A stretch of DNA of 50,483 bases from Actinomycetes bacterium. GTDB lineage: Bacteria > Actinomycetota > Acidimicrobiia > Acidimicrobiales > RAAP-2. How positions within the stretch are numbered: the first letter of the stretch is position 1; the number at the start of each line of letters is the position of its first letter. This document shows positions 1 through 50,483 of this stretch, in pieces. Made by a program: the position numbers and the translations under genes. The notes beneath the pieces were generated by a model. The model was not told the DNA's origin and ran no database searches. It was given only the letters and a program-made list of their open reading frames with translations. The stretch lies in assembly GCA_021791635.1 (NCBI GenBank), contig JAJYWF010000006.1, positions 1-50,483 of the forward strand, given 5' to 3'.

Positions 1-117
1 TCGGACTTCGTCAAGGTGATGCCCCGCGACTACCGTCGGGTGCTCGAGGCCACCGCCCGGGCCGAGGCCAGCGGCCAGGAGGTCGACGAGGCAGTCATGG
101 CGGCGGCACATGGGTAA
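1..117 (+). CDS. gltB: glutamate synthase large subunit, C-terminal end (partial)
   Basis: An open frame enters from the left edge and ends at TAA 115-117, giving 38 residues that read [17 protein letters not shown] and then an Ala/Glu-rich tail. The [13 protein letters not shown] motif is the typical extreme C-terminus of the NADPH-glutamate synthase alpha chain, which makes glutamate from 2-oxoglutarate and glutamine amide nitrogen. The next gene, gltD, starts inside its last codons (8-base overlap), as expected for a translationally coupled gltBD operon. Only the tail is visible, so identity rests on the motif plus the neighbour. Confidence 0.85.
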
Positions 118-1681
118 GCCCACCGGCTTTCTCGAATTCGGCCGTGAACTACCTCGACGACGTCCGGTCGCGGTGCGGTTGCGGGACTGGAAGGAGGTGT
201 ACGAACCGTTCCCGGTCGAAGCGGCCTGTCACCAGGGGGCGCGGTGCATGGACTGCGGGATACCGTTCTGCCACGAAGGATGCCCGCTCGGCAATCTCAT
301 TCCCGAGTGGAACGACCTGGTGTACCGCGACGATTGGTCGGCAGCCATCGAACGGCTGCACGCCACCAACAATTTCCCCGAATTCACCGGACGTCTGTGC
401 CCTGCACCATGTGAGGCAGCGTGCGTGCTGGGGATCAATTCAGATCCAGTGACCATCGAGCGAATCGAGTACGAGATCATCGAGCGGGCTTGGTCCGAGG
501 GATGGGTGCAGCCCGTCACCGCCCGAGAGCGCACGGGGAAATCCGTGGCCATCGTCGGCTCCGGCCCGGCCGGACTAGCGGCGGCGCAGCAACTGGCCCA
601 CGCTGGGCATACCGTGGTCGTGTTCGAAAGAGCCGAGCGCCCCGGTGGGCTCCTTCGTTATGGCATACCCGAGTTCAAGATGGAAAAGCGCGTCCTGGAC
701 CGTCGACTGGCCCAGCTCCGAGCTGAAGGGGTGGAATTCCGGTGCTCGGTGGCCGTCGGCGTGCCTCCGCACCGACATCACTCGAACGGTGACGGTCACC
801 TCACGTCTGGAGGACCACTCGAGCCGGGTGAGGAGCGTGGGTTGGGGAAGGCATGCGCGGCCGATGTGTCGGTGGTCCCAGCAGAGCGCCTGGTGCAAGA
901 CTTCGATGCCGTCATCCTGGCCGGGGGAGCGACGCTTCCCCGAGACTTGGACGTACCTGGGCGGGAGCTGTCAGGAGTGTTGTTCGCCCTCGAGTACCTG
1001 AAGCCTTCGAACTTGGTACAAGAGGGCAGCTTGGCGGAATCCCCGTTCTCGGCCGCCGGAAAGCACGTCGTCATCGTCGGGGGAGGCGACACCGGAGCGG
1101 ACTGTCTGGGAACGGCGCACCGGCAGGGAGCGGCTTCGGTCCATCAGCTCGAGATCATGCCCATGCCTCCAGGGACTCGGTCCGACGAGCACCCCTGGCC
1201 CGTGTGGCCGGTGATCCTGCGAACCTCTTCGGCCCACGAGGAAGGGGGTGAGCGACTCTTTTCGGTGACCACGACCGAATTCGAATCGAATGGCGATGGT
1301 GCGGTCCAGGCCCTGAAGGGCCACCAGGTCGAAATGACGGTGAGGGACGGCCGACCATCGTTCTCGCCCGTCGCCGAGAGCGAGTTTTCCCTGCCGTGTG
1401 ATCTGGTCCTCCTCGCACTCGGCTTCAGCGGAGCCGAGAAGCACGGGGTGGTCGCCGAATTGGGTGTGCACCTCGACAGTCGGGGCTCTGTATCAGTGGA
1501 CGGCACATGGCAGACGAGCGTTCCCAACGTGTATGCCTGCGGAGATATGGCCCGAGGGCAGAGCTTGATCGTGTGGGCCATCGCCGAAGGACGTTCGGCG
1601 GCGGCGGCCGTCGATCGCCACCTCATGGGCACGACGGCGCTCCCGGCCCCCATCGTGCCCGGCCAGTTGGCTCTTCGCTGA
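110..1681 (+). CDS. gltD: glutamate synthase small (beta) subunit
   Basis: A 523-residue protein of the GltD family, the FAD/Fe-S subunit that passes NADPH electrons to GltB for glutamate synthesis. Cysteine clusters at residues 46/49/54/58 and 97/101/105 would bind the two [4Fe-4S] clusters. GSGPAG at 150-155 is the FAD Rossmann motif and GGGDTG near 324 the NADPH motif. YACGD followed by [13 protein letters not shown] near the end is the usual FAD-closing segment. The ATG at 110 lies inside the end of gltB, implying coupled translation. Oddity: residues about 221-252 (His, Gly, Pro and Glu rich) look like an insertion between the NADPH-domain strands compared with typical family members of about 480-495 residues. 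Confidence 0.95.
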
Positions 1682-1741
1682 CCGGCCGGATCCGAGTGTT
1701 CGGGCCTAGGCTGGCCGCACCGACGTCGGAAGGAAGCACCC

Positions 1742-2728
1742 GTGGCCATCGAAGTCGCAACGCGCTACCCCCAGATCAGCTCGAAGGCCTACGAGCACCC
1801 GGCGGATCGTGCGGCAACGTCGGCACTCCACGCAGTTCCGCTCCTGGACACGGTCATCAAGCGCCTGACCGACTTCGGTCACGAGCGGCGCCTCCGCCAG
1901 ATCATTCTGGGCAACTCCATCCGGCTCGGCGGGGGACAGGTTCCCGAGGTCTGGGGCGCATACGTCCAGTGCACGACCATCCTCGACCTCGACACGGTCC
2001 CCGACCTGTACGTCACGAACGAAGCTGACGTCAACGCCACCACGATCGGGGCCAAGTCCCCCCTCGTGGTCGTCAACTCCTCACTCCTGGGCTCCTACCG
2101 TCCCAACGAGGTCCAGACGGTATTGGCCCATGAAGTCGGACACGTCCTTTCCGAGCACTACCTCTACACCACGGCACTCATCCTCTTGAAGCAGTTCATG
2201 GACGGTGCGCTGCCCAAATCACTCCTGCTCGGACTTCCGACCCGTGCTCTCTACCTGGCCCTGCTCGAGTGGTCCCGAGCTGCAGAGCTGTCGGCGGACC
2301 GTGCCGCGGCACTGGTCATGGCCGATCCTCTGGAACCCTGTCGCGTCCTCATGCGCCTGGCTGGTGGTGCACTGCCTGGTATGAATTTCGAAGCCTTCTT
2401 GAAGCAGGCGACCGACTACCACAACGAAGACGATCTCTTCTCCCGGCACTCGCGTTTCTGGGTCGAGTTGAAGCTGAACCATCCCTTTGCCGTTCGCCGG
2501 GTCCGAGAATTGGTCGAGTGGGTGCAGGCCGGTGACTTCGACCGGATACGCGGGGGCGACTATCCCCGCCGCGGCCACGAGCCACCGCCCACCTCCCAGT
2601 TCGACGAGGCGGTGGCCCATTACTCCGAACGGTTCTCACGGGTTCTCGAGCGCCTGGCTGGTGACGTGGAAAAGCTCGGATCCCAGCTCAAGGACTGGCT
2701 CTCCAGGGGCTCACGGGAGCCAGGCTGA
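1742..2728 (+). CDS. M48 family zinc metalloprotease
   Basis: A 328-residue protein with the zinc protease motif HEVGH at 130-134 and the third ligand in the helix AELSADRAA (Glu182), the M48 (Ste24/HtpX-like) arrangement. No clear N-terminal signal or strong membrane span is visible, so it resembles the soluble or peripheral M48 proteins common in actinobacteria rather than HtpX itself; the substrate is unknown. The GTG start at 1742 has a good GGAAGGA Shine-Dalgarno sequence at 1728-1736. A TAGGCT box at 1707-1712 could be its -10 element, giving a short leader. It lies 60 bases after gltD and 68 bases before pgi, so it may be a single-gene unit. Confidence 0.85.
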   Translation: MAIEVATRYPQISSKAYEHPADRAATSALHAVPLLDTVIKRLTDFGHERRLRQIILGNSIRLGGGQVPEVWGAYVQCTTILDLDTVPDLYVTNEADVNATTIGAKSPLVVVNSSLLGSYRPNEVQTVLAHEVGHVLSEHYLYTTALILLKQFMDGALPKSLLLGLPTRALYLALLEWSRAAELSADRAAALVMADPLEPCRVLMRLAGGALPGMNFEAFLKQATDYHNEDDLFSRHSRFWVELKLNHPFAVRRVRELVEWVQAGDFDRIRGGDYPRRGHEPPPTSQFDEAVAHYSERFSRVLERLAGDVEKLGSQLKDWLSRGSREPG

Positions 2729-2796
2729 CCTGTGTCCCTGCGGGTGGGCTCGAAGGCAACCACAGCTGAAGGACGAACCGCGAAAGGATCACCGAC

Positions 2797-4473
2797 GTGA
2801 GTGATGGACTCGACCCGACCCAGACGCCGGCGTGGAAGGCTCTCGGACAGCACTACCTCGAAGTCAAGGACGTGCATCTCCGTGAGCTCTTCGAACGGGA
2901 CCCAGACCGAACGGCGAAGTTCAGCCTGGAAGCCGGCGAGCTGTTCTTCGACTATTCGAAGCATCGGATCACCGACAAGACCGTCGGCCTTCTGGCGGAC
3001 GTCGCTCGTGAGGCCGGAGTGGCCGAACGGAGGAGCGAAATGTTCGCAGGTCGTCACATCAACACCACCGAGGATCGTGCCGCCCTGCATGTGGCCCTGC
3101 GGATGCCTGCGGGAGTGCGGCTCACCGTCGACGGTCACGAGGTCGTCCAAGAGGTCCAGGAGGTCCTCGCGCAGATGGGAGAGCTCTCCGAACGAGTGAG
3201 GAGTGGCGCCTGGAGGGGAGCCACCGGTCGACCTATTCGAACGGTGGTGAACATCGGCATCGGGGGATCAGATCTGGGGCCAGCCATGGCCTACCAGGCA
3301 CTGAAGGACTACTCGTCGCCGCAGCTGGAATGTCGCTTCGTGTCGAACATCGATCCCGTGGACCTGTGGAACCAGACGTCAGACCTCGACCCGGCCGAGA
3401 CCTTGTTCGTGGTCAGCTCCAAGACGTTCGCGACGCTCGAGACCCTGACCAACGCTTCGGCCGCGCGGGCCTGGCTGCTCGGAGGACTGGGGGCCGGTCC
3501 CGAAGCGGTGTCCCACCACTTTGTCGCGGTGTCGACGAACCGAGAAGCAGTGGCCGCCTTCGGCATCGACCCGGACAACATGCTGGCGTTCTGGGACTGG
3601 GTGGGGGGCCGGTACTCCTACGATTCCGCGATCGGCTTCTCGCTCATGGTGGCAGTCGGCGAGAGAGCCTTCCGTGAGATGCTCGATGGGTTCCACAGCA
3701 TCGATGTCCACTTCCGCGACGCACCCTTCGAACAGAACATCCCCGTGCTCCAGGGTATGTTGAACATTTGGTACACCAACTTCTTCGGCGCTCAGTCCCA
3801 CGTCGTACTGCCGTACAGCCAGCGACTTGTGCGCTTTCCCGCCTACCTCCAGCAGCTCACGATGGAGTCCAACGGGAAGTCCGTCCGGCGTGACGGTGCA
3901 CCCGTCCAGACCGATACCGGAGAGGTGTACTGGGGGGAGCCCGGAACCAACGGGCAGCACGCCTTCTACCAATTACTCCATCAAGGTACGCGCCTGGTCC
4001 CCGCGGACTTCGTGGCCTTTGCATGCTCCACGCAGGAGCACGGAGACCAGCAGGACCTCCTCATGGCCAATTGCCTGGCCCAGAGCGCGGCGCTGGCATT
4101 CGGCAGGACTGCGAGCGAAATTGCCGCTGAAGGCACCCCGGCCGAGTTGGTCCCGCACAAGGTGATGCCCGGGAACCGGCCGTCGTCCACGATCCTGGCC
4201 CGCAAGCTGACTCCGTCGGTCCTGGGCCAGCTCGTCGCACTCTACGAGCACACGGTCTTCACCGAGGGTGTGGTGTGGGGCATCGACTCCTTCGACCAGT
4301 GGGGGGTAGAGCTCGGTAAGTCCATGGCCAAGGCCCTCGCCCCGGCGCTCGCCCCCTCGGCGACGGGTGACCTCGCTTCGGAACCGGCGGGGGAGGTACC
4401 CCGGGACCAGTCCACCGCCGAGTTGGTTCGACGGTACCGTGCCTTGCGCGCCGCCGCCGACGAGGACCGGTGA
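2797..4473 (+). CDS. pgi: glucose-6-phosphate isomerase
   Basis: A 558-residue glycolytic enzyme interconverting glucose 6-phosphate and fructose 6-phosphate. Family signatures are clear: [16 protein letters not shown] around 154-169, [10 protein letters not shown] around 207-216, MESNGKSV near 353, and [19 protein letters not shown] around 380, which carries the catalytic Glu/His region. Length matches the bacterial 540-560 residue form. The GTG start at 2797 is preceded by GAAAGGA. Its TGA abuts the stop of the converging GntR gene. It shares substrate with the zwf/pgl/gnd operon some 10 kb downstream. Confidence 0.97.
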
Positions 4474-5202
4474 TCAGGTGGTCCGGGCGCCCCATGTGGC
4501 GAAGAGCTCGTAACGATCACCCCGGAGCAGCGTTTGACGGTGTTCGACCGTGTCGGTACCGGCCAGAGCCGAGCGCTCCATGACGAAGAGAGCCTGGTCT
4601 GCCGGTAGGCCCAGGAGGGCACGCTCTTCGGGTGATCCGGCTGCCGGGCGGACGTGTTCGCTCCCCCCGGTCACCATCACCCCGCAGTGTCTCGCCAGGG
4701 CGGCGTAGAGCGATCCCGAAGTCAGATCGGCTTCCATCAGGCCCGAGGCCACGGAGACCGGCAGCCACGATCGGTCCAGGGCGAGCGGCTCTCCGTCCCC
4801 GAGGCGGAGACGCTCGACGTAGACGACGGACTCTCCGGGCGCCACCCCCAGGGTTTCGCCGACCGGGCCGGCGGGCCGGAGCTCCTGGGAGCGGACGACG
4901 CTCGACTCGGCCACTCCGAGAGATCTCAACGTGATGGCCAGGCTTCCGACCCCGAAGATGTGGTCCAGGTGGTCCGGATCGATGGCAAAGGTGCCGCGGC
5001 CGCGCATCCTCTGGATGAGCCCCTCCTCAGACAGTCGAGCCAGAGCCTGACGGACCGTCCCCCGACTCACACCGTACGCTGCCACCAAGTCCTCCTCTCC
5101 CGGAAAGTGACGAATGAATTCGCCGGCCAGCAAGCGCCGGCTCAAGTCGGCATGGAGCTGAGCCCACAGGGGCAGGGGGCTGGTGTGATCGAGGTGAGGC
5201 AC
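4474..5202 (-). CDS. GntR-family transcriptional regulator (UTRA/HutC type)
   Basis: A 242-residue regulator. Residues about 8-75 form a GntR winged helix (PLPLWAQLHADLSRRLLAGEF, GVSRGTVRQALARLSEEGLI, RGRGTFA). Residues about 95-235 look like the UTRA ligand-binding domain (VVYVERLRLGDGEPLALDRSW). HutC-type GntR proteins usually bind a small metabolite and repress neighbouring transport or catabolic genes. Here the gene is last in an operon behind a TauE exporter and a DUF1634 protein (3-base gap), so it may sense the exported or imported sulfur or organic anion; that is inference. The GTG start at 5202 is chosen because it directly follows the upstream stop. Confidence 0.88.
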   Translation of the reverse strand: MPHLDHTSPLPLWAQLHADLSRRLLAGEFIRHFPGEEDLVAAYGVSRGTVRQALARLSEEGLIQRMRGRGTFAIDPDHLDHIFGVGSLAITLRSLGVAESSVVRSQELRPAGPVGETLGVAPGESVVYVERLRLGDGEPLALDRSWLPVSVASGLMEADLTSGSLYAALARHCGVMVTGGSEHVRPAAGSPEERALLGLPADQALFVMERSALAGTDTVEHRQTLLRGDRYELFATWGARTT

Positions 5203-5205
5203 TGG

Positions 5206-5706
5206 TCACGCCCCGGCCAGGAAGAACGACCCGACGAGCACCACCAGGACGAAAAGGGTCACGAGCGTCATCGGAAGATCCTTCTCGTACATGAACGACA
5301 CCACGCCGACTGCCACTCTCAGGACTGGGGTGAGGATGAGGAGAAAGATCCCGAGAACGACCACGCCACGACCGTCTCCGTGCTCCAGGGAGTAGACGAG
5401 CCCTCTCAAGGAATGCGGGAATGGAGTGGACGGAGAGGTGAGGGACTTGTAGGAGAAGTGGCCGTTGATCGACGTGTACTCGGCGTGGTGGGCGAACATC
5501 ATGCCCAATCCGACAGCGATCACCAGGACGCTCAGCGTGACCCCGATCCGGAGGACGAGACTTATGGCCACTTCGACTTTGCGGATCTTCTCCTCCATCG
5601 CCGCGACTTCCTCGGGGCTGAGCTTCCGCCGCCGGTGGCCTGAGGTGCCGAGGTTCGCGGCGTCGGCGCCGGTCCCCTTCCCCGTGGACGTGGGGTGCTC
5701 GCTCAT
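5206..5706 (-). CDS. DUF1634 family membrane protein
   Basis: A 166-residue protein with a charged N-terminus (about 35 residues) and three hydrophobic spans around residues 45-68, 108-125 and 140-165, the layout of DUF1634 proteins. These are repeatedly found next to TauE/SafE permeases, and here the ATG at 5706 overlaps the TauE stop in an ATGA (5703-5706). No enzymatic motif is visible. It probably works as a partner or modulator of the permease in the cytoplasmic membrane, but its biochemical role is not known. Confidence 0.75.
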   Translation of the reverse strand: MSEHPTSTGKGTGADAANLGTSGHRRRKLSPEEVAAMEEKIRKVEVAISLVLRIGVTLSVLVIAVGLGMMFAHHAEYTSINGHFSYKSLTSPSTPFPHSLRGLVYSLEHGDGRGVVVLGIFLLILTPVLRVAVGVVSFMYEKDLPMTLVTLFVLVVLVGSFFLAGA

Positions 5707-6575
5707 CGGTTCACCGGAATGGCGTGATGGGCCGAGCCGGGGAAGGCGCCCCGCTGGAGCATCTCCAAGGAGACCACGACCAGGACCACGACGAAGGCGA
5801 TGCGCACCGTCTTGCTGGTCACGCGGGGCAGGATCTTGGCTCCGAAGAGAGCTCCGAGGAGCACCCCGGCGGCCACTGGCGCGGCGATGACCGGATCGAT
5901 CTGACCTCTCACGAAGTAGACACCGGCACTGGCCGCCGCCGTCACGCCGATCATGAAGTTACTGGTTGCCGTCGACACCTTCATCGGCAAGTGCATGGCG
6001 CTGTCCATGGCTGGGACCTTCAGCGCGCCTGAACCGATCCCGAGCAGGGCACTGACCAGACCGGCGATGTACATGAGGAAGAGGCCCAGCTGGCTGTGGA
6101 CCACCTTGTAGGAGACTTCCTTCTTCTCGGCCGTGTCGTAGTACGAGCCGTGGAGGTTGAAGTAGTTGGCGATGCGGTCGTGCGACACCGTCAACGGTTC
6201 GGCCGAGTGCCGCTTGCGATAGGTGGCGATGGCCGAGTAGGCGAGCACCAGACCGAAGAGGAGGAACAGGAAGCGATCGGGGAGCAACGTGGTCAGATAG
6301 GCCCCACTCACCGCGCCAGTGGTGGTGGCGATCTCGAGGAACATTCCAGCCCGAAGGTTCGTCATCTTCTCCCGGACGTACGCCGATGCCGCGCCGCTGG
6401 ACGTGGCGATCACCGAGATGATGCTGGCCCCGATGGCCAGCCGGATTGTGACGCCGTAGATGATCGTGAGGGTCGGGACGATCACCACACCGCCCCCCAG
6501 GCCGACCAGAGACCCGATGACACCGCCGGCGATCGATATCAGTGCCAGGGAGATCACGAAGAGGAGGGGCGTCAC
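5703..6575 (-). CDS. TauE/SafE-family anion permease
   Basis: A 290-residue polytopic membrane protein with about eight hydrophobic segments. The first, with GGVIGSLVGLGGGVVIVPTL, carries the glycine-rich signature repeated in the second half (SALLGIGSGALKVPAM). TauE/SafE proteins export or import sulfite, sulfoacetate or related organosulfur and carboxylate anions; the substrate cannot be told here. The GTG at 6575 has a GGAGGA directly upstream with tight spacing, and an AT-rich stretch lies just before it. It leads an operon with the DUF1634 protein and the GntR regulator. A 7-codon frame (ATG at 6595-6593 on -) overlaps the start but may be chance. Confidence 0.87.
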   Translation of the reverse strand: MTPLLFVISLALISIAGGVIGSLVGLGGGVVIVPTLTIIYGVTIRLAIGASIISVIATSSGAASAYVREKMTNLRAGMFLEIATTTGAVSGAYLTTLLPDRFLFLLFGLVLAYSAIATYRKRHSAEPLTVSHDRIANYFNLHGSYYDTAEKKEVSYKVVHSQLGLFLMYIAGLVSALLGIGSGALKVPAMDSAMHLPMKVSTATSNFMIGVTAAASAGVYFVRGQIDPVIAAPVAAGVLLGALFGAKILPRVTSKTVRIAFVVVLVVVSLEMLQRGAFPGSAHHAIPVNR

Positions 6576-6584
6576 TCCTCCAAC

Positions 6585-6598
6585 TGTACATACATATG
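6585..6598 (-). promoter_or_regulatory. AT-rich palindromic stretch before the TauE operon
   Basis: Two adjoining 6-base palindromes (TGTACA and CATATG) sit 10-23 bases upstream of the GTG of the TauE gene, in otherwise very GC-rich DNA. On the minus strand this gives TATG-rich sequence suitable as a -10 element or an operator. The downstream GntR regulator is the obvious candidate binder; this is inference. Confidence 0.35.
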
Positions 6599-6608
6599 AA
6601 CATCTCGG

Positions 6609-7592
6609 TCAAGCCGAGAGTGGGCCGGGGGCGGGGGACGGGCGGGTGGCGCCCACGAAGTCCGAACCAGCGGCCGGGTCGATCCTCACCACCGTGCCCG
6701 TGTAGGGGGCGTCGATCATCTGTCCGGCACCCACGTAGATGCCGACGTGCTCCACCTGCGAGGGAGAGGTGCCGAAGAAGACCAGGTCCCCGGGCTGCAC
6801 CGCCTGACCGGCCTCGAGACGCGGTCCGGCGTCGAACTGGTCCTGGGCCACACGGGGGAGGGTCACCCCGGCGGCACGGTATGCGGCTTGGACCAGCCCC
6901 GAGCAGTCGTACCCACCTGTCCCGGTCCCTCCCCACAAGTAGGGAGCCCCGAGTTGTGCGGCGGCGAAGGCCAGGGCCGTGGCCGGCGGTCCCGGCAGGC
7001 CAGGATCTGTGGCGAGCGCCGTCGCCAGGACCAGGACGGTGTGCACGTAGATACTCGAGTGGTTGTAGTCCGAGACCGCCACCGCCAGGCCGGGGCCGGT
7101 GGCGCCGCCATCGGCGCACAGGAGGGCCGCCGCCGTGTACACGGCATCCACCGGGTCATAGGGGGAGGGGGGAGTCGCACCCGACGGGCCCACAGTGGCA
7201 TACGCCGCGAAGGTGGCCGGCTCGAACTGCATCGGTCCCTCGGCCCCGGCCGAATTGGCACCGGAGTGCACGCCGGGTGTGGTGGAGCGCCCGCTGTCGC
7301 TCTCAACTCGCCCTATTGCCGCGAGGACCGTCCACGGCAGCCCCGGACACGTGGACGACGCGCCGCGGTCCAACTGCTCCCAGGCGACCGGGACCGCCGG
7401 TGTGGACGCTGTAGCTGGCCCAGAGCCGCCTGGAGCCGAGCTGCCCGGAGCCGAGCTGCCCGTCGCGTACGAAGAGGAGCCCGCTCCTTGGATCGAGACT
7501 TGGACCGCACCGGCCAGGATCGTGACTCCGACGCCCACGAGGACGGCCACGGCGAGCAGGACCGCAGCAACCACCAACCCGATCCGCGTCAT
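6609..7592 (-). CDS. secreted two-domain wall hydrolase: lytic transglycosylase + NlpC/P60
   Basis: A 327-residue exported protein. Residues 5-28 are a hydrophobic signal or anchor segment, followed by an Ala/Gly/Ser/Pro linker (34-68). Residues about 80-190 resemble a soluble lytic transglycosylase: the glutamate in AIGRVESDSGR (Glu97) and the later GPMQFEPATFA and VAVSDYNHS motifs fit. Residues about 205-325 are an NlpC/P60 cysteine peptidase with YDCSGLVQAAYRAAG (Cys230) and VEHVGIYVG (His282). Together they would cut glycan strands and stem peptides. The ATG at 7592 is chosen over upstream in-frame starts because GGGAGGTGGG lies just before it and the membrane segment starts there. It is divergent from the acyl-CoA ligase. 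Confidence 0.88.
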   Translation of the reverse strand: MTRIGLVVAAVLLAVAVLVGVGVTILAGAVQVSIQGAGSSSYATGSSAPGSSAPGGSGPATASTPAVPVAWEQLDRGASSTCPGLPWTVLAAIGRVESDSGRSTTPGVHSGANSAGAEGPMQFEPATFAAYATVGPSGATPPSPYDPVDAVYTAAALLCADGGATGPGLAVAVSDYNHSSIYVHTVLVLATALATDPGLPGPPATALAFAAAQLGAPYLWGGTGTGGYDCSGLVQAAYRAAGVTLPRVAQDQFDAGPRLEAGQAVQPGDLVFFGTSPSQVEHVGIYVGAGQMIDAPYTGTVVRIDPAAGSDFVGATRPSPAPGPLSA

Positions 7593-7734
7593 CCCACCTC
7601 CCGGGCTCCGTCGTACCGCTTCGAAGATCCCCCTCGGTGGCGGAACGGTCGGGCACGTCCGCGTCAAAGACCTCCCCGGGATGTGAGGGGGTGCCGGGCG
7701 TCGGGGACCGATGAATGAGCGGGCCGGGAGTGAG

Positions 7735-7740
7735 TACGCT
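7735..7740 (+). promoter_or_regulatory. candidate -10 box (TACGCT) for the acyl-CoA ligase
   Basis: TACGCT at 7735-7740 would place transcription start near 7747, exactly at the base of a perfect hairpin. No convincing -35 is seen. The call is inferred from the TANNNT pattern shared with other genes in this window. Confidence 0.35.
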
Positions 7741-7747
7741 GAACCCG

Positions 7748-7767
7748 CCGGCTGCAACCGCAGCCGG
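7748..7767 (+). other. 8-bp perfect stem-loop at the probable 5' end of the ligase mRNA
   Basis: CCGGCTGC, loop AACC, GCAGCCGG: an uninterrupted 8-bp stem with a tetraloop, in the 235-base gap between the divergent wall hydrolase and acyl-CoA ligase genes. No T-tract follows, so it is not a standard terminator. It may protect the 5' end of the ligase transcript. Confidence 0.5.
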
Positions 7768-7827
7768 GCAGGACCCGTGGCCGTCAGGGACGGTGCCACG
7801 ACCGGCACAGGGGAGCGAGGAGTTCGA

Positions 7828-9456
7828 ATGCGCAGCACCATGCAGGACGGGCCTCTTCTGATCAGTGGGATCCTCCGACACGGACAACACGTCTACGGCG
7901 AGAGCAAGGTCATCACGGTGGGCCCCGATGGCTCGACCGAAGCGACGTTCGCCGAGGTGGGGGAGCGGGCTGAGCGCTTCGCCAGCGCCCTGTCACGGCT
8001 CGGAGTCGGACCCGGCGACCGCGTAGGGAGCTTCTGCTGGAACAACCAGGTCCACGTCGAAGCGTACCTGGGAGTCCCCTCGATGGGCGCCGTGCTCCAC
8101 ACCTTGAACATCCGCCTGTACCCCGAGCAGCTGGCCTACGTGATCAACCATGCCGAGGACGAGGTCATCATCGTGGACGGCTCACTCGCACCCCTGCTGG
8201 CCCGGGTGAAGGACACACTCAGCACCGTCAAGACGGTCATCGTGGTCGGAGACGGCGACACCACCGGGCTCGGCGACACCCTCTCCTACGAAGAGCTCCT
8301 CGCCGCCGAGGAACCCGGGTTCGAATGGCCCGAATTCGACGAACGAGATGCCGCGGCCATGTGCTACACGAGTGGGACCACCGGGAACCCCAAGGGGGTC
8401 GTCTACAGCCATCGCTCGACGGTCCTGCACTCGATGGCCGTGACCTCGGCGTCTTCCATCGGGATGACCGAGGCCGATCGCCTCTTGGTCATCGTTCCCA
8501 TGTTCCACGCCAATGCCTGGGGCACCCCCTACGCCGGGTACATGGTCGGTACCGACCTCCTCATGCCCCAGATGCTCCTCTCGGGGGACCACCTGGTCCG
8601 GATCATCGCCGAGCACCGTCCCACCCTGGCCTGTGGCGTCCCGACCATATGGAATGACGTCCTCCGGGCCGCCGAGGAGCCCGGTACCGACCTCAGCTCC
8701 CTGCGACACGTGACCGCCGGTGGCTCCGCCGTTCCCCGGAGCCTGATCGAGGCCTTCCAGGCTCGGGTGGGCATCCCCCTCACCCAGGGATGGGGAATGA
8801 CCGAGACCAGCCCGCTGGCCGCGCTGGCGCTGCCTCCGCACGGATGCCCGCCGGAGCAGGAGCTGGACTACAGGGTGAAAGCCGGCCGCATCGTGCCCGG
8901 AGTCGAGGTCCGGGTGGTCGGCGAGGACGGGACCATCCTTCCCAACGACGGCGAGTCGGTGGGGGAGTTCGAAATTCGCGGTCCGTGGGTCACCGGTTCC
9001 TACTACCGCGATCCTGATCCCGATCGGTTCCACTCGGGCTGGCTGCGGACCGGCGACGTCGGATCGCTGGACCAGCTCGGCTACATGCAGATCTCGGACC
9101 GGACCAAAGACGTCATCAAGTCCGGAGGGGAGTGGATCTCGTCGGTCGAGCTGGAGAACGAGGTAATGGCCCATCCCGACGTCTTCGAGGCGGCGGTAGT
9201 GGCCGTGCCCGACGCCCGCTGGCAGGAGCGGCCCCTGGTGTGCGTGGTCCCCGTGCCCGGCGCCACCCCATCGGCCGACGAGCTCGTCGCCTTCCTGCAG
9301 GGGCGGGTAGCGCGGTGGTGGCTGCCCGAGCGGTGGACCTTCCTGAGCGAGATCCCCAAGACCTCAGTCGGCAAATTCGACAAGAAGGTGCTCCGGGCCC
9401 AGCACGCAGACGACGAGCTCGACGTGGTGACGGTCGCCATCCCTCCAGGCGACTGA
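7828..9456 (+). CDS. long-chain fatty-acid-CoA ligase (AMP-binding)
   Basis: A 542-residue ANL-superfamily adenylate-forming enzyme that would activate a fatty or other carboxylic acid to its CoA thioester. The P-loop YTSGTTGNPKGVVYSH (about 175-190), the GWGMTETSPLA segment, GWLRTGDVGSLDQLGYMQI and the hinge DRTKDVIKSGGEWISSVELEN are all intact, and a C-terminal lysine in PKTSVGKFDKK is the adenylation lysine. Length and motifs fit medium or long-chain ligases of the FadD/AlkK type. The ATG at 7828 is preferred to an in-frame ATG 117 bases upstream because GAGCGAGGAG precedes it and the extra 39 residues are not family-like. Confidence 0.92.
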   Translation: MRSTMQDGPLLISGILRHGQHVYGESKVITVGPDGSTEATFAEVGERAERFASALSRLGVGPGDRVGSFCWNNQVHVEAYLGVPSMGAVLHTLNIRLYPEQLAYVINHAEDEVIIVDGSLAPLLARVKDTLSTVKTVIVVGDGDTTGLGDTLSYEELLAAEEPGFEWPEFDERDAAAMCYTSGTTGNPKGVVYSHRSTVLHSMAVTSASSIGMTEADRLLVIVPMFHANAWGTPYAGYMVGTDLLMPQMLLSGDHLVRIIAEHRPTLACGVPTIWNDVLRAAEEPGTDLSSLRHVTAGGSAVPRSLIEAFQARVGIPLTQGWGMTETSPLAALALPPHGCPPEQELDYRVKAGRIVPGVEVRVVGEDGTILPNDGESVGEFEIRGPWVTGSYYRDPDPDRFHSGWLRTGDVGSLDQLGYMQISDRTKDVIKSGGEWISSVELENEVMAHPDVFEAAVVAVPDARWQERPLVCVVPVPGATPSADELVAFLQGRVARWWLPERWTFLSEIPKTSVGKFDKKVLRAQHADDELDVVTVAIPPGD

Positions 9457-9498
9457 GCTCGACCTCCTACGCTCGCCGTGCTGGCCAACGTTGGTCGC

Positions 9499-10557
9499 TC
9501 AGCCGGTGCATTCGTTCAGAGCGTCGATCAGCTCGCGCAGACGGGAGTAGTGGAACTTGTCGAAGCGCAACGCCACACGGGCCAGCTCCAAGTGGTCGTG
9601 ACTGGAACGTTCGGGTGGGAACGGTGCGGCCGACCTGATCTTTCCCGAGACGACGATGTCGTCGAACCGGCGGTTCAGATCGGCGAGCTCGCTCGGCGAG
9701 GGGGACACCTGGAGACGGATGACCAGCAGATCCCCCACCCAACGACTGGAGTGGTAGTTCCGGTAGAAGCCCAGGATCTCGCCGGCCGCCTCGTCGACCG
9801 TGTTGGCCACCCGGTACAGGCAGACGTCACCGGGGGACACCCACCCAGGCTTCACCGCCTCCTCGGTCACGAAGCGCTGCCACCCCTCCCAGTAAGTCCC
9901 GCCCGGGGTCTCCACCAGGACCACCGGAGCCGGTTCGGCCTTGCCGGTCTGCAAGAGGGTGAGGAGCTCGTAGCACTCGTCCTGCGTGCCGAACCCTCCG
10001 GGAAGCACGGCGTAGGCGTGCGACTCCTTCATGAGCATGAGCTTGCGGGTGAAGAAGTAGCGCATCTCGACCAGTTTCGGGTCCTGGGCGATGAACGGGT
10101 TCGCTCCTTCTTCGTGGGGAAGGCGGATGTTCACCCCGAAGGCGTGCTCCCGGCCGGCTCCCTCGGTGCCGGCGGCCATGATCCCCGGACCTGCCCCGGT
10201 CACGACCATCCACCCGGCGGCCGCCAGATGGGCGGCCAGATCCCGGGCCAGGAGGTAGACCGGATCCTGGCGCTGGGTGCGCGCCGAACCGAACATCGTC
10301 ACCTTCCGTACCGAGCGATAGGGACGGAACACCCTGAAGGCCTCGGCCATCTCACCGAGCGCGGCGTCGGCGATCTTGAGGTCACCGACGTCCACCCCTT
10401 CCCGTCCCATCTCCCAGATGACGGCCAACATCGAGCGCAGCAGGTCTTGCTGCGCCGACGACAGGGAGCGGCCTCCGGCCAGCGCGCCGAAGGCGGCATC
10501 GAGGACTGCCGGGTCCGGTGCCTCCACACCGGCCAGGACGTCGTCACCGGCAGTCAC
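9499..10557 (-). CDS. LOG-family (TIGR00730) nucleoside-5'-monophosphate phosphoribohydrolase-like protein
   Basis: A 352-residue protein with a Rossmann-like LOG core: VTMFGSARTQRQDPVY, VVTGAGPGIMAAGTEGA, and the signature LPGGFGTQDECYELLTLLQ around residues 180-200. LOG proteins hydrolyse AMP or cytokinin nucleotides to a base and ribose 5-phosphate; many bacterial members are called Rossmann-fold or lysine decarboxylase-like proteins. This is the longer form, with about 85 N-terminal and about 100 C-terminal extra residues. The GTG at 10557 overlaps the fbiC stop as GTGA (10554-10557), so translation is coupled. If it releases ribose 5-phosphate, its place behind the pentose phosphate genes makes metabolic sense (inference). 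Confidence 0.82.
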   Translation of the reverse strand: MTAGDDVLAGVEAPDPAVLDAAFGALAGGRSLSSAQQDLLRSMLAVIWEMGREGVDVGDLKIADAALGEMAEAFRVFRPYRSVRKVTMFGSARTQRQDPVYLLARDLAAHLAAAGWMVVTGAGPGIMAAGTEGAGREHAFGVNIRLPHEEGANPFIAQDPKLVEMRYFFTRKLMLMKESHAYAVLPGGFGTQDECYELLTLLQTGKAEPAPVVLVETPGGTYWEGWQRFVTEEAVKPGWVSPGDVCLYRVANTVDEAAGEILGFYRNYHSSRWVGDLLVIRLQVSPSPSELADLNRRFDDIVVSGKIRSAAPFPPERSSHDHLELARVALRFDKFHYSRLRELIDALNECTG

Positions 10558-12905
10558 GCCAGCGTCGCGACGGCACCCTCGACACGGCCGTAGAGGGTGG
10601 TGCGCTGGACCAGGGGTCGGCCGAGGGGCGCCACCAGGTCGCGCAGCTCGTCGACGCCCATGCGCTGTCCGTGACTCGCTCCCGCCGCCCGGGAGATGTT
10701 CTCGTCCATGAGCGTGCCCCCGAGATCGTTGGCCCCGGCGGCCAGGCACTGGCGGGCGCCTCTCACTCCGGTCTTCACCCAGCTCACCTGGATACTGTCG
10801 ATAGCGCCCCGATAGACGATGCGTCCCACCGAGTGCATGAGGACGGTCTCGCGGAACGTGGGTCCTCGGCGAGCCCTCTTCTGGAGGTAGATCGGAGACG
10901 CCATGTGGACGAACGGGAGCGGGACGAACTCGGTGAAGCCGCCGGTCTGGCGCTGGAGCCGTAAGGTCCGGAGCATGTGGCGGGCCCAGCTCACGGGATG
11001 CTCGACGGCGCCGAACATGATGGTCACGTTCGACCTCAGCCCGATGGCGTGCGCCGTACGGTGGACTTCCAGCCACTCGTCGGTGTCGATCTTGTCCGGG
11101 CAGAGGATCTGACGGATCTCGTCGTCGAGGATCTCGGCCGCCGTTCCCGGCAACGTCTTCAGCCCGGCGTCCCGCAACCTCTGCAGGTACTCGACCAGGC
11201 TCACCCCCGAGCGACGTGCCCCTTCGCTCACCTCCAGAGCGGTGAAGGCGTGAATGTGGATTCGCTCCGACGCCGCTCGCACGGCCTTCAGGACGTCGAG
11301 GTAGTACTCCCCGTCGAACTTCGGGTGGATCCCGCCCTGGAGGCACACCTCGGTGGCACCGGCAGCTTCGGCCTCGGCCACACGTCGGGTCACCTCCTCG
11401 AGGTCGAGGAGGTAGGGATCGCCTCGAAGGTTGAGCGATCGCGGTCCTTTGGAGAAGGCGCAGAAGCGGCACTTGAACGTGCACACGTTGGTGTAATTGA
11501 TGTTCCGATTTGCCACGTAGGTGATCTCGTCCCCGTTCGCCTGGCGGCGCAGCTCGTCGGCCAAGGCCACCACGGCGCGAAAGTCGTCTCCGCGTGCGCA
11601 GAAGAGGGTGGTGATCTCTTCTTCACCAAGCTCTTCGCCGTCCCTCACCCCCGACAGCACGTCCTGCACGGCCGATATCGACCTTCCCCGCGGCCCGCCG
11701 CTCACGGGCAGCCCAGCCGGGACCCCTCCAACGGCCACCATGGGAGGGGGCGGAACGTCGGATCCCGAGCACCACGGATCCTCCCGGGCCAACCCCTGGG
11801 CGTCGGAGACGTCCATCACCGGGAAGCGCATGGCCGCGTCCAACCAGCGATCGGGCTGGTTGGCGAAGCTCGGGTAGACGGTGAGCCGAGGTGCGAGTGA
11901 ACGACCAGCCGCACGGCAGGCGGCCTCCAGCTTGGGTATGGCCGGCCAACTTCTCTCGGGGTTCACGTGGTCGACCGTGACCGGGGACACACCACCCCAG
12001 TCGTCGATCCCGGCGGCCAGGAGCCCGGAAAGGTCGTCCCACAGGTTCGGGGGAGCTTGGAGGTGCACGTCGCCGGGGAGCAGGATCCTGGCCACGGCGA
12101 CGGACCAGAGCAGCTCCTCGGGTGGGCACGCCGGGTGCCGGTGCATGGTGGTGCCGGGCTTGGGGAGGAATGGCTGGACGATGACCTCTTGGACATGGCC
12201 GTTGCGGTGGTGCGATTCGGCGATGGCATCGAGGGCGGCGATACGGTCCTCTCGGCTCTCGCCGAACCCCACCAGGATCCCCGTGGTGAAGGGTATGGCC
12301 AGGCGACCGGCGGCTTCGAGAGTGGCCAGCCGCCGCGCCGGCTCCTTGTCCGGCGAACGCCGGTGGGCGGCCAGGGCGTCGTTCAGCGATTCGAGCATCA
12401 TCCCCTGGCTGGCCGTCACCTGCCGGAGACAGGCCAGCTCATCCTCGAGAAGGGCACCTCCATTGGCGTGGGGGAGTAGCCCCGTCTCCTCGACCACGAC
12501 GGCGCAGGCGTGGGCCAGGTACTCCACCGTCGACTCGAAGCCCTGCGCTTTGAGCCAACGGGCCGCGGACGGGTACCGGAGCTCCGGGCGTTCCCCCAAC
12601 GTGAACAGCGCCTCGTGGCATCCGGCCCTCACGCCGGCCCGGGCGATCTCGAGCACTTCTTCGATGCTCAGGTATGGCGAGAGCAGGCGAGCAGGGGCCT
12701 TGGCGAAGGTGCAGTACCCGCAGCGATCGCGACACAGCATCGTGAGCGGGATGAAGACCTTGGGGGAGTAGGTGACCACGTTCCCGTGCCATCGGTCACG
12801 CACCGCAGCAGCCTGCTCGACGAGCTCCTCGATCGGCGTGGTTGCCAGGTCCCGACGGGAGCGTCCGGCCAGCTCCTGACGCGACGGCTGGGGAGCACCC
12901 GTCAC
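10554..12905 (-). CDS. fbiC: FO synthase, fused CofG-CofH (coenzyme F420 biosynthesis)
   Basis: A 783-residue bifunctional radical-SAM enzyme that makes the deazaflavin FO from tyrosine and a ribityl-uracil intermediate. The N-terminal half (CofG-like) has CRDRCGYC with Cys58/62/65; the C-terminal half (CofH-like) has CTFKCRFC with Cys475/479/482, both CX3CX2C clusters for [4Fe-4S]-SAM. The fusion is the actinobacterial form; methanogens use two proteins. It overlaps pgl upstream and LOG downstream by GTGA quadruplets, so it is part of the pentose phosphate operon. F420 is reduced in many actinobacteria by an F420-dependent glucose-6-phosphate dehydrogenase, which may explain the linkage; no such dehydrogenase is in the window. 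Confidence 0.95.
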   Translation of the reverse strand: MTGAPQPSRQELAGRSRRDLATTPIEELVEQAAAVRDRWHGNVVTYSPKVFIPLTMLCRDRCGYCTFAKAPARLLSPYLSIEEVLEIARAGVRAGCHEALFTLGERPELRYPSAARWLKAQGFESTVEYLAHACAVVVEETGLLPHANGGALLEDELACLRQVTASQGMMLESLNDALAAHRRSPDKEPARRLATLEAAGRLAIPFTTGILVGFGESREDRIAALDAIAESHHRNGHVQEVIVQPFLPKPGTTMHRHPACPPEELLWSVAVARILLPGDVHLQAPPNLWDDLSGLLAAGIDDWGGVSPVTVDHVNPERSWPAIPKLEAACRAAGRSLAPRLTVYPSFANQPDRWLDAAMRFPVMDVSDAQGLAREDPWCSGSDVPPPPMVAVGGVPAGLPVSGGPRGRSISAVQDVLSGVRDGEELGEEEITTLFCARGDDFRAVVALADELRRQANGDEITYVANRNINYTNVCTFKCRFCAFSKGPRSLNLRGDPYLLDLEEVTRRVAEAEAAGATEVCLQGGIHPKFDGEYYLDVLKAVRAASERIHIHAFTALEVSEGARRSGVSLVEYLQRLRDAGLKTLPGTAAEILDDEIRQILCPDKIDTDEWLEVHRTAHAIGLRSNVTIMFGAVEHPVSWARHMLRTLRLQRQTGGFTEFVPLPFVHMASPIYLQKRARRGPTFRETVLMHSVGRIVYRGAIDSIQVSWVKTGVRGARQCLAAGANDLGGTLMDENISRAAGASHGQRMGVDELRDLVAPLGRPLVQRTTLYGRVEGAVATLA

Positions 12906-13609
12906 GACACCACCTCGGCCGGACCCAGGGCTGCTGCGTCCACGAGCCAGCGGACGTCTTTGGCTCGAACCCGGGCCGCGGGGATGTCGGCCCCCGAACG
13001 CAGCAGGCTGATCGCCCCCCTCTTCGACGTACCGACCACCGTGAAGACGGCCATGCGGGAGCGGTTGATCACCGGGAGGGTCACGCTCAGTCGCCGATGA
13101 GGATTGGTGCCACTCGGATCCTCGGTGGCCACCACCAGGTCCCGAGTCCCGGGGTCAACCCCCGGCGACCCCGGGAAGAGGGAGGCGGTGTGACCGTCGG
13201 GGCCCATCCCCAAGTGGACCACGTCCACGCCGGGTCCTTCCAGCACCGCGGACACGACCAGGGCGTAACGGGCGGCGCAGTCCGCAGGATCGCCGTCGGT
13301 CGGGATCGGCGTGAAGGATCCCACCGGACCCACCCGCTCCAACAGGGCCTCGCGGACGAGGCGTTGGTTGGCGTCGGGATCGTCGGCCGTCACGAAGCGT
13401 TCATCACCCATGTAGATGTCGACCTTCGACCAGTCAACGGCGTCACCCTCGACGCCGGCCAACCGCTCGTAGCAGGCTCGAGCCGTCGGGCCTCCGGACA
13501 GGAAGATGACGAAGCGATCGCCGGGTCGGTGCTCGAAAGCGTCGATGACCACCGACGTGAAGGCGTCCGGCACGTCGCCCACCGGGCGCAGTTCGGGGCC
13601 GTCCCTCAT
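12902..13609 (-). CDS. pgl: 6-phosphogluconolactonase
   Basis: A 235-residue DevB/Pgl enzyme hydrolysing 6-phosphogluconolactone to 6-phosphogluconate. SGGPTA at 38-43, MGDERFV at 67-73 followed by NQRLV, and VVHLGMGPDGHTASLFPG are family signatures. The ATG at 13609 is chosen because it overlaps the zwf stop as ATGA (13606-13609); upstream in-frame starts lie inside zwf and give non-family sequence. Its stop overlaps the fbiC start as GTGA (12902-12905). It acts between zwf and gnd products in the same operon. Confidence 0.94.
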   Translation of the reverse strand: MRDGPELRPVGDVPDAFTSVVIDAFEHRPGDRFVIFLSGGPTARACYERLAGVEGDAVDWSKVDIYMGDERFVTADDPDANQRLVREALLERVGPVGSFTPIPTDGDPADCAARYALVVSAVLEGPGVDVVHLGMGPDGHTASLFPGSPGVDPGTRDLVVATEDPSGTNPHRRLSVTLPVINRSRMAVFTVVGTSKRGAISLLRSGADIPAARVRAKDVRWLVDAAALGPAEVVS

Positions 13610-15234
13610 GGGCCCATCTCCGGGATCCGCCAGGAGTTCCCCGAGCGCTCCAGAAGGAGATCGGCGATGTGCGGGCCCCAAGTGCCGGCTCGATAGAAGT
13701 GCAGTCCGCCACCGGGCTGGGACCAGGCTTCGAGGTACGGGTCGACGATGCGCCATGCCTGCTCCACCTCGTCGGTGCGGATGAACAAGGTGGCGTCGCC
13801 GACCATGGCGTCGTGCAGGAGGCGCGGGTAGCCGTCAGCCTCCCCGGTGTTGGCGAAGGCCTGGTCGTACTGGAAGTCCATCGCCACCGACTGGACCCGG
13901 AAGGCCTCGCCGGGCACCTTGGCCCCGAAGTGCAGGCTGACCCCTTCGTTTGGCTGGATCCGCAGGACCAGCGTGTTCGGGCGGAGCTGGCGCGACAGCT
14001 CGCCGTCGAAGGCCAGGAACGGCACGCTGTGGAACTGCAGGGCGACTTCGGTCACCCGGGCCGGGAGGCGCTTGCCGGTGCGGACGTACACCGGGACCCC
14101 GGCCCAGCGCCAGTTCTCGATGCGGAGTCGAAGGGCCACAAAGGTCTCCGTGGTGCTGTCGGGGTCGACGCCGTCTTCTTCCCGGTACCCGACCACCGGC
14201 ACCTGGTCCACCACACCGTCCAAGTACTGCCCCCGAACGGACTTGTCCACGGCCTCGTCCGGCGTGGGGATGTCCACCGCCCGGAGGAGCTTCACCTTCT
14301 CGTCGCGGATGTGTTGGGCATCCATCCCCGTAGGCGGTTCCATGAGCGTCAGCGCCAGCACCTGCATGACGTGGTTCTGGACGATGTCCCTCAGCGCGCC
14401 GGCCGTCTCGTAGAAGCCGCCGCGGTGCTCGACCCCGATGCTCTCGGCCACGGTGATCTGCACCTGCTCGACGTACCTGCGGTTCCAGATCGGCTCGAAC
14501 ACGGCATTGGCGAATCGAAGGGCCAGGACGTTCTGCACGGTCTCCTTGCCCATGTAGTGGTCGATCCGGAAGATGTCCTCTTCGGCGAACGCCTGGTGGA
14601 CCACATCGTCGAGTTCCATGGCACTCTTCAGGTCCCGCCCGTAGGGCTTTTCCACCACCAGCCGGGCGAACTGGCCGCCCGGTCCGGGCTCGTTACAGCC
14701 CTCGCGGGCAAGAGCCGTCGCCACGAGCTCGAAAACTTCGGGGATGGTGGCCAGGTAGAAGAGACGGTTCCCCGAGGTGCCGAAGTTCTTGTCGGCCTCT
14801 GCCAGCCGGTCGCGCAGGGCATCAAAGGTCTCGGTCGCGGCGTACTCGCCGGCGACGTAGCGGAACCGGTCGACCAGTGCCTTCCACCCTTTACCTCCGG
14901 AGGGAGCGGCATCGTGGGCGACCTTCCTGAAGTCGTCGTCGCTCCACTGGGTTCGAGCCACACCGATCACCGTGAACTGGTCGCTCAGGCGACCGCGATC
15001 GGCCAGGTTCGCCAACGCCGGGAGGATCTTGCGAGAGGCAAGGTCACCTGACGCACCGAAGATCACCAGGGCCAGGGGTGGCGTCTGGTCGTCACCGGTG
15101 CTGCGGTCCGACCCGGTGCTGCGGCCCGACCCGGTGCTGCGGCCCGACCCGGTGCTGCGGCCCGACCCCGCTGGTGGCGTCGCCGGTGCCCGCCCACCAC
15201 CATTTCCTTCGGTGGCACGAGGAGCCGGGGTCAC
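13606..15234 (-). CDS. zwf: glucose-6-phosphate 1-dehydrogenase
   Basis: A 542-residue enzyme oxidising glucose 6-phosphate to the lactone. Signatures are VIFGASGDLASRKILPAL (nucleotide fold) and RIDHYMGKETVQNVLALRFAN (substrate binding and catalytic His). The catalytic core starts near residue 52. The first 50 residues are an unusual tail with GSGRST repeated, encoded by an 18-bp tandem repeat; such a tail is not needed for the fold. The GTG at 15234 overlaps the gnd stop as GTGA (15231-15234). An internal start after the repeat cannot be excluded. No opcA, the usual actinobacterial Zwf partner gene, is present next to it. Confidence 0.95.
   Translation of the reverse strand: MTPAPRATEGNGGGRAPATPPAGSGRSTGSGRSTGSGRSTGSDRSTGDDQTPPLALVIFGASGDLASRKILPALANLADRGRLSDQFTVIGVARTQWSDDDFRKVAHDAAPSGGKGWKALVDRFRYVAGEYAATETFDALRDRLAEADKNFGTSGNRLFYLATIPEVFELVATALAREGCNEPGPGGQFARLVVEKPYGRDLKSAMELDDVVHQAFAEEDIFRIDHYMGKETVQNVLALRFANAVFEPIWNRRYVEQVQITVAESIGVEHRGGFYETAGALRDIVQNHVMQVLALTLMEPPTGMDAQHIRDEKVKLLRAVDIPTPDEAVDKSVRGQYLDGVVDQVPVVGYREEDGVDPDSTTETFVALRLRIENWRWAGVPVYVRTGKRLPARVTEVALQFHSVPFLAFDGELSRQLRPNTLVLRIQPNEGVSLHFGAKVPGEAFRVQSVAMDFQYDQAFANTGEADGYPRLLHDAMVGDATLFIRTDEVEQAWRIVDPYLEAWSQPGGGLHFYRAGTWGPHIADLLLERSGNSWRIPEMGP
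15095..15166. repeat. 18-bp tandem repeat, 4 units, in the 5' end of zwf
   Basis: Units of CCGGTGCTGCGGCCCGAC at 15095, 15113, 15131 and 15149; the first differs by one base (T for C). The unit is a multiple of three, so copy-number change would add or remove the hexapeptide GSGRST from the Zwf N-terminus without breaking the frame. Confidence 0.95.
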
Positions 15235-16178
15235 GAGTCGTCACCTCTTGGCGTGAGCGTCTCCATGCCGGCCTGCCCGGACTCCAGGGTGACAGCGTGC
15301 CCGCCGAACTGGTTCCGCATGGCCGCCAGGAGCTTGTCAGCCAACGAGTCCTTGTCCCGGGAGGCGAACCTGGCGTACAGCGCAGCCGATATGGCGGGAG
15401 CCGGCACTGCCCGGTCGATCGCCTCCTCCACGGTCCAACGGCCCTCCCCGGAGTCCACGACCACCCCGGAAATGTCCTCAAGCCCGGCTCCGGGACGCAT
15501 GGCCCGCTCCAGAAGCTCCAGCAGCCAGCTGCGGACGACCGATCCATACCGCCAGATCGAGGCAATCTCGTGGAGGTCGAGGGAGAATTCGTCCGCCGCG
15601 GACATGATCTCGAACCCTTCGGCATAGGCCTGCATGAGCCCGTACTCGATCCCGTTGTGGACCATCTTGACGAAGTGACCAGCCCCGACCGGTCCCACAT
15701 GGGCATACCCACCCTCCGGGGCAAGGGTGAGGAAGGCTGGCTCCACGACAGAGACGGACTCCTTCGTCCCACCGACCATCAGGCAGTAGCCCTCCTTCAG
15801 CCCCCACACCCCGCCTGAGGTGCCGGCGTCGACGAACCCGATGCCGCTCTTGGCCAGGCGCTCGGCCGTCGGAGCAGCTTCTTTGTAATTGGAGTTGCCG
15901 CCATCGACGATCACGTCACCGGCCTCGAAGTGACGGGCCAGTTCCGTGATGGTCGAGTCCGTCGGTTCCCCGGCCGGGACCATGACCCACGCGGCCCGGG
16001 GCGACGTGAGCTTGGCTGCCAGCTCGGCCAACGAAGCCGCCGGCTCGGCTCCCTTCTCGGCCGCCGACTTCCGGGCGTCGGCCGACAGGTCGAACGCGAC
16101 GACCTCGTGCCCACCGGCGATCAACCGCTCGGTCATGTTCGCACCCATCTTGCCCAGACCGATCATGCCGATCCTCAT
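15231..16178 (-). CDS. gnd: 6-phosphogluconate dehydrogenase (short, decarboxylating)
   Basis: A 315-residue enzyme converting 6-phosphogluconate to ribulose 5-phosphate. GLGKMG at 7-12 is the nucleotide motif; VIDGGNSNYKEA and the substrate segments GTSGGVWGLKEGYCLMVGG and VKMVHNGIEYG are clear. At about 315 residues it is the short GntZ/YqeC-like class, often NAD+-dependent, rather than the 470-residue NADP+ form. The ATG at 16178 is preceded by GAAGGGAGAG. It overlaps zwf by GTGA. Cofactor choice cannot be read with certainty. Confidence 0.93.
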   Translation of the reverse strand: MRIGMIGLGKMGANMTERLIAGGHEVVAFDLSADARKSAAEKGAEPAASLAELAAKLTSPRAAWVMVPAGEPTDSTITELARHFEAGDVIVDGGNSNYKEAAPTAERLAKSGIGFVDAGTSGGVWGLKEGYCLMVGGTKESVSVVEPAFLTLAPEGGYAHVGPVGAGHFVKMVHNGIEYGLMQAYAEGFEIMSAADEFSLDLHEIASIWRYGSVVRSWLLELLERAMRPGAGLEDISGVVVDSGEGRWTVEEAIDRAVPAPAISAALYARFASRDKDSLADKLLAAMRNQFGGHAVTLESGQAGMETLTPRGDDS

Positions 16179-16214
16179 CGTCGCTCTCCCTTCGTTGCCT
16201 CTCGGCCACTCGCT

Positions 16215-16256
16215 CGAATCCTGCCCGCTCCCGCCCGAATCCTGTCCGCTTCTGCC
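16215..16256. repeat. imperfect 21-bp direct repeat between tal and gnd
   Basis: Two 21-base units starting CGAATCCTG at 16215 and 16236, differing at a few positions, with a partial third copy of the CCGCTCCTG end. It fills much of the 103-base gap between tal and gnd. No promoter is obvious in it. Confidence 0.6.
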
Positions 16257-16281
16257 CGCTCCTGGTGAGTCGACCCCGCCG

Positions 16282-17385
16282 TCAGGCGAACGACGCCGCC
16301 TTCTGTTCGAGCGCAGCGAGGAGGTCGTCGAACGATGCGGTGAACGATCGCACCCCTTCGTCTTCGAGGCGGGCAGCGACGTCGGCGAGGTCGATCCCCA
16401 CCTCGGTCAGCCGGGACAGCATCGATGCCGCCTGCCCCGGATCGCCGTCGATCGTCCTCGCCACCTCGCCGTGGTCGCCGAATGCCGCCAGGGTCTGGTC
16501 CGGCATGGTGTTGACGGTATCGGGGCCGATCAACGTGTCCACGTAGAGAAGGTCGGAGTACGCGGGGTTCTTCGTGGACGTGGAGGCCCAGAGCGGACGC
16601 TGGACCCGAGCTCCCTTGGCGGCCAGGCGCTCCCAGCGTGGCCCGCGGAACGTGGAGAGGAAGTGCTGGTAGGCCGTCTGTGCCTGGGCCACGGCGGCCT
16701 TCCCCAGCAGACTGGAGACGTCGCCTGCGGCCGGGGGCAGGGCACCGAGCCGCTTATCGACCTCGGTGTCGACCCTGCTCACGAAGAACGAGGCCACGCT
16801 GTGCACGCCCGAGAGGTCGTCGTGACCCGAGGCGTACGCCTCCAGCCCCGAGAGGTAGGCCTCCATGACCGCGTCGTAGCGATCCAGGCTGAAGATCAGG
16901 GTCACGTTGATGCTCCGGCCCTCGCTGATCATCTGGCGGATGGCGGGCACTCCGGCTTCAGTCGCCGGGATCTTGACCAACAGATTGGGAGCTGCGATCC
17001 GCTCGTGGAGGGCGCGTGCCGAGGCGATGGTCCCTTCGGTGTCGTAGGCCAGAGCCGGAGCAACCTCGAGCGACACGAAGCCGTCACCCCCGCCGCTCGA
17101 CGCGTGCAGGGGACCGAGCAGCGCCAAGGCCGCCTGAATGTCTTCGATGACCAGCTCCCAGTAGGCGTCTTGGACCGAGACCTCGGGGACGAGGGACCGG
17201 AACTGGGCGTCGTAGTCCTCTTCCCCCTCGATGGCCTTGGCGAAGATCGTCGGGTTCGACGTGATCCCCCGGACCCCGTCGTCCACCAGCTCGGCCAGAC
17301 GTCCGCTCCTGATCCAGTCCCGACGCAAATTGTCCAGCCATGGGCTCTGTCCGCACCGCTCGTACAACTCGTGAAGTCTGCTCAT
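16282..17385 (-). CDS. tal: transaldolase
   Basis: A 367-residue enzyme of the non-oxidative pentose phosphate branch that transfers a dihydroxyacetone unit between sugar phosphates. The Schiff-base lysine lies in NLLVKIPATEAG (Lys about 137). The N-terminal GITSNPTIFAKAI and later TLIGPDTVNTMP segments are family signatures; length matches the actinobacterial form of about 370 residues. The ATG at 17385 is chosen for the AGGAGG directly upstream; longer in-frame reading upstream runs back into tkt and is not family-like. It is 85 bases after tkt. Confidence 0.95.
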   Translation of the reverse strand: MSRLHELYERCGQSPWLDNLRRDWIRSGRLAELVDDGVRGITSNPTIFAKAIEGEEDYDAQFRSLVPEVSVQDAYWELVIEDIQAALALLGPLHASSGGGDGFVSLEVAPALAYDTEGTIASARALHERIAAPNLLVKIPATEAGVPAIRQMISEGRSINVTLIFSLDRYDAVMEAYLSGLEAYASGHDDLSGVHSVASFFVSRVDTEVDKRLGALPPAAGDVSSLLGKAAVAQAQTAYQHFLSTFRGPRWERLAAKGARVQRPLWASTSTKNPAYSDLLYVDTLIGPDTVNTMPDQTLAAFGDHGEVARTIDGDPGQAASMLSRLTEVGIDLADVAARLEDEGVRSFTASFDDLLAALEQKAASFA

Positions 17386-17470
17386 CCCGCCTCCTGGGTG
17401 CATCCATCGACTTCGACTGTCAACTCCTCTGACCCCTCGACGGGGCCCAAGCGAACCGAAGGCCCCGACG

Positions 17471-19492
17471 TCATGCTCCGGGCGCTGACGCGCCCGCCTT
17501 GGCCAGCAACTGGTGCGCACGCTCCACCACGTGCTCGACGGTGAAGCCGAACCGCTCCATGGCGACATCCCCTGGTGCCGACGCGCCGAAGCGGTCGAGG
17601 CAGATCCAGTCGTCGGCGTACCGATCCCAACCGAACGACGAGCCGGCCTCCACGGCCAGGCGGGGAACGCCCGGTGGCAGCACCTCGTCGCGATACGCGG
17701 CGTCCTGGTCACCGAACCACTCCCAGCAGGGGAGGGACACGACTCTGGCCGCGACCCCCTCTCCGGCCAGACGTTCGACCGCGGCCACGCACAGGTGGAC
17801 CTCGCTCCCGGTGGCCACCAGGACCACGTCGGGTGAGGACTTCGGGCCGTCGACCAGGACGTAGCCCCCCTTCGGCAGGCCGTCGGGACTCCGCTCGGCC
17901 GTGTCGCCCAGCACGGGGATCGACTGCCGGCTGAGGATCAGGGCCACGGGTCCCTCTTCGTCCACGGCGGCCTTCCACGCCTGTGCGCACTCGTTGGCGT
18001 CGGCGGGGCGTACGACAACGAGCCCGGGCATCGCCCGCAACGAGGCCAGGTGCTCGACCGGCTGATGGGTCGGCCCGTCCTGGCCCAATCCGATCGAGTC
18101 GTGCGTCCACGAGTACACGACGTGGGCCCGTGAGAGGGCGGCGAGCCGCACCGCGCCACGCATGTAGTCACTGAAGACGAAGAACGTCCCGCCCACCGGG
18201 AGGATGCCACCGTGACAGGCCATACCGTTCATCACCGCGCCCATGGCGTGCTCTCTGATGCCGTAGTACAGCTGCCGCCCGCCCGGCTGGTCCGCCGACT
18301 GGGTCACCACGCCGTCGAGCTCCATCCCGGTGTTGCCGGTCAGGTCGGCCGCGCCGGCCACGAGGCCGGGGATCCTCCCCTGGGTGGCGGTGATGCACGT
18401 CCGTACGGCTTGGCGGGTAGCGATGGCGTCGCCGGGGGTGAACGTGGGCAGTGTCGAGTCCCAGCCGCTCAGACCGTGCCCGCTCCATGCCGCGTCCCAG
18501 ACTTCTCGGTCGACATCGGAGGCGCTGAGGCGCGCTTCCCACTCGCTACGAAGCTCGCGGCCGCGGGCCACGCATCGGTGGAAGTGCTCACGCACCTCGT
18601 CGGGTACCCAGAACGTCTCGTCGGGTGGAAGGCCGAGGATCTCCTTGGTCGCCCTGATCTCGTCGGGGGGGAACGGATCCCCATGGGCCTTGTTGGAGTC
18701 CGTGAGGTGCGGTGAAGGCCATCCGATGTGGCTGCGGAGAACGATGAGCGACGGGCGGTCCTCAACGTCGAGCGCCCGCCTCAACGCGCTCTCCAACGCC
18801 GTCGTGTCGTTGGCCACCTCTCCTACGTCGTCGACGCTCCAGCCGTAGGCGGCGAACCGCTCCGGGACGTTGTCGGTATAGGTGAGCTCGGTCGGACCGT
18901 CGATGGTGATGTGGTTGTCGTCGTAGACACAGATCAGCCGTCCGAGACCGAGATGTCCGGCGAGCGACGCAGCCTCGTGGGAGATCCCCTCCTCGAAGCA
19001 CCCGTCGCCGGCCAGGACGAACGTCCGGTGGTCGCAGAGCTCGGTCCCGAATCGGGCCCGGAGCACGCGTTCCGCGACGGCCAACCCCACGGCGTTGGCC
19101 ACTCCCTGCCCCAGGGGCCCGGTGGTGACTTCGACACCTTCGGTGTGGAGGCGCTCAGGGTGCCCCGGCGTCCGGCTGCCCCACTGGCGGAAAGCTTTCA
19201 AGTCGTCCAGGGAGAGGTCGTATCCCGAGAGGTGGAGGAGGGAGTACAGCAGGATCGACGCGTGTCCGTTGGACAGCACGAAGCGATCCCGGTCGGGCCA
19301 GGAGGCGTCGGTCGGATCGTGACGGAGGATACGGGTGAAGAGGACGTAGGCCAGGGGAGCGAGGGCCAGGGCGGTCCCCGAGTGCCCTGAGTCAGCCGCC
19401 CGGGGGGCGTCCATGGCCAGTCCCCGGATGACGTTGATCCCCAGTTGGTCGATCACCGAGGCGTCAGCGGGGAGAGCGTCGGAACCGGCCAT
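17471..19492 (-). CDS. tkt: transketolase
   Basis: A 673-residue thiamine-diphosphate enzyme moving two-carbon units between sugar phosphates. GHSGTALALAPLAYVLF near the N-terminus, the TPP motif GDGCFEEGISHEAASLAGH, DDNHITIDG, and the pyrimidine-domain motif HDSIGLGQDGPTHQPVEHL are intact. The ATG at 19492 is preferred (GGTAGGG 8-14 bases upstream); an adjacent GTG at 19495 would add one residue. It is the first gene of the minus-strand tkt-tal-gnd-zwf-pgl-fbiC-LOG run, and is divergent from the thioesterase gene at 19587. Confidence 0.96.
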   Translation of the reverse strand: MAGSDALPADASVIDQLGINVIRGLAMDAPRAADSGHSGTALALAPLAYVLFTRILRHDPTDASWPDRDRFVLSNGHASILLYSLLHLSGYDLSLDDLKAFRQWGSRTPGHPERLHTEGVEVTTGPLGQGVANAVGLAVAERVLRARFGTELCDHRTFVLAGDGCFEEGISHEAASLAGHLGLGRLICVYDDNHITIDGPTELTYTDNVPERFAAYGWSVDDVGEVANDTTALESALRRALDVEDRPSLIVLRSHIGWPSPHLTDSNKAHGDPFPPDEIRATKEILGLPPDETFWVPDEVREHFHRCVARGRELRSEWEARLSASDVDREVWDAAWSGHGLSGWDSTLPTFTPGDAIATRQAVRTCITATQGRIPGLVAGAADLTGNTGMELDGVVTQSADQPGGRQLYYGIREHAMGAVMNGMACHGGILPVGGTFFVFSDYMRGAVRLAALSRAHVVYSWTHDSIGLGQDGPTHQPVEHLASLRAMPGLVVVRPADANECAQAWKAAVDEEGPVALILSRQSIPVLGDTAERSPDGLPKGGYVLVDGPKSSPDVVLVATGSEVHLCVAAVERLAGEGVAARVVSLPCWEWFGDQDAAYRDEVLPPGVPRLAVEAGSSFGWDRYADDWICLDRFGASAPGDVAMERFGFTVEHVVERAHQLLAKAGASAPGA

Positions 19493-19573
19493 CACCTCAC
19501 CCTACCTATTTCTCGCCGCCACACCGGCGGCGCGTGCATCGCCCGACGGCGGGCCGTATCCGTCCCGAGCCAG

Positions 19574-19579
19574 TAGCCT
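19574..19579 (+). promoter_or_regulatory. -10 box (TAGCCT) 7 bases before the thioesterase start
   Basis: TAGCCT ends 7 bases before GTG 19587 and no Shine-Dalgarno sequence is visible, so the transcript probably starts at the start codon (leaderless). No clear -35 is seen. Confidence 0.5.
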
Positions 19580-19586
19580 TCCGACG

Positions 19587-19991
19587 GTGTCCACCGGAGG
19601 GCTCCAGATCCCGCCGAACAGCGATCTCACTCTCGGCATGGTGTGCCTCGACAAGACCCGTCCCGGCCGCACGGTGTGGCGGATGAAGGCGGACGAACGC
19701 TTCGCCAATCCGGCTGGGATCATCCAAGGTGGCTTCCTCGGGGCTTTCTGCGACTCGGCCATGGGCTCGGCCGCCGTGACCCACGCTCAGGGACGCAAGG
19801 TCAGCGTCGCCAACGCCGAGATGAAGGTGAGCTTCCTGGCTCCCGTCGAGGTAGGGTCCACCCTCACCTGTACCGCCGAAGTGGTCTCGGGCGGGCGCCG
19901 GACGGCCTTCGTCGAGGCCAGCGTCACCAACGGATCGGGCGCCCTGGTGGTCCGGGCCACCTCCACCTACCTCCTGCGCGACCGTGACTGA
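19587..19991 (+). CDS. PaaI/YigI-family hotdog thioesterase-like protein
   Basis: A 134-residue protein with the hotdog-fold pattern of the PaaI family: RFANPAGIIQGGFLGAFCDS (the G-G/F-x-x-A-x-x-D region), then KVSVANAEMKVSFLAPVEVGS and the final strand GALVVRATSTYLLR. Members hydrolyse aryl or acyl-CoA thioesters; the substrate is not evident. The usual HGG is here QGG (the His is Gln), so catalytic type should not be over-read. The GTG at 19587 fits the domain start and the TAGCCT box just upstream; reading further upstream overlaps tkt. Confidence 0.8.
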   Translation: MSTGGLQIPPNSDLTLGMVCLDKTRPGRTVWRMKADERFANPAGIIQGGFLGAFCDSAMGSAAVTHAQGRKVSVANAEMKVSFLAPVEVGSTLTCTAEVVSGGRRTAFVEASVTNGSGALVVRATSTYLLRDRD

Positions 19992-20149
19992 GCACGACGT
20001 GGGGCGTCTTGACCGAGCCCGTCGCTTGCGGTGGTTCGGACCGCAGGCCAGGATGACCAGCAGTCCAAGGCCCTGAGGGCCGCCGGAAGTGAGCGTCAAG
20101 TCCGAGCGGCGGCCTCCGTCGGTCGTCAGGTGAGAGGAGCAGTGGATCG

Positions 20150-20530
20150 GTGGGACTGTTCGACCGCACGAGCAGGGATGACGCGGGGAGTGGCCGCCTG
20201 CGCGAGAGCGGCGGTGACGCAACGCAGCTGGTCATCGCCTACCTCAAGCAGGAGACGGTCGGCCCGCTGAAGGGGCTGGGTCGCTTCGTCGTCTTCGGCG
20301 TGGTGGGATCTGTCGCTCTGTGCATCGGCATCGTCCTTCTGGCCGTCGGCCTCCTGCGCCTGCTCCAGGGAGAGACCGGTTCCACCTTTGCCGGCCACCT
20401 CAGCTGGGCGCCGTACGCCATCGTGGCCGTGGTCGGCCTGGCGGTGATCGCCCTCGCAGGGTGGCGTATCGGCAAGGGCGCCGCGGCGCGGCGGGGATCG
20501 TCAATCGGTGGGAACGAGGAGGAGCGATGA
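20150..20530 (+). CDS. Actinobacterial holin-X-like membrane protein
   Basis: A 126-residue protein with a hydrophilic N-terminus, an amphipathic VIAYLKQETVGPLKGLGRF segment (about 28-46), two membrane spans around 47-72 and 83-105, and a basic tail. This layout matches the putative actinobacterial holin-X / phage-holin superfamily III proteins, which are chromosomal and not proof of a phage. The GTG at 20150 follows a purine-rich GAGAGGAG at some distance. It is followed by a small membrane protein gene overlapping in an ATGA. Function unknown; probably envelope-associated. Confidence 0.6.
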   Translation: MGLFDRTSRDDAGSGRLRESGGDATQLVIAYLKQETVGPLKGLGRFVVFGVVGSVALCIGIVLLAVGLLRLLQGETGSTFAGHLSWAPYAIVAVVGLAVIALAGWRIGKGAAARRGSSIGGNEEER

Positions 20531-20745
20531 GCGTAGGCACCAACGGCACCCGGATCACGCGTGACGACTTGGAGGCGGCGTTCAGCCGCGTCCTGGGCGA
20601 CGGTGAGGCCAGTGCTCGCTCGGCAGCACCGGCAATCGCGCTCGTGGCCGGGGTAGCCGCGGTCGGCGCCGTGGCGCTGGCGTACATGCTCGGCCGGCGC
20701 CGGGGACGGCGTCGCTCGACCATTCTCGAGCTCCGGCGCCTCTGA
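20527..20745 (+). CDS. small single-span membrane protein, unknown
   Basis: 72 residues: a short acidic N-terminus (TRDDLEAAFSRVLGDGE), one alanine/valine/glycine-rich membrane span (about 34-54), then an Arg-rich stretch (GRRRGRRR) that would stay cytoplasmic. The ATG at 20527 overlaps the previous stop (ATGA 20527-20530) and has GAGGAG upstream, which supports it as a real gene. No family recognised. Probably co-expressed with the holin-like protein and the next small gene. Confidence 0.65.
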   Translation: MSVGTNGTRITRDDLEAAFSRVLGDGEASARSAAPAIALVAGVAAVGAVALAYMLGRRRGRRRSTILELRRL

Positions 20746-20752
20746 GACTGCC

Positions 20753-20974
20753 GTGGACTACTTGCTCTGGCGAACGGCCCGATCTGCCCTGCGCCGGGCC
20801 CGGGCCGGTGAGCACTGGGCCTGGTGGATTGTGGCCCTGGCCCTGTTCGGCGTGCACCGTCTCCGCGGCCGACGCCGGGACGAGGAGCGCCGAACCCTGA
20901 CTGTGAGCCCAGGAGACCGCTTCTCCCTGTCGGTCGTCGATCCGAGAGCCGCCGCTGACGGCTCCGGCGCCTGA
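20753..20974 (+). CDS. small basic protein, unknown
   Basis: 73 residues from GTG 20753: basic N-terminus with RTARSALRRAR, a Trp-rich hydrophobic segment (EHWAWWIVALALFGVHRL), a basic RGRRRDEERR, and a tail TVSPGDRFSLSVVD. It sits between two coding genes with 7-base and 1-base gaps, which supports its reality. It may be a membrane-peripheral protein. No family recognised. Confidence 0.55.
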   Translation: MDYLLWRTARSALRRARAGEHWAWWIVALALFGVHRLRGRRRDEERRTLTVSPGDRFSLSVVDPRAAADGSGA

Positions 20975-20975
20975 G

Positions 20976-21752
20976 GTGGTCGCCGCGCTCCTCGAACCCG
21001 GGGAACGGGTCCTCCTCGTCGACCCCAAGGACCGCCGGTACCTGCTGAAGCTCGTGGCCGGGGCACTGTTCCACACCCACGCCGGCGTCCTGGTCCACGA
21101 CGACATCATCGGGCGTCCGGAGGGGTCGACGGTGAAGGGCTCAACCGGCCGGAGCTTCATCGTGCTGCGCCCCACCCTGGCTGACGTGGTGCTCAAGATG
21201 CCCCGGGGCGCGCAAGTCATCTACCCCAAGGATCTCGGCGCCATCCTCCTGGCGGCCGACATCGCACCCGGCCAGCGGGTGCTCGAAGCCGGGGTGGGGT
21301 CCGGAGCGCTCTCGATGACCCTCGTCCGCGCTGGGGCGTCGGTCGTGGGCTACGAAGTCAGGGAGGACTTCGCGGCTCGAGCCCGAGCCAACGTCGAAGA
21401 CGCCCTCGGGCCCGACGCCGACTACGAGGTGCTGGTGCGCGACGTGACCGAGGGCATCGACGACCGCCCCTTGGACCGGATCGTCCTCGACCTTCCCGAG
21501 CCCTGGCGGGTCCTGGACCACGCCGCTGCGGCCCTCAGGCCCGGTGGCATCCTGCTGGCCTACCTGCCGACCATCAACCAGACCGCCGAGCTCCGTCAAG
21601 CACTCGAGCGCGTCCCGTTCGGTCTGGCCGAGACCGTCGAGATCCTGAGGCGGACGTGGCACGTGGAGCCACGTTCGGTCCGCCCCGACCACCGCATGGT
21701 GGCCCACACGGGCTTTCTCACGACGGCCCGGAGGCTCGTCCCCGCGCCCTGA
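20976..21752 (+). CDS. trmI: tRNA (adenine-58-N1)-methyltransferase
   Basis: A 258-residue class I SAM methyltransferase of the TrmI family (mycobacterial Rv2118c type), which makes m1A58 in the T-loop of tRNA. The N-terminal small domain is followed by SAM motif I VLEAGVGSGALSMTL (about 98-112), GYEVREDFAARARANV, and the DRIVLDLPEPWRVLDHA catalytic-loop segment, all typical. The GTG at 20976 follows the preceding stop by one base. In mycobacteria the orthologue also lies upstream of the proteasomal ATPase gene, so the synteny supports the call. Confidence 0.92.
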   Translation: MVAALLEPGERVLLVDPKDRRYLLKLVAGALFHTHAGVLVHDDIIGRPEGSTVKGSTGRSFIVLRPTLADVVLKMPRGAQVIYPKDLGAILLAADIAPGQRVLEAGVGSGALSMTLVRAGASVVGYEVREDFAARARANVEDALGPDADYEVLVRDVTEGIDDRPLDRIVLDLPEPWRVLDHAAAALRPGGILLAYLPTINQTAELRQALERVPFGLAETVEILRRTWHVEPRSVRPDHRMVAHTGFLTTARRLVPAP

Positions 21753-21776
21753 CCCGACCGGCAGGCTCCGTGGGCA

Positions 21777-21818
21777 GGCCCGGTGGTCAGGACCCGGTGG
21801 TCAGGACCCGGTGGTCAG
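21777..21818. repeat. 14-bp tandem repeat, 3 units, between trmI and the ferredoxin gene
   Basis: Units of GACCCGGTGGTCAG at 21791 and 21805 and a near-identical one (GG for GA) at 21777. It lies between convergent genes and runs over the stop codon of the ferredoxin gene. Because 14 is not a multiple of three, it could change the ferredoxin end if it slipped. Confidence 0.9.
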
Positions 21819-22051
21819 CCTCGCTCGATGAAGATGCACTCGCCGGGGCACTCCTCGGAAGCCTCCTCCACGGCGTCTTCGAGGTCCTCGGGCACGAGCG
21901 CCATACCGGCCGAGCCCCCCGGCTCGTTCTTGACCGAGTCGCCCTCCTTCACGTAGGCCAGACCGTCGTCGAGGAGGGTGAACACGGCCGGAGCGATCTC
22001 CTCGCACAGCCCGTCACCGGTACAGAGATCCTGGTCGATCCAGACCTTCAT
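21815..22051 (-). CDS. ferredoxin ([3Fe-4S] or [4Fe-4S] type)
   Basis: A 78-residue acidic ferredoxin. CTGDGLC (Cys10, Cys16) and ECPGECI (Cys68, Cys72) match the small single-cluster ferredoxins of actinobacteria that feed cytochromes P450 and other monooxygenases. Between them is a longer-than-usual acidic and Gly-rich stretch (about 36-52). The ATG at 22051 has AAAGGCGG upstream. It is a lone gene, convergent with trmI and divergent from arc; the redox partner is not in the window. Confidence 0.88.
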   Translation of the reverse strand: MKVWIDQDLCTGDGLCEEIAPAVFTLLDDGLAYVKEGDSVKNEPGGSAGMALVPEDLEDAVEEASEECPGECIFIERG

Positions 22052-22240
22052 TCGCCGCCTTTCTCAATAGCTCGGACTACTGGCCGGACTCAGCGCCGCT
22101 GCGATCCGGCGGGACCGTATCGACTCGACCAGGACACCGTCAATCTACCTGCCCGGCCAGCAGTGGCTCGACATCCCAGGCTAGCGCCTGAACAGGCACA
22201 ACCGAGATCGCGCTGGCCAGCGCCGTCGACGCGCGTTCGG

Positions 22241-22246
22241 TAGGGT
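22241..22246 (+). promoter_or_regulatory. candidate -10 box (TAGGGT) of the proteasome ATPase gene
   Basis: TAGGGT 23 bases before the GTG of arc would give a leader of about 17 bases that includes GAGGA (22256-22260). This fits a short leadered mRNA, unlike the leaderless dop and pafA starts downstream. Confidence 0.4.
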
Positions 22247-22269
22247 GACGCGCACGAGGACCGCGGGAG

Positions 22270-24042
22270 GTGAGGACGACGCCTGACCGGACAGGACAGT
22301 ACGAGGACGGCGTGGCGGGCGACCAGGCCGGGAACATGGCGGCGCGGCTGGAGAGAGCCGAGGAGGAAGTCCACGTTCTCCGCCGCCGTCTGCAGGAGAG
22401 CCCGGGGCGGGTGCAGGCGCTGGAGGAGCGCCTGCTCGAGTCCAAGGGCCAGCTGGCCCATGCCATCTCCCAGAACGAGAAGCTCACGTTCACGCTCCAG
22501 CAGGCCAAAGAGCAGCTGGCTGCTCTACGCGAGGAGGTCGAGAAGCTCACCCAGCCGCCGGCGGCGTACGGGACGTTCCTGGACGTGAACGAGGACGGCA
22601 CTGCCGATGTGTTCTCGGGTGGTCGCAAGATGAGGGTCGCGCTGCACCCCGACATCGACCCGGGCGCCGTCCGCAAGGGGGACGAGGTTGTCCTGAACGA
22701 ATCACTCAGCGTGATCCTGGTGCGTGACGCCGAGCACTCCGGCGAGGTGGTAACCGTGAAAGAGGTCCTCGAAGACCGCAGGCGGGCCATCGTGTACGCC
22801 AGAGCGGACGAGGAGCGGGTCGCCGAACTGTCCCAGGCGCTCGTCGGCGTGCACCTTCGGGCCGGTGACACCGTCCTCATGGACGTCCGCTCCCAGCTCC
22901 TGATCGAGAAGCTGCCCCGGCCCGAAGTCGACGAACTTGTGCTCGAAGAGGTGCCCGACGTCACCTACGACGACGTCGGGGGTTTGGACACCCAGATCGA
23001 AGCCATCACCGACGCCGTCGAGCTGCCGTACCTCCATCGGGCACTCTTCGGCTCCTACCGCCTTCCGGCCCCCAAGGGGATCCTCCTGTACGGACCACCC
23101 GGATGCGGCAAGACCCTCATCGCCAAGGCTGTGGCGAACTCCCTGGCCAAGAAAGTCGCCGAGGCCACCGGGAACGCCAACGTGCGCAGCTACTTCTTGA
23201 ACATCAAGGGGCCCGAGCTGCTCAACAAGTACGTGGGAGAGACCGAGCGGCAGATCCGCCTCGTCTTCGAACGGGCCCGGGAGAAGGCCGAAGAGGGTGT
23301 CCCGGTGATCGTCTTCTTCGACGAGATGGACTCCCTGTTCCGGACCAGGGGCACCGGCATCAGCTCGGACATGGAGTCCACCATCGTCCCCCAGCTGCTC
23401 GCCGAGATCGACGGCGTGGAGGCACTGCGGGACGTCATCGTCATCGGGGCGTCGAACCGTGAGGACCTGATCGACCCGGCCATCCTCCGGCCCGGCCGGC
23501 TGGACGTGAAGATCAAAGTTGAACGACCCGACGCCGTCGCGGCCGGCCAGATCTTCGCCCGCTACCTCCAGCCCGACCTCCCGCTCGACCCGTCCGAGGT
23601 CGAGCGGCTGGGGGGCGGCGATCCGGCCAAGGCGGCGCAGGCGATCATCGAGGCCACCGTCGCCGAGATGTACCGCGCCGACGACGACAACCGCTTCCTC
23701 GAAGTCACCTACCAGAACGGGGACAAAGAGATCCTGTTCTACCGTGACTTCGCCTCGGGGGCGATGATCGAGAACATCGTGCGCCGAGCCAAGAAGCTGG
23801 CCATCAAGCGTGAGATCGCCGGTGAGGGCACCGGGATCCGGACCCAGGACCTCCTCGAGTCCATCCGCCAGGAGTACAAGGAGAACGAAGACCTGCCTAA
23901 CACCACCAACCCCGACGACTGGGCCAGGATCTCGGGCAAGAAGGGGGAGCGGATCGTCTACGTGAGAACCCTTTTGAGCGACGACCGGGACGTGACCGGG
24001 GGTCGCTCGATCGAAAGGGTCGGCACCGGGCAGTACCTGTAG
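22270..24042 (+). CDS. arc: proteasomal AAA ATPase (ARC/Mpa)
   Basis: A 590-residue ring ATPase that unfolds pupylated proteins and feeds them to the 20S proteasome. Residues about 25-95 form a coiled coil (LERAEEEVHVLRRRL and onward) that binds Pup, followed by an OB-type domain, then the AAA domain with Walker A GPPGCGKT at 275-282, Walker B VIVFFDEMDSLF near 350 and sensor ASNRED. The C-terminus GQYL is the docking tail that opens the proteasome gate. Length fits Mpa/ARC (about 590-610). A second start at GTG 22312 with GAGGA upstream is possible. It starts the proteasome cluster. Confidence 0.97.
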   Translation: MRTTPDRTGQYEDGVAGDQAGNMAARLERAEEEVHVLRRRLQESPGRVQALEERLLESKGQLAHAISQNEKLTFTLQQAKEQLAALREEVEKLTQPPAAYGTFLDVNEDGTADVFSGGRKMRVALHPDIDPGAVRKGDEVVLNESLSVILVRDAEHSGEVVTVKEVLEDRRRAIVYARADEERVAELSQALVGVHLRAGDTVLMDVRSQLLIEKLPRPEVDELVLEEVPDVTYDDVGGLDTQIEAITDAVELPYLHRALFGSYRLPAPKGILLYGPPGCGKTLIAKAVANSLAKKVAEATGNANVRSYFLNIKGPELLNKYVGETERQIRLVFERAREKAEEGVPVIVFFDEMDSLFRTRGTGISSDMESTIVPQLLAEIDGVEALRDVIVIGASNREDLIDPAILRPGRLDVKIKVERPDAVAAGQIFARYLQPDLPLDPSEVERLGGGDPAKAAQAIIEATVAEMYRADDDNRFLEVTYQNGDKEILFYRDFASGAMIENIVRRAKKLAIKREIAGEGTGIRTQDLLESIRQEYKENEDLPNTTNPDDWARISGKKGERIVYVRTLLSDDRDVTGGRSIERVGTGQYL

Positions 24043-24118
24043 ACAAGTCCCTCGCGCCCATCGGATTCGGCCGCGGCGCTGCGGGCAGCCTGGCGATCAC
24101 GGGAGCGGCACACCGGGG

Positions 24119-24124
24119 TAGGGT
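24119..24124 (+). promoter_or_regulatory. -10 box (TAGGGT) 6 bases before dop
   Basis: TAGGGT followed by 6 bases and the GTG start of dop at 24131. This predicts a leaderless dop transcript in addition to any read-through from arc. Confidence 0.5.
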
Positions 24125-24130
24125 CGGGAG

Positions 24131-25621
24131 GTGGCGACTCCCAAGGTGTACGGGATCGAGACCGAGTACGGCATTCACACCACCGGTGCTGACGCCAACC
24201 CGATCTCTGCATCCTCCCTCCTGGTGAACGCCTATATGGCCCAGGTGGATCGGAAGATCGACTGGGACTTCGAGGACGAGACCCCGGGCAACGACGCTCG
24301 TGGGTTCGCCCGCGAGGGAGCGACCCCACCTATGGTCGAGACCCACCTGGCGAACACGGTCCTCACCAACGGAGCGCGGTTCTACGTGGATCACGCCCAC
24401 CCCGAGTACTCGTCTCCCGAGTGCGCCGATCCCCTCCAGCTCGTCGTGTACGACAAGGCCGGTGAGGAGGTGCTCCGCCGTTCGATGAAGGCGGCGGCCG
24501 GCCTTTTCCCCGAGAGCCCTCCGGTCGTCGTGTACAAGAACAACTCGGACGGCAAGGGGAACTCCTATGGGTGCCACGAGAACTACCTCATGGACCGCAG
24601 CGTCCCGTTCTCGTCGGTGGTCGAGGGCGTCGTGCCCCACTTCGTGTCCCGCCTGATCTTCACCGGTGCCGGCAAAGTCGGCGTGGAGACCCCGGTCATG
24701 GACCGCGCGACCGTGCCCTTCCAGATCAGCCAGAGGGCCGAGTTCATCGAAGAGGTGGTCGGCCTGGAGACGACGTTGAAGCGCCCCATCGTGAACACCC
24801 GGGACGAGCCCCACGCCGACCCGACCCGGTACCGCCGGCTCCATGTCATCGTCGGGGACGCCAATTTGTCCGAAGTCGCCATCCTGCTCAAAGTGGGGAC
24901 CACGGCGATCATCCTCGCCATGATCGAAGACGACGCCCTCCCGTCGCGCCCTATCGTGCTGGCCGATCCGGTGCGATCTATTCACTCCGTCTCTGCCGAC
25001 CTGACCTTGTCCCGCCCCCTCGAGCTCGCCGACGGGACCTCTGCTACGGCCCTCGAGATCCAGTGGGAACTGTTCACCGCAGCCCGAAAGTACGCCGAAG
25101 AGCACGGCCTGGGGGCGGTCGGAGACGAGAGCGTGGCCCACGACGTGCTCGACCGCTGGGAGTCGGTCCTGCACGGACTGGAGACTGATCCGGCGACCAT
25201 GGCCCACGAGCTCGACTGGGTGGCCAAGCACCAGATCATGGAGGCGTACCGGGATCGGCACGGCTGTGGGTGGGAGGACGGTCGGCTGGCCGCCCTGGAC
25301 CTCCAGTACCACGACCTGCGCCCGGAGCGCTCCCTCTACGACCGCTTGGACATGGTCCGGCTCGTGGACCCCGGTACCGTCTCGCTGGCGGTGACCGAGC
25401 CTCCCCGAACCACCAGGGCGTGGTTCCGGGGCCAGTGCCTGGCCCGCTGGCCCGACGCCGTCGTGGCCGCGAACTGGGACTCTGTGATATTCGACCTCGG
25501 TTCGGATCCACTTCGTCGGGTCCCTATGATGGACCCACTGAAGGGAACCGCCGCGCACACCGAAGCTCTACTGGAGCGGAGCGCCGGCCCGGCGGAGCTC
25601 TTGGAACGACTGAGCGAATGA
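24131..25621 (+). CDS. dop: Pup deamidase / depupylase
   Basis: A 496-residue member of the carboxylate-amine ligase-like Dop/PafA family. Dop deamidates the C-terminal Gln of Pup to Glu and also removes Pup from substrates. YGIETEYGIH near the N-terminus holds a nucleotide/Mg glutamate. The Dop-loop that separates Dop from PafA is present (acidic WDFEDETPGNDARG region), then YVDHAHPEYSSPEC with the catalytic Asp, [11 protein letters not shown] and NTRDEPHAD. It lies directly before pup, and the Pup here ends in Gln, so Dop activity is needed for pupylation. Confidence 0.96.
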   Translation: MATPKVYGIETEYGIHTTGADANPISASSLLVNAYMAQVDRKIDWDFEDETPGNDARGFAREGATPPMVETHLANTVLTNGARFYVDHAHPEYSSPECADPLQLVVYDKAGEEVLRRSMKAAAGLFPESPPVVVYKNNSDGKGNSYGCHENYLMDRSVPFSSVVEGVVPHFVSRLIFTGAGKVGVETPVMDRATVPFQISQRAEFIEEVVGLETTLKRPIVNTRDEPHADPTRYRRLHVIVGDANLSEVAILLKVGTTAIILAMIEDDALPSRPIVLADPVRSIHSVSADLTLSRPLELADGTSATALEIQWELFTAARKYAEEHGLGAVGDESVAHDVLDRWESVLHGLETDPATMAHELDWVAKHQIMEAYRDRHGCGWEDGRLAALDLQYHDLRPERSLYDRLDMVRLVDPGTVSLAVTEPPRTTRAWFRGQCLARWPDAVVAANWDSVIFDLGSDPLRRVPMMDPLKGTAAHTEALLERSAGPAELLERLSE

Positions 25622-25656
25622 CGAGCGTCATCGTTCGACCGACGATCACACGACGA

Positions 25657-25676
25657 GGCGCCCGGGAACGGGCGCC
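25657..25676 (+). promoter_or_regulatory. 8-bp GC hairpin with GGAA tetraloop between dop and pup
   Basis: GGCGCCCG, GGAA, CGGGCGCC: a perfect stem capped by a GNRA-type tetraloop, in the 71-base gap between dop and pup. Its base is 3-4 bases from the GAGGGG Shine-Dalgarno of pup. It has no T-tract, so terminator function is doubtful; mRNA protection or processing, or control of pup translation, are possible. Confidence 0.6.
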
Positions 25677-25692
25677 ACGAGGGGACTGAAGC

Positions 25693-25887
25693 ATGCCGGA
25701 GCGAGAGCAGAAGCGGAAGAGTGCTCCCGAGAGGAACGAGGAGGAAACGGTCGATGCCGCCCCCTCCCAGGTGAAGGGGGAGCGTCTGAAGGCCGATCTC
25801 GACGAGTTGCTCGACGAGATCGACGAGGTCCTCGAAGACAATGCCGAGGAATTCGTGAGGAACTACGTCCAGAAGGGCGGCCAGTAG
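25693..25887 (+). CDS. pup: prokaryotic ubiquitin-like protein Pup
   Basis: A 64-residue intrinsically disordered protein that is ligated through its C-terminus to substrate lysines as a degradation tag. The N-terminal half is charged and flexible; the helix-forming middle (ERLKADLDELLDEIDEVLED) binds the ARC coiled coil; the end is VQKGGQ, so the gene encodes the Gln form that Dop must deamidate. The ATG at 25693 has GAGGGG upstream. The stop is 6 bases before prcB. Confidence 0.97.
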   Translation: MPEREQKRKSAPERNEEETVDAAPSQVKGERLKADLDELLDEIDEVLEDNAEEFVRNYVQKGGQ

Positions 25888-25893
25888 GCCCCC

Positions 25894-26715
25894 GTGGCAC
25901 TTCCCATCTTCCCGCCGACCGAAGACCCCGGACCCGACTTCGCCAGCCTCCTCCGGCGCTCGGGTCTGCCGGCGCGCCACGGCGACGTTCCGATCCCGGT
26001 GCGCCACGCCACCACCGTCGTCGCACTGCGTTTTGCCGACGGCGTGGTGATGGCCGGTGACCGGAGAGCGACCGAGGGTCATGCCATCGCCCACCGAGAG
26101 ATGGAGAAGGTGTTCCCGGCCGACCGCTTCTCGGCAGTGGCCATCGCCGGCGCTGCCGGGTTCGCCGTGGAGATGGTCCGGCTCTTCCAAGTACAGCTCG
26201 AGCACTACGAGAAGGTGGAGGGCGTGAGCCTGAGCCTGGAGGGCAAGGCCAACCAGCTGGCCCAGATGGTCCGACAGCATCTCCCCTTGGCCATGCAGGG
26301 GCTGGCGGTCGTCCCGCTGTTCGCCGGCTTCGACCTCAGGCGGCGGATCGGTCGGATCTTCACCTACGACGTCACTGGCGGGCACTACGAAGAGGCCGAC
26401 TTCCAGGCCACCGGCTCGGGCGGACGGGACGCACGGACGACCATCAAGCTCGGGTTCAAGGACGGACTGAGCCGCGACGACGCCGTCGAGCTCGCCGTCC
26501 AGGCCCTCTACGAGGCCGCCGACGAGGACTCCGGGACGGGGGGACCCGATCTGGTGCGCGGGATCTACCCGCTCGTCGCCGTGGTCACCGAGGACGGGTA
26601 CTCCACGGTTCCCGAAGCCGAGGTCGCCGAACGGTTCGCCGCCCTGATCGAGCGACGACAGACCGAGTACCGGCTCCGGGGGACCGTGACCCACGGGGGA
26701 GGTGAGCCGACATGA
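25894..26715 (+). CDS. prcB: 20S proteasome beta subunit
   Basis: A 273-residue catalytic proteasome subunit. Autocleavage would occur before Thr40 in HATTVVALRFADGVV, leaving Thr40 as the N-terminal nucleophile; the 39-residue propeptide fits the family. MAGDRRATEG and KVFPADRFSAVAIAG are typical. The residue before the nucleophile is Ala, not the usual Gly. The GTG at 25894 follows pup closely, and the stop overlaps prcA (ATGA 26712-26715), consistent with equal production of both ring types. Confidence 0.96.
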   Translation: MALPIFPPTEDPGPDFASLLRRSGLPARHGDVPIPVRHATTVVALRFADGVVMAGDRRATEGHAIAHREMEKVFPADRFSAVAIAGAAGFAVEMVRLFQVQLEHYEKVEGVSLSLEGKANQLAQMVRQHLPLAMQGLAVVPLFAGFDLRRRIGRIFTYDVTGGHYEEADFQATGSGGRDARTTIKLGFKDGLSRDDAVELAVQALYEAADEDSGTGGPDLVRGIYPLVAVVTEDGYSTVPEAEVAERFAALIERRQTEYRLRGTVTHGGGEPT

Positions 26716-27515
26716 CCATGCCCTTCTACGTGGCCCCCGAGCAGGTCATGAAGGATCGGGCCGAGTACGCACAGAAGGGCATAGCCCGCGGCCGGTCCCT
26801 GGTGGCCACCCTCTTCGCCGACGGCATCCTGATCGTCGCCGACAATCCTTCCCACTCGCTGCACAAGATCAGTGAGATCTACGACCGCATCGCCTTCGCC
26901 GGGGTCGGGAAGTACAACGAGTACGACCAGCTTCGCGTGGCCGGCGTGCGCCATGCCGACACCAAGGGGTTCACCTTCAGCCGCGAAGACGTCGACGCCC
27001 GCTCCCTGGCCAACCTCTACGCCCAGTTCCTCGGCAACGTGTTCACCCACGAGATGAAGCCTCTCGAAGTCGAGATCCTGGTCGCCGAGCTCGGGGCCGA
27101 CGGACGCTCCGACCAGCTGTACCACATCGCCTATGAGGGGACCATCACCGACGAGAACCGGTTCGCGGTCCTCGGGGGTGACGCCGAGACCATCGCCGAG
27201 CGCGTCGCCGCCGGCTGGAGCGGCACGGCGGCGTTGCCGGACGCGCTTCGGGCTACGGTGACGGCTCTGGGCGGTCCGGGACGGTCACTGGGGCCCGGTG
27301 ACCTCGAGGTCGCCGTACTGAGCCGGCGCAACGGGCGGCGGACGTTCCGACGCATCAGCGAGGAGGAGATCAGCGCCGTCCTGAGCTCCGAGGAGCCCAC
27401 CGGGAACGCCCCGAGCCGTCAGGAGCCCGTCGCTGGGTCCGACGCCGAAGCAGCCAGCTCCTCCACCGATGACGGAGCAGCCGGCGACGGGAGCGAGCCG
27501 GATCCTCCGAAGTAG
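26712..27515 (+). CDS. prcA: 20S proteasome alpha subunit
   Basis: A 267-residue non-catalytic ring subunit that forms the gate and docks the ATPase C-terminus. The N-terminus MPFYVAPEQVMKDRAEYAQKG followed by GRSLVATLFADGILIVADNP matches actinobacterial PrcA, as does KYNEYDQLRVAGVRHAD. The last about 45 residues are a Ser/Glu/Asp-rich flexible tail. It overlaps prcB by ATGA, and pafA starts about 36 bases later with its own -10 box. Confidence 0.96.
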   Translation: MTMPFYVAPEQVMKDRAEYAQKGIARGRSLVATLFADGILIVADNPSHSLHKISEIYDRIAFAGVGKYNEYDQLRVAGVRHADTKGFTFSREDVDARSLANLYAQFLGNVFTHEMKPLEVEILVAELGADGRSDQLYHIAYEGTITDENRFAVLGGDAETIAERVAAGWSGTAALPDALRATVTALGGPGRSLGPGDLEVAVLSRRNGRRTFRRISEEEISAVLSSEEPTGNAPSRQEPVAGSDAEAASSSTDDGAAGDGSEPDPPK

Positions 27516-27538
27516 ATCCGGTCGCGTCGTACCGACGC

Positions 27539-27544
27539 TACGGT
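27539..27544 (+). promoter_or_regulatory. -10 box (TACGGT) 7 bases before pafA
   Basis: TACGGT with a 7-base spacer to the GTG at 27552, which is the start matching the family N-terminus. This predicts a leaderless pafA mRNA. There is no Shine-Dalgarno sequence at this start. Confidence 0.45.
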
Positions 27545-27551
27545 GAAGTAC

Positions 27552-28910
27552 GTGCAACGTCGGATCTTCGGGCTCGAGAACGAGTACGGAGTGACGTTCA
27601 CGCTTCGCGGCCAGCGCCGTCTCAGCCCCGACGAGGTCGCCCGCTACCTCTTCCGTCGGGTGGTCAGCTGGGGAAGGTCGTCCAACGTGTTCTTGGAGAA
27701 CGGCGCCCGCCTGTACTTGGACGTCGGAAGCCATCCCGAGTACGCCACGCCTGAGTGCGACCGGGTGACCGACCTGGTCACCCATGACAAGGCGGGGGAG
27801 TGGATCCTCATGCAGCTCGTGAGCGGTGCGCAGTCCCGGCTCAGGGACGAGGGCATCAGAGGGGACGTCTACCTCTTCAAGAACAACACCGATTCGGCCG
27901 GGAACTCCTACGGGTGCCACGAGAACTACCTGACCGAGCGCAACGACGAATTCAACCGGTACGCGGAGGTGCTCATCCCCTTCCTCGTGAGCCGCCAGAT
28001 CTACGCCGGTGCCGGAAAGGTCCTGGTGACGGCCCGGGGAGCGATCTTCTGCCTCAGCCAACGGGCGGAGCACATCTGGGAGGGCGTCTCGTCGGCGACG
28101 ACCCGCAGTCGCCCCATCATCAATACGCGCGACGAGCCACACGCCGATGCCGAGCGCTACCGACGCCTCCACGTGATCGTCGGGGACTCGAACATGAGCG
28201 AGTACGCCACGTTCCTCAAAGTGGGGGCTACGAGCCTCCTTCTGTCCATGCTCGAAGATCCCTCGACCGTCCTGCGGGACCTGACCCTGGAGAACCCCAT
28301 CCGGGCTATCCGGGAGATCAGCCACGACATCACCGGACGGCGACGCGTCCGGCTCGCCAACGGGCGTGAGATGACGGCACTCCAGATCCAGGGCGAGTAC
28401 CTCGAACGGGCCCTGCGGTTCCGCGATCGCAAGGGGGTGACGCCAGACGAGGACCAGGCTCTCGACATGTGGGAGCACTGCCTCAAGGGTCTCGAGACGG
28501 ATCCGCTCTCGTTGTGGCGGGAGTGCGACTGGGTGGCTAAGTACCGCCTGGTCGAAGCCATGCGCCAACGTCACGAGATCCCCATGACCCACCCCAAGAT
28601 CGCCATGATCGACCTCTCGTACCACGACGTCGATCGTTCACGCGGGCTGTACTACCGCCTCCAACGCCGGGACCAGGTGGACCGTACGACCACTGATGCC
28701 GCGATCGCCGCGGCGATGACCCAGCCACCGCAGACCACCCGGGCCCGGTTGCGCGGAAGCTTCGTGAGTCGGGCCAAGGAGCGCCGGAGGGACTTCACCG
28801 TGGACTGGGTGCACCTCAAGCTGAACGACCAGGCCCAGCGCACCGTGCTGTTGAAAGACCCCTTCAAGTCCCACGACGATCGGGTGGAACGCCTGATCGC
28901 CAGCTTGTGA
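27552..28910 (+). CDS. pafA: Pup-protein ligase
   Basis: A 452-residue ligase that phosphorylates the C-terminal Glu of Pup and joins it to substrate lysines. [18 protein letters not shown] at the start matches the known family N-terminus (MQRRI), so the GTG at 27552 is preferred over one 9 bases earlier. It has [19 protein letters not shown], the catalytic-loop [53 protein letters not shown] and [13 protein letters not shown]. The Dop-loop is absent, which separates it from Dop. In mycobacteria pafB and pafC follow; here lepB follows instead. Confidence 0.96.
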
Positions 28911-28920
28911 CGTTCTGAGG

Positions 28921-28926
28921 TAGCGT
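28921..28926 (+). promoter_or_regulatory. -10 box (TAGCGT) 9 bases before lepB
   Basis: TAGCGT lies in the 25-base gap after pafA, with 9 bases to the GTG of lepB at 28936. No Shine-Dalgarno is visible, so the mRNA would have a leader of only a few bases. Confidence 0.4.
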
Positions 28927-28935
28927 TTCGCCCTC

Positions 28936-29652
28936 GTGCACCCAGACCAGCCTGACGACGTCGCCGGGGGTGGACCGCACATTCCCTCCGCCCCCGGTAT
29001 CGGTACATCTTGGTCGGCCCCGGTCGGTACCGGCCTCCCTGACACGACCACCCCGCCCGCTCCGGGCGGCGTTCCCCGGGACGTCGCACCTGTTCCGCCG
29101 CGGCGGCGACATCGGAGGACCCGGCGCTGGATCGTGGAGTGGGTGGTGGTCATCCTGCTGGCCCTGGTGGTCGCCGTGGTGGTCCGCAGCTTCGTCTTCC
29201 AGACCTTCTTCATCCCGTCGGGCTCGATGGAGCCCACGCTCCAGATCGGAGACCGGATCGTCGTCGACAAGGTCGCCTTCCACCTCCATCCGGTCGAGCG
29301 GGGCGACATCGTGGTGTTCCGCCGGCCACCGAAGGAAGCATCGCTCTGTGCACCCCCTGAGGTCACAGACCTGGTGAAACGGGTCATCGGCCTCCCCACA
29401 GAGACCATCTCGGCCCACGGTGGCCAGGTGTACATCACAGGCAAGCTGCTGGCGGAGCCGTGGCTGCCAAAGACGTTCGCCTATACGGCCCCTTTCGGAC
29501 CGGTGAAGATCCCCAAAGGTGACTACTTCATGATGGGCGACCACCGGACAAACTCCTGCGACAGCCGCTCGTGGGGCCCCTTGCCGGGCTCCTATATCGT
29601 CGGAGAGGTGGTCATGCGCATCTGGCCTCCGGGGCGGATCCATATCTTCTGA
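28936..29652 (+). CDS. lepB: signal peptidase I
   Basis: A 238-residue membrane-bound serine protease that removes signal peptides. A Pro/Gly-rich cytoplasmic N-terminus and RRRHRRTRR precede one membrane span (about 66-84). The catalytic Ser97 is in IPSGSMEPTL and the catalytic Lys112 in DRIVVDKVAF; RGDIVVF, VKRVIGLP and MMGDHRTNSCDSRSWGP complete the family boxes. It occupies the position between pafA and tatA that holds pafB/pafC in mycobacteria, and may serve Tat-exported preproteins of the next genes. Confidence 0.96.
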   Translation: MHPDQPDDVAGGGPHIPSAPGIGTSWSAPVGTGLPDTTTPPAPGGVPRDVAPVPPRRRHRRTRRWIVEWVVVILLALVVAVVVRSFVFQTFFIPSGSMEPTLQIGDRIVVDKVAFHLHPVERGDIVVFRRPPKEASLCAPPEVTDLVKRVIGLPTETISAHGGQVYITGKLLAEPWLPKTFAYTAPFGPVKIPKGDYFMMGDHRTNSCDSRSWGPLPGSYIVGEVVMRIWPPGRIHIF

Positions 29653-29676
29653 GCCCGGCGCGGCACGGCCCTTCGG

Positions 29677-29682
29677 TAGGAT
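29677..29682 (+). promoter_or_regulatory. -10 box (TAGGAT) 7 bases before tatA
   Basis: TAGGAT followed by 7 bases and the ATG of tatA at 29690. It predicts leaderless tatA mRNA separate from lepB. No -35 is recognisable. Confidence 0.5.
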
Positions 29683-29689
29683 CGGGCCC

Positions 29690-30124
29690 ATGCTGGACCT
29701 CACACCGGTCAAGCTCCTGATCCTGTTCATCGTGGTGATGGTCCTGGCCGGGCCCGACAAGCTGCCCCAGGTGGCTCGACAGCTCGGTGCCGGATGGCGG
29801 AAGGTCCAGGACTACCGTGACCGAATCGACCAGGAGGTCCGCCAGAACATCCCGGACCTCCCCTCGTCCGAAGAGATCGTCCGCTTCGCCCGGTCACCCA
29901 TCTCTCTCCTGAACCAGTTGGCCAGTTCCGGAACCGACGATGCCCTGGTCGAGGACCCCGCCAGCCCCGGCCACCCTCGGGTGTCCGACGACGCCGCTTG
30001 GCCTGAGGACCGCCTCGATCCCCAGGCAGCCTCCGCCGACATCCGGCGAACGAACGGCGGGACCGGATCGTCGGGCGCCGATCCCTCGGCGGTGTGGCTG
30101 TCCGACGACCCGAGCATGAACTGA
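29690..30124 (+). CDS. tatA: twin-arginine translocase TatA/TatB subunit
   Basis: A 144-residue Tat component. The N-terminal membrane span VKLLILFIVVMVLAGPDKLP (about 6-25) with the Gly-Pro hinge leads into the amphipathic helix QVARQLGAGWRKVQDYRDRI and a long acidic, Pro/Ser-rich tail. The tail length and QVARQLG are more TatB-like than a short TatA, and only one such gene is present, so it could act in either role. tatC starts at the very next base. Confidence 0.88.
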   Translation: MLDLTPVKLLILFIVVMVLAGPDKLPQVARQLGAGWRKVQDYRDRIDQEVRQNIPDLPSSEEIVRFARSPISLLNQLASSGTDDALVEDPASPGHPRVSDDAAWPEDRLDPQAASADIRRTNGGTGSSGADPSAVWLSDDPSMN

Positions 30125-30871
30125 GTGCCGATCCCGGTGGTGGGTCGCAGGAGCCGGCCGAGCCCGGACGCCATGACGCTGGCCGAACACCTGGCCGAGC
30201 TCCGTCGTCGCATGATCATCGCGGTGGCCGCCTTCGTCGTCGCTGCCACCGTGGCCGCCGTCTTCTACAACTGGTTCCTCGGGGTGCTCCAGCATCCCTA
30301 CTGCCACGTACGTCCCCATGCCTGCCGCTTCTATGTGACCGGACCTCTCGATCCCCTGAGCCTCCGGGTGGAGATGGCCGCCTTCGGTGGACTGGTCCTG
30401 GCCTCGCCGGTCATCTTGTGGCAGATGTGGAGGTTCATCACCCCTGGGCTCAGGGATCAAGAGAAGCGCTATGTCGTACCGTTCGTGCTCGTGTCCGTGG
30501 TGCTCTTCCTCTCGGGGTGCGCGACCGCCTACCTCATTTTCCCCCACGCTCTGGAGTTCCTCATCTCTGTCGGTGGCCCCCACCTCTTCGAGATCCTCAG
30601 CCCCAACAGCTACCTGAACCTGATCTTGCTGATGATGGTCCTGTTCGGGCTGTCCTTCGAGTTCCCGGTCGTGCTCGTGGCCTTGGAGCTGGTCCGGGTG
30701 GTCACCCCCGCCCAGCTCCTCCACTGGTGGCGCTGGTCGGTCATCGCCATCACCGCAGCCGCCGCCATCTTCACTCCTAGCTCCGATCCGTTCTCGATGC
30801 TGGCGCTGGCGGTCCCGCTGGTCGTCTTCTACTTCGCTGCCATCGGCGTCGGCAAGCTGCTGGGACGGTGA
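30125..30871 (+). CDS. tatC: twin-arginine translocase TatC subunit
   Basis: A 248-residue six-span membrane receptor for folded, twin-arginine-signalled proteins. MTLAEHLAELRRRMIIAVAAF is the TatC N-terminal signature, with FYVTGPLDPLSLRVEMA, WRFITPGLRDQEKRY and FGLSFEFPVVLV following. The GTG at 30125 follows the tatA stop directly; the methionine at 30173 (MTLAEHL) is an alternative. It overlaps helY by GTGA (30868-30871). The tatA-tatC-helY order is the same as in mycobacteria. Confidence 0.95.
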   Translation: MPIPVVGRRSRPSPDAMTLAEHLAELRRRMIIAVAAFVVAATVAAVFYNWFLGVLQHPYCHVRPHACRFYVTGPLDPLSLRVEMAAFGGLVLASPVILWQMWRFITPGLRDQEKRYVVPFVLVSVVLFLSGCATAYLIFPHALEFLISVGGPHLFEILSPNSYLNLILLMMVLFGLSFEFPVVLVALELVRVVTPAQLLHWWRWSVIAITAAAAIFTPSSDPFSMLALAVPLVVFYFAAIGVGKLLGR

Positions 30872-33171
30872 CCACCGACCCGGCACAGTTCCGCGATCCC
30901 TTCGTGAGGAGCCTCCGCTTCACCCCCGACCGCTTCCAGCTCGAGTCGATGGACTCGCTGGACCGGGGCCGCTCGGTGCTGGTCTCGGCCCCGACTGGAT
31001 CTGGCAAGACCCTGGTCGCCTCCTATGCAGTGCACCGCGCCCTGTCGGCTGGCGGCAAGGCCTTCTACACCACCCCCCTCAAGGCTCTCTCCAACCAGAA
31101 GCACCGCGAGCTGGTCTCAGAGCACGGGGCCGGTCGAGTTGGCATCCTGACCGGAGACGTCTCGGTACGGCCGTCGGCGCCGGTGGTCGTCATGACCACC
31201 GAAGTGCTCCGCAACATGCTGCTCGCCGGCTCAGACCTCCTCGGGACACTTCACACCGTCGTCCTCGACGAGGTCCACTACCTCCAGGATCCCTACCGGG
31301 GAGGGGTGTGGGAGGAGATCCTCGTGCTCAGTCCACGGGCCATCACGTTCGTCTGCCTCTCGGCCACCGTGGGCAATGCCGACGAGCTCGGCGACTGGCT
31401 TCGTTCCGTCCGTGGACCGACCGACGTGATCGTCGAGCGGGCCCGACCGGTGGCCCTCCGGCATCACATGGCCATCTCCGACACCTCCCGCCATGAGCCC
31501 GGCACTCTTCCGGTCACGTTCCTGCCGCTGTTGGACGGCGGCCGGCCGGCCGGGGCCGGGCTCCGGGTCGACCAGGCGGTGCAGCGCAGCATCCGGCGTC
31601 GTCCGAAGGGCGGGTGGAGCTCCAAGCGCCCGGCAGAGGGCCTCCCGTTCCGCTCTCCCCGGCGAAGTGAGCTGCTCTTGGCTCTCGAGGACGAGGACAG
31701 GCTCCCAGCCATCGTGTTCATCTTCAGCCGCGCCGCGTGTGACGACGCCGTTCGGCAGTGCCTCCACGACGGCCTCCGACTCACCGACCCGGCCCGCAGG
31801 GCCGCGGTCCGCCGGATCGCCGAAGAACGCACCGAAGTCCTGAGCGACGACGATCTGAGCGTGCTGGGCTACTCGGAGTGGCTCGAGGGGCTCGAAGCCG
31901 GGATCACCTCCCACCACGCCGGCCTGGTCCCAGCCTTTCGCGAGACCGTCGAGGAGTGCTTCTCCGCCGGACTGCTCCAGGTGGTGTTCGCCACCGAGAC
32001 GCTCTCCCTCGGCATCAACATGCCCGCTCGTTCCGTGGTCATCGAACGCTTCTCCAAGTACGGGGCCACCGGCCGGGCGACGTTGAGCGCGGGCGAGTAC
32101 ACCCAGCTCACCGGTCGGGCCGGACGCCGAGGCCTCGACGCCGAAGGGCACGCCGTGGTGGTGTGGTCCCCTGAGACCAGCTTCGCCGAAGTGGCCAGGG
32201 TGGCCACGGCATCTCCCTCCGACCTCCGATCCGTGTTCCGCCCGTCGTACAACTTGGCGGTGAACCTGGTCCGGCGCTTCGACCGGTCCACGGCCACGGC
32301 TCTGCTTCGCCAGTCGTTCGCCCAGTGGCAGGCCAGCATCCGCCTGGCCAAGTCCTCCGGCAGGCCATCGGGTCCCGATCAGCTGGTGGACCAGCTGGCC
32401 CGGCGAATGGCCGTCCTCGAAGAGCTGCGCTACGTCGACGGTTGGCGTCTCACCGACTCGGGAGATCGGCTGTCGCGTGTCTACCACGATGCCGATCTCT
32501 TGGTGGCCGAGACGTTGAACAGCACACTCCTCGCCGGCGCCGAGCCGGCGATCCTGGCCGGGGTGCTGTCAGCCCTGGTCTTCGAGCCCCGACGGGCTCG
32601 TCGCAGCTTCGTGCACGGGCGCGGAGTCCGTACCCCCCGAGGTCGCAGCCCAAGACGTCCCGGTCCACCGCCCGCCAGGGGGTCGGTCGTCTCCCTCGGA
32701 ACCCCTGATCCCAGAGCCCGGACACCCGAGCCCCCCCGTACCGGCCGCGGCCACCGCTCCGGGGGCGACCGGCTCGGTGCCGGTCGCCGGGCCGATCTCG
32801 ACGCCCGCATGACCGCCTTGGAAGAACGTGCTGCGGCCGTCCGGGAGATCGAGACCGTCCACCTCGTGCCACCCCAGCGACGTCCCGAGAGAGGGCTGGC
32901 CGGAGCGGTCACCGCCTGGGCTCGCGGTGCACCGTTCCGGACGGCATTGGACCTGGCCGCCACCGACGTGGGTGAAGTGGCTCCCGGTGACTTCGTCCGC
33001 ATCGTCCGCCAGGTGGCGGACTTGGCCGACCAGGTATCCAAGGCCAGCGTGGACCCGGTGATCGCCGCGGCGGCATCGACCGCGGCCCATCTGGTCCAGC
33101 GGGACGTAGCGGCACCGGGGACCCAGGACCCGGTCGTGGCATCCGCGACCGGGGGCGCCGAGCGGTTCTAA
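30868..33171 (+). CDS. helY: Ski2-like DEVH-box RNA helicase HelY
   Basis: A 767-residue superfamily 2 helicase. Walker A APTGSGKT at 41-48, DEVH at 134-137, SAT in CLSATVGN and the motif VI QLTGRAGRRGLD are intact, with the long insert between domains seen in Ski2/Mtr4-like proteins (SRAACDDAV, TSHHAGLVPAFRETVEECF). The C-terminal part has an Arg/Pro/Gly-rich linker around 590-650 and a DSHCT-like end. It is shorter than mycobacterial HelY (about 900), mainly in the C-terminal region. The family is thought to act on RNA turnover. Confidence 0.9.
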   Translation: MTTDPAQFRDPFVRSLRFTPDRFQLESMDSLDRGRSVLVSAPTGSGKTLVASYAVHRALSAGGKAFYTTPLKALSNQKHRELVSEHGAGRVGILTGDVSVRPSAPVVVMTTEVLRNMLLAGSDLLGTLHTVVLDEVHYLQDPYRGGVWEEILVLSPRAITFVCLSATVGNADELGDWLRSVRGPTDVIVERARPVALRHHMAISDTSRHEPGTLPVTFLPLLDGGRPAGAGLRVDQAVQRSIRRRPKGGWSSKRPAEGLPFRSPRRSELLLALEDEDRLPAIVFIFSRAACDDAVRQCLHDGLRLTDPARRAAVRRIAEERTEVLSDDDLSVLGYSEWLEGLEAGITSHHAGLVPAFRETVEECFSAGLLQVVFATETLSLGINMPARSVVIERFSKYGATGRATLSAGEYTQLTGRAGRRGLDAEGHAVVVWSPETSFAEVARVATASPSDLRSVFRPSYNLAVNLVRRFDRSTATALLRQSFAQWQASIRLAKSSGRPSGPDQLVDQLARRMAVLEELRYVDGWRLTDSGDRLSRVYHDADLLVAETLNSTLLAGAEPAILAGVLSALVFEPRRARRSFVHGRGVRTPRGRSPRRPGPPPARGSVVSLGTPDPRARTPEPPRTGRGHRSGGDRLGAGRRADLDARMTALEERAAAVREIETVHLVPPQRRPERGLAGAVTAWARGAPFRTALDLAATDVGEVAPGDFVRIVRQVADLADQVSKASVDPVIAAAASTAAHLVQRDVAAPGTQDPVVASATGGAERF

Positions 33172-33174
33172 TCT
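33169..33174 (+). promoter_or_regulatory. -10 box (TAATCT) 9 bases before the ThyX-like gene
   Basis: TAATCT overlaps the helY stop codon (TAA 33169-33171) and is followed by 9 bases and ATG 33184. The start has no Shine-Dalgarno sequence. Confidence 0.4.
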
Positions 33175-33183
33175 TGCCCGGGC

Positions 33184-34872
33184 ATGCCCCCCTACGTGAG
33201 CGAGACCTTCACCGCCGAGGAGGCGGCCATCCTGCGCCGCTACGTCACGAACCTCGACCGTCCGGTGTTCGCCCTGGTCAACTTGCCTGAAGTGGTGAAA
33301 GGAGCCCTCTTCGCCCGCTATTCACGCTCATCGAAATCGCTCCGCCGCCTCTTCCTGGACGAGTTCGTCGGGGATCTGGATGTGTCGGGAGACGTGACCG
33401 TGGACGCCACGGTGGGCCTCCACCGGGCCCAGGAGCTCTACCGGCGGGTCTTCCTCGAGTATGGCGATGACTCGGTGGCCCAGCTCGGGGGCGTGCACCT
33501 GGCGTGCGAGCAGTCGTCGAACCTCCTGACCAAGGTGCTCGAGCGCAGCCGGCTGATGTCGTACCTGGAGCAGTCCACCCGCTACATCGGCTACGACAGC
33601 CGCCTGGCGACCGGTCACTACCGCTACTACCGCCCGCCCGAGATCCTCGATTCGTCCCTCGGCGCCCGCTACGTAGGGGACATGGACCGCATGTTCGACA
33701 CCTACGCCGACCTCCTGCCCCGGGTGCAGGCGTGGGTGGCCACCCACCATCCCCGTGACCCTGCCGACTCGGACTTCGTCCACCGCCAGGCGGTGCGGGC
33801 CAAGGCCCTCGACGCCGTGCGCGGCCTCCTCCCGTCAGCGGCGCTGTCCAACGTCGGAGTTTACGGCACTGGACAGTCCTACGAGCTGTTGCTCGTCCAC
33901 ATGCGGACGCACCCTCTCCCCGAGGCCCGCCAGTACGCGGAGCTGATGCTCGAAGAGCTGAGGAAGGTGATCCCGTCGTTCCTCGAGCGGGTCGACCGAC
34001 CGGATCGGGGAGGGGAGTGGTCGACCTACCTGGCGTCGACCCGTGAGGCAATGACCCGCACGACCGCTGATCTATGGCCGGACGCCGCCGGTGGTGCTCT
34101 GCTCCCGTCGGTCTCGAACGAGGTCGAGCCGACAGCGGTGTCGGGGGTGACGCTCTTGGACTTCGACCCCGACGGCGAGGACAAGGTCGTCGCCGCGGCG
34201 TGTTTCCCGTCTACGTCCCTCCCCGAGCCCGAGATCCTCCGCCGGGTCAGAGCCCTGGGCGCCGATGACCGGGTGCAGATCCTCAAGACGTACGTCGGCG
34301 ATCGCCGCAACCGCCGTCACCGACCTGGTCGGGCGTTCGAGCGCACGGGGTACCGCTTCGAGATCGTCTCGGACTACGGGGCGTTCCGTGACCTCCAGCG
34401 TCACCGCATGCTCACCGCCGAGTGGCAGGAGCTGACCACCGGGCTGGGCTGGGAGAGCTCGGAGGTCGTCGAAGAGGCCGGTCTGCTCGGGCCCTACACC
34501 GAGTCACTGGCCCGGTCCAAGGAGCTCCACGCCGCCCTCCTCACGCACTTCCCGGCCCAGGCGGCCTACGCCGTGGCCCTGGCCTTCAGGATCCGCTTCG
34601 TGCTCCAGATGAACGCCCGTGAGGCCATGCACGTCATCGAGCTCCGATCCGGCCCCCAGGGCCATCCGGCCTACCGACGAATTGCCCAGCAGCTTCATCG
34701 GGCCATCGACCAGACAGCGGGTCACCACGCCATCGCCGCGGCGATGGCCTACGTGGACCACCAAGACGTCACGCTCGAGCGGCTGGGCGCCGAGCGCCGG
34801 GCCGAAGCTCGCCGGTCGGTCAGCGGAGCAGGCGGCCAGACGGGAAATCCGCAACTGTCTGACCAGGGATAA
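33184..34872 (+). CDS. double-length ThyX (FAD-dependent thymidylate synthase) homologue
   Basis: A 562-residue protein made of two ThyX-like halves (normal ThyX is about 220-250). In half one, RSRLMSYLEQSTRY (121-134) aligns with the ThyX signature RHRxxSxNxxSxRY: the two Ser and the last Arg-Tyr are kept, but His and Asn are lost. Half two (about 330-540) has RHRMLTAEWQELTTG (406-420), keeping RHR but losing the Ser pair, and keeps the NAR of the nucleotide-binding part at 477-479 (QMNAREAMHVIELR). Neither half alone has the whole canonical active site. It may be a diverged thymidylate synthase with composite sites or a protein with another flavin-linked role. No other thymidylate synthase is in the window. 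Confidence 0.72.
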   Translation: MPPYVSETFTAEEAAILRRYVTNLDRPVFALVNLPEVVKGALFARYSRSSKSLRRLFLDEFVGDLDVSGDVTVDATVGLHRAQELYRRVFLEYGDDSVAQLGGVHLACEQSSNLLTKVLERSRLMSYLEQSTRYIGYDSRLATGHYRYYRPPEILDSSLGARYVGDMDRMFDTYADLLPRVQAWVATHHPRDPADSDFVHRQAVRAKALDAVRGLLPSAALSNVGVYGTGQSYELLLVHMRTHPLPEARQYAELMLEELRKVIPSFLERVDRPDRGGEWSTYLASTREAMTRTTADLWPDAAGGALLPSVSNEVEPTAVSGVTLLDFDPDGEDKVVAAACFPSTSLPEPEILRRVRALGADDRVQILKTYVGDRRNRRHRPGRAFERTGYRFEIVSDYGAFRDLQRHRMLTAEWQELTTGLGWESSEVVEEAGLLGPYTESLARSKELHAALLTHFPAQAAYAVALAFRIRFVLQMNAREAMHVIELRSGPQGHPAYRRIAQQLHRAIDQTAGHHAIAAAMAYVDHQDVTLERLGAERRAEARRSVSGAGGQTGNPQLSDQG

Positions 34873-34908
34873 TTCAAAGTCTTCCTGGTCAACGTGGTAG
34901 CAAGTCCC

Positions 34909-34939
34909 TTGACGGCCGTCCCCATGGTGCGCGTATCGT
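34909..34939 (+). promoter_or_regulatory. sigma-A-like promoter TTGACG-N19-TATCGT upstream of the candidate RNA
   Basis: TTGACG at 34909-34914 and TATCGT at 34934-34939, with a relatively A/T-rich stretch (34870-34882) before it. The 19-base spacing is slightly long. Start of transcription would be near 34946, more than 300 bases before the next gene, so the product would be a separate RNA or a long leader. Confidence 0.4.
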
Positions 34940-34945
34940 ACGGCA

Positions 34946-35140
34946 GTCCCAGTCGCCCCGAGCGGAAGGAGCCGAGCCCCAGGCGCGGCCATGCCGACGG
35001 GGGGGATGCTGTGAGAGGCGGAGGGAGGCCCAGGGGGTCGAGTAGAGAACTTCCCGCCCGTGGGGCAGTCGCCCCACGAGTGGCGAGATGGCCCCAAAGA
35101 CCCCTGGGCCCGGCCGCCTCGACCTCTCGGGCCGTGTCCA
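34946..35140 (+). ncRNA. candidate structured non-coding RNA (extended hairpin, 6S-like layout)
   Basis: This lies in a 393-base region (34873-35265) with no gene I can support. Four stems nest concentrically: CGCGGCC 34984-34990 with GGCCGTG 35130-35136 (one G-U), GAGGCGG 35015-35021 with CCGCCTC 35114-35120, GGCCCAGGGG 35027-35036 with CCCCTGGGCC 35101-35110, and an apical hairpin CGTGGGGC 35059-35066 with GCCCCACG 35071-35078 (loop AGTC). Between the last two is a large, purine-rich open loop. A TTGACG/TATCGT promoter lies just upstream and no open reading frame fits the stems. The layout of a long rod with internal bubbles recalls 6S RNA, but no sequence signature of a known family was recognised. 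GC-rich DNA can give chance stems, so the call is moderate; ends are estimates. Confidence 0.4.
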
Positions 35141-35206
35141 CGACATGACCTGCCCGGCAGCCCGAGCACGACCAGCCCGATAGGCCCAGCACGACCGTGA
35201 CGGTGC

Positions 35207-35234
35207 TTGACCGGCCAGCACCAGCGTCTATGCT
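35207..35234 (+). promoter_or_regulatory. promoter TTGACC-N16-TATGCT of the DUF4193 gene
   Basis: TTGACC at 35207-35212 and TATGCT at 35229-35234, 16 bases apart, is the best sigma-A consensus match in the window. Start near 35241 gives a leader of about 25 bases that includes the strong GGAAGGAAGG ribosome site. Confidence 0.6.
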
Positions 35235-35265
35235 CCCGCGTCACATCACCAGCGGGAAGGAAGGC

Positions 35266-35712
35266 ATGGCAGACGATCTGGACGACGTGGCGGTACCCGA
35301 CGACCTCGACGACGACGCCATCGTCCTCGAGGCGGTCGACGCCGATGAGGACCTCGACGAGGTCATCGAAGTAGACGGCATCGATGACGCCGACGAGGAT
35401 CTCGACCTCGAGGAAGACGGGGACACGGTGCGGCCCGTACCGGCCCGCTCGGACGAGGCCGAGGAGGAAGAGGACGAGGAGGAAGAGGACGAAGACGTCG
35501 AAGCCAGCCTCGACGTGATCCTCAAAGAGCGTCTGGTGGTCGAAGACGAACCCGAAGACGACGAGGTCGTCGACACCGAGGACCGCAGCGAAGGAGTCGA
35601 CCAGGTCCTCCCCAAGCAGCCCGGTGAATTCGTCTGTCGGTCATGCTTCCTGGTGAAGCACCCGAGCCAGCTGGCGGACAAGAAGAGGCTTCTTTGCCGA
35701 GACTGCGTCTGA
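35266..35712 (+). CDS. DUF4193 family protein
   Basis: A 148-residue, very acidic protein (long Asp/Glu runs in residues 1-105) ending in a zinc-ribbon-like module: LPKQPGEFVCRSCFLVKHP, then KKRLLCRDC, i.e. CxxC...CxxC. This C-terminal block matches DUF4193, a small actinobacterial family of unknown function. Most members are about 100 residues; the extra length here is the acidic N-terminus. The ATG at 35266 is chosen for the GGAAGGAAGG site directly before it. The strong promoter suggests high expression. Confidence 0.88.
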   Translation: MADDLDDVAVPDDLDDDAIVLEAVDADEDLDEVIEVDGIDDADEDLDLEEDGDTVRPVPARSDEAEEEEDEEEEDEDVEASLDVILKERLVVEDEPEDDEVVDTEDRSEGVDQVLPKQPGEFVCRSCFLVKHPSQLADKKRLLCRDCV

Positions 35713-35730
35713 GCGGCGAGGCGATCGACC

Positions 35731-36336
35731 GTGCCTGAGTCCTCGCCGGCACGCCCCTGGGCTCGACGAGTGATGGACCTGGTCGTCTTCGCTCCCCTTG
35801 GCTTGGTGACCAGCGCCAGGGAAGAGGTCCCGGCCCTGGCCGCGAGAGGGAGGGAGCGATTCGAGCTTCAGGTGCGCAACGCCAGGATCGTGGGGGAGCT
35901 CGTGGTGTCCGAAGGGCGCAAGGAGCTCGAACGGCGGTTCGGGGGAGGCGACGACTCTGCTTCGACGCCCTCCCGCCCGGTGCCACCCGGCAGGATCGAC
36001 GATGTGGAGGGCGCCGCCGGTAAGGAATCGGTGACGGCGGCCGCCGGTGAAGGTCTGGAGACGACGCCACCGTCCGCTCCTGTCGACGGCGATCTCAGGA
36101 GCAGCGAGCCGCCCGGACCCACCGACGCCTTGTCGAGTGGGGTCGGGCGCATCATCTCGGACTACGACACGCTCTCGGCATCCCAAGTGGTCCGCCGGCT
36201 CGACGGACTGTCTCCCGGCGAGCTCGAAGGGGTGCGCCGCTACGAGGCCGCCGGTCGGCGACGGCGTACGATCCTCAGCCGCGTCGACGAGCTGACCGGT
36301 CACGTCGACGGCGGGCAACGGACCGGGGAGACCTGA
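35731..36336 (+). CDS. unknown protein with DUF8129-like C-terminal helix motif
   Basis: A 201-residue protein from GTG 35731. Residues about 8-70 are a helical segment with a hydrophobic patch (VMDLVVFAPLGLVTSAREE); about 75-135 is a Pro/Ser/Gly-rich linker; the C-terminus carries IISDYDTLSASQVVRRLDGL followed by SPGELEGVRRYEAAGRRRRTI. That YD-LSASQVV-RL-L motif recurs at the C-termini of varied actinobacterial proteins and resembles DUF8129 (named from memory, not searched). It may be a docking helix pair. It lies 18 bases after the DUF4193 gene and 6 bases before the GNAT gene. Confidence 0.6.
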   Translation: MPESSPARPWARRVMDLVVFAPLGLVTSAREEVPALAARGRERFELQVRNARIVGELVVSEGRKELERRFGGGDDSASTPSRPVPPGRIDDVEGAAGKESVTAAAGEGLETTPPSAPVDGDLRSSEPPGPTDALSSGVGRIISDYDTLSASQVVRRLDGLSPGELEGVRRYEAAGRRRRTILSRVDELTGHVDGGQRTGET

Positions 36337-36342
36337 GACGGC

Positions 36343-36840
36343 GTGGACGAGGTCCGCCCTGCTCGAGCCGACGACCTGGAACGCTGTGGCGAGCTGGTCG
36401 CCTCAGCACTCCGACACCTGACGTCCCGACGCGGCGGTGAGCTTCTCGAGACGTTCGGTCTCGGTGGACCCTGCGAAGATTCCCCGTTCCCCGTCACCGG
36501 CGAGGCCCTGCTGAGCTGGGCTTCGGGCGATCCCGATCGCCGAGTGCTGGTAGGACTCTTCGAACGAGCCGTCGTCGGAACGGCCGCCGCTCGTATCGTG
36601 GGATCACGCAAGGGGGGACCGGACCGCCTGGGCCAGATCGTCCTGTGCTATGTCGAGCCCGGGGCCCGTCAGGTCGGCGTGGGCTCGGCCCTCCTCGACG
36701 AGATGGTCTTGTGGTTTCGGTCCCGTCGCTGCACTCACGTCGACGGCCTGGCCCTCCCCGGGGATCGCGACACCAAGCAGCTCTACGAGCGCGCCGGGTT
36801 CAAGGCCCGACTCCTGGTCCTCAGCCGGCCGCTCGACTGA
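36343..36840 (+). CDS. GNAT-family N-acetyltransferase
   Basis: A 165-residue acetyl-CoA-dependent transferase by fold. VRPARADDLERCGELVASAL is the typical N-terminal strand-helix, LGQIVLCYVEPGARQVGVGSALLDEMV contains the Q/R-x-x-G-x-G/A acetyl-CoA loop, and LPGDRDTKQLYERAGFKAR is the C-terminal motif. The substrate cannot be read. The GTG at 36343 follows the preceding stop by 6 bases. Its last 20 bases overlap the end of the opposite-strand gene. Confidence 0.82.
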   Translation: MDEVRPARADDLERCGELVASALRHLTSRRGGELLETFGLGGPCEDSPFPVTGEALLSWASGDPDRRVLVGLFERAVVGTAAARIVGSRKGGPDRLGQIVLCYVEPGARQVGVGSALLDEMVLWFRSRRCTHVDGLALPGDRDTKQLYERAGFKARLLVLSRPLD

Positions 36841-38164
36841 GAGGCGGTCGCTGGACCACGTTGCGGCGCGGTGGGGGAGGGGGGATGCGGAGCCCGAGGA
36901 GCTTGGCCAGCTCGGGCACGAGGCCGGCGGCATTCCGGGCCGCCTCCCGAACCGCTGCTGTGTCGGGAATGCCGACCGGCTTCACATTGCGTCGCACCGG
37001 CGAGTCCACGACGGCGCTCAGCAGAGCGAGCCACTCCTTCGGATCCAATGTCGACGTCAACGCCTCGCCGGTCTGCTGGGCCAGTCGGACCGCCAGCTCG
37101 GCTTCGAGCCTCGTAGCCGGCTCGGGCGGACGGTTGGCAGCCTGGAGGGCGGCCCGGGGATCACCGGCGTCGAGGTGCTTGCCGATCTTGCCGGCCCAGT
37201 TCTCCCGCAAGGCCGTGAGTCGCTGGTTCAACATCTCGTGGAGCACTCGGGACAGCTCACGACCTTCGTCGTCAAGGCTCACAGCTCGGGCCGCGGCCAC
37301 CACCGAGCGCAGCTCACCCAGGCGCCCATGAGCCCCTTCGGCCCGAGCCGTCACTGCCCGGTCCTTCCAACTGGCCAAGTTCACCGCCGGAAGGAGCTGC
37401 TCGGCCATGGCCAGGATCGGTGCTTCGTTCACCTGTGCGGCCGGGTCCGCCCGCCGCTGCTCGGCCAGCGCCCGCCGTACCGCGGGAATGCCCCCTCGAA
37501 GGAGCTGCTCGGCCACCGGGAGCTGTTCGGGCCCGAGCGTGGCCAGATAGGCGTTGCGGTGGACGGTCGACACAGCGGGCTTGCGGTCGCGACCCCGCTC
37601 AGCTGCCACCCCCTCACCCCGACTCCGGGCCGCCTCACCGTGGCCAGCAGCGTTCCGGGCCGGACGTCCCGAAGCCGGACGTCCACGACCGGCGTCACCT
37701 CGTGCACCGGCGTCACCCGACCCTCGCCTCCCAGGCGCCGGGGTCTCGCTCGGGCCCGGACCCGTCGCGTCACGCCGCTCCCTGGGGAGGCGGTCCCGAT
37801 CACCACGTCGGCCCCGATCCCCGGGCCCCGAGCGCGCACCACGTCGTCCGTCGTCGTCCCTCCGCCTCCGGTTGCCCGGCGCGTAGACGACGGTCACACC
37901 GGTGTCGCGGAGCAGGCGGGGAAGGATCTCGATCCGCTCGCCCGAGGACGCTGCCGGCTCCGGCGTGGAGATCGAAGTGAGACCGGTGACCTCCCAACCG
38001 TCGAGGCCCGAGGACACGTCGGCCTTCACGACGTCGCCGACGCCGGTCCCATCGGGCACCAGCGCATCCTCCACCACACCCTTGGGCTGCTTGGCCCCGG
38101 CGGCGCGCCACGTCCACACCCCGTCCGAATGACTGGTCAGCTCGATGTCGATGCGTCGGGCCAT
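36821..38164 (-). CDS. unknown Arg/Gly-rich linker protein
   Basis: A 447-residue protein in three parts. Residues 1-95 are a compact, beta-rich region that could be an OB or TRAM-like fold ([22 protein letters not shown]). Residues about 96-195 are strongly Arg/Gly/Pro/Asp rich (repeated RRGxGD, GRPA), as in nucleic-acid-binding tails. Residues 200-447 are mainly helical ([50 protein letters not shown]). RNA binding is a guess. The ATG at 38164 sits 9 bases after a TAGCGT box. The gene overlaps the GNAT gene tail to tail by 20 bases. Confidence 0.7.
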
Positions 38165-38173
38165 GCGGCGACA

Positions 38174-38179
38174 ACGCTA
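38174..38179 (-). promoter_or_regulatory. -10 box (TAGCGT) 9 bases before the Arg/Gly-rich protein gene
   Basis: On the minus strand TAGCGT is followed by 9 bases and ATG 38164. There is no Shine-Dalgarno sequence. Same sequence and spacing as at lepB. Confidence 0.4.
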
Positions 38180-38200
38180 CCGCTTCACCGACCGACGTCG

Positions 38201-38206
38201 TACAAT
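38201..38206 (+). promoter_or_regulatory. candidate -10 box (TACAAT) for trpB2
   Basis: TACAAT, one base from TATAAT, lies 89 bases before the trpB2 ATG. A leader of about 80 bases would follow. The -35 is not clear. Divergent from the promoter above. Confidence 0.35.
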
Positions 38207-38294
38207 CGCCGCCACCACCACACTGCCGGCCGTGGGCCCCCCGATCGAGAGGTCGGTCAGGGTGCATGAATCCCACGGCCCGAAAGGAGCAAAG

Positions 38295-39545
38295 ATGCGT
38301 TGGAACCTTCCTGCCGACCACCTGCCAGAGGCGTGGTTCAACGTGGCTCCCCACCTTCCCGAACCCCTCCAGCCTCCGCTCCACCCAGCGACGCGCCAGC
38401 CGGTCGGGCCCGACGACCTGGCCCCGCTGTTCCCCATGGCCCTGATCGGCCAGGAGGTGAGCACCGATCCCTGGGTGGACATCCCCGGCGAGGTCCTCGA
38501 CGTCCTTCGGCTGTGGCGACCGACGCCGTTGGTCCGGGCCGAGCGCCTGGAACAGGCTCTCGGGACCCCGGCCCGGATCTACTACAAGGACGAGTCGGTG
38601 TCTCCGGCCGGTTCCCACAAGCCCAACACGGCCGTCCCCCAGGCCTTCTACAACAAGCAGGAGGGCATCACCCGCCTGGCCACCGAGACCGGTGCGGGGC
38701 AGTGGGGGAGCGCGCTCTCATTCGCCAGCGCCCTCTACGGACTGGAGTGCAAGGTCTACATGGTCCGGGCGTCGTACGACCAGAAGCCCTACCGCCGGCT
38801 CCTCATGGAAGTCTGGGGTGGCGAGGTGGTGCCCTCACCGATCGACGATCCGACCCATCCGGGTTCCCTCGGTGCGGCCATCAGCGACGCCGTACGCGAC
38901 GCCGCGGGTCGTGACGACTCGCACTACTCGTTGGGGTCGGTCCTGAACCACGTCCTGCTCCATCAGACGGTCATCGGTCTCGAAGCCCGCGAACAGCTGA
39001 CGCTGGCCGGCGAAGAGCGCCCGGACATCGTCATCGGTTCCTGCGGCGGGGGATCGAACCTCGGAGGCATCGCCCTCCCGTTCGTCCCCGACGAGCGCGT
39101 CGAGCTCTTGGCCGTCGAGCCCTCCTCGTGCCCCACCCTCACCGCCGGGCACTTCGACTACGACTTCGGCGACGTCGCCGGCATGACCCCGCTCCTACCC
39201 ATGTACACCCTCGGCCACGACTTCGTGCCCCCGTCCATCCACGCCGGGGGGCTCCGCTACCACGGTGACTCGCCGATCATCTCGAGCCTGGTGCACTCGA
39301 AGAGGATGCAGGCCGTGGCCTACCCCCAGGGCAAGGTTTTCGATGCCGCCGTCCAGTTCGCCAGAACTCAGGGCACGGTACCGGCCCCCGAGACCAGCCA
39401 CGCCATACGGGCAGTCATCGACACCGCACTTGCCGCCAAGGAGACCGGGGAAGAGAAGGTCATCTTGTTCAACTACTCCGGGCACGGCCTCTTGGACCTG
39501 TCGGCCTACGACGCCTACCTGCGGGGTCAGCTCGACCAGTTCTGA
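38295..39545 (+). CDS. trpB2: TrpB2-type tryptophan synthase beta chain
   Basis: A 416-residue PLP enzyme of the TrpB2 (long, TIGR01415-like) group, which converts indole and serine to tryptophan without needing TrpA contact. The PLP lysine is Lys109 in [26 protein letters not shown] and the phosphate loop [11 protein letters not shown] follow, and [14 protein letters not shown] is the C-terminal signature. No trpA or other trp gene is nearby, which is common for TrpB2 genes. The ATG at 38295 is chosen for GAAAGGAGC upstream; reading further upstream adds 50 Arg/Thr-rich residues not typical of the family. Confidence 0.93.
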
Positions 39546-39581
39546 GCCGAGGCCCCTGGCGACCCTGACGCGCCCCGAGCC

Positions 39582-40070
39582 TCAGGTCCCGGGGGCCCAG
39601 CGTCGGTCCGGACGCTCGGGTGGGAGGTTCATCGGCTGGCTGGGCGTCCAACCGCTGACGGCGATGTCCTCGAGCACGTGGACCATGTTGTAGACGTCCT
39701 CTTCATAGGAGAACTTCCCGCCGCCGGCGTAGATCAAGCGCGAGTAGCCCGACTGCGTGCACGGCGAGCCGTCGGCCCGTCGGCCCGGGAGGATCTGGGT
39801 CCACTTCACCACGACGTCGTCCCCCTCGACCGCCGTGAACTCGACCGGGAAGCTCCAGTCGTCCAGGCCGGCCATGGACTCGACCAGCCAGCGGGCGATG
39901 GCCTCGCGGCCCTCGATCCTCCCCCACGCCGCGTCGACGTACACGGCGTCGTCGGTATAGAACGAGGCCAAGGCCCCGAACCGGTCCGGCTCCTCACCGT
40001 TCTCGATGCGGCGCCGCACCTCGTGGTACCGGTCGACGGTCGCTCGGACCTCCTCGGCTGGATATGGCAC
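39582..40070 (-). CDS. NTF2/SnoaL-like protein
   Basis: A 162-residue protein with an N-terminal helix (EEVRATVDRYHEVRRRIENG), then FYTDDAVYVDAAWGRIEGREAIARWLVESM, the usual SnoaL/NTF2-like cone-fold pattern, and paired strands VEFTAVEGDDVVVKWTQI and YSRLIYAGGGKFSYEEDVYN. Family members are polyketide cyclases, isomerases, or limonene-epoxide-hydrolase-like enzymes, or ligand-binding proteins; no catalytic identity is claimed. The GTG at 40070 has GGGGAGGG upstream. A TACACT -10 candidate lies at 40111-40116 on the minus strand. Confidence 0.75.
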   Translation of the reverse strand: MPYPAEEVRATVDRYHEVRRRIENGEEPDRFGALASFYTDDAVYVDAAWGRIEGREAIARWLVESMAGLDDWSFPVEFTAVEGDDVVVKWTQILPGRRADGSPCTQSGYSRLIYAGGGKFSYEEDVYNMVHVLEDIAVSGWTPSQPMNLPPERPDRRWAPGT

Positions 40071-40150
40071 GTCCGCCCTCCCCGGTGTCGACGCATCGCG
40101 CGTACCGGGCAGTGTACGAGGCCCGTAGCCCTGAGAACCACCTCGGCCCC

Positions 40151-40194
40151 TCCGGGACCCCTCCGGGACCCCTCCGGGACCCCTCCGGGACCCC
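40151..40194. repeat. 11-bp tandem repeat, 4 units
   Basis: Four exact copies of TCCGGGACCCC at 40151, 40162, 40173 and 40184, preceded by a partial copy. It is intergenic, between divergent genes. The unit is self-complementary in part (GGG/CCC), so the transcript could fold. Confidence 0.95.
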
Positions 40195-40207
40195 TCCTAC
40201 AACGCCG

Positions 40208-40221
40208 ATAATATACATTAT
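40208..40221. promoter_or_regulatory. AT-rich inverted repeat, possible operator or promoter
   Basis: ATAAT-ATAC-ATTAT is a perfect 5-bp inverted repeat in the only strongly AT-rich stretch of the region (40207-40230). It lies 174 bases before the antitoxin start, so it may be an operator, a promoter of an untranslated RNA, or a relic of transfer. Confidence 0.35.
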
Positions 40222-40382
40222 GTCATCTTACGACCGGGTGGGTTCGGACAGGGTTGCACGGGATGGGAGCAGTCCGTCCCCATGCGGCGTGCCCGTCTCG
40301 CCGCCTCCTTCGACCCTCTCGCGCCTCACCGCGTCGTCCTCGGCGCGCACAGGCCGGGCGACGTCGCTCATGCCGGCGCTGG

Positions 40383-40388
40383 TATGAT
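40383..40388 (+). promoter_or_regulatory. extended -10 (TGG-TATGAT) 6 bases before the antitoxin
   Basis: TATGAT, preceded by TGG as in extended -10 promoters, ends 6 bases before ATG 40395. The transcript would begin at the start codon, giving a leaderless toxin-antitoxin mRNA. Confidence 0.55.
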
Positions 40389-40394
40389 TTCAGT

Positions 40395-40622
40395 ATGACT
40401 ACGAAGATCGCCATAAGTCTTCCCGACGACGTGCTCGCGACCGCACGACAGGCGGTCAATTCGGGCCGGGCAAGCTCGCTCTCGGGCTACATCGCGTCCA
40501 CCCTGGCCGATCGGCAGGACTACGAGGACTTGGGAGCGCTCCTGGCCGAGATGGCCGCAGATGCGGGTGGACCCTCCGACGAGGACCGCATCTGGGCGCG
40601 ACGTGCGCTCGGTCTTGCCTGA
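40395..40622 (+). CDS. antitoxin of VapB/ribbon-helix-helix type
   Basis: A 75-residue protein beginning TTKIAISLPDDVLATARQAV, the ribbon-helix-helix beta strand and first helix (with the IAISLP DNA-contact strand), followed by a SLSGYIASTLADR helix and an acidic C-terminus that would wrap the toxin. It binds DNA as a dimer and represses its own operon in known systems. The ATG at 40395 fits the domain start and the -10 box 6 bases upstream. The stop TGA overlaps the toxin ATG by one base (TGATG). Confidence 0.85.
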   Translation: MTTKIAISLPDDVLATARQAVNSGRASSLSGYIASTLADRQDYEDLGALLAEMAADAGGPSDEDRIWARRALGLA

Positions 40623-40999
40623 TGCCAGGTGTCACGCTCGACACCGGAGCCCTGATCGCCATCGAGCGGGCCGATCGAAAGATGCAGGCCTTGCTCGACG
40701 AAGCGCACGCGGCTGGTCTTCCCATCGACATTCCGGCCGGTCCGCTGGCGCAGGCTTGGCGGTCGGGCCCGCGCCAAGTCCGGCTCGCCCGGACGCTGCA
40801 CCTGGCCAACGTCACCGTCCCAGCCCTTGACGAACCGCTCGCCAAGGCCGTCGGCATCCTCTGTGGACAGCGAGGTACTCGCGATGCAGTCGATGCCAGC
40901 GTGGTCCTCAATGCTCGCAGACGCGACCAGACCATCGTCACCAGCGATCCGGCTGATCTCCGCCTCCTCGACACCCACGTTCGGATCGCCGAGATATAG
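40622..40999 (+). CDS. vapC: PIN-domain toxin, VapC-like
   Basis: A 125-residue PIN-domain ribonuclease-like protein. Acidic metal-site residues are Asp7 (in TLDTGALIAIERAD), Glu15, Asp88/Asp91 (RDAVDASVV) and Asp109 (TSDPADL), matching the PIN pattern. VapC toxins cut tRNA or rRNA to halt translation. It is translationally coupled to the antitoxin by TGATG. The pair stands alone between unrelated genes, as expected of a mobile or recently acquired module. Confidence 0.88.
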   Translation: MPGVTLDTGALIAIERADRKMQALLDEAHAAGLPIDIPAGPLAQAWRSGPRQVRLARTLHLANVTVPALDEPLAKAVGILCGQRGTRDAVDASVVLNARRRDQTIVTSDPADLRLLDTHVRIAEI

Positions 41000-41017
41000 C
41001 CGCACACCTGGAGACGG

Positions 41018-41968
41018 TTACGCACCGTTGGAGCTGTGCGGCGGACGGCCGTTCGGCGGCGGCCCAGCCAACAGCGCGGCGTCCTCCTCCCGGTCGGACC
41101 TGACGGCCCGGCGCTCCTCCATGTGCATCCAGTGCAGGGCCACGGGCACCATGGGCCAGAGCATGAGGGTGTCGCCTCCGACCCACATGATCACCCCGCC
41201 GATGTGGAGGTCCTCGACCAGCGACGGACCCCAGGTCCGGTGGAACGCCAGGTAGGCCGGGAACAGCTCGTGGCTGGCGTTGTCGAGGGACAGGCCGGTG
41301 AAGGTGTCGATGGGGACGGCGAGGAACAGGTACAAGTACTGGAGCGCGGGGTGGAGGCGGAACCGGTTCGGCTCGATCCCGAAGATCTGGCGCCAGAACA
41401 GGTAGCCCACCAGCAGGTACACGATGTGCTCTGCATTGTGGACCGGCTCGTTCTCCAAGGTGAGGTTGTAGAAGCTCGTGAGATGGGTGAGCGGGATGAC
41501 GACGGCGTAGACCACGAACGCCACGATCGGGTGGCCGAGGAACTGGGCCACCGGGGAACGCAGCACGCCGGTGAGGCGGCGGTGCAGGGACCCGGTCGTG
41601 CCCCGCCACACCAGGGCCACCGGTGAGGAGTAGGCGAAGAGTGGACCGGCCACCATGATGAGCAGGAGGTGCTGGACCATGTGGTCCCAGAACAGCTCGC
41701 CGTCGTACACTCCGATGAAGCTGAAGATGGCCACCGAGGTGACCAGCAGCCCGCCGACGAAGGCCGCCGTCCGGGCGGCGGGCCAGTGGTGCCCGGGGTG
41801 GTGGCGCCGGAGGGACCGCAACGCCCAGAGGTAGACGGCCAGGGCGGCCAGGATGAGCAGGACCGGCACCGGGTCGAACGACGTGGAGGCGAACCGGGAC
41901 CCGACCAGGGGCGGGAGCGGCACCACGCCGGAACCCACGATCCGAGCCCCGAGAAGCCCGGCGCTCAC
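41018..41968 (-). CDS. CtaG-family cytochrome c oxidase assembly protein
   Basis: A 316-residue membrane protein with about seven spans. GELFWDHMVQHLLLIMVAGPLFAY, NEPVHNAEHIVYLLVGYLFW and DLHIGGVIMWVGGDTLMLWPM are the conserved His-containing segments of the caa3-type CtaG family (unrelated in sequence to the Cox11 CtaG), which helps deliver copper to cytochrome oxidase. The C-terminus is hydrophilic. The GTG at 41968 overlaps the gcvPB stop (GTGA 41965-41968), so it is the last gene of the glycine cleavage operon. Why oxidase assembly should be coupled to it is not clear. Confidence 0.88.
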   Translation of the reverse strand: MSAGLLGARIVGSGVVPLPPLVGSRFASTSFDPVPVLLILAALAVYLWALRSLRRHHPGHHWPAARTAAFVGGLLVTSVAIFSFIGVYDGELFWDHMVQHLLLIMVAGPLFAYSSPVALVWRGTTGSLHRRLTGVLRSPVAQFLGHPIVAFVVYAVVIPLTHLTSFYNLTLENEPVHNAEHIVYLLVGYLFWRQIFGIEPNRFRLHPALQYLYLFLAVPIDTFTGLSLDNASHELFPAYLAFHRTWGPSLVEDLHIGGVIMWVGGDTLMLWPMVPVALHWMHMEERRAVRSDREEDAALLAGPPPNGRPPHSSNGA

Positions 41969-43542
41969 TCCCGGGGCTCCTCGGGCCGGGCGTCGAACGT
42001 CGCCACCAGGGAGCGGGCGGCCTGGGCCTCGTCCACCCGCCCGACCGGGGTCGAGGTCGGTTGGGCGTGGAGGTCCTCCCCACCTTCGGCCGCCGCCACG
42101 ATCCGTTCACACGCTCGGGCCAGGGCCTCGAGGGTCTGGAGGCTCTCGGTCTCGGTGGGCTCGACCATGAGGGCCTCGTCGGTCACGAGGGGGAAGTACA
42201 CGGTGGGCGAATGGAACCCTTCGCCCAGGAGGGCTTTGCCCACGTCGAGGGCGCTCGCCCCGGTCCGCTTCTTCAGGCCGGCGGCGGAGAAGACCACCTC
42301 GTGCATGCACGGGCGGTCGTAGGCCACGTCCAGCACACCGGCCAGCCGCACCCGGAGCCAGTTGGCGTTCAGCACCGCCCGCTCTGCCACCCGGCGCAGC
42401 CCGTCGCCCCCGTGGACCGAGATGTAGGCCAGGGCCCGGGCCAGGACCAGGGCGTTGCCGTGCCAGGAGTGGACCCGGCCGATCGAGTGCGCTGGCCAGG
42501 ACCACCCGTACTCCCCCGGCGCCGTTCCCGACGTCACCGAGCCCGGAGCCACCGGCGTGCCGCCGCCGCTCGGGGTCCGGCGCACCGGGCGCGGCCCGGG
42601 CAGGAAGTCCGCCAGCCGCGACGAGACGGCCACCGGACCGGCTCCCGGCCCTCCCCCGCCGTGGGGGGTGGCGAACGTCTTGTGCAGGTTCATGTGGACG
42701 ATGTCGAACCCCATGTCCCCGGGGCGCACCACCCCCAAGATGGCGTTCAGGTTGGCCCCGTCGTAGTAGAGGAGCCCCCCGACCTCGTGGACGGCCCCGG
42801 CCATCTCCACGATCTCTTCCTCGAAGAGGCCCAGGGTGTTCGGGTTGGTGAGCATGATGCCGGCGACGTCGGGGCCGAGCACCCCGAGCAGCGCCGCCAT
42901 GTCCACGCACCCCCGCTCGTCGGAAGGGACGGTGGTGACCTCGAACCCGCCCAGGGCCACCGACGCCGGGTTCGTCCCGTGGGCCGAGTCGGGGATCACG
43001 ACGCGGGTCCGGCGCTCGCCGCGGGCCTCGTGGTAGGCCCGCATCAGCAGCAACCCGGTGAGCTCCCCCGCCGCCCCGGCGGCCGGCTGGAGGGTGCACG
43101 CCGCCATCCCGGTGACGGCGCACAGCACGGCGTCGAGCTCGACCAGGAGGGCCAGCCACCCCTGGCACAGCTCGGCCGGAGCGGCGGGGTGGACGCGGGC
43201 CAGCCCCGGGAGAGCGGCCACGGCGTCGCAGACCTTGGGGTTGTACTTCATCGTGCACGACCCGAGCGGGTACGCCCCCAGGTCCACCGAGTACTGCCGG
43301 TGGCTGAGCCGGGTGAAGTGGCCCACCAGGTCGCGCTCGGACACCTCGGCCAGGGCCACGGGCGCCACCCGGCGATGCTCGGCCGGGACGAGGTCTTCGA
43401 TCCCCCACTCGGGGATCCCGGTGGTCCGCAGCTGCCAGGACCGTCGGCCCGGTTGGGACAGCTCGAAGAGGGTCGGCTCGCTGGCGTGACCCATGAGCGG
43501 AGCGCTGGAGGCTTGCCCCCCTGCCGCCGGACCTTCGCTCAC
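41965..43542 (-). CDS. gcvPB: glycine dehydrogenase (decarboxylating) subunit 2
   Basis: A 525-residue PLP-binding half of the P-protein, which decarboxylates glycine and loads the aminomethyl group on GcvH. The PLP lysine is in MNLHKTFATPHGGGGPGAGP; PDSAHGTNPASVALGG and NPNTLGLFEEEIVEM are further signatures. The split P-protein (PA + PB) is usual in firmicutes and thermophiles; several other actinobacteria have one long GcvP. The GTG at 43542 overlaps the gcvPA stop (GTGA 43539-43542). Upstream in-frame starts would lie inside gcvPA. Confidence 0.94.
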   Translation of the reverse strand: MSEGPAAGGQASSAPLMGHASEPTLFELSQPGRRSWQLRTTGIPEWGIEDLVPAEHRRVAPVALAEVSERDLVGHFTRLSHRQYSVDLGAYPLGSCTMKYNPKVCDAVAALPGLARVHPAAPAELCQGWLALLVELDAVLCAVTGMAACTLQPAAGAAGELTGLLLMRAYHEARGERRTRVVIPDSAHGTNPASVALGGFEVTTVPSDERGCVDMAALLGVLGPDVAGIMLTNPNTLGLFEEEIVEMAGAVHEVGGLLYYDGANLNAILGVVRPGDMGFDIVHMNLHKTFATPHGGGGPGAGPVAVSSRLADFLPGPRPVRRTPSGGGTPVAPGSVTSGTAPGEYGWSWPAHSIGRVHSWHGNALVLARALAYISVHGGDGLRRVAERAVLNANWLRVRLAGVLDVAYDRPCMHEVVFSAAGLKKRTGASALDVGKALLGEGFHSPTVYFPLVTDEALMVEPTETESLQTLEALARACERIVAAAEGGEDLHAQPTSTPVGRVDEAQAARSLVATFDARPEEPRE

Positions 43543-44918
43543 CGCCGTACCGCCTTGTCGAGGGCCGCCACCAGGCCGTCGATCTCCTGGCGGGTCCGTC
43601 GCTCGGTCACGGCCACCAGCAAGCCGTGCGCGGCGTCGGCGGCGGAGACCGACGGGTCGCCGTCCTCGCCCACCAGCTGGTCCAGGGCCACGCCGGCCAG
43701 GTACCCGTGCTCGGCCAGGCGATCCACCACGACCCGGGCCGGCACCGGGGTCCGAACGGCGAGCTCGCGGACCACGGGGGTGTCGCCGGTGAGGGGGGTG
43801 ATCCCGTCGATGGCCAGGAGCTCCTGGCGGGCGTAGCGCGTGCCCCGGGCGCACCGCAGCGCCACCTCGGCCAGACCGGTCGTCCCCAGCCATCCGAGCT
43901 GGACGGCGGCGGTGACGGCCATGAGGGTCTGGTTCGTGCACACGTTCGACGTGGCCTTCTCCCGGCGGATGTCCTGCTCACGAGCTCGAAGGGTGGTCAC
44001 GTAGGCCGTCCGACCCGAGGTGTCCACGGTCTCCCCCACCAGCCGCCCGGGCAGGCGGCGTACATGGGCGGCGGCGCAGGCGAACAGCCCCAGGTACGGC
44101 CCGCCGAAGCCGAGCGGGGTGCCGAAGGCCTGCCCCTCCCCCACCACCACGTCCGCTCCCCACTCACCTGGGGAGCGGAGGATCCCCGCCGCCACCGGGT
44201 CGGCGGCGACCACCAGGACGGCGCCGTGCGCCGCGGCCAGCGGGCCCAAGGCCCCGACGTCCTCGAGGCACCCCAGGTAGTTCGGGTAGGCCGCCACCAC
44301 CACTCCGGGCGACCCGGTCACGCTCCCCTGCGGCCACCGGGTCCGGCCGTCGGCCAGGGGCACCTCGACCACCTGGTACCCGGCCCCGGCGGCCAGAGTG
44401 GCGAGGACGGCCCGCCAGTGGGGGTGGACGCCGGCTGACACCCAGACCTCGGGCCGCCCGGTGGCCGCCACCCCCAGGTGCACTGCCTCGGCCAGGGCAC
44501 TGGCCCCGTCGTAGAGGGAGGCGTTGGCCACCGGCAGACCGGCCAGCCGGGCCACCATGGTCTGGTACTCGAAGACCGCCTGGAGCACCCCTTGGGCCAC
44601 TTCGGCCTGGTAGGGGGTGTAGGACGTGACGAACTCGGAACGACCGGCGAGGGCCCGGACCACCTCTGGGACCTCGTGGTCGTAGGCGCCGGCGCCGGCG
44701 AAGCACACCAGGCGGTCGGCACGGGCCGCGTTGGCCTCTCCCAGTGCTTCCATGTGGGCCAGGACGTCGGGCTCCGGCCGGCCCTCGGGCAAGTCGAGAC
44801 CGCCGGCCAACCGGACGGCCGCCGGCACGGCCGAGAACAGGTCGTCGAGGGAGGCGAGGCCCAGGAAGTCCAGCATCGAGGCCAGCTCCTCGTCGGTGTG
44901 GGGCAGGTAGTCGGCCAT
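43539..44918 (-). CDS. gcvPA: glycine dehydrogenase (decarboxylating) subunit 1
   Basis: A 459-residue partner of GcvPB. YLPHTDEELASMLDFLGLASLDDLF at the start, FVTSYTPYQAEVAQGVLQAVFEYQTM, NASLYDGASALAEAVHLG and REKATSNVCTNQTLMA are family signatures. The ATG at 44918 overlaps the gcvT stop by one base (TGATG); an alternative GTG at 44921 would give a GTGA overlap and one more residue. It forms the decarboxylase with GcvPB. Confidence 0.94.
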   Translation of the reverse strand: MADYLPHTDEELASMLDFLGLASLDDLFSAVPAAVRLAGGLDLPEGRPEPDVLAHMEALGEANAARADRLVCFAGAGAYDHEVPEVVRALAGRSEFVTSYTPYQAEVAQGVLQAVFEYQTMVARLAGLPVANASLYDGASALAEAVHLGVAATGRPEVWVSAGVHPHWRAVLATLAAGAGYQVVEVPLADGRTRWPQGSVTGSPGVVVAAYPNYLGCLEDVGALGPLAAAHGAVLVVAADPVAAGILRSPGEWGADVVVGEGQAFGTPLGFGGPYLGLFACAAAHVRRLPGRLVGETVDTSGRTAYVTTLRAREQDIRREKATSNVCTNQTLMAVTAAVQLGWLGTTGLAEVALRCARGTRYARQELLAIDGITPLTGDTPVVRELAVRTPVPARVVVDRLAEHGYLAGVALDQLVGEDGDPSVSAADAAHGLLVAVTERRTRQEIDGLVAALDKAVRR

Positions 44919-46093
44919 CACCGGGCTCGGTGACCCGAGGGCGGCGCGGGCGGTGATTGCGGCACCTCTTCAGCCGGCCCTTCAGGCGGCGCAGCCGGGG
45001 GCGCTGGTGGCTGCCCGGGCTGCCGGGCGACCGGCGGGGGCCAGAAGCGGGTGGGCACGACGGTGGCCGCCAGCTCCCGACCGCGCACCCGGGCCGAGAT
45101 CCGGTCGCCCTCGCCGACGCCGGCGTCGGTGCCCACCAGGGCCAGGGCGATGCCGATCCCGAGCATCGGCGAGAAGTTCCCACTGGTGACCTCCCCGATC
45201 ACCTCACCTGTGGACAGCACCGGATCACCCTGGCGGGCCGGTTGGCGCCCGTCGAACCGCAGTCCGACGAGGTGCCGGCGGGGACCGTCGCACCGTTCGC
45301 GCCAGAGAGCATCTCGACCCACGAACGTCGGCTTCTCCCAGGCCACGACCCAGCCCAGACCCGCTTGGAGTGGGGTGATCCCCGGACCCAGCTCGTGCCC
45401 GAAGAGGGGAAGCCCGGCCTCCAGGCGCAAGGTGTCGCGCGCGCCCAGGCCGGCGGGGACGGCGCCGGCTGCGGTGACCGCCGCCCAGAGCTCCTCGGCC
45501 ACGGCCTCCGGTACAGCGCACTCCACCCCGTCCTCGCCGGTGTAACCGGTGCCGGCGGCCACGCAGTCCCTTCCCGCCCAGACGAACGGCGATACCCCGA
45601 AGTGGCCCACGGCGGCGGCCGGCCCGCTCACCTCGGCCAGGACCCGACGGGCGTCGGGACCCTGGACCGAGAGCACCGCCCGGGAGGCGGTGACGTCCTC
45701 TCCCCCGAGGGCAGCCCGCACCCGGTCGGTGTTGGAGGCGTTCGGCATGACGTGGAACCGATCGACGTCGAGCCACCAGACGATGACGTCGTCGGCCACC
45801 GACCCGTCCGCGTCGAGCAGGTGGGAGTACTGCGCCCGGCCCGGAGCGATGCGGGCGAGGTCGTTGGTGAGGGTCTCCTGCACCCGGTCCCCCGAACCCG
45901 GTCCGGACAGCTCCACCGTCCCCAAGTGGCTCACGTCGAACACGGCGGCCCCGGTCCGGCACGCCCGGTGCTCGGCCACCGTGCCCGCCTCGTAGGCCAG
46001 GGGCATGTGCCAACCGCCGAACTCGATCATCTTGGCCCCGAGCTCGACGTGCACCCGGTCCAGCGGCGAGGTGTGAAGCGACGCGGCGGGCAC
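44918..46093 (-). CDS. gcvT: aminomethyltransferase (T-protein)
   Basis: A 391-residue glycine cleavage T-protein, which moves the methylene unit to tetrahydrofolate and releases ammonia. FGGWHMPLAY, GAAVFDVSHLGTVELSG, SVQGPDARRVL, GTGYTGEDGVE and LRLEAGLPLFGHEL are typical, with the C-terminal barrel signature EVTSGNFSPMLG. The last about 45 residues are an extra Pro/Ala-rich tail (PPPVARQPGQPPAPP and onward), not usual in the family. The GTG at 46093 lies 10 bases after the preceding stop. gcvH is not in this operon. Confidence 0.94.
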   Translation of the reverse strand: MPAASLHTSPLDRVHVELGAKMIEFGGWHMPLAYEAGTVAEHRACRTGAAVFDVSHLGTVELSGPGSGDRVQETLTNDLARIAPGRAQYSHLLDADGSVADDVIVWWLDVDRFHVMPNASNTDRVRAALGGEDVTASRAVLSVQGPDARRVLAEVSGPAAAVGHFGVSPFVWAGRDCVAAGTGYTGEDGVECAVPEAVAEELWAAVTAAGAVPAGLGARDTLRLEAGLPLFGHELGPGITPLQAGLGWVVAWEKPTFVGRDALWRERCDGPRRHLVGLRFDGRQPARQGDPVLSTGEVIGEVTSGNFSPMLGIGIALALVGTDAGVGEGDRISARVRGRELAATVVPTRFWPPPVARQPGQPPAPPAAPPEGPAEEVPQSPPAPPSGHRAR

Positions 46094-46103
46094 GGCCCGC
46101 AGC

Positions 46104-46481
46104 CTACGCGGCGGCTGAGGGGGGGCAGGCCAGCCCGTGGTGCGCGACGAGGGCCCGGAAGTCCCGCTGGTAGACCACGGTCACCGGGACCTCGGGGTAG
46201 AGCTGGCGCATGCGCCGGACCTTGGCGTTCTTGCGGGTCACGAGCCGCTGGTCGGCCGTGGTGAGCTCTACGAAGGTCCGGTGCTCGGGCAACCAGAAGT
46301 CGGGACGGAACCCGGCGCACGGGGCGCCGGTGCGGTCCCAGTCGAGGGCGAACTCCACCGGCTCGTACTCCCAGGCGATCTCGTGGACGTCGAGCAGGGC
46401 GGCGAACATCCGCTCCGACGGGTGGGCGAAGCGCACCCGTCCGGCCCGACCCCCCGAGGGGTGGTGATCGCGCCCGGTCAC
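46104..46481 (-). CDS. small PD-(D/E)XK nuclease-like protein
   Basis: A 125-residue protein with an arrangement like very short restriction-type folds: helix with SERMFAALLDVHEI, then WEYEP (Glu40), CAGFRPDFWLPEHRTFVELT (Asp61 and Glu72), a lysine-rich helix RKNAKVRRMRQLYP (Lys84 possible) and the strand VPVTVVYQRDF. PD-x10-ExT-x-K spacing supports the superfamily. Nuclease activity is not proven. It overlaps the MerR stop (GTGA 46478-46481) and is 10 bases before gcvT. I know of no established role for it in glycine cleavage. Confidence 0.6.
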   Translation of the reverse strand: MTGRDHHPSGGRAGRVRFAHPSERMFAALLDVHEIAWEYEPVEFALDWDRTGAPCAGFRPDFWLPEHRTFVELTTADQRLVTRKNAKVRRMRQLYPEVPVTVVYQRDFRALVAHHGLACPPSAAA

Positions 46482-47206
46482 TCGCCGACGGCGCGGCGTC
46501 CCGGCCGCCCGGCGGACCGGCGGGGGGTCTCGTGGCCGCTCTCGATCCGCACCACTTCGGCGATGTCGGCGTCCAGCTCACCCACCACACCGGACAGGGG
46601 CACGATGTTGAACACGCCCTGTCCCCCGGCGAGCAGGTCCACCACCTCGCCTTCCGAACGGGCCAGCACCGACCGGGCACCGGTCATGACCAGGTTCGCC
46701 GACGCCAGGTCCGTCCCCAGGTCCTGTCGCAGGCACTCGACGGCCCGCCGGGCCGACCGCAAGGAGATCCCGGCGTCGAGGAGCTGCTTGATGACCTTCA
46801 GCTCGAGGACGTCACGGTAGGAGTACCGGCGCTTCGACCCGCTCCCCCGGGCCTCGGCCACCGAAGGTCGCAGCAGGCCGGTCCGGGCCCAGTAGTCGAG
46901 CTGGCGATAGGTGATCCCCACCAGCGAGCAGACCTGGGGGCCGCTCCAGCCCCCGTCCGGCTGGGTCGGCGACCGATCGCTCCGCTCTGCCACCCGGTCG
47001 CTCCGCTCTGCCAATCCGTCGCTACGCTCTGCCACCCGGTCGCTCCGCTCTGCCACCCGGTCGCTCCGCTCTGCCACCCGGTCGCTCCGCTCTGCCACCC
47101 GGTCGCTCCGCTCTGCCACCCGGTCGCTCCGCTCTGTGGTCCCCTGGCGCTGCTGGCGCTGCATCCGGCCCTCCCGACGTGTGGACACCCGATCCGACAC
47201 CGCCAT
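46478..47206 (-). CDS. MerR-family regulator related to Rv1830 (ResR/McdR)
   Basis: A 242-residue protein. Residues about 88-160 are the MerR winged helix: VCSLVGITYRQLDYWARTGLL, GSGSKRRYSYRDVLELKVIKQLL and ISLRSARRAVECLRQ, with VVDLLAGGQGVFNIVPL further on. This is close to mycobacterial Rv1830, a cell-growth regulator that also lies in the gcv neighbourhood in mycobacteria, so orthology is likely. Residues 25-79 are eight copies of a heptapeptide of the form ERSDRVA, from a 21-bp minisatellite, which other members lack. The ATG at 47206 is uncertain; a start after the repeat is conceivable. Confidence 0.85.
   Translation of the reverse strand: MAVSDRVSTRREGRMQRQQRQGTTERSDRVAERSDRVAERSDRVAERSDRVAERSDRVAERSDGLAERSDRVAERSDRSPTQPDGGWSGPQVCSLVGITYRQLDYWARTGLLRPSVAEARGSGSKRRYSYRDVLELKVIKQLLDAGISLRSARRAVECLRQDLGTDLASANLVMTGARSVLARSEGEVVDLLAGGQGVFNIVPLSGVVGELDADIAEVVRIESGHETPRRSAGRPGRRAVGE
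46970..47137. repeat. 21-bp tandem repeat, 8 units, in the MerR gene
   Basis: About eight units of the form GGTCGCTCCGCTCTGCCACCC (plus strand), with one diverged unit at 47012-47033 (encoding SDGL instead of SDRV) and a diverged last unit. The unit is 21 bases, so copy number can vary without frameshift. Near-identity of the units suggests recent expansion. Confidence 0.95.
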
Positions 47207-47235
47207 GCTACCCGCCCGGGATCACAGGCGCGTAG

Positions 47236-48312
47236 TTACGCCGGCGTCGTCTCCGGCCAGGCCAGGACCGGGCCCCGCACCACCAGGCCGACCCGGGCGC
47301 CCGGAGCCCACGACACCCCTCCGGTGATCCGGACCACCACCTCACCCAGACGTGAAGGGTCGTCAGCCTCCACCCGGACGACGGCGTCGTGCCCGTAGTA
47401 CTCGTACTCCTTCACCCGTCCGCGCACCATCCCCGCGTCGGGGTCGGCCACCAGGTCCACCTGCTCGGGACGGACCAGGACCGTCGCCGCCCCCTCCCCG
47501 CCGGTCCGCGAGGATCCGGGGGCATCGGTCGAGACCTCCAGGGTCCCGAGGGCGGTGGTCACCGTCCGCCCTCCGGGGGCCAGTCGACCGCCGATGAGGT
47601 TGGCCTCACCGACGAACCGGGCCACCTCAGGGTCGCCGGGACGGGCGTAGAGGCTCTCGGGGGTGCCCATCTGGGCAATCCGTCCGTGTCGGATGACGGC
47701 TACGTGGTCGGCCCAGCTCAGGGCTTCGTCCTGGTCATGGGTGACCAGAAGGGCGGTGGTCCCGGCCCGCCGGAGGACTGCCTGGACGTCGGCCCTCACC
47801 TCGGCCCTCAACGTCGGGTCGAGCGAGGAGAAGGGCTCGTCCAGCAGGACCAGCTCGGGCTTGACGGCCAGGGCTCGCGCCAATGCCACCCGCTGCTGCT
47901 GGCCGCCGGACAGCTGGTGAGGGTAGCGGTGCCCCATCCCCCGCATGCCGACCAGTTCGAGGAGGTCGCCGATCATGCCCGAGCGCCGCTCGGCCCGGGT
48001 CACCCCGAAGGCCACGTTGCGCCCCACGGTGAGGTGCGGGAACAGGGCGCCTTCCTGGGGGACGTAGCCGATGTGGCGATGCTCGGGGGCCACGTGGTGA
48101 CGGGTCCCGTCGAGGACCACCTCGCCCATCGACACCGTCCCACGGTCGGCCCGCTCGAAGCCGGCCAGGATCCGCAGCAACGTCGTCTTCCCACTGCCCG
48201 AGGGCCCGAGGATGGCCGTGAGCGAGCCTGGATGGACCTCCAGGTCGAGACCGGCGAGCACCGGCTGGGGACCGAAGGACTTCCACAGGCCAGCGACCAC
48301 CAGGCGGTTCAC
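47236..48312 (-). CDS. ABC transporter ATP-binding protein (iron/polyamine/sulfate type)
   Basis: A 358-residue ATPase. Walker A GPSGSGKT, Q-loop GYVPQEGALFPHLTVGRNV, signature LSGGQQQRVALARALA, Walker B LVLLDEPFSSLDP and the H-loop LLVTHDQDEALSWAD are intact, and the C-terminal part (about 240-358) is a TOBE domain as in FbpC/PotA/CysA. The imported substrate is unknown; no permease or binding-protein gene lies beside it in the window. The GTG at 48312 (GAGGCGAC upstream) places the start just before the fold; a GTG at 48363 would add 17 basic residues. It is 29 bases upstream of the MerR gene on the same strand. Confidence 0.88.
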   Translation of the reverse strand: MNRLVVAGLWKSFGPQPVLAGLDLEVHPGSLTAILGPSGSGKTTLLRILAGFERADRGTVSMGEVVLDGTRHHVAPEHRHIGYVPQEGALFPHLTVGRNVAFGVTRAERRSGMIGDLLELVGMRGMGHRYPHQLSGGQQQRVALARALAVKPELVLLDEPFSSLDPTLRAEVRADVQAVLRRAGTTALLVTHDQDEALSWADHVAVIRHGRIAQMGTPESLYARPGDPEVARFVGEANLIGGRLAPGGRTVTTALGTLEVSTDAPGSSRTGGEGAATVLVRPEQVDLVADPDAGMVRGRVKEYEYYGHDAVVRVEADDPSRLGEVVVRITGGVSWAPGARVGLVVRGPVLAWPETTPA

Positions 48313-48442
48313 GTCGCCTCGCACGGGCTCACGACGTCCCGGCGGCCGCCCGCCTGCTGCCACCGGGATCTCCGTGCACCGCCCCAGCTTACGGGGACCC
48401 GATCACCTCGGGATCGTCAAGTCCAGGCGTCGCCGCCAATCC

Positions 48443-50482
48443 TCACCATGTCGTTGTGTCGAGACGGGTCGGAACGCCCTGGACGCTCACCCCGGGAGGA
48501 ACCCGCTGCGTGATCTGTGTCACCTGCACCGACCCGTTCGTCCCCGGGGCCGTCCTCCCCCACAATACCTCCTTGATCGCGGTGGGGAGTGGTGTGGAAT
48601 CGGTCGGGTACTCGCCGGCCAGGACCGGGCAGCCTTTCGCGAATGCTTTTGTGGTGAGCGCCTTGCCGGCGGCACAGGACTGGAGGGTAAGTCCCCCCAG
48701 TGCCGGGTTCAGGTCCGAGGAGCCGCCGCCGCCGCTGCCCGGCTGGCTCCCACCGAAAATGCAGATGAAGCGCGCTGATCCCGTACTCCCCCCCTTCCCG
48801 CCCTGGTAGCCCCCACCTCCACCTCCGGAGTCGGATGTGCCCGTCGACCCGTTGCCCCCTGTGGGTGAGTATGTCTTCCCCCCGCCTGTGCCCCCGGGCC
48901 CGGCGCCGTGTGTCCCGTACACGATTGTCGTCTGAGGTTGGCCCGTGCTGGAACCTCCGGACCAGTTCGACCCGGAGCCGGCCTTCCCACCGGGACCGGC
49001 TGTCGGGGTGCAGGTGACTGTCTCGGCGCCGCCGCCGCCACCGCCGGCCACGGCCAGGACGTTGGCCGAGTCCCCAGGGGCCCGGCCGCACTTGCTCGAC
49101 GTCGGTGAGGAGCCCACGCAGATGGCGCTGGCCCCCCCACCGGCCCCCGAGGCGTTGCCGGTCGCTCCTCCCTTACCTAGTCCTGTGCCGCCGGGCAACG
49201 CGCCCCGCTTCAGGCCGATCGTGCCGTCACAGCCCTGGACCGCCGAGATCCACACTGTGGCTGTGGAGGTGTTCTTGAAGGCCGCGCTAATCGAGGTACC
49301 TGTGCCCCCGAGCCCGTCCCCCCCACCGAAGAAGGCGTCTGTGTCGCCCCGCCCACCTCCCCCGCCGGCCACCGAGAGGACGATGGTGGCCCCAGGGGCG
49401 ACGGCGACGCTGCGCTGGGCTGTGACCCCGCAGATCCCCGATGTCGACTGGGAGATCTGATTGTGGTGTGTGTTGAGCCAGGTGATGGTCACGTGCCCGA
49501 AGGACGCGGCCGGATGGGTGAAGGTCCCTGTGCCGCTGTAGCCGACGGCGGCGCTGGTGTTGATCCAGCTCTCCCCGGCCCCGCCGCCACCGCCGGACCA
49601 CCCCGACGTTCCTCCTGATCCTCCGACGTACCCGCCGCCACCGCCACCACCGTCGCCACCGAGGCCGGTCTTTGTCCCCGGCTTTCCCTGAGGGGAGAAC
49701 GCTGTGCCTGTCCCGCCTCCACCTCCAGAGCTGAAGAACCCACCTGTGCCTCCGTTGCCCTTGCTGAACTGTGTCCCGACGGTGTGTGTGTTGCCCCCGT
49801 TCCCGCCGTTGCCTCCTGTGGCGAACAGGAAGCTCTCACCCCCACCACCCCCGCCGCCGGCGATCATGTATACCGTCGACGCCAGGTTCGCCGACGTGAT
49901 GTTCGGGTTTGTGGCCTTGCACGGTGTCACCGTGCACACCGCCGAGGCCCCGCCGCCCCCGCCGGCGTCGCCTGTACTCGGTAACGAGCCCCCCGGTGCG
50001 AAGCCACCGCCACCTTCGGTGATCTGCGACGTGCTCCCGGCCTGGCAGCCGGCGTTCACGTAAACTGTGGTCGCATTGTAGATTGCGGTGGCCGTCTCTC
50101 CGTTGCCTCCCTTCCCGCCTCCGGTGGTGAAGAGCCCGCCCCCGTTGCCGCCCTCGGCGCCGTTGCCCCCCGTCGCCTGGATCTCCATGTATTTCGCTGT
50201 GTGCGGAGGTGCCAACTTCTTGGTTGTGCCGGTGCAGCTCACGGCCGGCAGGATCGTCACCGGCTTGGCCAGGACTTGGTCCACCGGCCCGGTCAGCCCC
50301 AGCTTGAGCGTGGTGCACGTGTACCGGTCGGACTGCCCGGCCCGTCCGGTCACGAATACGTGCACGTACGGCTTCGTCGTGGAGGAGGCCATCCGGGAGT
50401 CGACCACGTACTGGAACTCCTGGCTGATCCCTGTGGCCGTGGAGTCGACCTCCCAGCCGATGTATGTCTTCTGGCCGGGCAA
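48443..50482 (-). CDS. large glycine-rich protein with ALK/LTK-like glycine-rich domains (5' partial)
   Basis: An open frame of about 680 residues that runs off the right edge, so its N-terminus is missing. After a beta-rich region (WEVDSTATGISQEFQYVVDS, cysteines nearby), two long glycine-rich blocks follow (about 105-320 and 365-590) with GGGGGGG runs, GGNGGNGGNTHTVG, SGWSGGGGGAGESWI, ending in strands FGHVTITWLN or SVQVTQIT. This pattern is that of ALK/LTK-type glycine-rich domains, known in receptor kinases and in bacterial secreted proteins. Paired cysteines suggest export. Thr codons are often ACA here, unlike neighbouring genes, hinting at a different origin. Function unknown; surface or extracellular role likely. 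Confidence 0.7.
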   Translation of the reverse strand: MPGQKTYIGWEVDSTATGISQEFQYVVDSRMASSTTKPYVHVFVTGRAGQSDRYTCTTLKLGLTGPVDQVLAKPVTILPAVSCTGTTKKLAPPHTAKYMEIQATGGNGAEGGNGGGLFTTGGGKGGNGETATAIYNATTVYVNAGCQAGSTSQITEGGGGFAPGGSLPSTGDAGGGGGASAVCTVTPCKATNPNITSANLASTVYMIAGGGGGGGESFLFATGGNGGNGGNTHTVGTQFSKGNGGTGGFFSSGGGGGTGTAFSPQGKPGTKTGLGGDGGGGGGGYVGGSGGTSGWSGGGGGAGESWINTSAAVGYSGTGTFTHPAASFGHVTITWLNTHHNQISQSTSGICGVTAQRSVAVAPGATIVLSVAGGGGGRGDTDAFFGGGDGLGGTGTSISAAFKNTSTATVWISAVQGCDGTIGLKRGALPGGTGLGKGGATGNASGAGGGASAICVGSSPTSSKCGRAPGDSANVLAVAGGGGGGAETVTCTPTAGPGGKAGSGSNWSGGSSTGQPQTTIVYGTHGAGPGGTGGGKTYSPTGGNGSTGTSDSGGGGGGYQGGKGGSTGSARFICIFGGSQPGSGGGGSSDLNPALGGLTLQSCAAGKALTTKAFAKGCPVLAGEYPTDSTPLPTAIKEVLWGRTAPGTNGSVQVTQITQRVPPGVSVQGVPTRLDTTTW

Positions 50483-50483
50483 T

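Follow-up and report, generated by a model that had tools for sequence, protein, structure and literature searches.

The window analysed here, a 50,483-nt stretch of contig JAJYWF010000006.1, comes from the draft genome of an Actinomycetes bacterium of the order Acidimicrobiales. One of its genes was read, from the letters alone, as encoding two flavin-dependent thymidylate synthase (ThyX) domains, each retaining a different part of the ThyX active-site signature. If each domain lacks what the other keeps, is the protein still a thymidylate synthase, and how would its active sites be assembled? We propose that the tandem is a functional flavin-dependent thymidylate synthase whose active sites are composite, acting as an obligate pseudo-heterodimer; on the comparisons presented below, we put the probability of this reading at about 0.82.

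A single reading frame encodes two ThyX domains

Pfam Thy1 matched the whole protein with an E-value of 2.1e-33, half 1 alone with 3.8e-19 (aa 81-265) and half 2 alone with 3.8e-12. Taken separately, each half passed the curated Thy1 cut-off of 24.8 bits (69.7 and 46.8 bits, respectively). An HMM of canonical ThyX built for this study also matched the two halves (E 1.2e-08 and 1.5e-06), and none of 2000 shuffles of the tandem protein scored better than E 0.45 against it, showing that these matches exceed chance. Profile-profile comparisons, for which the reference comprised 18 canonical ThyX proteins and the Thermotoga maritima enzyme, likewise matched both cores (Table 1). The presence of two ThyX domains in one uninterrupted 562-aa chain is therefore borne out, including when each half is searched by itself.

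The residues named in the sequence-only reading are all present: RSR 121-123, S126, S131-T-R133-Y134, RHR 406-408 and NAR 477-479. RHR occurs only in half 2, which also has NAR, and ExSxRY, with its preceding Ser, only in half 1; no single domain holds both motifs. RSR itself should not be taken for a relic of RHR kept by conservation: relatives mostly have WGR or RGR at this position and only R123 is fixed.

Table 1. Coordinates in the window of the tandem ThyX gene, its domains and its key residues (Tm, T. maritima ThyX).
Feature	Position	Strand	Remarks
Tandem ThyX gene	33184..34872	+	ORF with ATG start, 562 aa plus stop, 0 internal stops
Half 1 N-terminal SRS, aa 47-49 within FARYSRS	33322..33330	+	Invariant in alignment A2, at least 90% in A4
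Half 1 ThyX domain core, aa 77-271	33412..33996	+	hhalign to canonical ThyX, probability 99.2, E 1e-19
S97, at Tm T55 position	33472..33474	+	Ser in 57/57 bacterial, 11/11 Bacillus-type and 20/21 viral sequences
Degenerate RHR of half 1, R121 S122 R123	33544..33552	+	WGR/RGR in relatives
Half 1 active-site loop, E129-Q-S131-T-R133-Y134	33568..33585	+	Tm E86, S88, R90, Y91; subunit-C role
R213	33820..33822	+	Tm R147; retained in half 1 only
Q231, at Tm R165 position of half 1	33874..33876	+	Arg in most phage/Bacillus-type sequences and in L211
Half 2 ThyX domain core, aa 321-522	34144..34749	+	hhalign probability 99.0, E 3.6e-18
Basic motif RRHRPGRAFE, aa 377-386	34312..34341	+	Aligned near Tm 53-58; R383 at T55 position
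RHR 406-408	34399..34407	+	Tm R78-H79-R80; subunit-A role; R406 and H407 invariant in A4
NAR 477-479	34612..34620	+	Tm N163-A164-R165; subunit-B role; R479 in 57/57 of the bacterial lineage
R488	34645..34647	+	Tm R174, Mtb R199; subunit-A role; invariant in 89/89 tandems

The halves divide the active-site residues by subunit role

ThyX active sites are reportedly built from three monomers, as Leduc is said to have described in 2004. In the Mycobacterium tuberculosis enzyme (MtbFDTS), subunit A contributes the RHR motif (95-97) and Arg199 to a given site, subunit B contributes Ser71 and Arg190, and subunit C adds Arg87, Ser105, Arg107 and the lid Tyr108 (PMC6514825). We carried these roles over by residue spacing to T. 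maritima R78-80 and R174 (A), R165 (B), and S88, R90 and Y91 (C). RHR and ExSxRY are neighbours in the sequence, yet they come from different subunits of one site. Conversely, R174 lies about 95 residues from RHR, yet belongs to the same subunit.

Together, the two halves of the tandem supply the subunit-A substrate residues R406-R408 and R488 (corresponding to Tm R78, H79, R80 and R174) and the subunit-C substrate residues S131, R133 and Y134 (corresponding to Tm S88, R90 and Y91). Since RHR and the R174 equivalent stand together in half 2, and the S88, R90 and Y91 equivalents in half 1, the division as mapped tracks the subunit of origin in the Mtb site rather than the order of the sequence. 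Mutants of Tm S88, R90 and Y91 have lower activity and slow the dUMP-triggered step, R174 is proposed to activate N3 of dUMP, and R78 faces N1 of the flavin (PMC8316439; PMC11940539). An enzyme of this type thus needs both sets of residues.

In the proposed enzyme, half 2 would provide the FAD-phosphate/flavin side through RHR 406-408, along with the dUMP-activating arginine R488. Half 1 would provide the loop responsible for dUMP binding, acid catalysis and the lid (E129, S131, R133, Y134) plus R213. Using FAD, such a site would convert dUMP, CH2-THF and NADPH to dTMP and THF. Two chains would pair into a pseudo-tetramer resembling the ThyX tetramer, in which two composite sites would be complete and the other two potential pockets, lacking both sets, would be inactive for chemistry. 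Catalysis, quaternary structure and the number of sites (about two per dimer, not four) are inferred, and the pocket geometry is deduced from mapping the residues onto the published site description.

The second pair of pockets could alternatively still bind a nucleotide (NADPH, the FAD adenylate or dTMP) in a regulatory or structural role. R123, at the R80 position, is invariant in half 1 of the bacterial lineage, where the R174 position is also basic (R/H/K in 57/57), and half 2 keeps N477 and R479, so that a phosphate-binding shell could remain; moreover, NADP+ can occupy the FAD site of Mtb ThyX (PMC6514825). However, the R78 and H79 positions are mostly lost from half 1 and the S/R/Y loop from half 2, phage and Bacillus-type tandems have a degenerate triplet in half 1 where RHR would stand, and the residues that are kept may merely serve the active pocket in the subunit-B role. 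We therefore consider a nucleotide-binding second pocket unlikely.

The complementary split is conserved in all tandem homologues

The split was retained in 89/89 tandem homologues compared, down to about 21% identity. They come from Acidimicrobiales, other Actinomycetota, a Parabacteroides record, Bacillus-type plasmids and jumbo phages. The distant members include a Parabacteroides distasonis plasmid record, Euzebya, Miltoncostaea, and Paenibacillus and Bacillus plasmids; the viral ones include Tunturiibacter phage Tunturi_5, Vibrio phage BONAISHI, other Vibrio phages and IMG/VR contigs. Beyond Actinomycetota, the family is known here solely from plasmid, phage and viral records, and single-protein scans of the viral data returned only their own queries.

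Equivalents of Tm E86, S88, R90 and R147 are present in half 1, and of R78, H79 and R174 in half 2, in 100% of the 89 tandems; the Y91 equivalent of half 1 is missing only from two viral sequences. In a motif pattern test, 87 of the 89 fitted outright, while L064 and L211 held all required motifs plus an extra match, which we read as chance in L064 and as non-coding sequence upstream of the open frame in L211. Across 87 clade proteins, E129, S131, R133 and Y134 (half 1) and R406, H407 and R408 (half 2) are invariant, and most have WGR or RGR where half 1 would carry RHR. Alignment A4 (62 sequences, down to 21% identity) shows no variation at E109, S112, E120, E129, S131, R133, R213, L216, P217 and E247 in half 1, nor at R406, H407, Y462 and R488 in half 2. 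The E, S and R of the active-site loop do not vary in these 62 sequences or in the 89 tandems. The SRS of half 1, N-terminal of the stretch alignable to canonical ThyX, is common to nearly all tandem lineages. In the Bacillus-type lineage, RHNR replaces the RHR of half 2.

Each half by itself has an incomplete signature, as would an inactive or decaying duplicate. However, the reading frame is intact, identity across the order is mostly 62-75%, 175/562 positions are at least 98% conserved over 87 sequences, and the same complementary residues recur in all 89 tandems. A split conserved in this way is not decay, a reading to which we give almost no weight, and a pseudogene was rejected because the frame is intact and the residues are conserved in every lineage. 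Rather, the presence of RHR and R488 in half 2, and of E129, S131, R133 and Y134 in half 1, in every lineage fits one pocket built from two different halves. The composite site suggested by the sequence-only reading is thus supported by residue mapping on the published site.

The subunit-B role may be placed differently in two lineages

The bacterial lineage (57 sequences, the window included) keeps the N163 and R165 equivalents in half 2 (R479 is present in 57/57), and Arg occupies the T55 position of this half. Its half 1 has mostly Asp at H53 and mostly Gln at R165, so that its subunit-B side departs from textbook ThyX. The register of half 2 around H379 and the H53/T55 positions is less certain, as the alignment crosses a gap there. 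All 11 sequences of the Bacillus-type lineage have H53, Ser, N163 and R165 in half 1 and have lost R165 from half 2; the viral lineage (21 sequences) has a similar pattern, and the R479 position is mostly lost across phage and Bacillus-type sequences. S97 is probably the equivalent of Mtb S71 in the subunit-B role. One further tandem, L211, has H53, N163 and R165 in half 1 and N163 and R165 in half 2, as would an ancestral-like intermediate with subunit-B residues in both halves. L211 lies at G145:C1:268700-273000, in a genome with four Thy1 matches and thus probably two tandem genes. Two tandem ThyX genes, L202 and L203, also occur in G193, a genome outside the order.

Given D2 symmetry, and with roles A and C in different halves, only two placements are available for role B, and the two lineages look like one placement each. 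Role B would be filled by half 2 in the bacterial lineage (N477, R479, R383), and by half 1 in the phage and Bacillus-type lineages (H53, the T55-position Ser, N163 and R165 equivalents).

A tree built from 87 domains over 149 columns placed every half-1 domain in one clade and every half-2 domain in another, each with 100% bootstrap, and Bacillus-type tandems branched first within both clades. The simplest reading suggested by this tree, which must be qualified by its long branches and by the halves having been mapped separately, is one internal duplication or fusion that predates the split of the lineages and would have led to the obligate pseudo-heterodimer. A fuller scenario, to which we give slightly less than even odds, is that, after a single ancient ThyX duplication, half 2 took role A and half 1 took role C in every tandem, while role B went to half 2 in the bacterial lineage and to half 1 in the phage and Bacillus-type lineages, with L211 as an intermediate and the second pockets catalytically retired.

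The tandem is the only candidate dTMP-making enzyme found in most of the order

Family searches of the window genome (a draft of 2.46 Mb in 155 contigs, 95.7% complete) found no thyA, no single-domain thyX or other Thy1, no DHFR and no thymidine kinase; thymidylate kinase is present. The genome thus has the profile of ThyX-type dTMP metabolism, that is, no thyA and usually no DHFR. A redundant paralogue beside a canonical ThyX was rejected, as no other Thy1 was found, and the redundancy through a second thyA or thyX that the sequence-only reading had named as a possible refutation did not appear. Absences from a draft could be gaps, but the order-wide pattern, which includes one-contig genomes, argues against this.

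Thy1 was detected in 114 of 118 order genomes with at least 90% completeness, and at least two matches were present in 113 (two matches in 111 genomes, three in G043, four in G145). The only Thy1 frame of G119, the genome with one match, is just 221 aa long. ThyA matches were found in 4/118 genomes, two of them full length. DHFR was found in 1/59 order genomes and thymidine kinase in 16/59; the rarity of DHFR is expected of ThyX-type metabolism, which regenerates THF. The one DHFR genome carries thyA and DHFR side by side (G090:C8:48396-49669) as well as the tandem ThyX.

Two patterns tend to occur among genomes of the phylum sample: a single high-scoring Thy1 (frame mostly 220-480 aa) or a low-scoring pair, which in the listed cases shares a frame at least about 540 aa long. 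As we read the tables, few two-hit genomes also have a strong match to ThyA; the clearest case is G334, where it is in two pieces. In most of the order, the tandem seems to be the only dTMP-making enzyme found.

These data bear on whether the tandem is instead a diverged ThyX homologue acting on another substrate, as a UMP C5-methylase like PolB or on a hypermodified pyrimidine, with dTMP coming from elsewhere. Substrate-shifted homologues such as PolB do exist (PMC5003785), and the tandem scores below the NCBIfam thyX equivalog cut-off (TIGR02170, 47.2 vs 87.9 bits). However, searches of the window genome found neither a second thymidylate synthase nor a thymidine kinase, and most of the order gave the same result; moreover, the gene is kept in 60/61 relatives and alternates with single-domain ThyX across the phylum. 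A substrate change is thus very improbable, and the new role offered as an option in the sequence-only reading is disfavoured, since nothing else found in the window genome would make dTMP.

Genomic context

A helicase gene (30868-33171) ends 12 bp before the tandem start. Helicase matches were present in 77/80 relative loci, most of them ending close to the ThyX start. At about aa 570-640 (32575-32787), the helicase has an R/P/G-rich stretch that looks out of frame; no frameshift was seen, as the stretch aligns, with gaps, to the L054 protein in one frame. Downstream, positions 35197-35712 encode a small protein that is very acidic, ends in a CxxC-type C-terminus and may be of the DUF4193 type, with matches near ThyX in 63/80 loci. 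In phage Tunturi_5, the tandem adjoins a dCMP deaminase gene, with a dUTPase gene nearby. In the P. distasonis plasmid record (L107, NZ_OY725790.1), DHFR lies about 3 kb downstream of the tandem ThyX, among housekeeping-type neighbours.

Relation to known ThyX proteins

Each half of the tandem is a Thy1 domain like canonical ThyX (T. maritima TM0449, PDB 1kq4; M. tuberculosis ThyX, PDB 2af6/3gwc), and the halves jointly hold RHR, ExSxRY, NxR and the R174/R199 arginine. Whereas the canonical enzyme consists of one domain (about 220-260 aa) and assembles as a homotetramer with four identical sites, the tandem spreads these residues over two fused, non-equivalent domains, so that no more than two equivalent sites would be expected for every four domains.

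A PDB sequence search with the tandem returned no ThyX, the sole match being a chance-level ribosomal protein. The longest match to T. maritima ThyX was 270 aa, so that no tandem was seen among solved chains. The chain solved in PDB 6j61, a ThyX homologue, is 270 aa long and not a tandem; we take it to be Thermus thermophilus ThyX with an extra C-terminal domain.

Jumbo-phage tandems L110, L118 and L111 matched PHROG 36506 ('thymidylate synthase'), as did the window protein, weakly. Its profile length of 491 fits a tandem; the family is named as a whole, and no statement of two complementary halves was found for it. WP_009276148, WP_164711104 and WP_217924789 ('FAD-dependent thymidylate synthase'), 44-48% identical to the window protein, belong to the same tandem family under an automatically assigned name that appears to reflect homology only. 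Neither experimental or structural work on such tandems nor a description of a tandem ThyX was found in the open-access literature searched, including ThyX papers and a jumbo-phage review.

Significance

If the composite-site reading is right, most of a bacterial order and many other Actinomycetota would have the tandem as their only detected thymidylate synthase, and jumbo phages would use it too; yet it carries just an automatic name, and no solved structure was found. It would offer a natural case in which a homo-oligomeric interface enzyme has divided the active site over two fused copies, and in which an intermediate can be compared with two resolved outcomes. If the single-duplication scenario also holds, this would be a half-of-the-sites ThyX in which FAD binding is separated from dUMP binding and each role can be mutated one domain at a time. 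Since each subunit role would lie in its own domain, FAD-side and dUMP-side residues would be independently mutable, which a homotetramer does not allow.

Follow-up and report, generated by a model that had tools for sequence, protein, structure and literature searches.

The window analysed here, a stretch of 50,483 nucleotides from an Acidimicrobiales genome, carries a candidate structured RNA gene in the gap between a ThyX-like gene and a DUF4193 gene. A structured RNA had been predicted in this gap from the sequence by itself, and covariation together with conservation in relatives bore this out. Relatives of the stretch from about 34945 to 35121 (+ strand) were found in most genomes of the same family, and the core of the stretch (35017-35118) in many Actinomycetota lineages, where members fall into two subtypes, type 1 and type 2, the latter with a GGGGAAG apical loop. 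The 5′ end of the gene was placed from the promoter, and its 3′ end is uncertain by tens of bases. The features of the locus are as follows.

34860-34891, strand unassigned: inverted repeat TGACCAGG-N16-CCTGGTCA overlapping the thyX end, 17 bases before the -35 box of the RNA promoter
34909-34914, + strand: -35 box TTGACG of the RNA promoter (TTGAC within 180 nt upstream in 106 of 126 type-1 loci, against 10 in shuffles)
34934-34939, + strand: -10 box of the RNA promoter, TATCGT (69 of 126 type-1 loci have TTGAC...TAnnnT at promoter spacing)
34945-35121, + strand: structured RNA gene, from DNA conservation, covariation and covariance-model matches
34944-35011, + strand: 5′ domain, a variable hairpin enclosed by CAGTCCCA..CGCCCC and its pairing partner GGGGGGGATGCTG (limited covariation over pairs 7-9/76-78 and 16-19/72-75)
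35017-35021, + strand: 5′ arm of the outer helix, GGCGG, kept in 23-25 of 25 family sequences with hardly any variation
35027-35039, + strand: 5′ arm of the core helix, GGCCCAGGGGGTC (both-side changes in 12 of 13 pairs, 59 sequences)
35040-35049, + strand: 5′ strand of the internal loop, G-AGTAGAGAA (AGTAGAnAA invariant; invariant columns in alignments A2 and A3)
35050-35090, + strand: inner hairpin P3, variable in length and apical loop (C-G closing pair invariant, both-side changes in 3 of 5 pairs)
35091-35098, + strand: 3′ strand of the internal loop, GCCCCAAA (GnnCCAAm; invariant columns in A2 and A3)
35099-35110, + strand: 3′ arm of the core helix, GACCCCTGGGCC (both-side changes in 12 of 13 pairs, 59 sequences)
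35114-35118, + strand: 3′ arm of the outer helix, CCGCC, from the RNAalifold comparative structure
35207-35234, + strand: separate promoter of the DUF4193 gene, TTGACC-N16-TATGCT (conserved GTCTATGCTCC in relatives)
35266-35712, + strand: DUF4193 gene (PF13834, E 4.9e-8), the conserved downstream neighbour outside the RNA

A DNA search with 34880-35250 as query recovered the gap from most genomes of the family, with a core up to 93% identical, and most of these alignments ran on into the start of the DUF4193 gene. The alignment of relatives ran from TTGAC-N17-19-TAnnnT through CAGTCCCA..CGCCCC, a variable hairpin, GGGGGGGATGCTGTGAGAGGCGG, the arm GGCCCnGGGGnTC and GAGTAGAGAAC to a further variable hairpin, GATGGnGCCAAAGA, the arm CCCCnGGGCC and CCGCC. 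Common to all members were a helix of about 13 bp, a near-invariant internal loop (AGUAGAnAAC / GnnCCAAmG) and a variable inner hairpin, and the core measured 76-110 nt in many of them. The 5′ domain occurred in Acidimicrobiia-type members and was missing from the short members of Frankia and Streptosporangium. Loci of other Acidimicrobiia (L065, L070, L071 and L075, 1500-1700, and similar ones) had an inner hairpin with a second conserved internal loop (GSRATAACCC...GGGCCAAACAG) and a 5′ domain with a conserved GGTCGTGG...GGGGGC hairpin.

Compensatory changes, which the original prediction had expected in relatives, were present: RNAalifold on 25 family sequences returned 33 pairs, 14 of them with compensatory changes. 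In alignment A2 (48 sequences of the class) 90.9% of the cells were paired and 142 double-change cells stood against 53 ± 7.5 in shuffles, a count reached in 0 of 500; all covariation measures beat 500 of 500 shuffles as well as all slid structures. Alignment A3 (59 sequences from several classes) had 88% of cells paired and 233 double-change cells against 76 ± 10 in shuffles, and slid structures were 33-53% paired, a slide by a single base already reducing pairing to about half; in A3 one measure out of five, which counts the pairs showing at least one double change, was not above the shuffles (128/500). The loop positions AGUAGA-AAC and GG--CCAA-G were invariant in 59 of 59 A3 sequences, an invariance that is somewhat inflated because most of these sequences were chosen by a pattern containing the loop letters; the covariation of the helices is unaffected by this recruitment. 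The alignment of the L288 family, whose rows were picked by DNA similarity, kept AGUAGACAACGG, and CCGAAG replaced CCAAAG.

Four base-paired segments, identified here by matching length, had been proposed to nest in a single rod. The complementary segments GGCGG/CCGCC (35017-35021 / 35114-35118; GAGGCGG/CCGCCTC in this genome), the 10-bp GGCCCAGGGG/CCCCTGGGCC (35027-35036 / 35101-35110) and the apical 8-bp CGTGGGGC/GCCCCACG were confirmed, all nested and on the + strand. The outermost segment of such a rod was not supported: the comparative structure places 34944-35011 in a domain of its own (CCC...CCCC / GGGGGGG), and conservation ceases after CCGCC. Compared with shuffled sequence, folding of 34946-35140 taken alone gave a weak signal in this GC-rich DNA (z = -1.57, 14 of 200 shuffles as good), while the signal over 35013-35140 was clear (z = -3.16, 0 of 200). 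The weak score over the longer interval speaks for inverted repeats that arose by chance in GC-rich DNA, or for conserved protein-coding sequence, but the probability of either is negligible: chance repeats are ruled out by the covariation and by the 0 of 200 control genomes with a match, and a coding sequence by the interrupted frames of the relatives compared, whose lengths are not multiples of three and which share no conserved reading frame. A possible start-codon-stop mini frame (GGGGGGG-ATG-CTG-TGA, 34999-35014) was seen in the window; its middle codon varies among CTG, CCG, CGG, TTG and AGG, its stop is TAA in L017, and it is lost in other relatives, so that it may be structural only.

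Of 296 genomes in the class, 58 had a match to covariance model R2, almost always a single copy, while model R3 matched 75 of 346 genomes in the phylum Actinomycetota and none of the 200 genomes of a Pseudomonadota control; Infernal E-values are rough here (short calibration), and the counts are those of genomes that the models reach, many Actinomycetota genomes being missed. The copy number was usually one or two per genome. A DNA pattern scan named as hosts Acidimicrobiales MAGs, Streptosporangium, Planobispora, Frankia, Parafrankia and Candidatus Solincola (class Geothermincolia), besides others. The flanking helix accompanied 113 of the 119 pattern matches although the pattern did not include it, and among the matches listed outside Actinomycetota three of four were without it. 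In 2.9 million viral contigs the pattern had no match, and a phage or mobile origin was rejected on this result. Within the family of L288, which comprises large-genome actinomycetes, DNA matches were obtained in 100 of 121 genomes and 17 of 17 genera, mostly at 76-95% identity; most covered the RNA itself, a rod of about 100 nt with 89% mean column identity. The ppm1/rbpA neighbours make Streptomycetaceae the probable identity of this family; the ppm1 gene of S. coelicolor is SCO1423 (PMC5882110). Membership in a phylum-wide family is a result beyond what the original prediction could see. In genome G934 (contig 1, 1238711-1239033) matches recurred at a spacing of 105 bases, three in all and two of these partial, an arrangement that suggests tandem repetition of the RNA or of its 3′ part.

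The neighbours were thyX or an amidohydrolase gene, DUF4193, lnt, a ppm1-like gene or rbpA, and polA, 4HBT or ABC genes. DUF4193 followed on the same strand in 97 of 119 type-1 loci and in 0 of 42 type-2 loci. Type 2 adjoined polA (identified by eye from the protein sequence), a 4HBT thioesterase gene, pdtaR or ABC-transporter genes; the next gene was convergent at 8 of the 9 loci inspected, and type-2 loci mostly had no same-strand downstream gene to control. Both subtypes occurred together in several genomes (e.g., G494 and G384). Among the weak model matches, L290, L292, L293, L299, L300 and L311 lay just upstream of lnt (LNT_N, PF20154), with DUF4193 in between in two, and L288 and L289 preceded a gene for a ppm1-like glycosyltransferase; rbpA was close to L289.

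The predicted promoter TTGACG-N19-TATCGT (34909-34939) is present and was conserved in nearly all close relatives. Sigma-A-type promoters preceded the 69 type-1 cores listed above against 0.5 (maximum 2) in shuffles, and 15 of 49 type-2 cores against 0.1 (maximum 1), at tight, lineage-specific distances from the core. A T-tract followed the helix in 36 of 176 cores, compared with 7 in a control stretch, and strong hairpins stood after the core at five of nine weak-match loci tested (z -3.1 to -5.4), a sixth having z -2.1. The DUF4193 gene likewise has the promoter of its own that had been predicted, and the TATGCT box is conserved in relatives; GTCTATGCTCC lies between the RNA and DUF4193 in 27 of 97 loci. 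GGAAY-N17-19-GTT was found in the same interval, also in 27 of 97 loci, against 0.9 (maximum 4) in shuffles. We take this motif to be the consensus of sigma-R/ECF-type promoters, and it hints that DUF4193 could belong to a thiol/oxidative stress regulon; its carriers include L113, L119, L120, L296 and L292. The conserved RNA promoter and the separate DUF4193 promoter support a separate transcript of roughly 180-200 nt, close to the 190-200 bases proposed originally, which would be made independently of the gene behind it.

A cis-acting, riboswitch-like leader of the DUF4193 and lnt genes would explain why type 1 so often sits upstream of DUF4193 on the same strand, or upstream of lnt; the invariant loop also resembles an aptamer core, and in some members the helix is followed by a T-tract. 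A leader, however, lies in the 5′ UTR of the gene that it controls, and here DUF4193 promoters are found downstream of the RNA, the hairpins at several loci are predicted to end the transcript, and type-2 members share the loop and have a convergent gene opposite them. The second promoter before DUF4193 and the orphan type-2 copies make a leader role quite improbable in our view, and the RNA is therefore better described as a stand-alone RNA, even if some read-through from its promoter into DUF4193 is possible at type-1 loci.

Comparison with Rfam 15 (4227 families), which the original prediction had named as a check, gave no match over the gathering cut-off in the window, in 20 diverse loci or in 15 more loci, apart from a tRNA elsewhere in one of these 15, and permissive scans yielded chance-level matches only. 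The bacterial small SRP RNA (RF00169) is, like the new RNA, a hairpin of about 100 nt with a conserved internal loop, but the loop sequences differ, and its model never matched at the RNA locus; SRP RNA lay at other loci in 19 of 20 genomes, among them G000 (on contig 18), which rules out this identity. The 6S model (RF00013) had no match at this locus, and Rfam 6S was not found in 19 of 20 genomes tested, whereas the model matched in 6 of 14 control genomes. Genome G380 carries a canonical 6S RNA (contig 50, 31886-32073, L304; 67.9 bits, over the cut-off) and the new RNA at another locus. Elsewhere in actinobacteria, 6S RNA is reported to go unrecognised. G380 belongs to family f84, as do Candidatus Solincola-type sequences (Geothermincolia).

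The 6S-like identity suggested originally was not supported, because G380 carries both RNAs and the loop is conserved in sequence; a canonical 6S RNA is ruled out by its absence from 19 of the 20 genomes and by its presence beside the new RNA in G380. The new RNA shares with 6S RNA the stand-alone rod, the internal bubble, a sigma-A-type promoter of its own and one or two copies per genome. Yet a 6S RNA has about 180 nt and a large central bubble. Its primary sequence is not conserved (PMC11077062), while here the loop is near-invariant across classes and the core has half that length, shrinking to about 76-100 nt in several lineages. A polymerase-binding RNA of 6S or Ms1 type that Rfam fails to recognise, its rod and bubble mimicking an open promoter, would account for the shared traits and for the general lack of Rfam 6S in these genomes, and it draws some support from rbpA, encoding the polymerase-binding protein RbpA, close by in one lineage and from scr0792, a polymerase-binding RNA of about 85 nt in S. 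coelicolor (PMC11077062). Against it stand the coexistence and the loop already mentioned, the short core, and the neighbourhood of Ms1. Ms1 is also an actinobacterial, stand-alone, structured RNA, but it has about 300 nt and a conserved neighbourhood of HAD hydrolase and oxidoreductase (PMC9130861) in place of DUF4193/lnt or polA/thioesterase; by neighbourhood, identity with Ms1 is rejected. scr0792, a short actinobacterial RNA as well, is set apart by its locus (SCO0791-SCO0792, not among the neighbourhoods found here). Taken together, we consider a polymerase-binding RNA of this kind rather unlikely.

A base-pairing regulatory sRNA, in which the rod would serve as scaffold and terminator and AGUAGA, CCAAAG or the type-2 GGGGAAG would pair with mRNAs or rRNA, is a minority possibility that we rate a little higher. 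It agrees with the RNA's own promoter, the 3′-end terminator and the conserved single-stranded loop sequences, but invariance of both internal-loop strands across classes is more readily explained by a motif that is folded or bound than by a seed, and the apical loop differs between the subtypes. The mostly single copy, the very strong sequence conservation and the broad distribution could instead point to a housekeeping RNP component or a small-molecule-dependent RNA (e.g., of the ribosome, of secretion or of an RNA-processing machine) that is not a regulator. We hold this to be about as improbable as polymerase binding, since 19 of 20 genomes have their SRP RNA elsewhere, the difference in apical loop between the two subtypes hints at regulation, and the models do not find the RNA in every genome.

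That the family is a real stand-alone RNA is almost certain from the comparative evidence, namely covarying helices, a promoter of its own and the lack of a conserved reading frame. We lean, by somewhat better than even chances, towards the view that Actinomycetota have a new family of structured non-coding RNAs, each standing alone behind its own promoter, that the RNA in the window represents this family in Acidimicrobiales, and that these RNAs would act in trans through a protein-binding internal loop. In this mechanism, transcription would start near 34945 from the sigma-A-type promoter, and the RNA would fold into the 5′ domain and the rod and end after the rod. The internal loop (AGUAGAnAAC / GnnCCAAmG) is predicted to be a specific protein-binding site, and within an RNA-protein complex the RNA might regulate or service a protein shared across the phylum. 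The loop is best read as a binding site, most likely of a protein that the phylum has in common, because it is invariant while the helices and the apical loop vary. That it works by binding a protein is a tentative proposal; binding of a small molecule, folding of the loop on itself or pairing with a target would explain its invariant nucleotides equally well. Put most broadly, there is not quite an even chance that this is an undescribed RNA class, widespread in Actinomycetota, which split into two subtypes by duplication and forms an RNA-protein complex via the invariant loop for a core regulatory or housekeeping task, with a reach like that of 6S or SRP RNA.

The family is uncatalogued until now, judged against Rfam 15 and the open-access literature, whereas its general kind, the stand-alone structured bacterial RNA, is already known. 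In the text of open-access papers nothing was found on the loop letters in a relevant context, on a DUF4193-linked RNA, on a polA-linked Streptomyces sRNA or on an sRNA linked to SCO1423/1424. Earlier RNA-seq tables, e.g., those of PMC3765725, may already include a Streptomyces member without the family having been recognised. If the RNA is deeply conserved in Acidimicrobiia, Geothermincolia, Frankia, Streptosporangium and probably Streptomyces, it would be among the most widespread unexplained RNAs of its phylum, and it seems to be a widespread regulatory or housekeeping RNA overlooked so far. Actinomycetota is the phylum that makes most antibiotics. The RNA bears on the question of which structured regulatory RNAs actinobacteria use, because recognised 6S RNA is mostly missing there. 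With invariant loop nucleotides and genes short enough to clone, its partner and function can be tested directly in ordinary laboratory actinomycetes.

On the upstream side of the locus, the inverted repeat at 34860-34891 persists throughout the class, several relatives showing compensating changes, and the pattern TGAMC...GGTCA occurred in 32 of 175 upstream regions against about 1 in shuffles. The repeat might be an operator or the thyX terminator. The ThyX-like gene (33184-34872), the usual left neighbour of the RNA in Acidimicrobiia, encodes a protein of 562 aa with two Thy1 stretches that scores below the thyX equivalog cut-off, possibly a fused or duplicated ThyX relative that might be non-catalytic.
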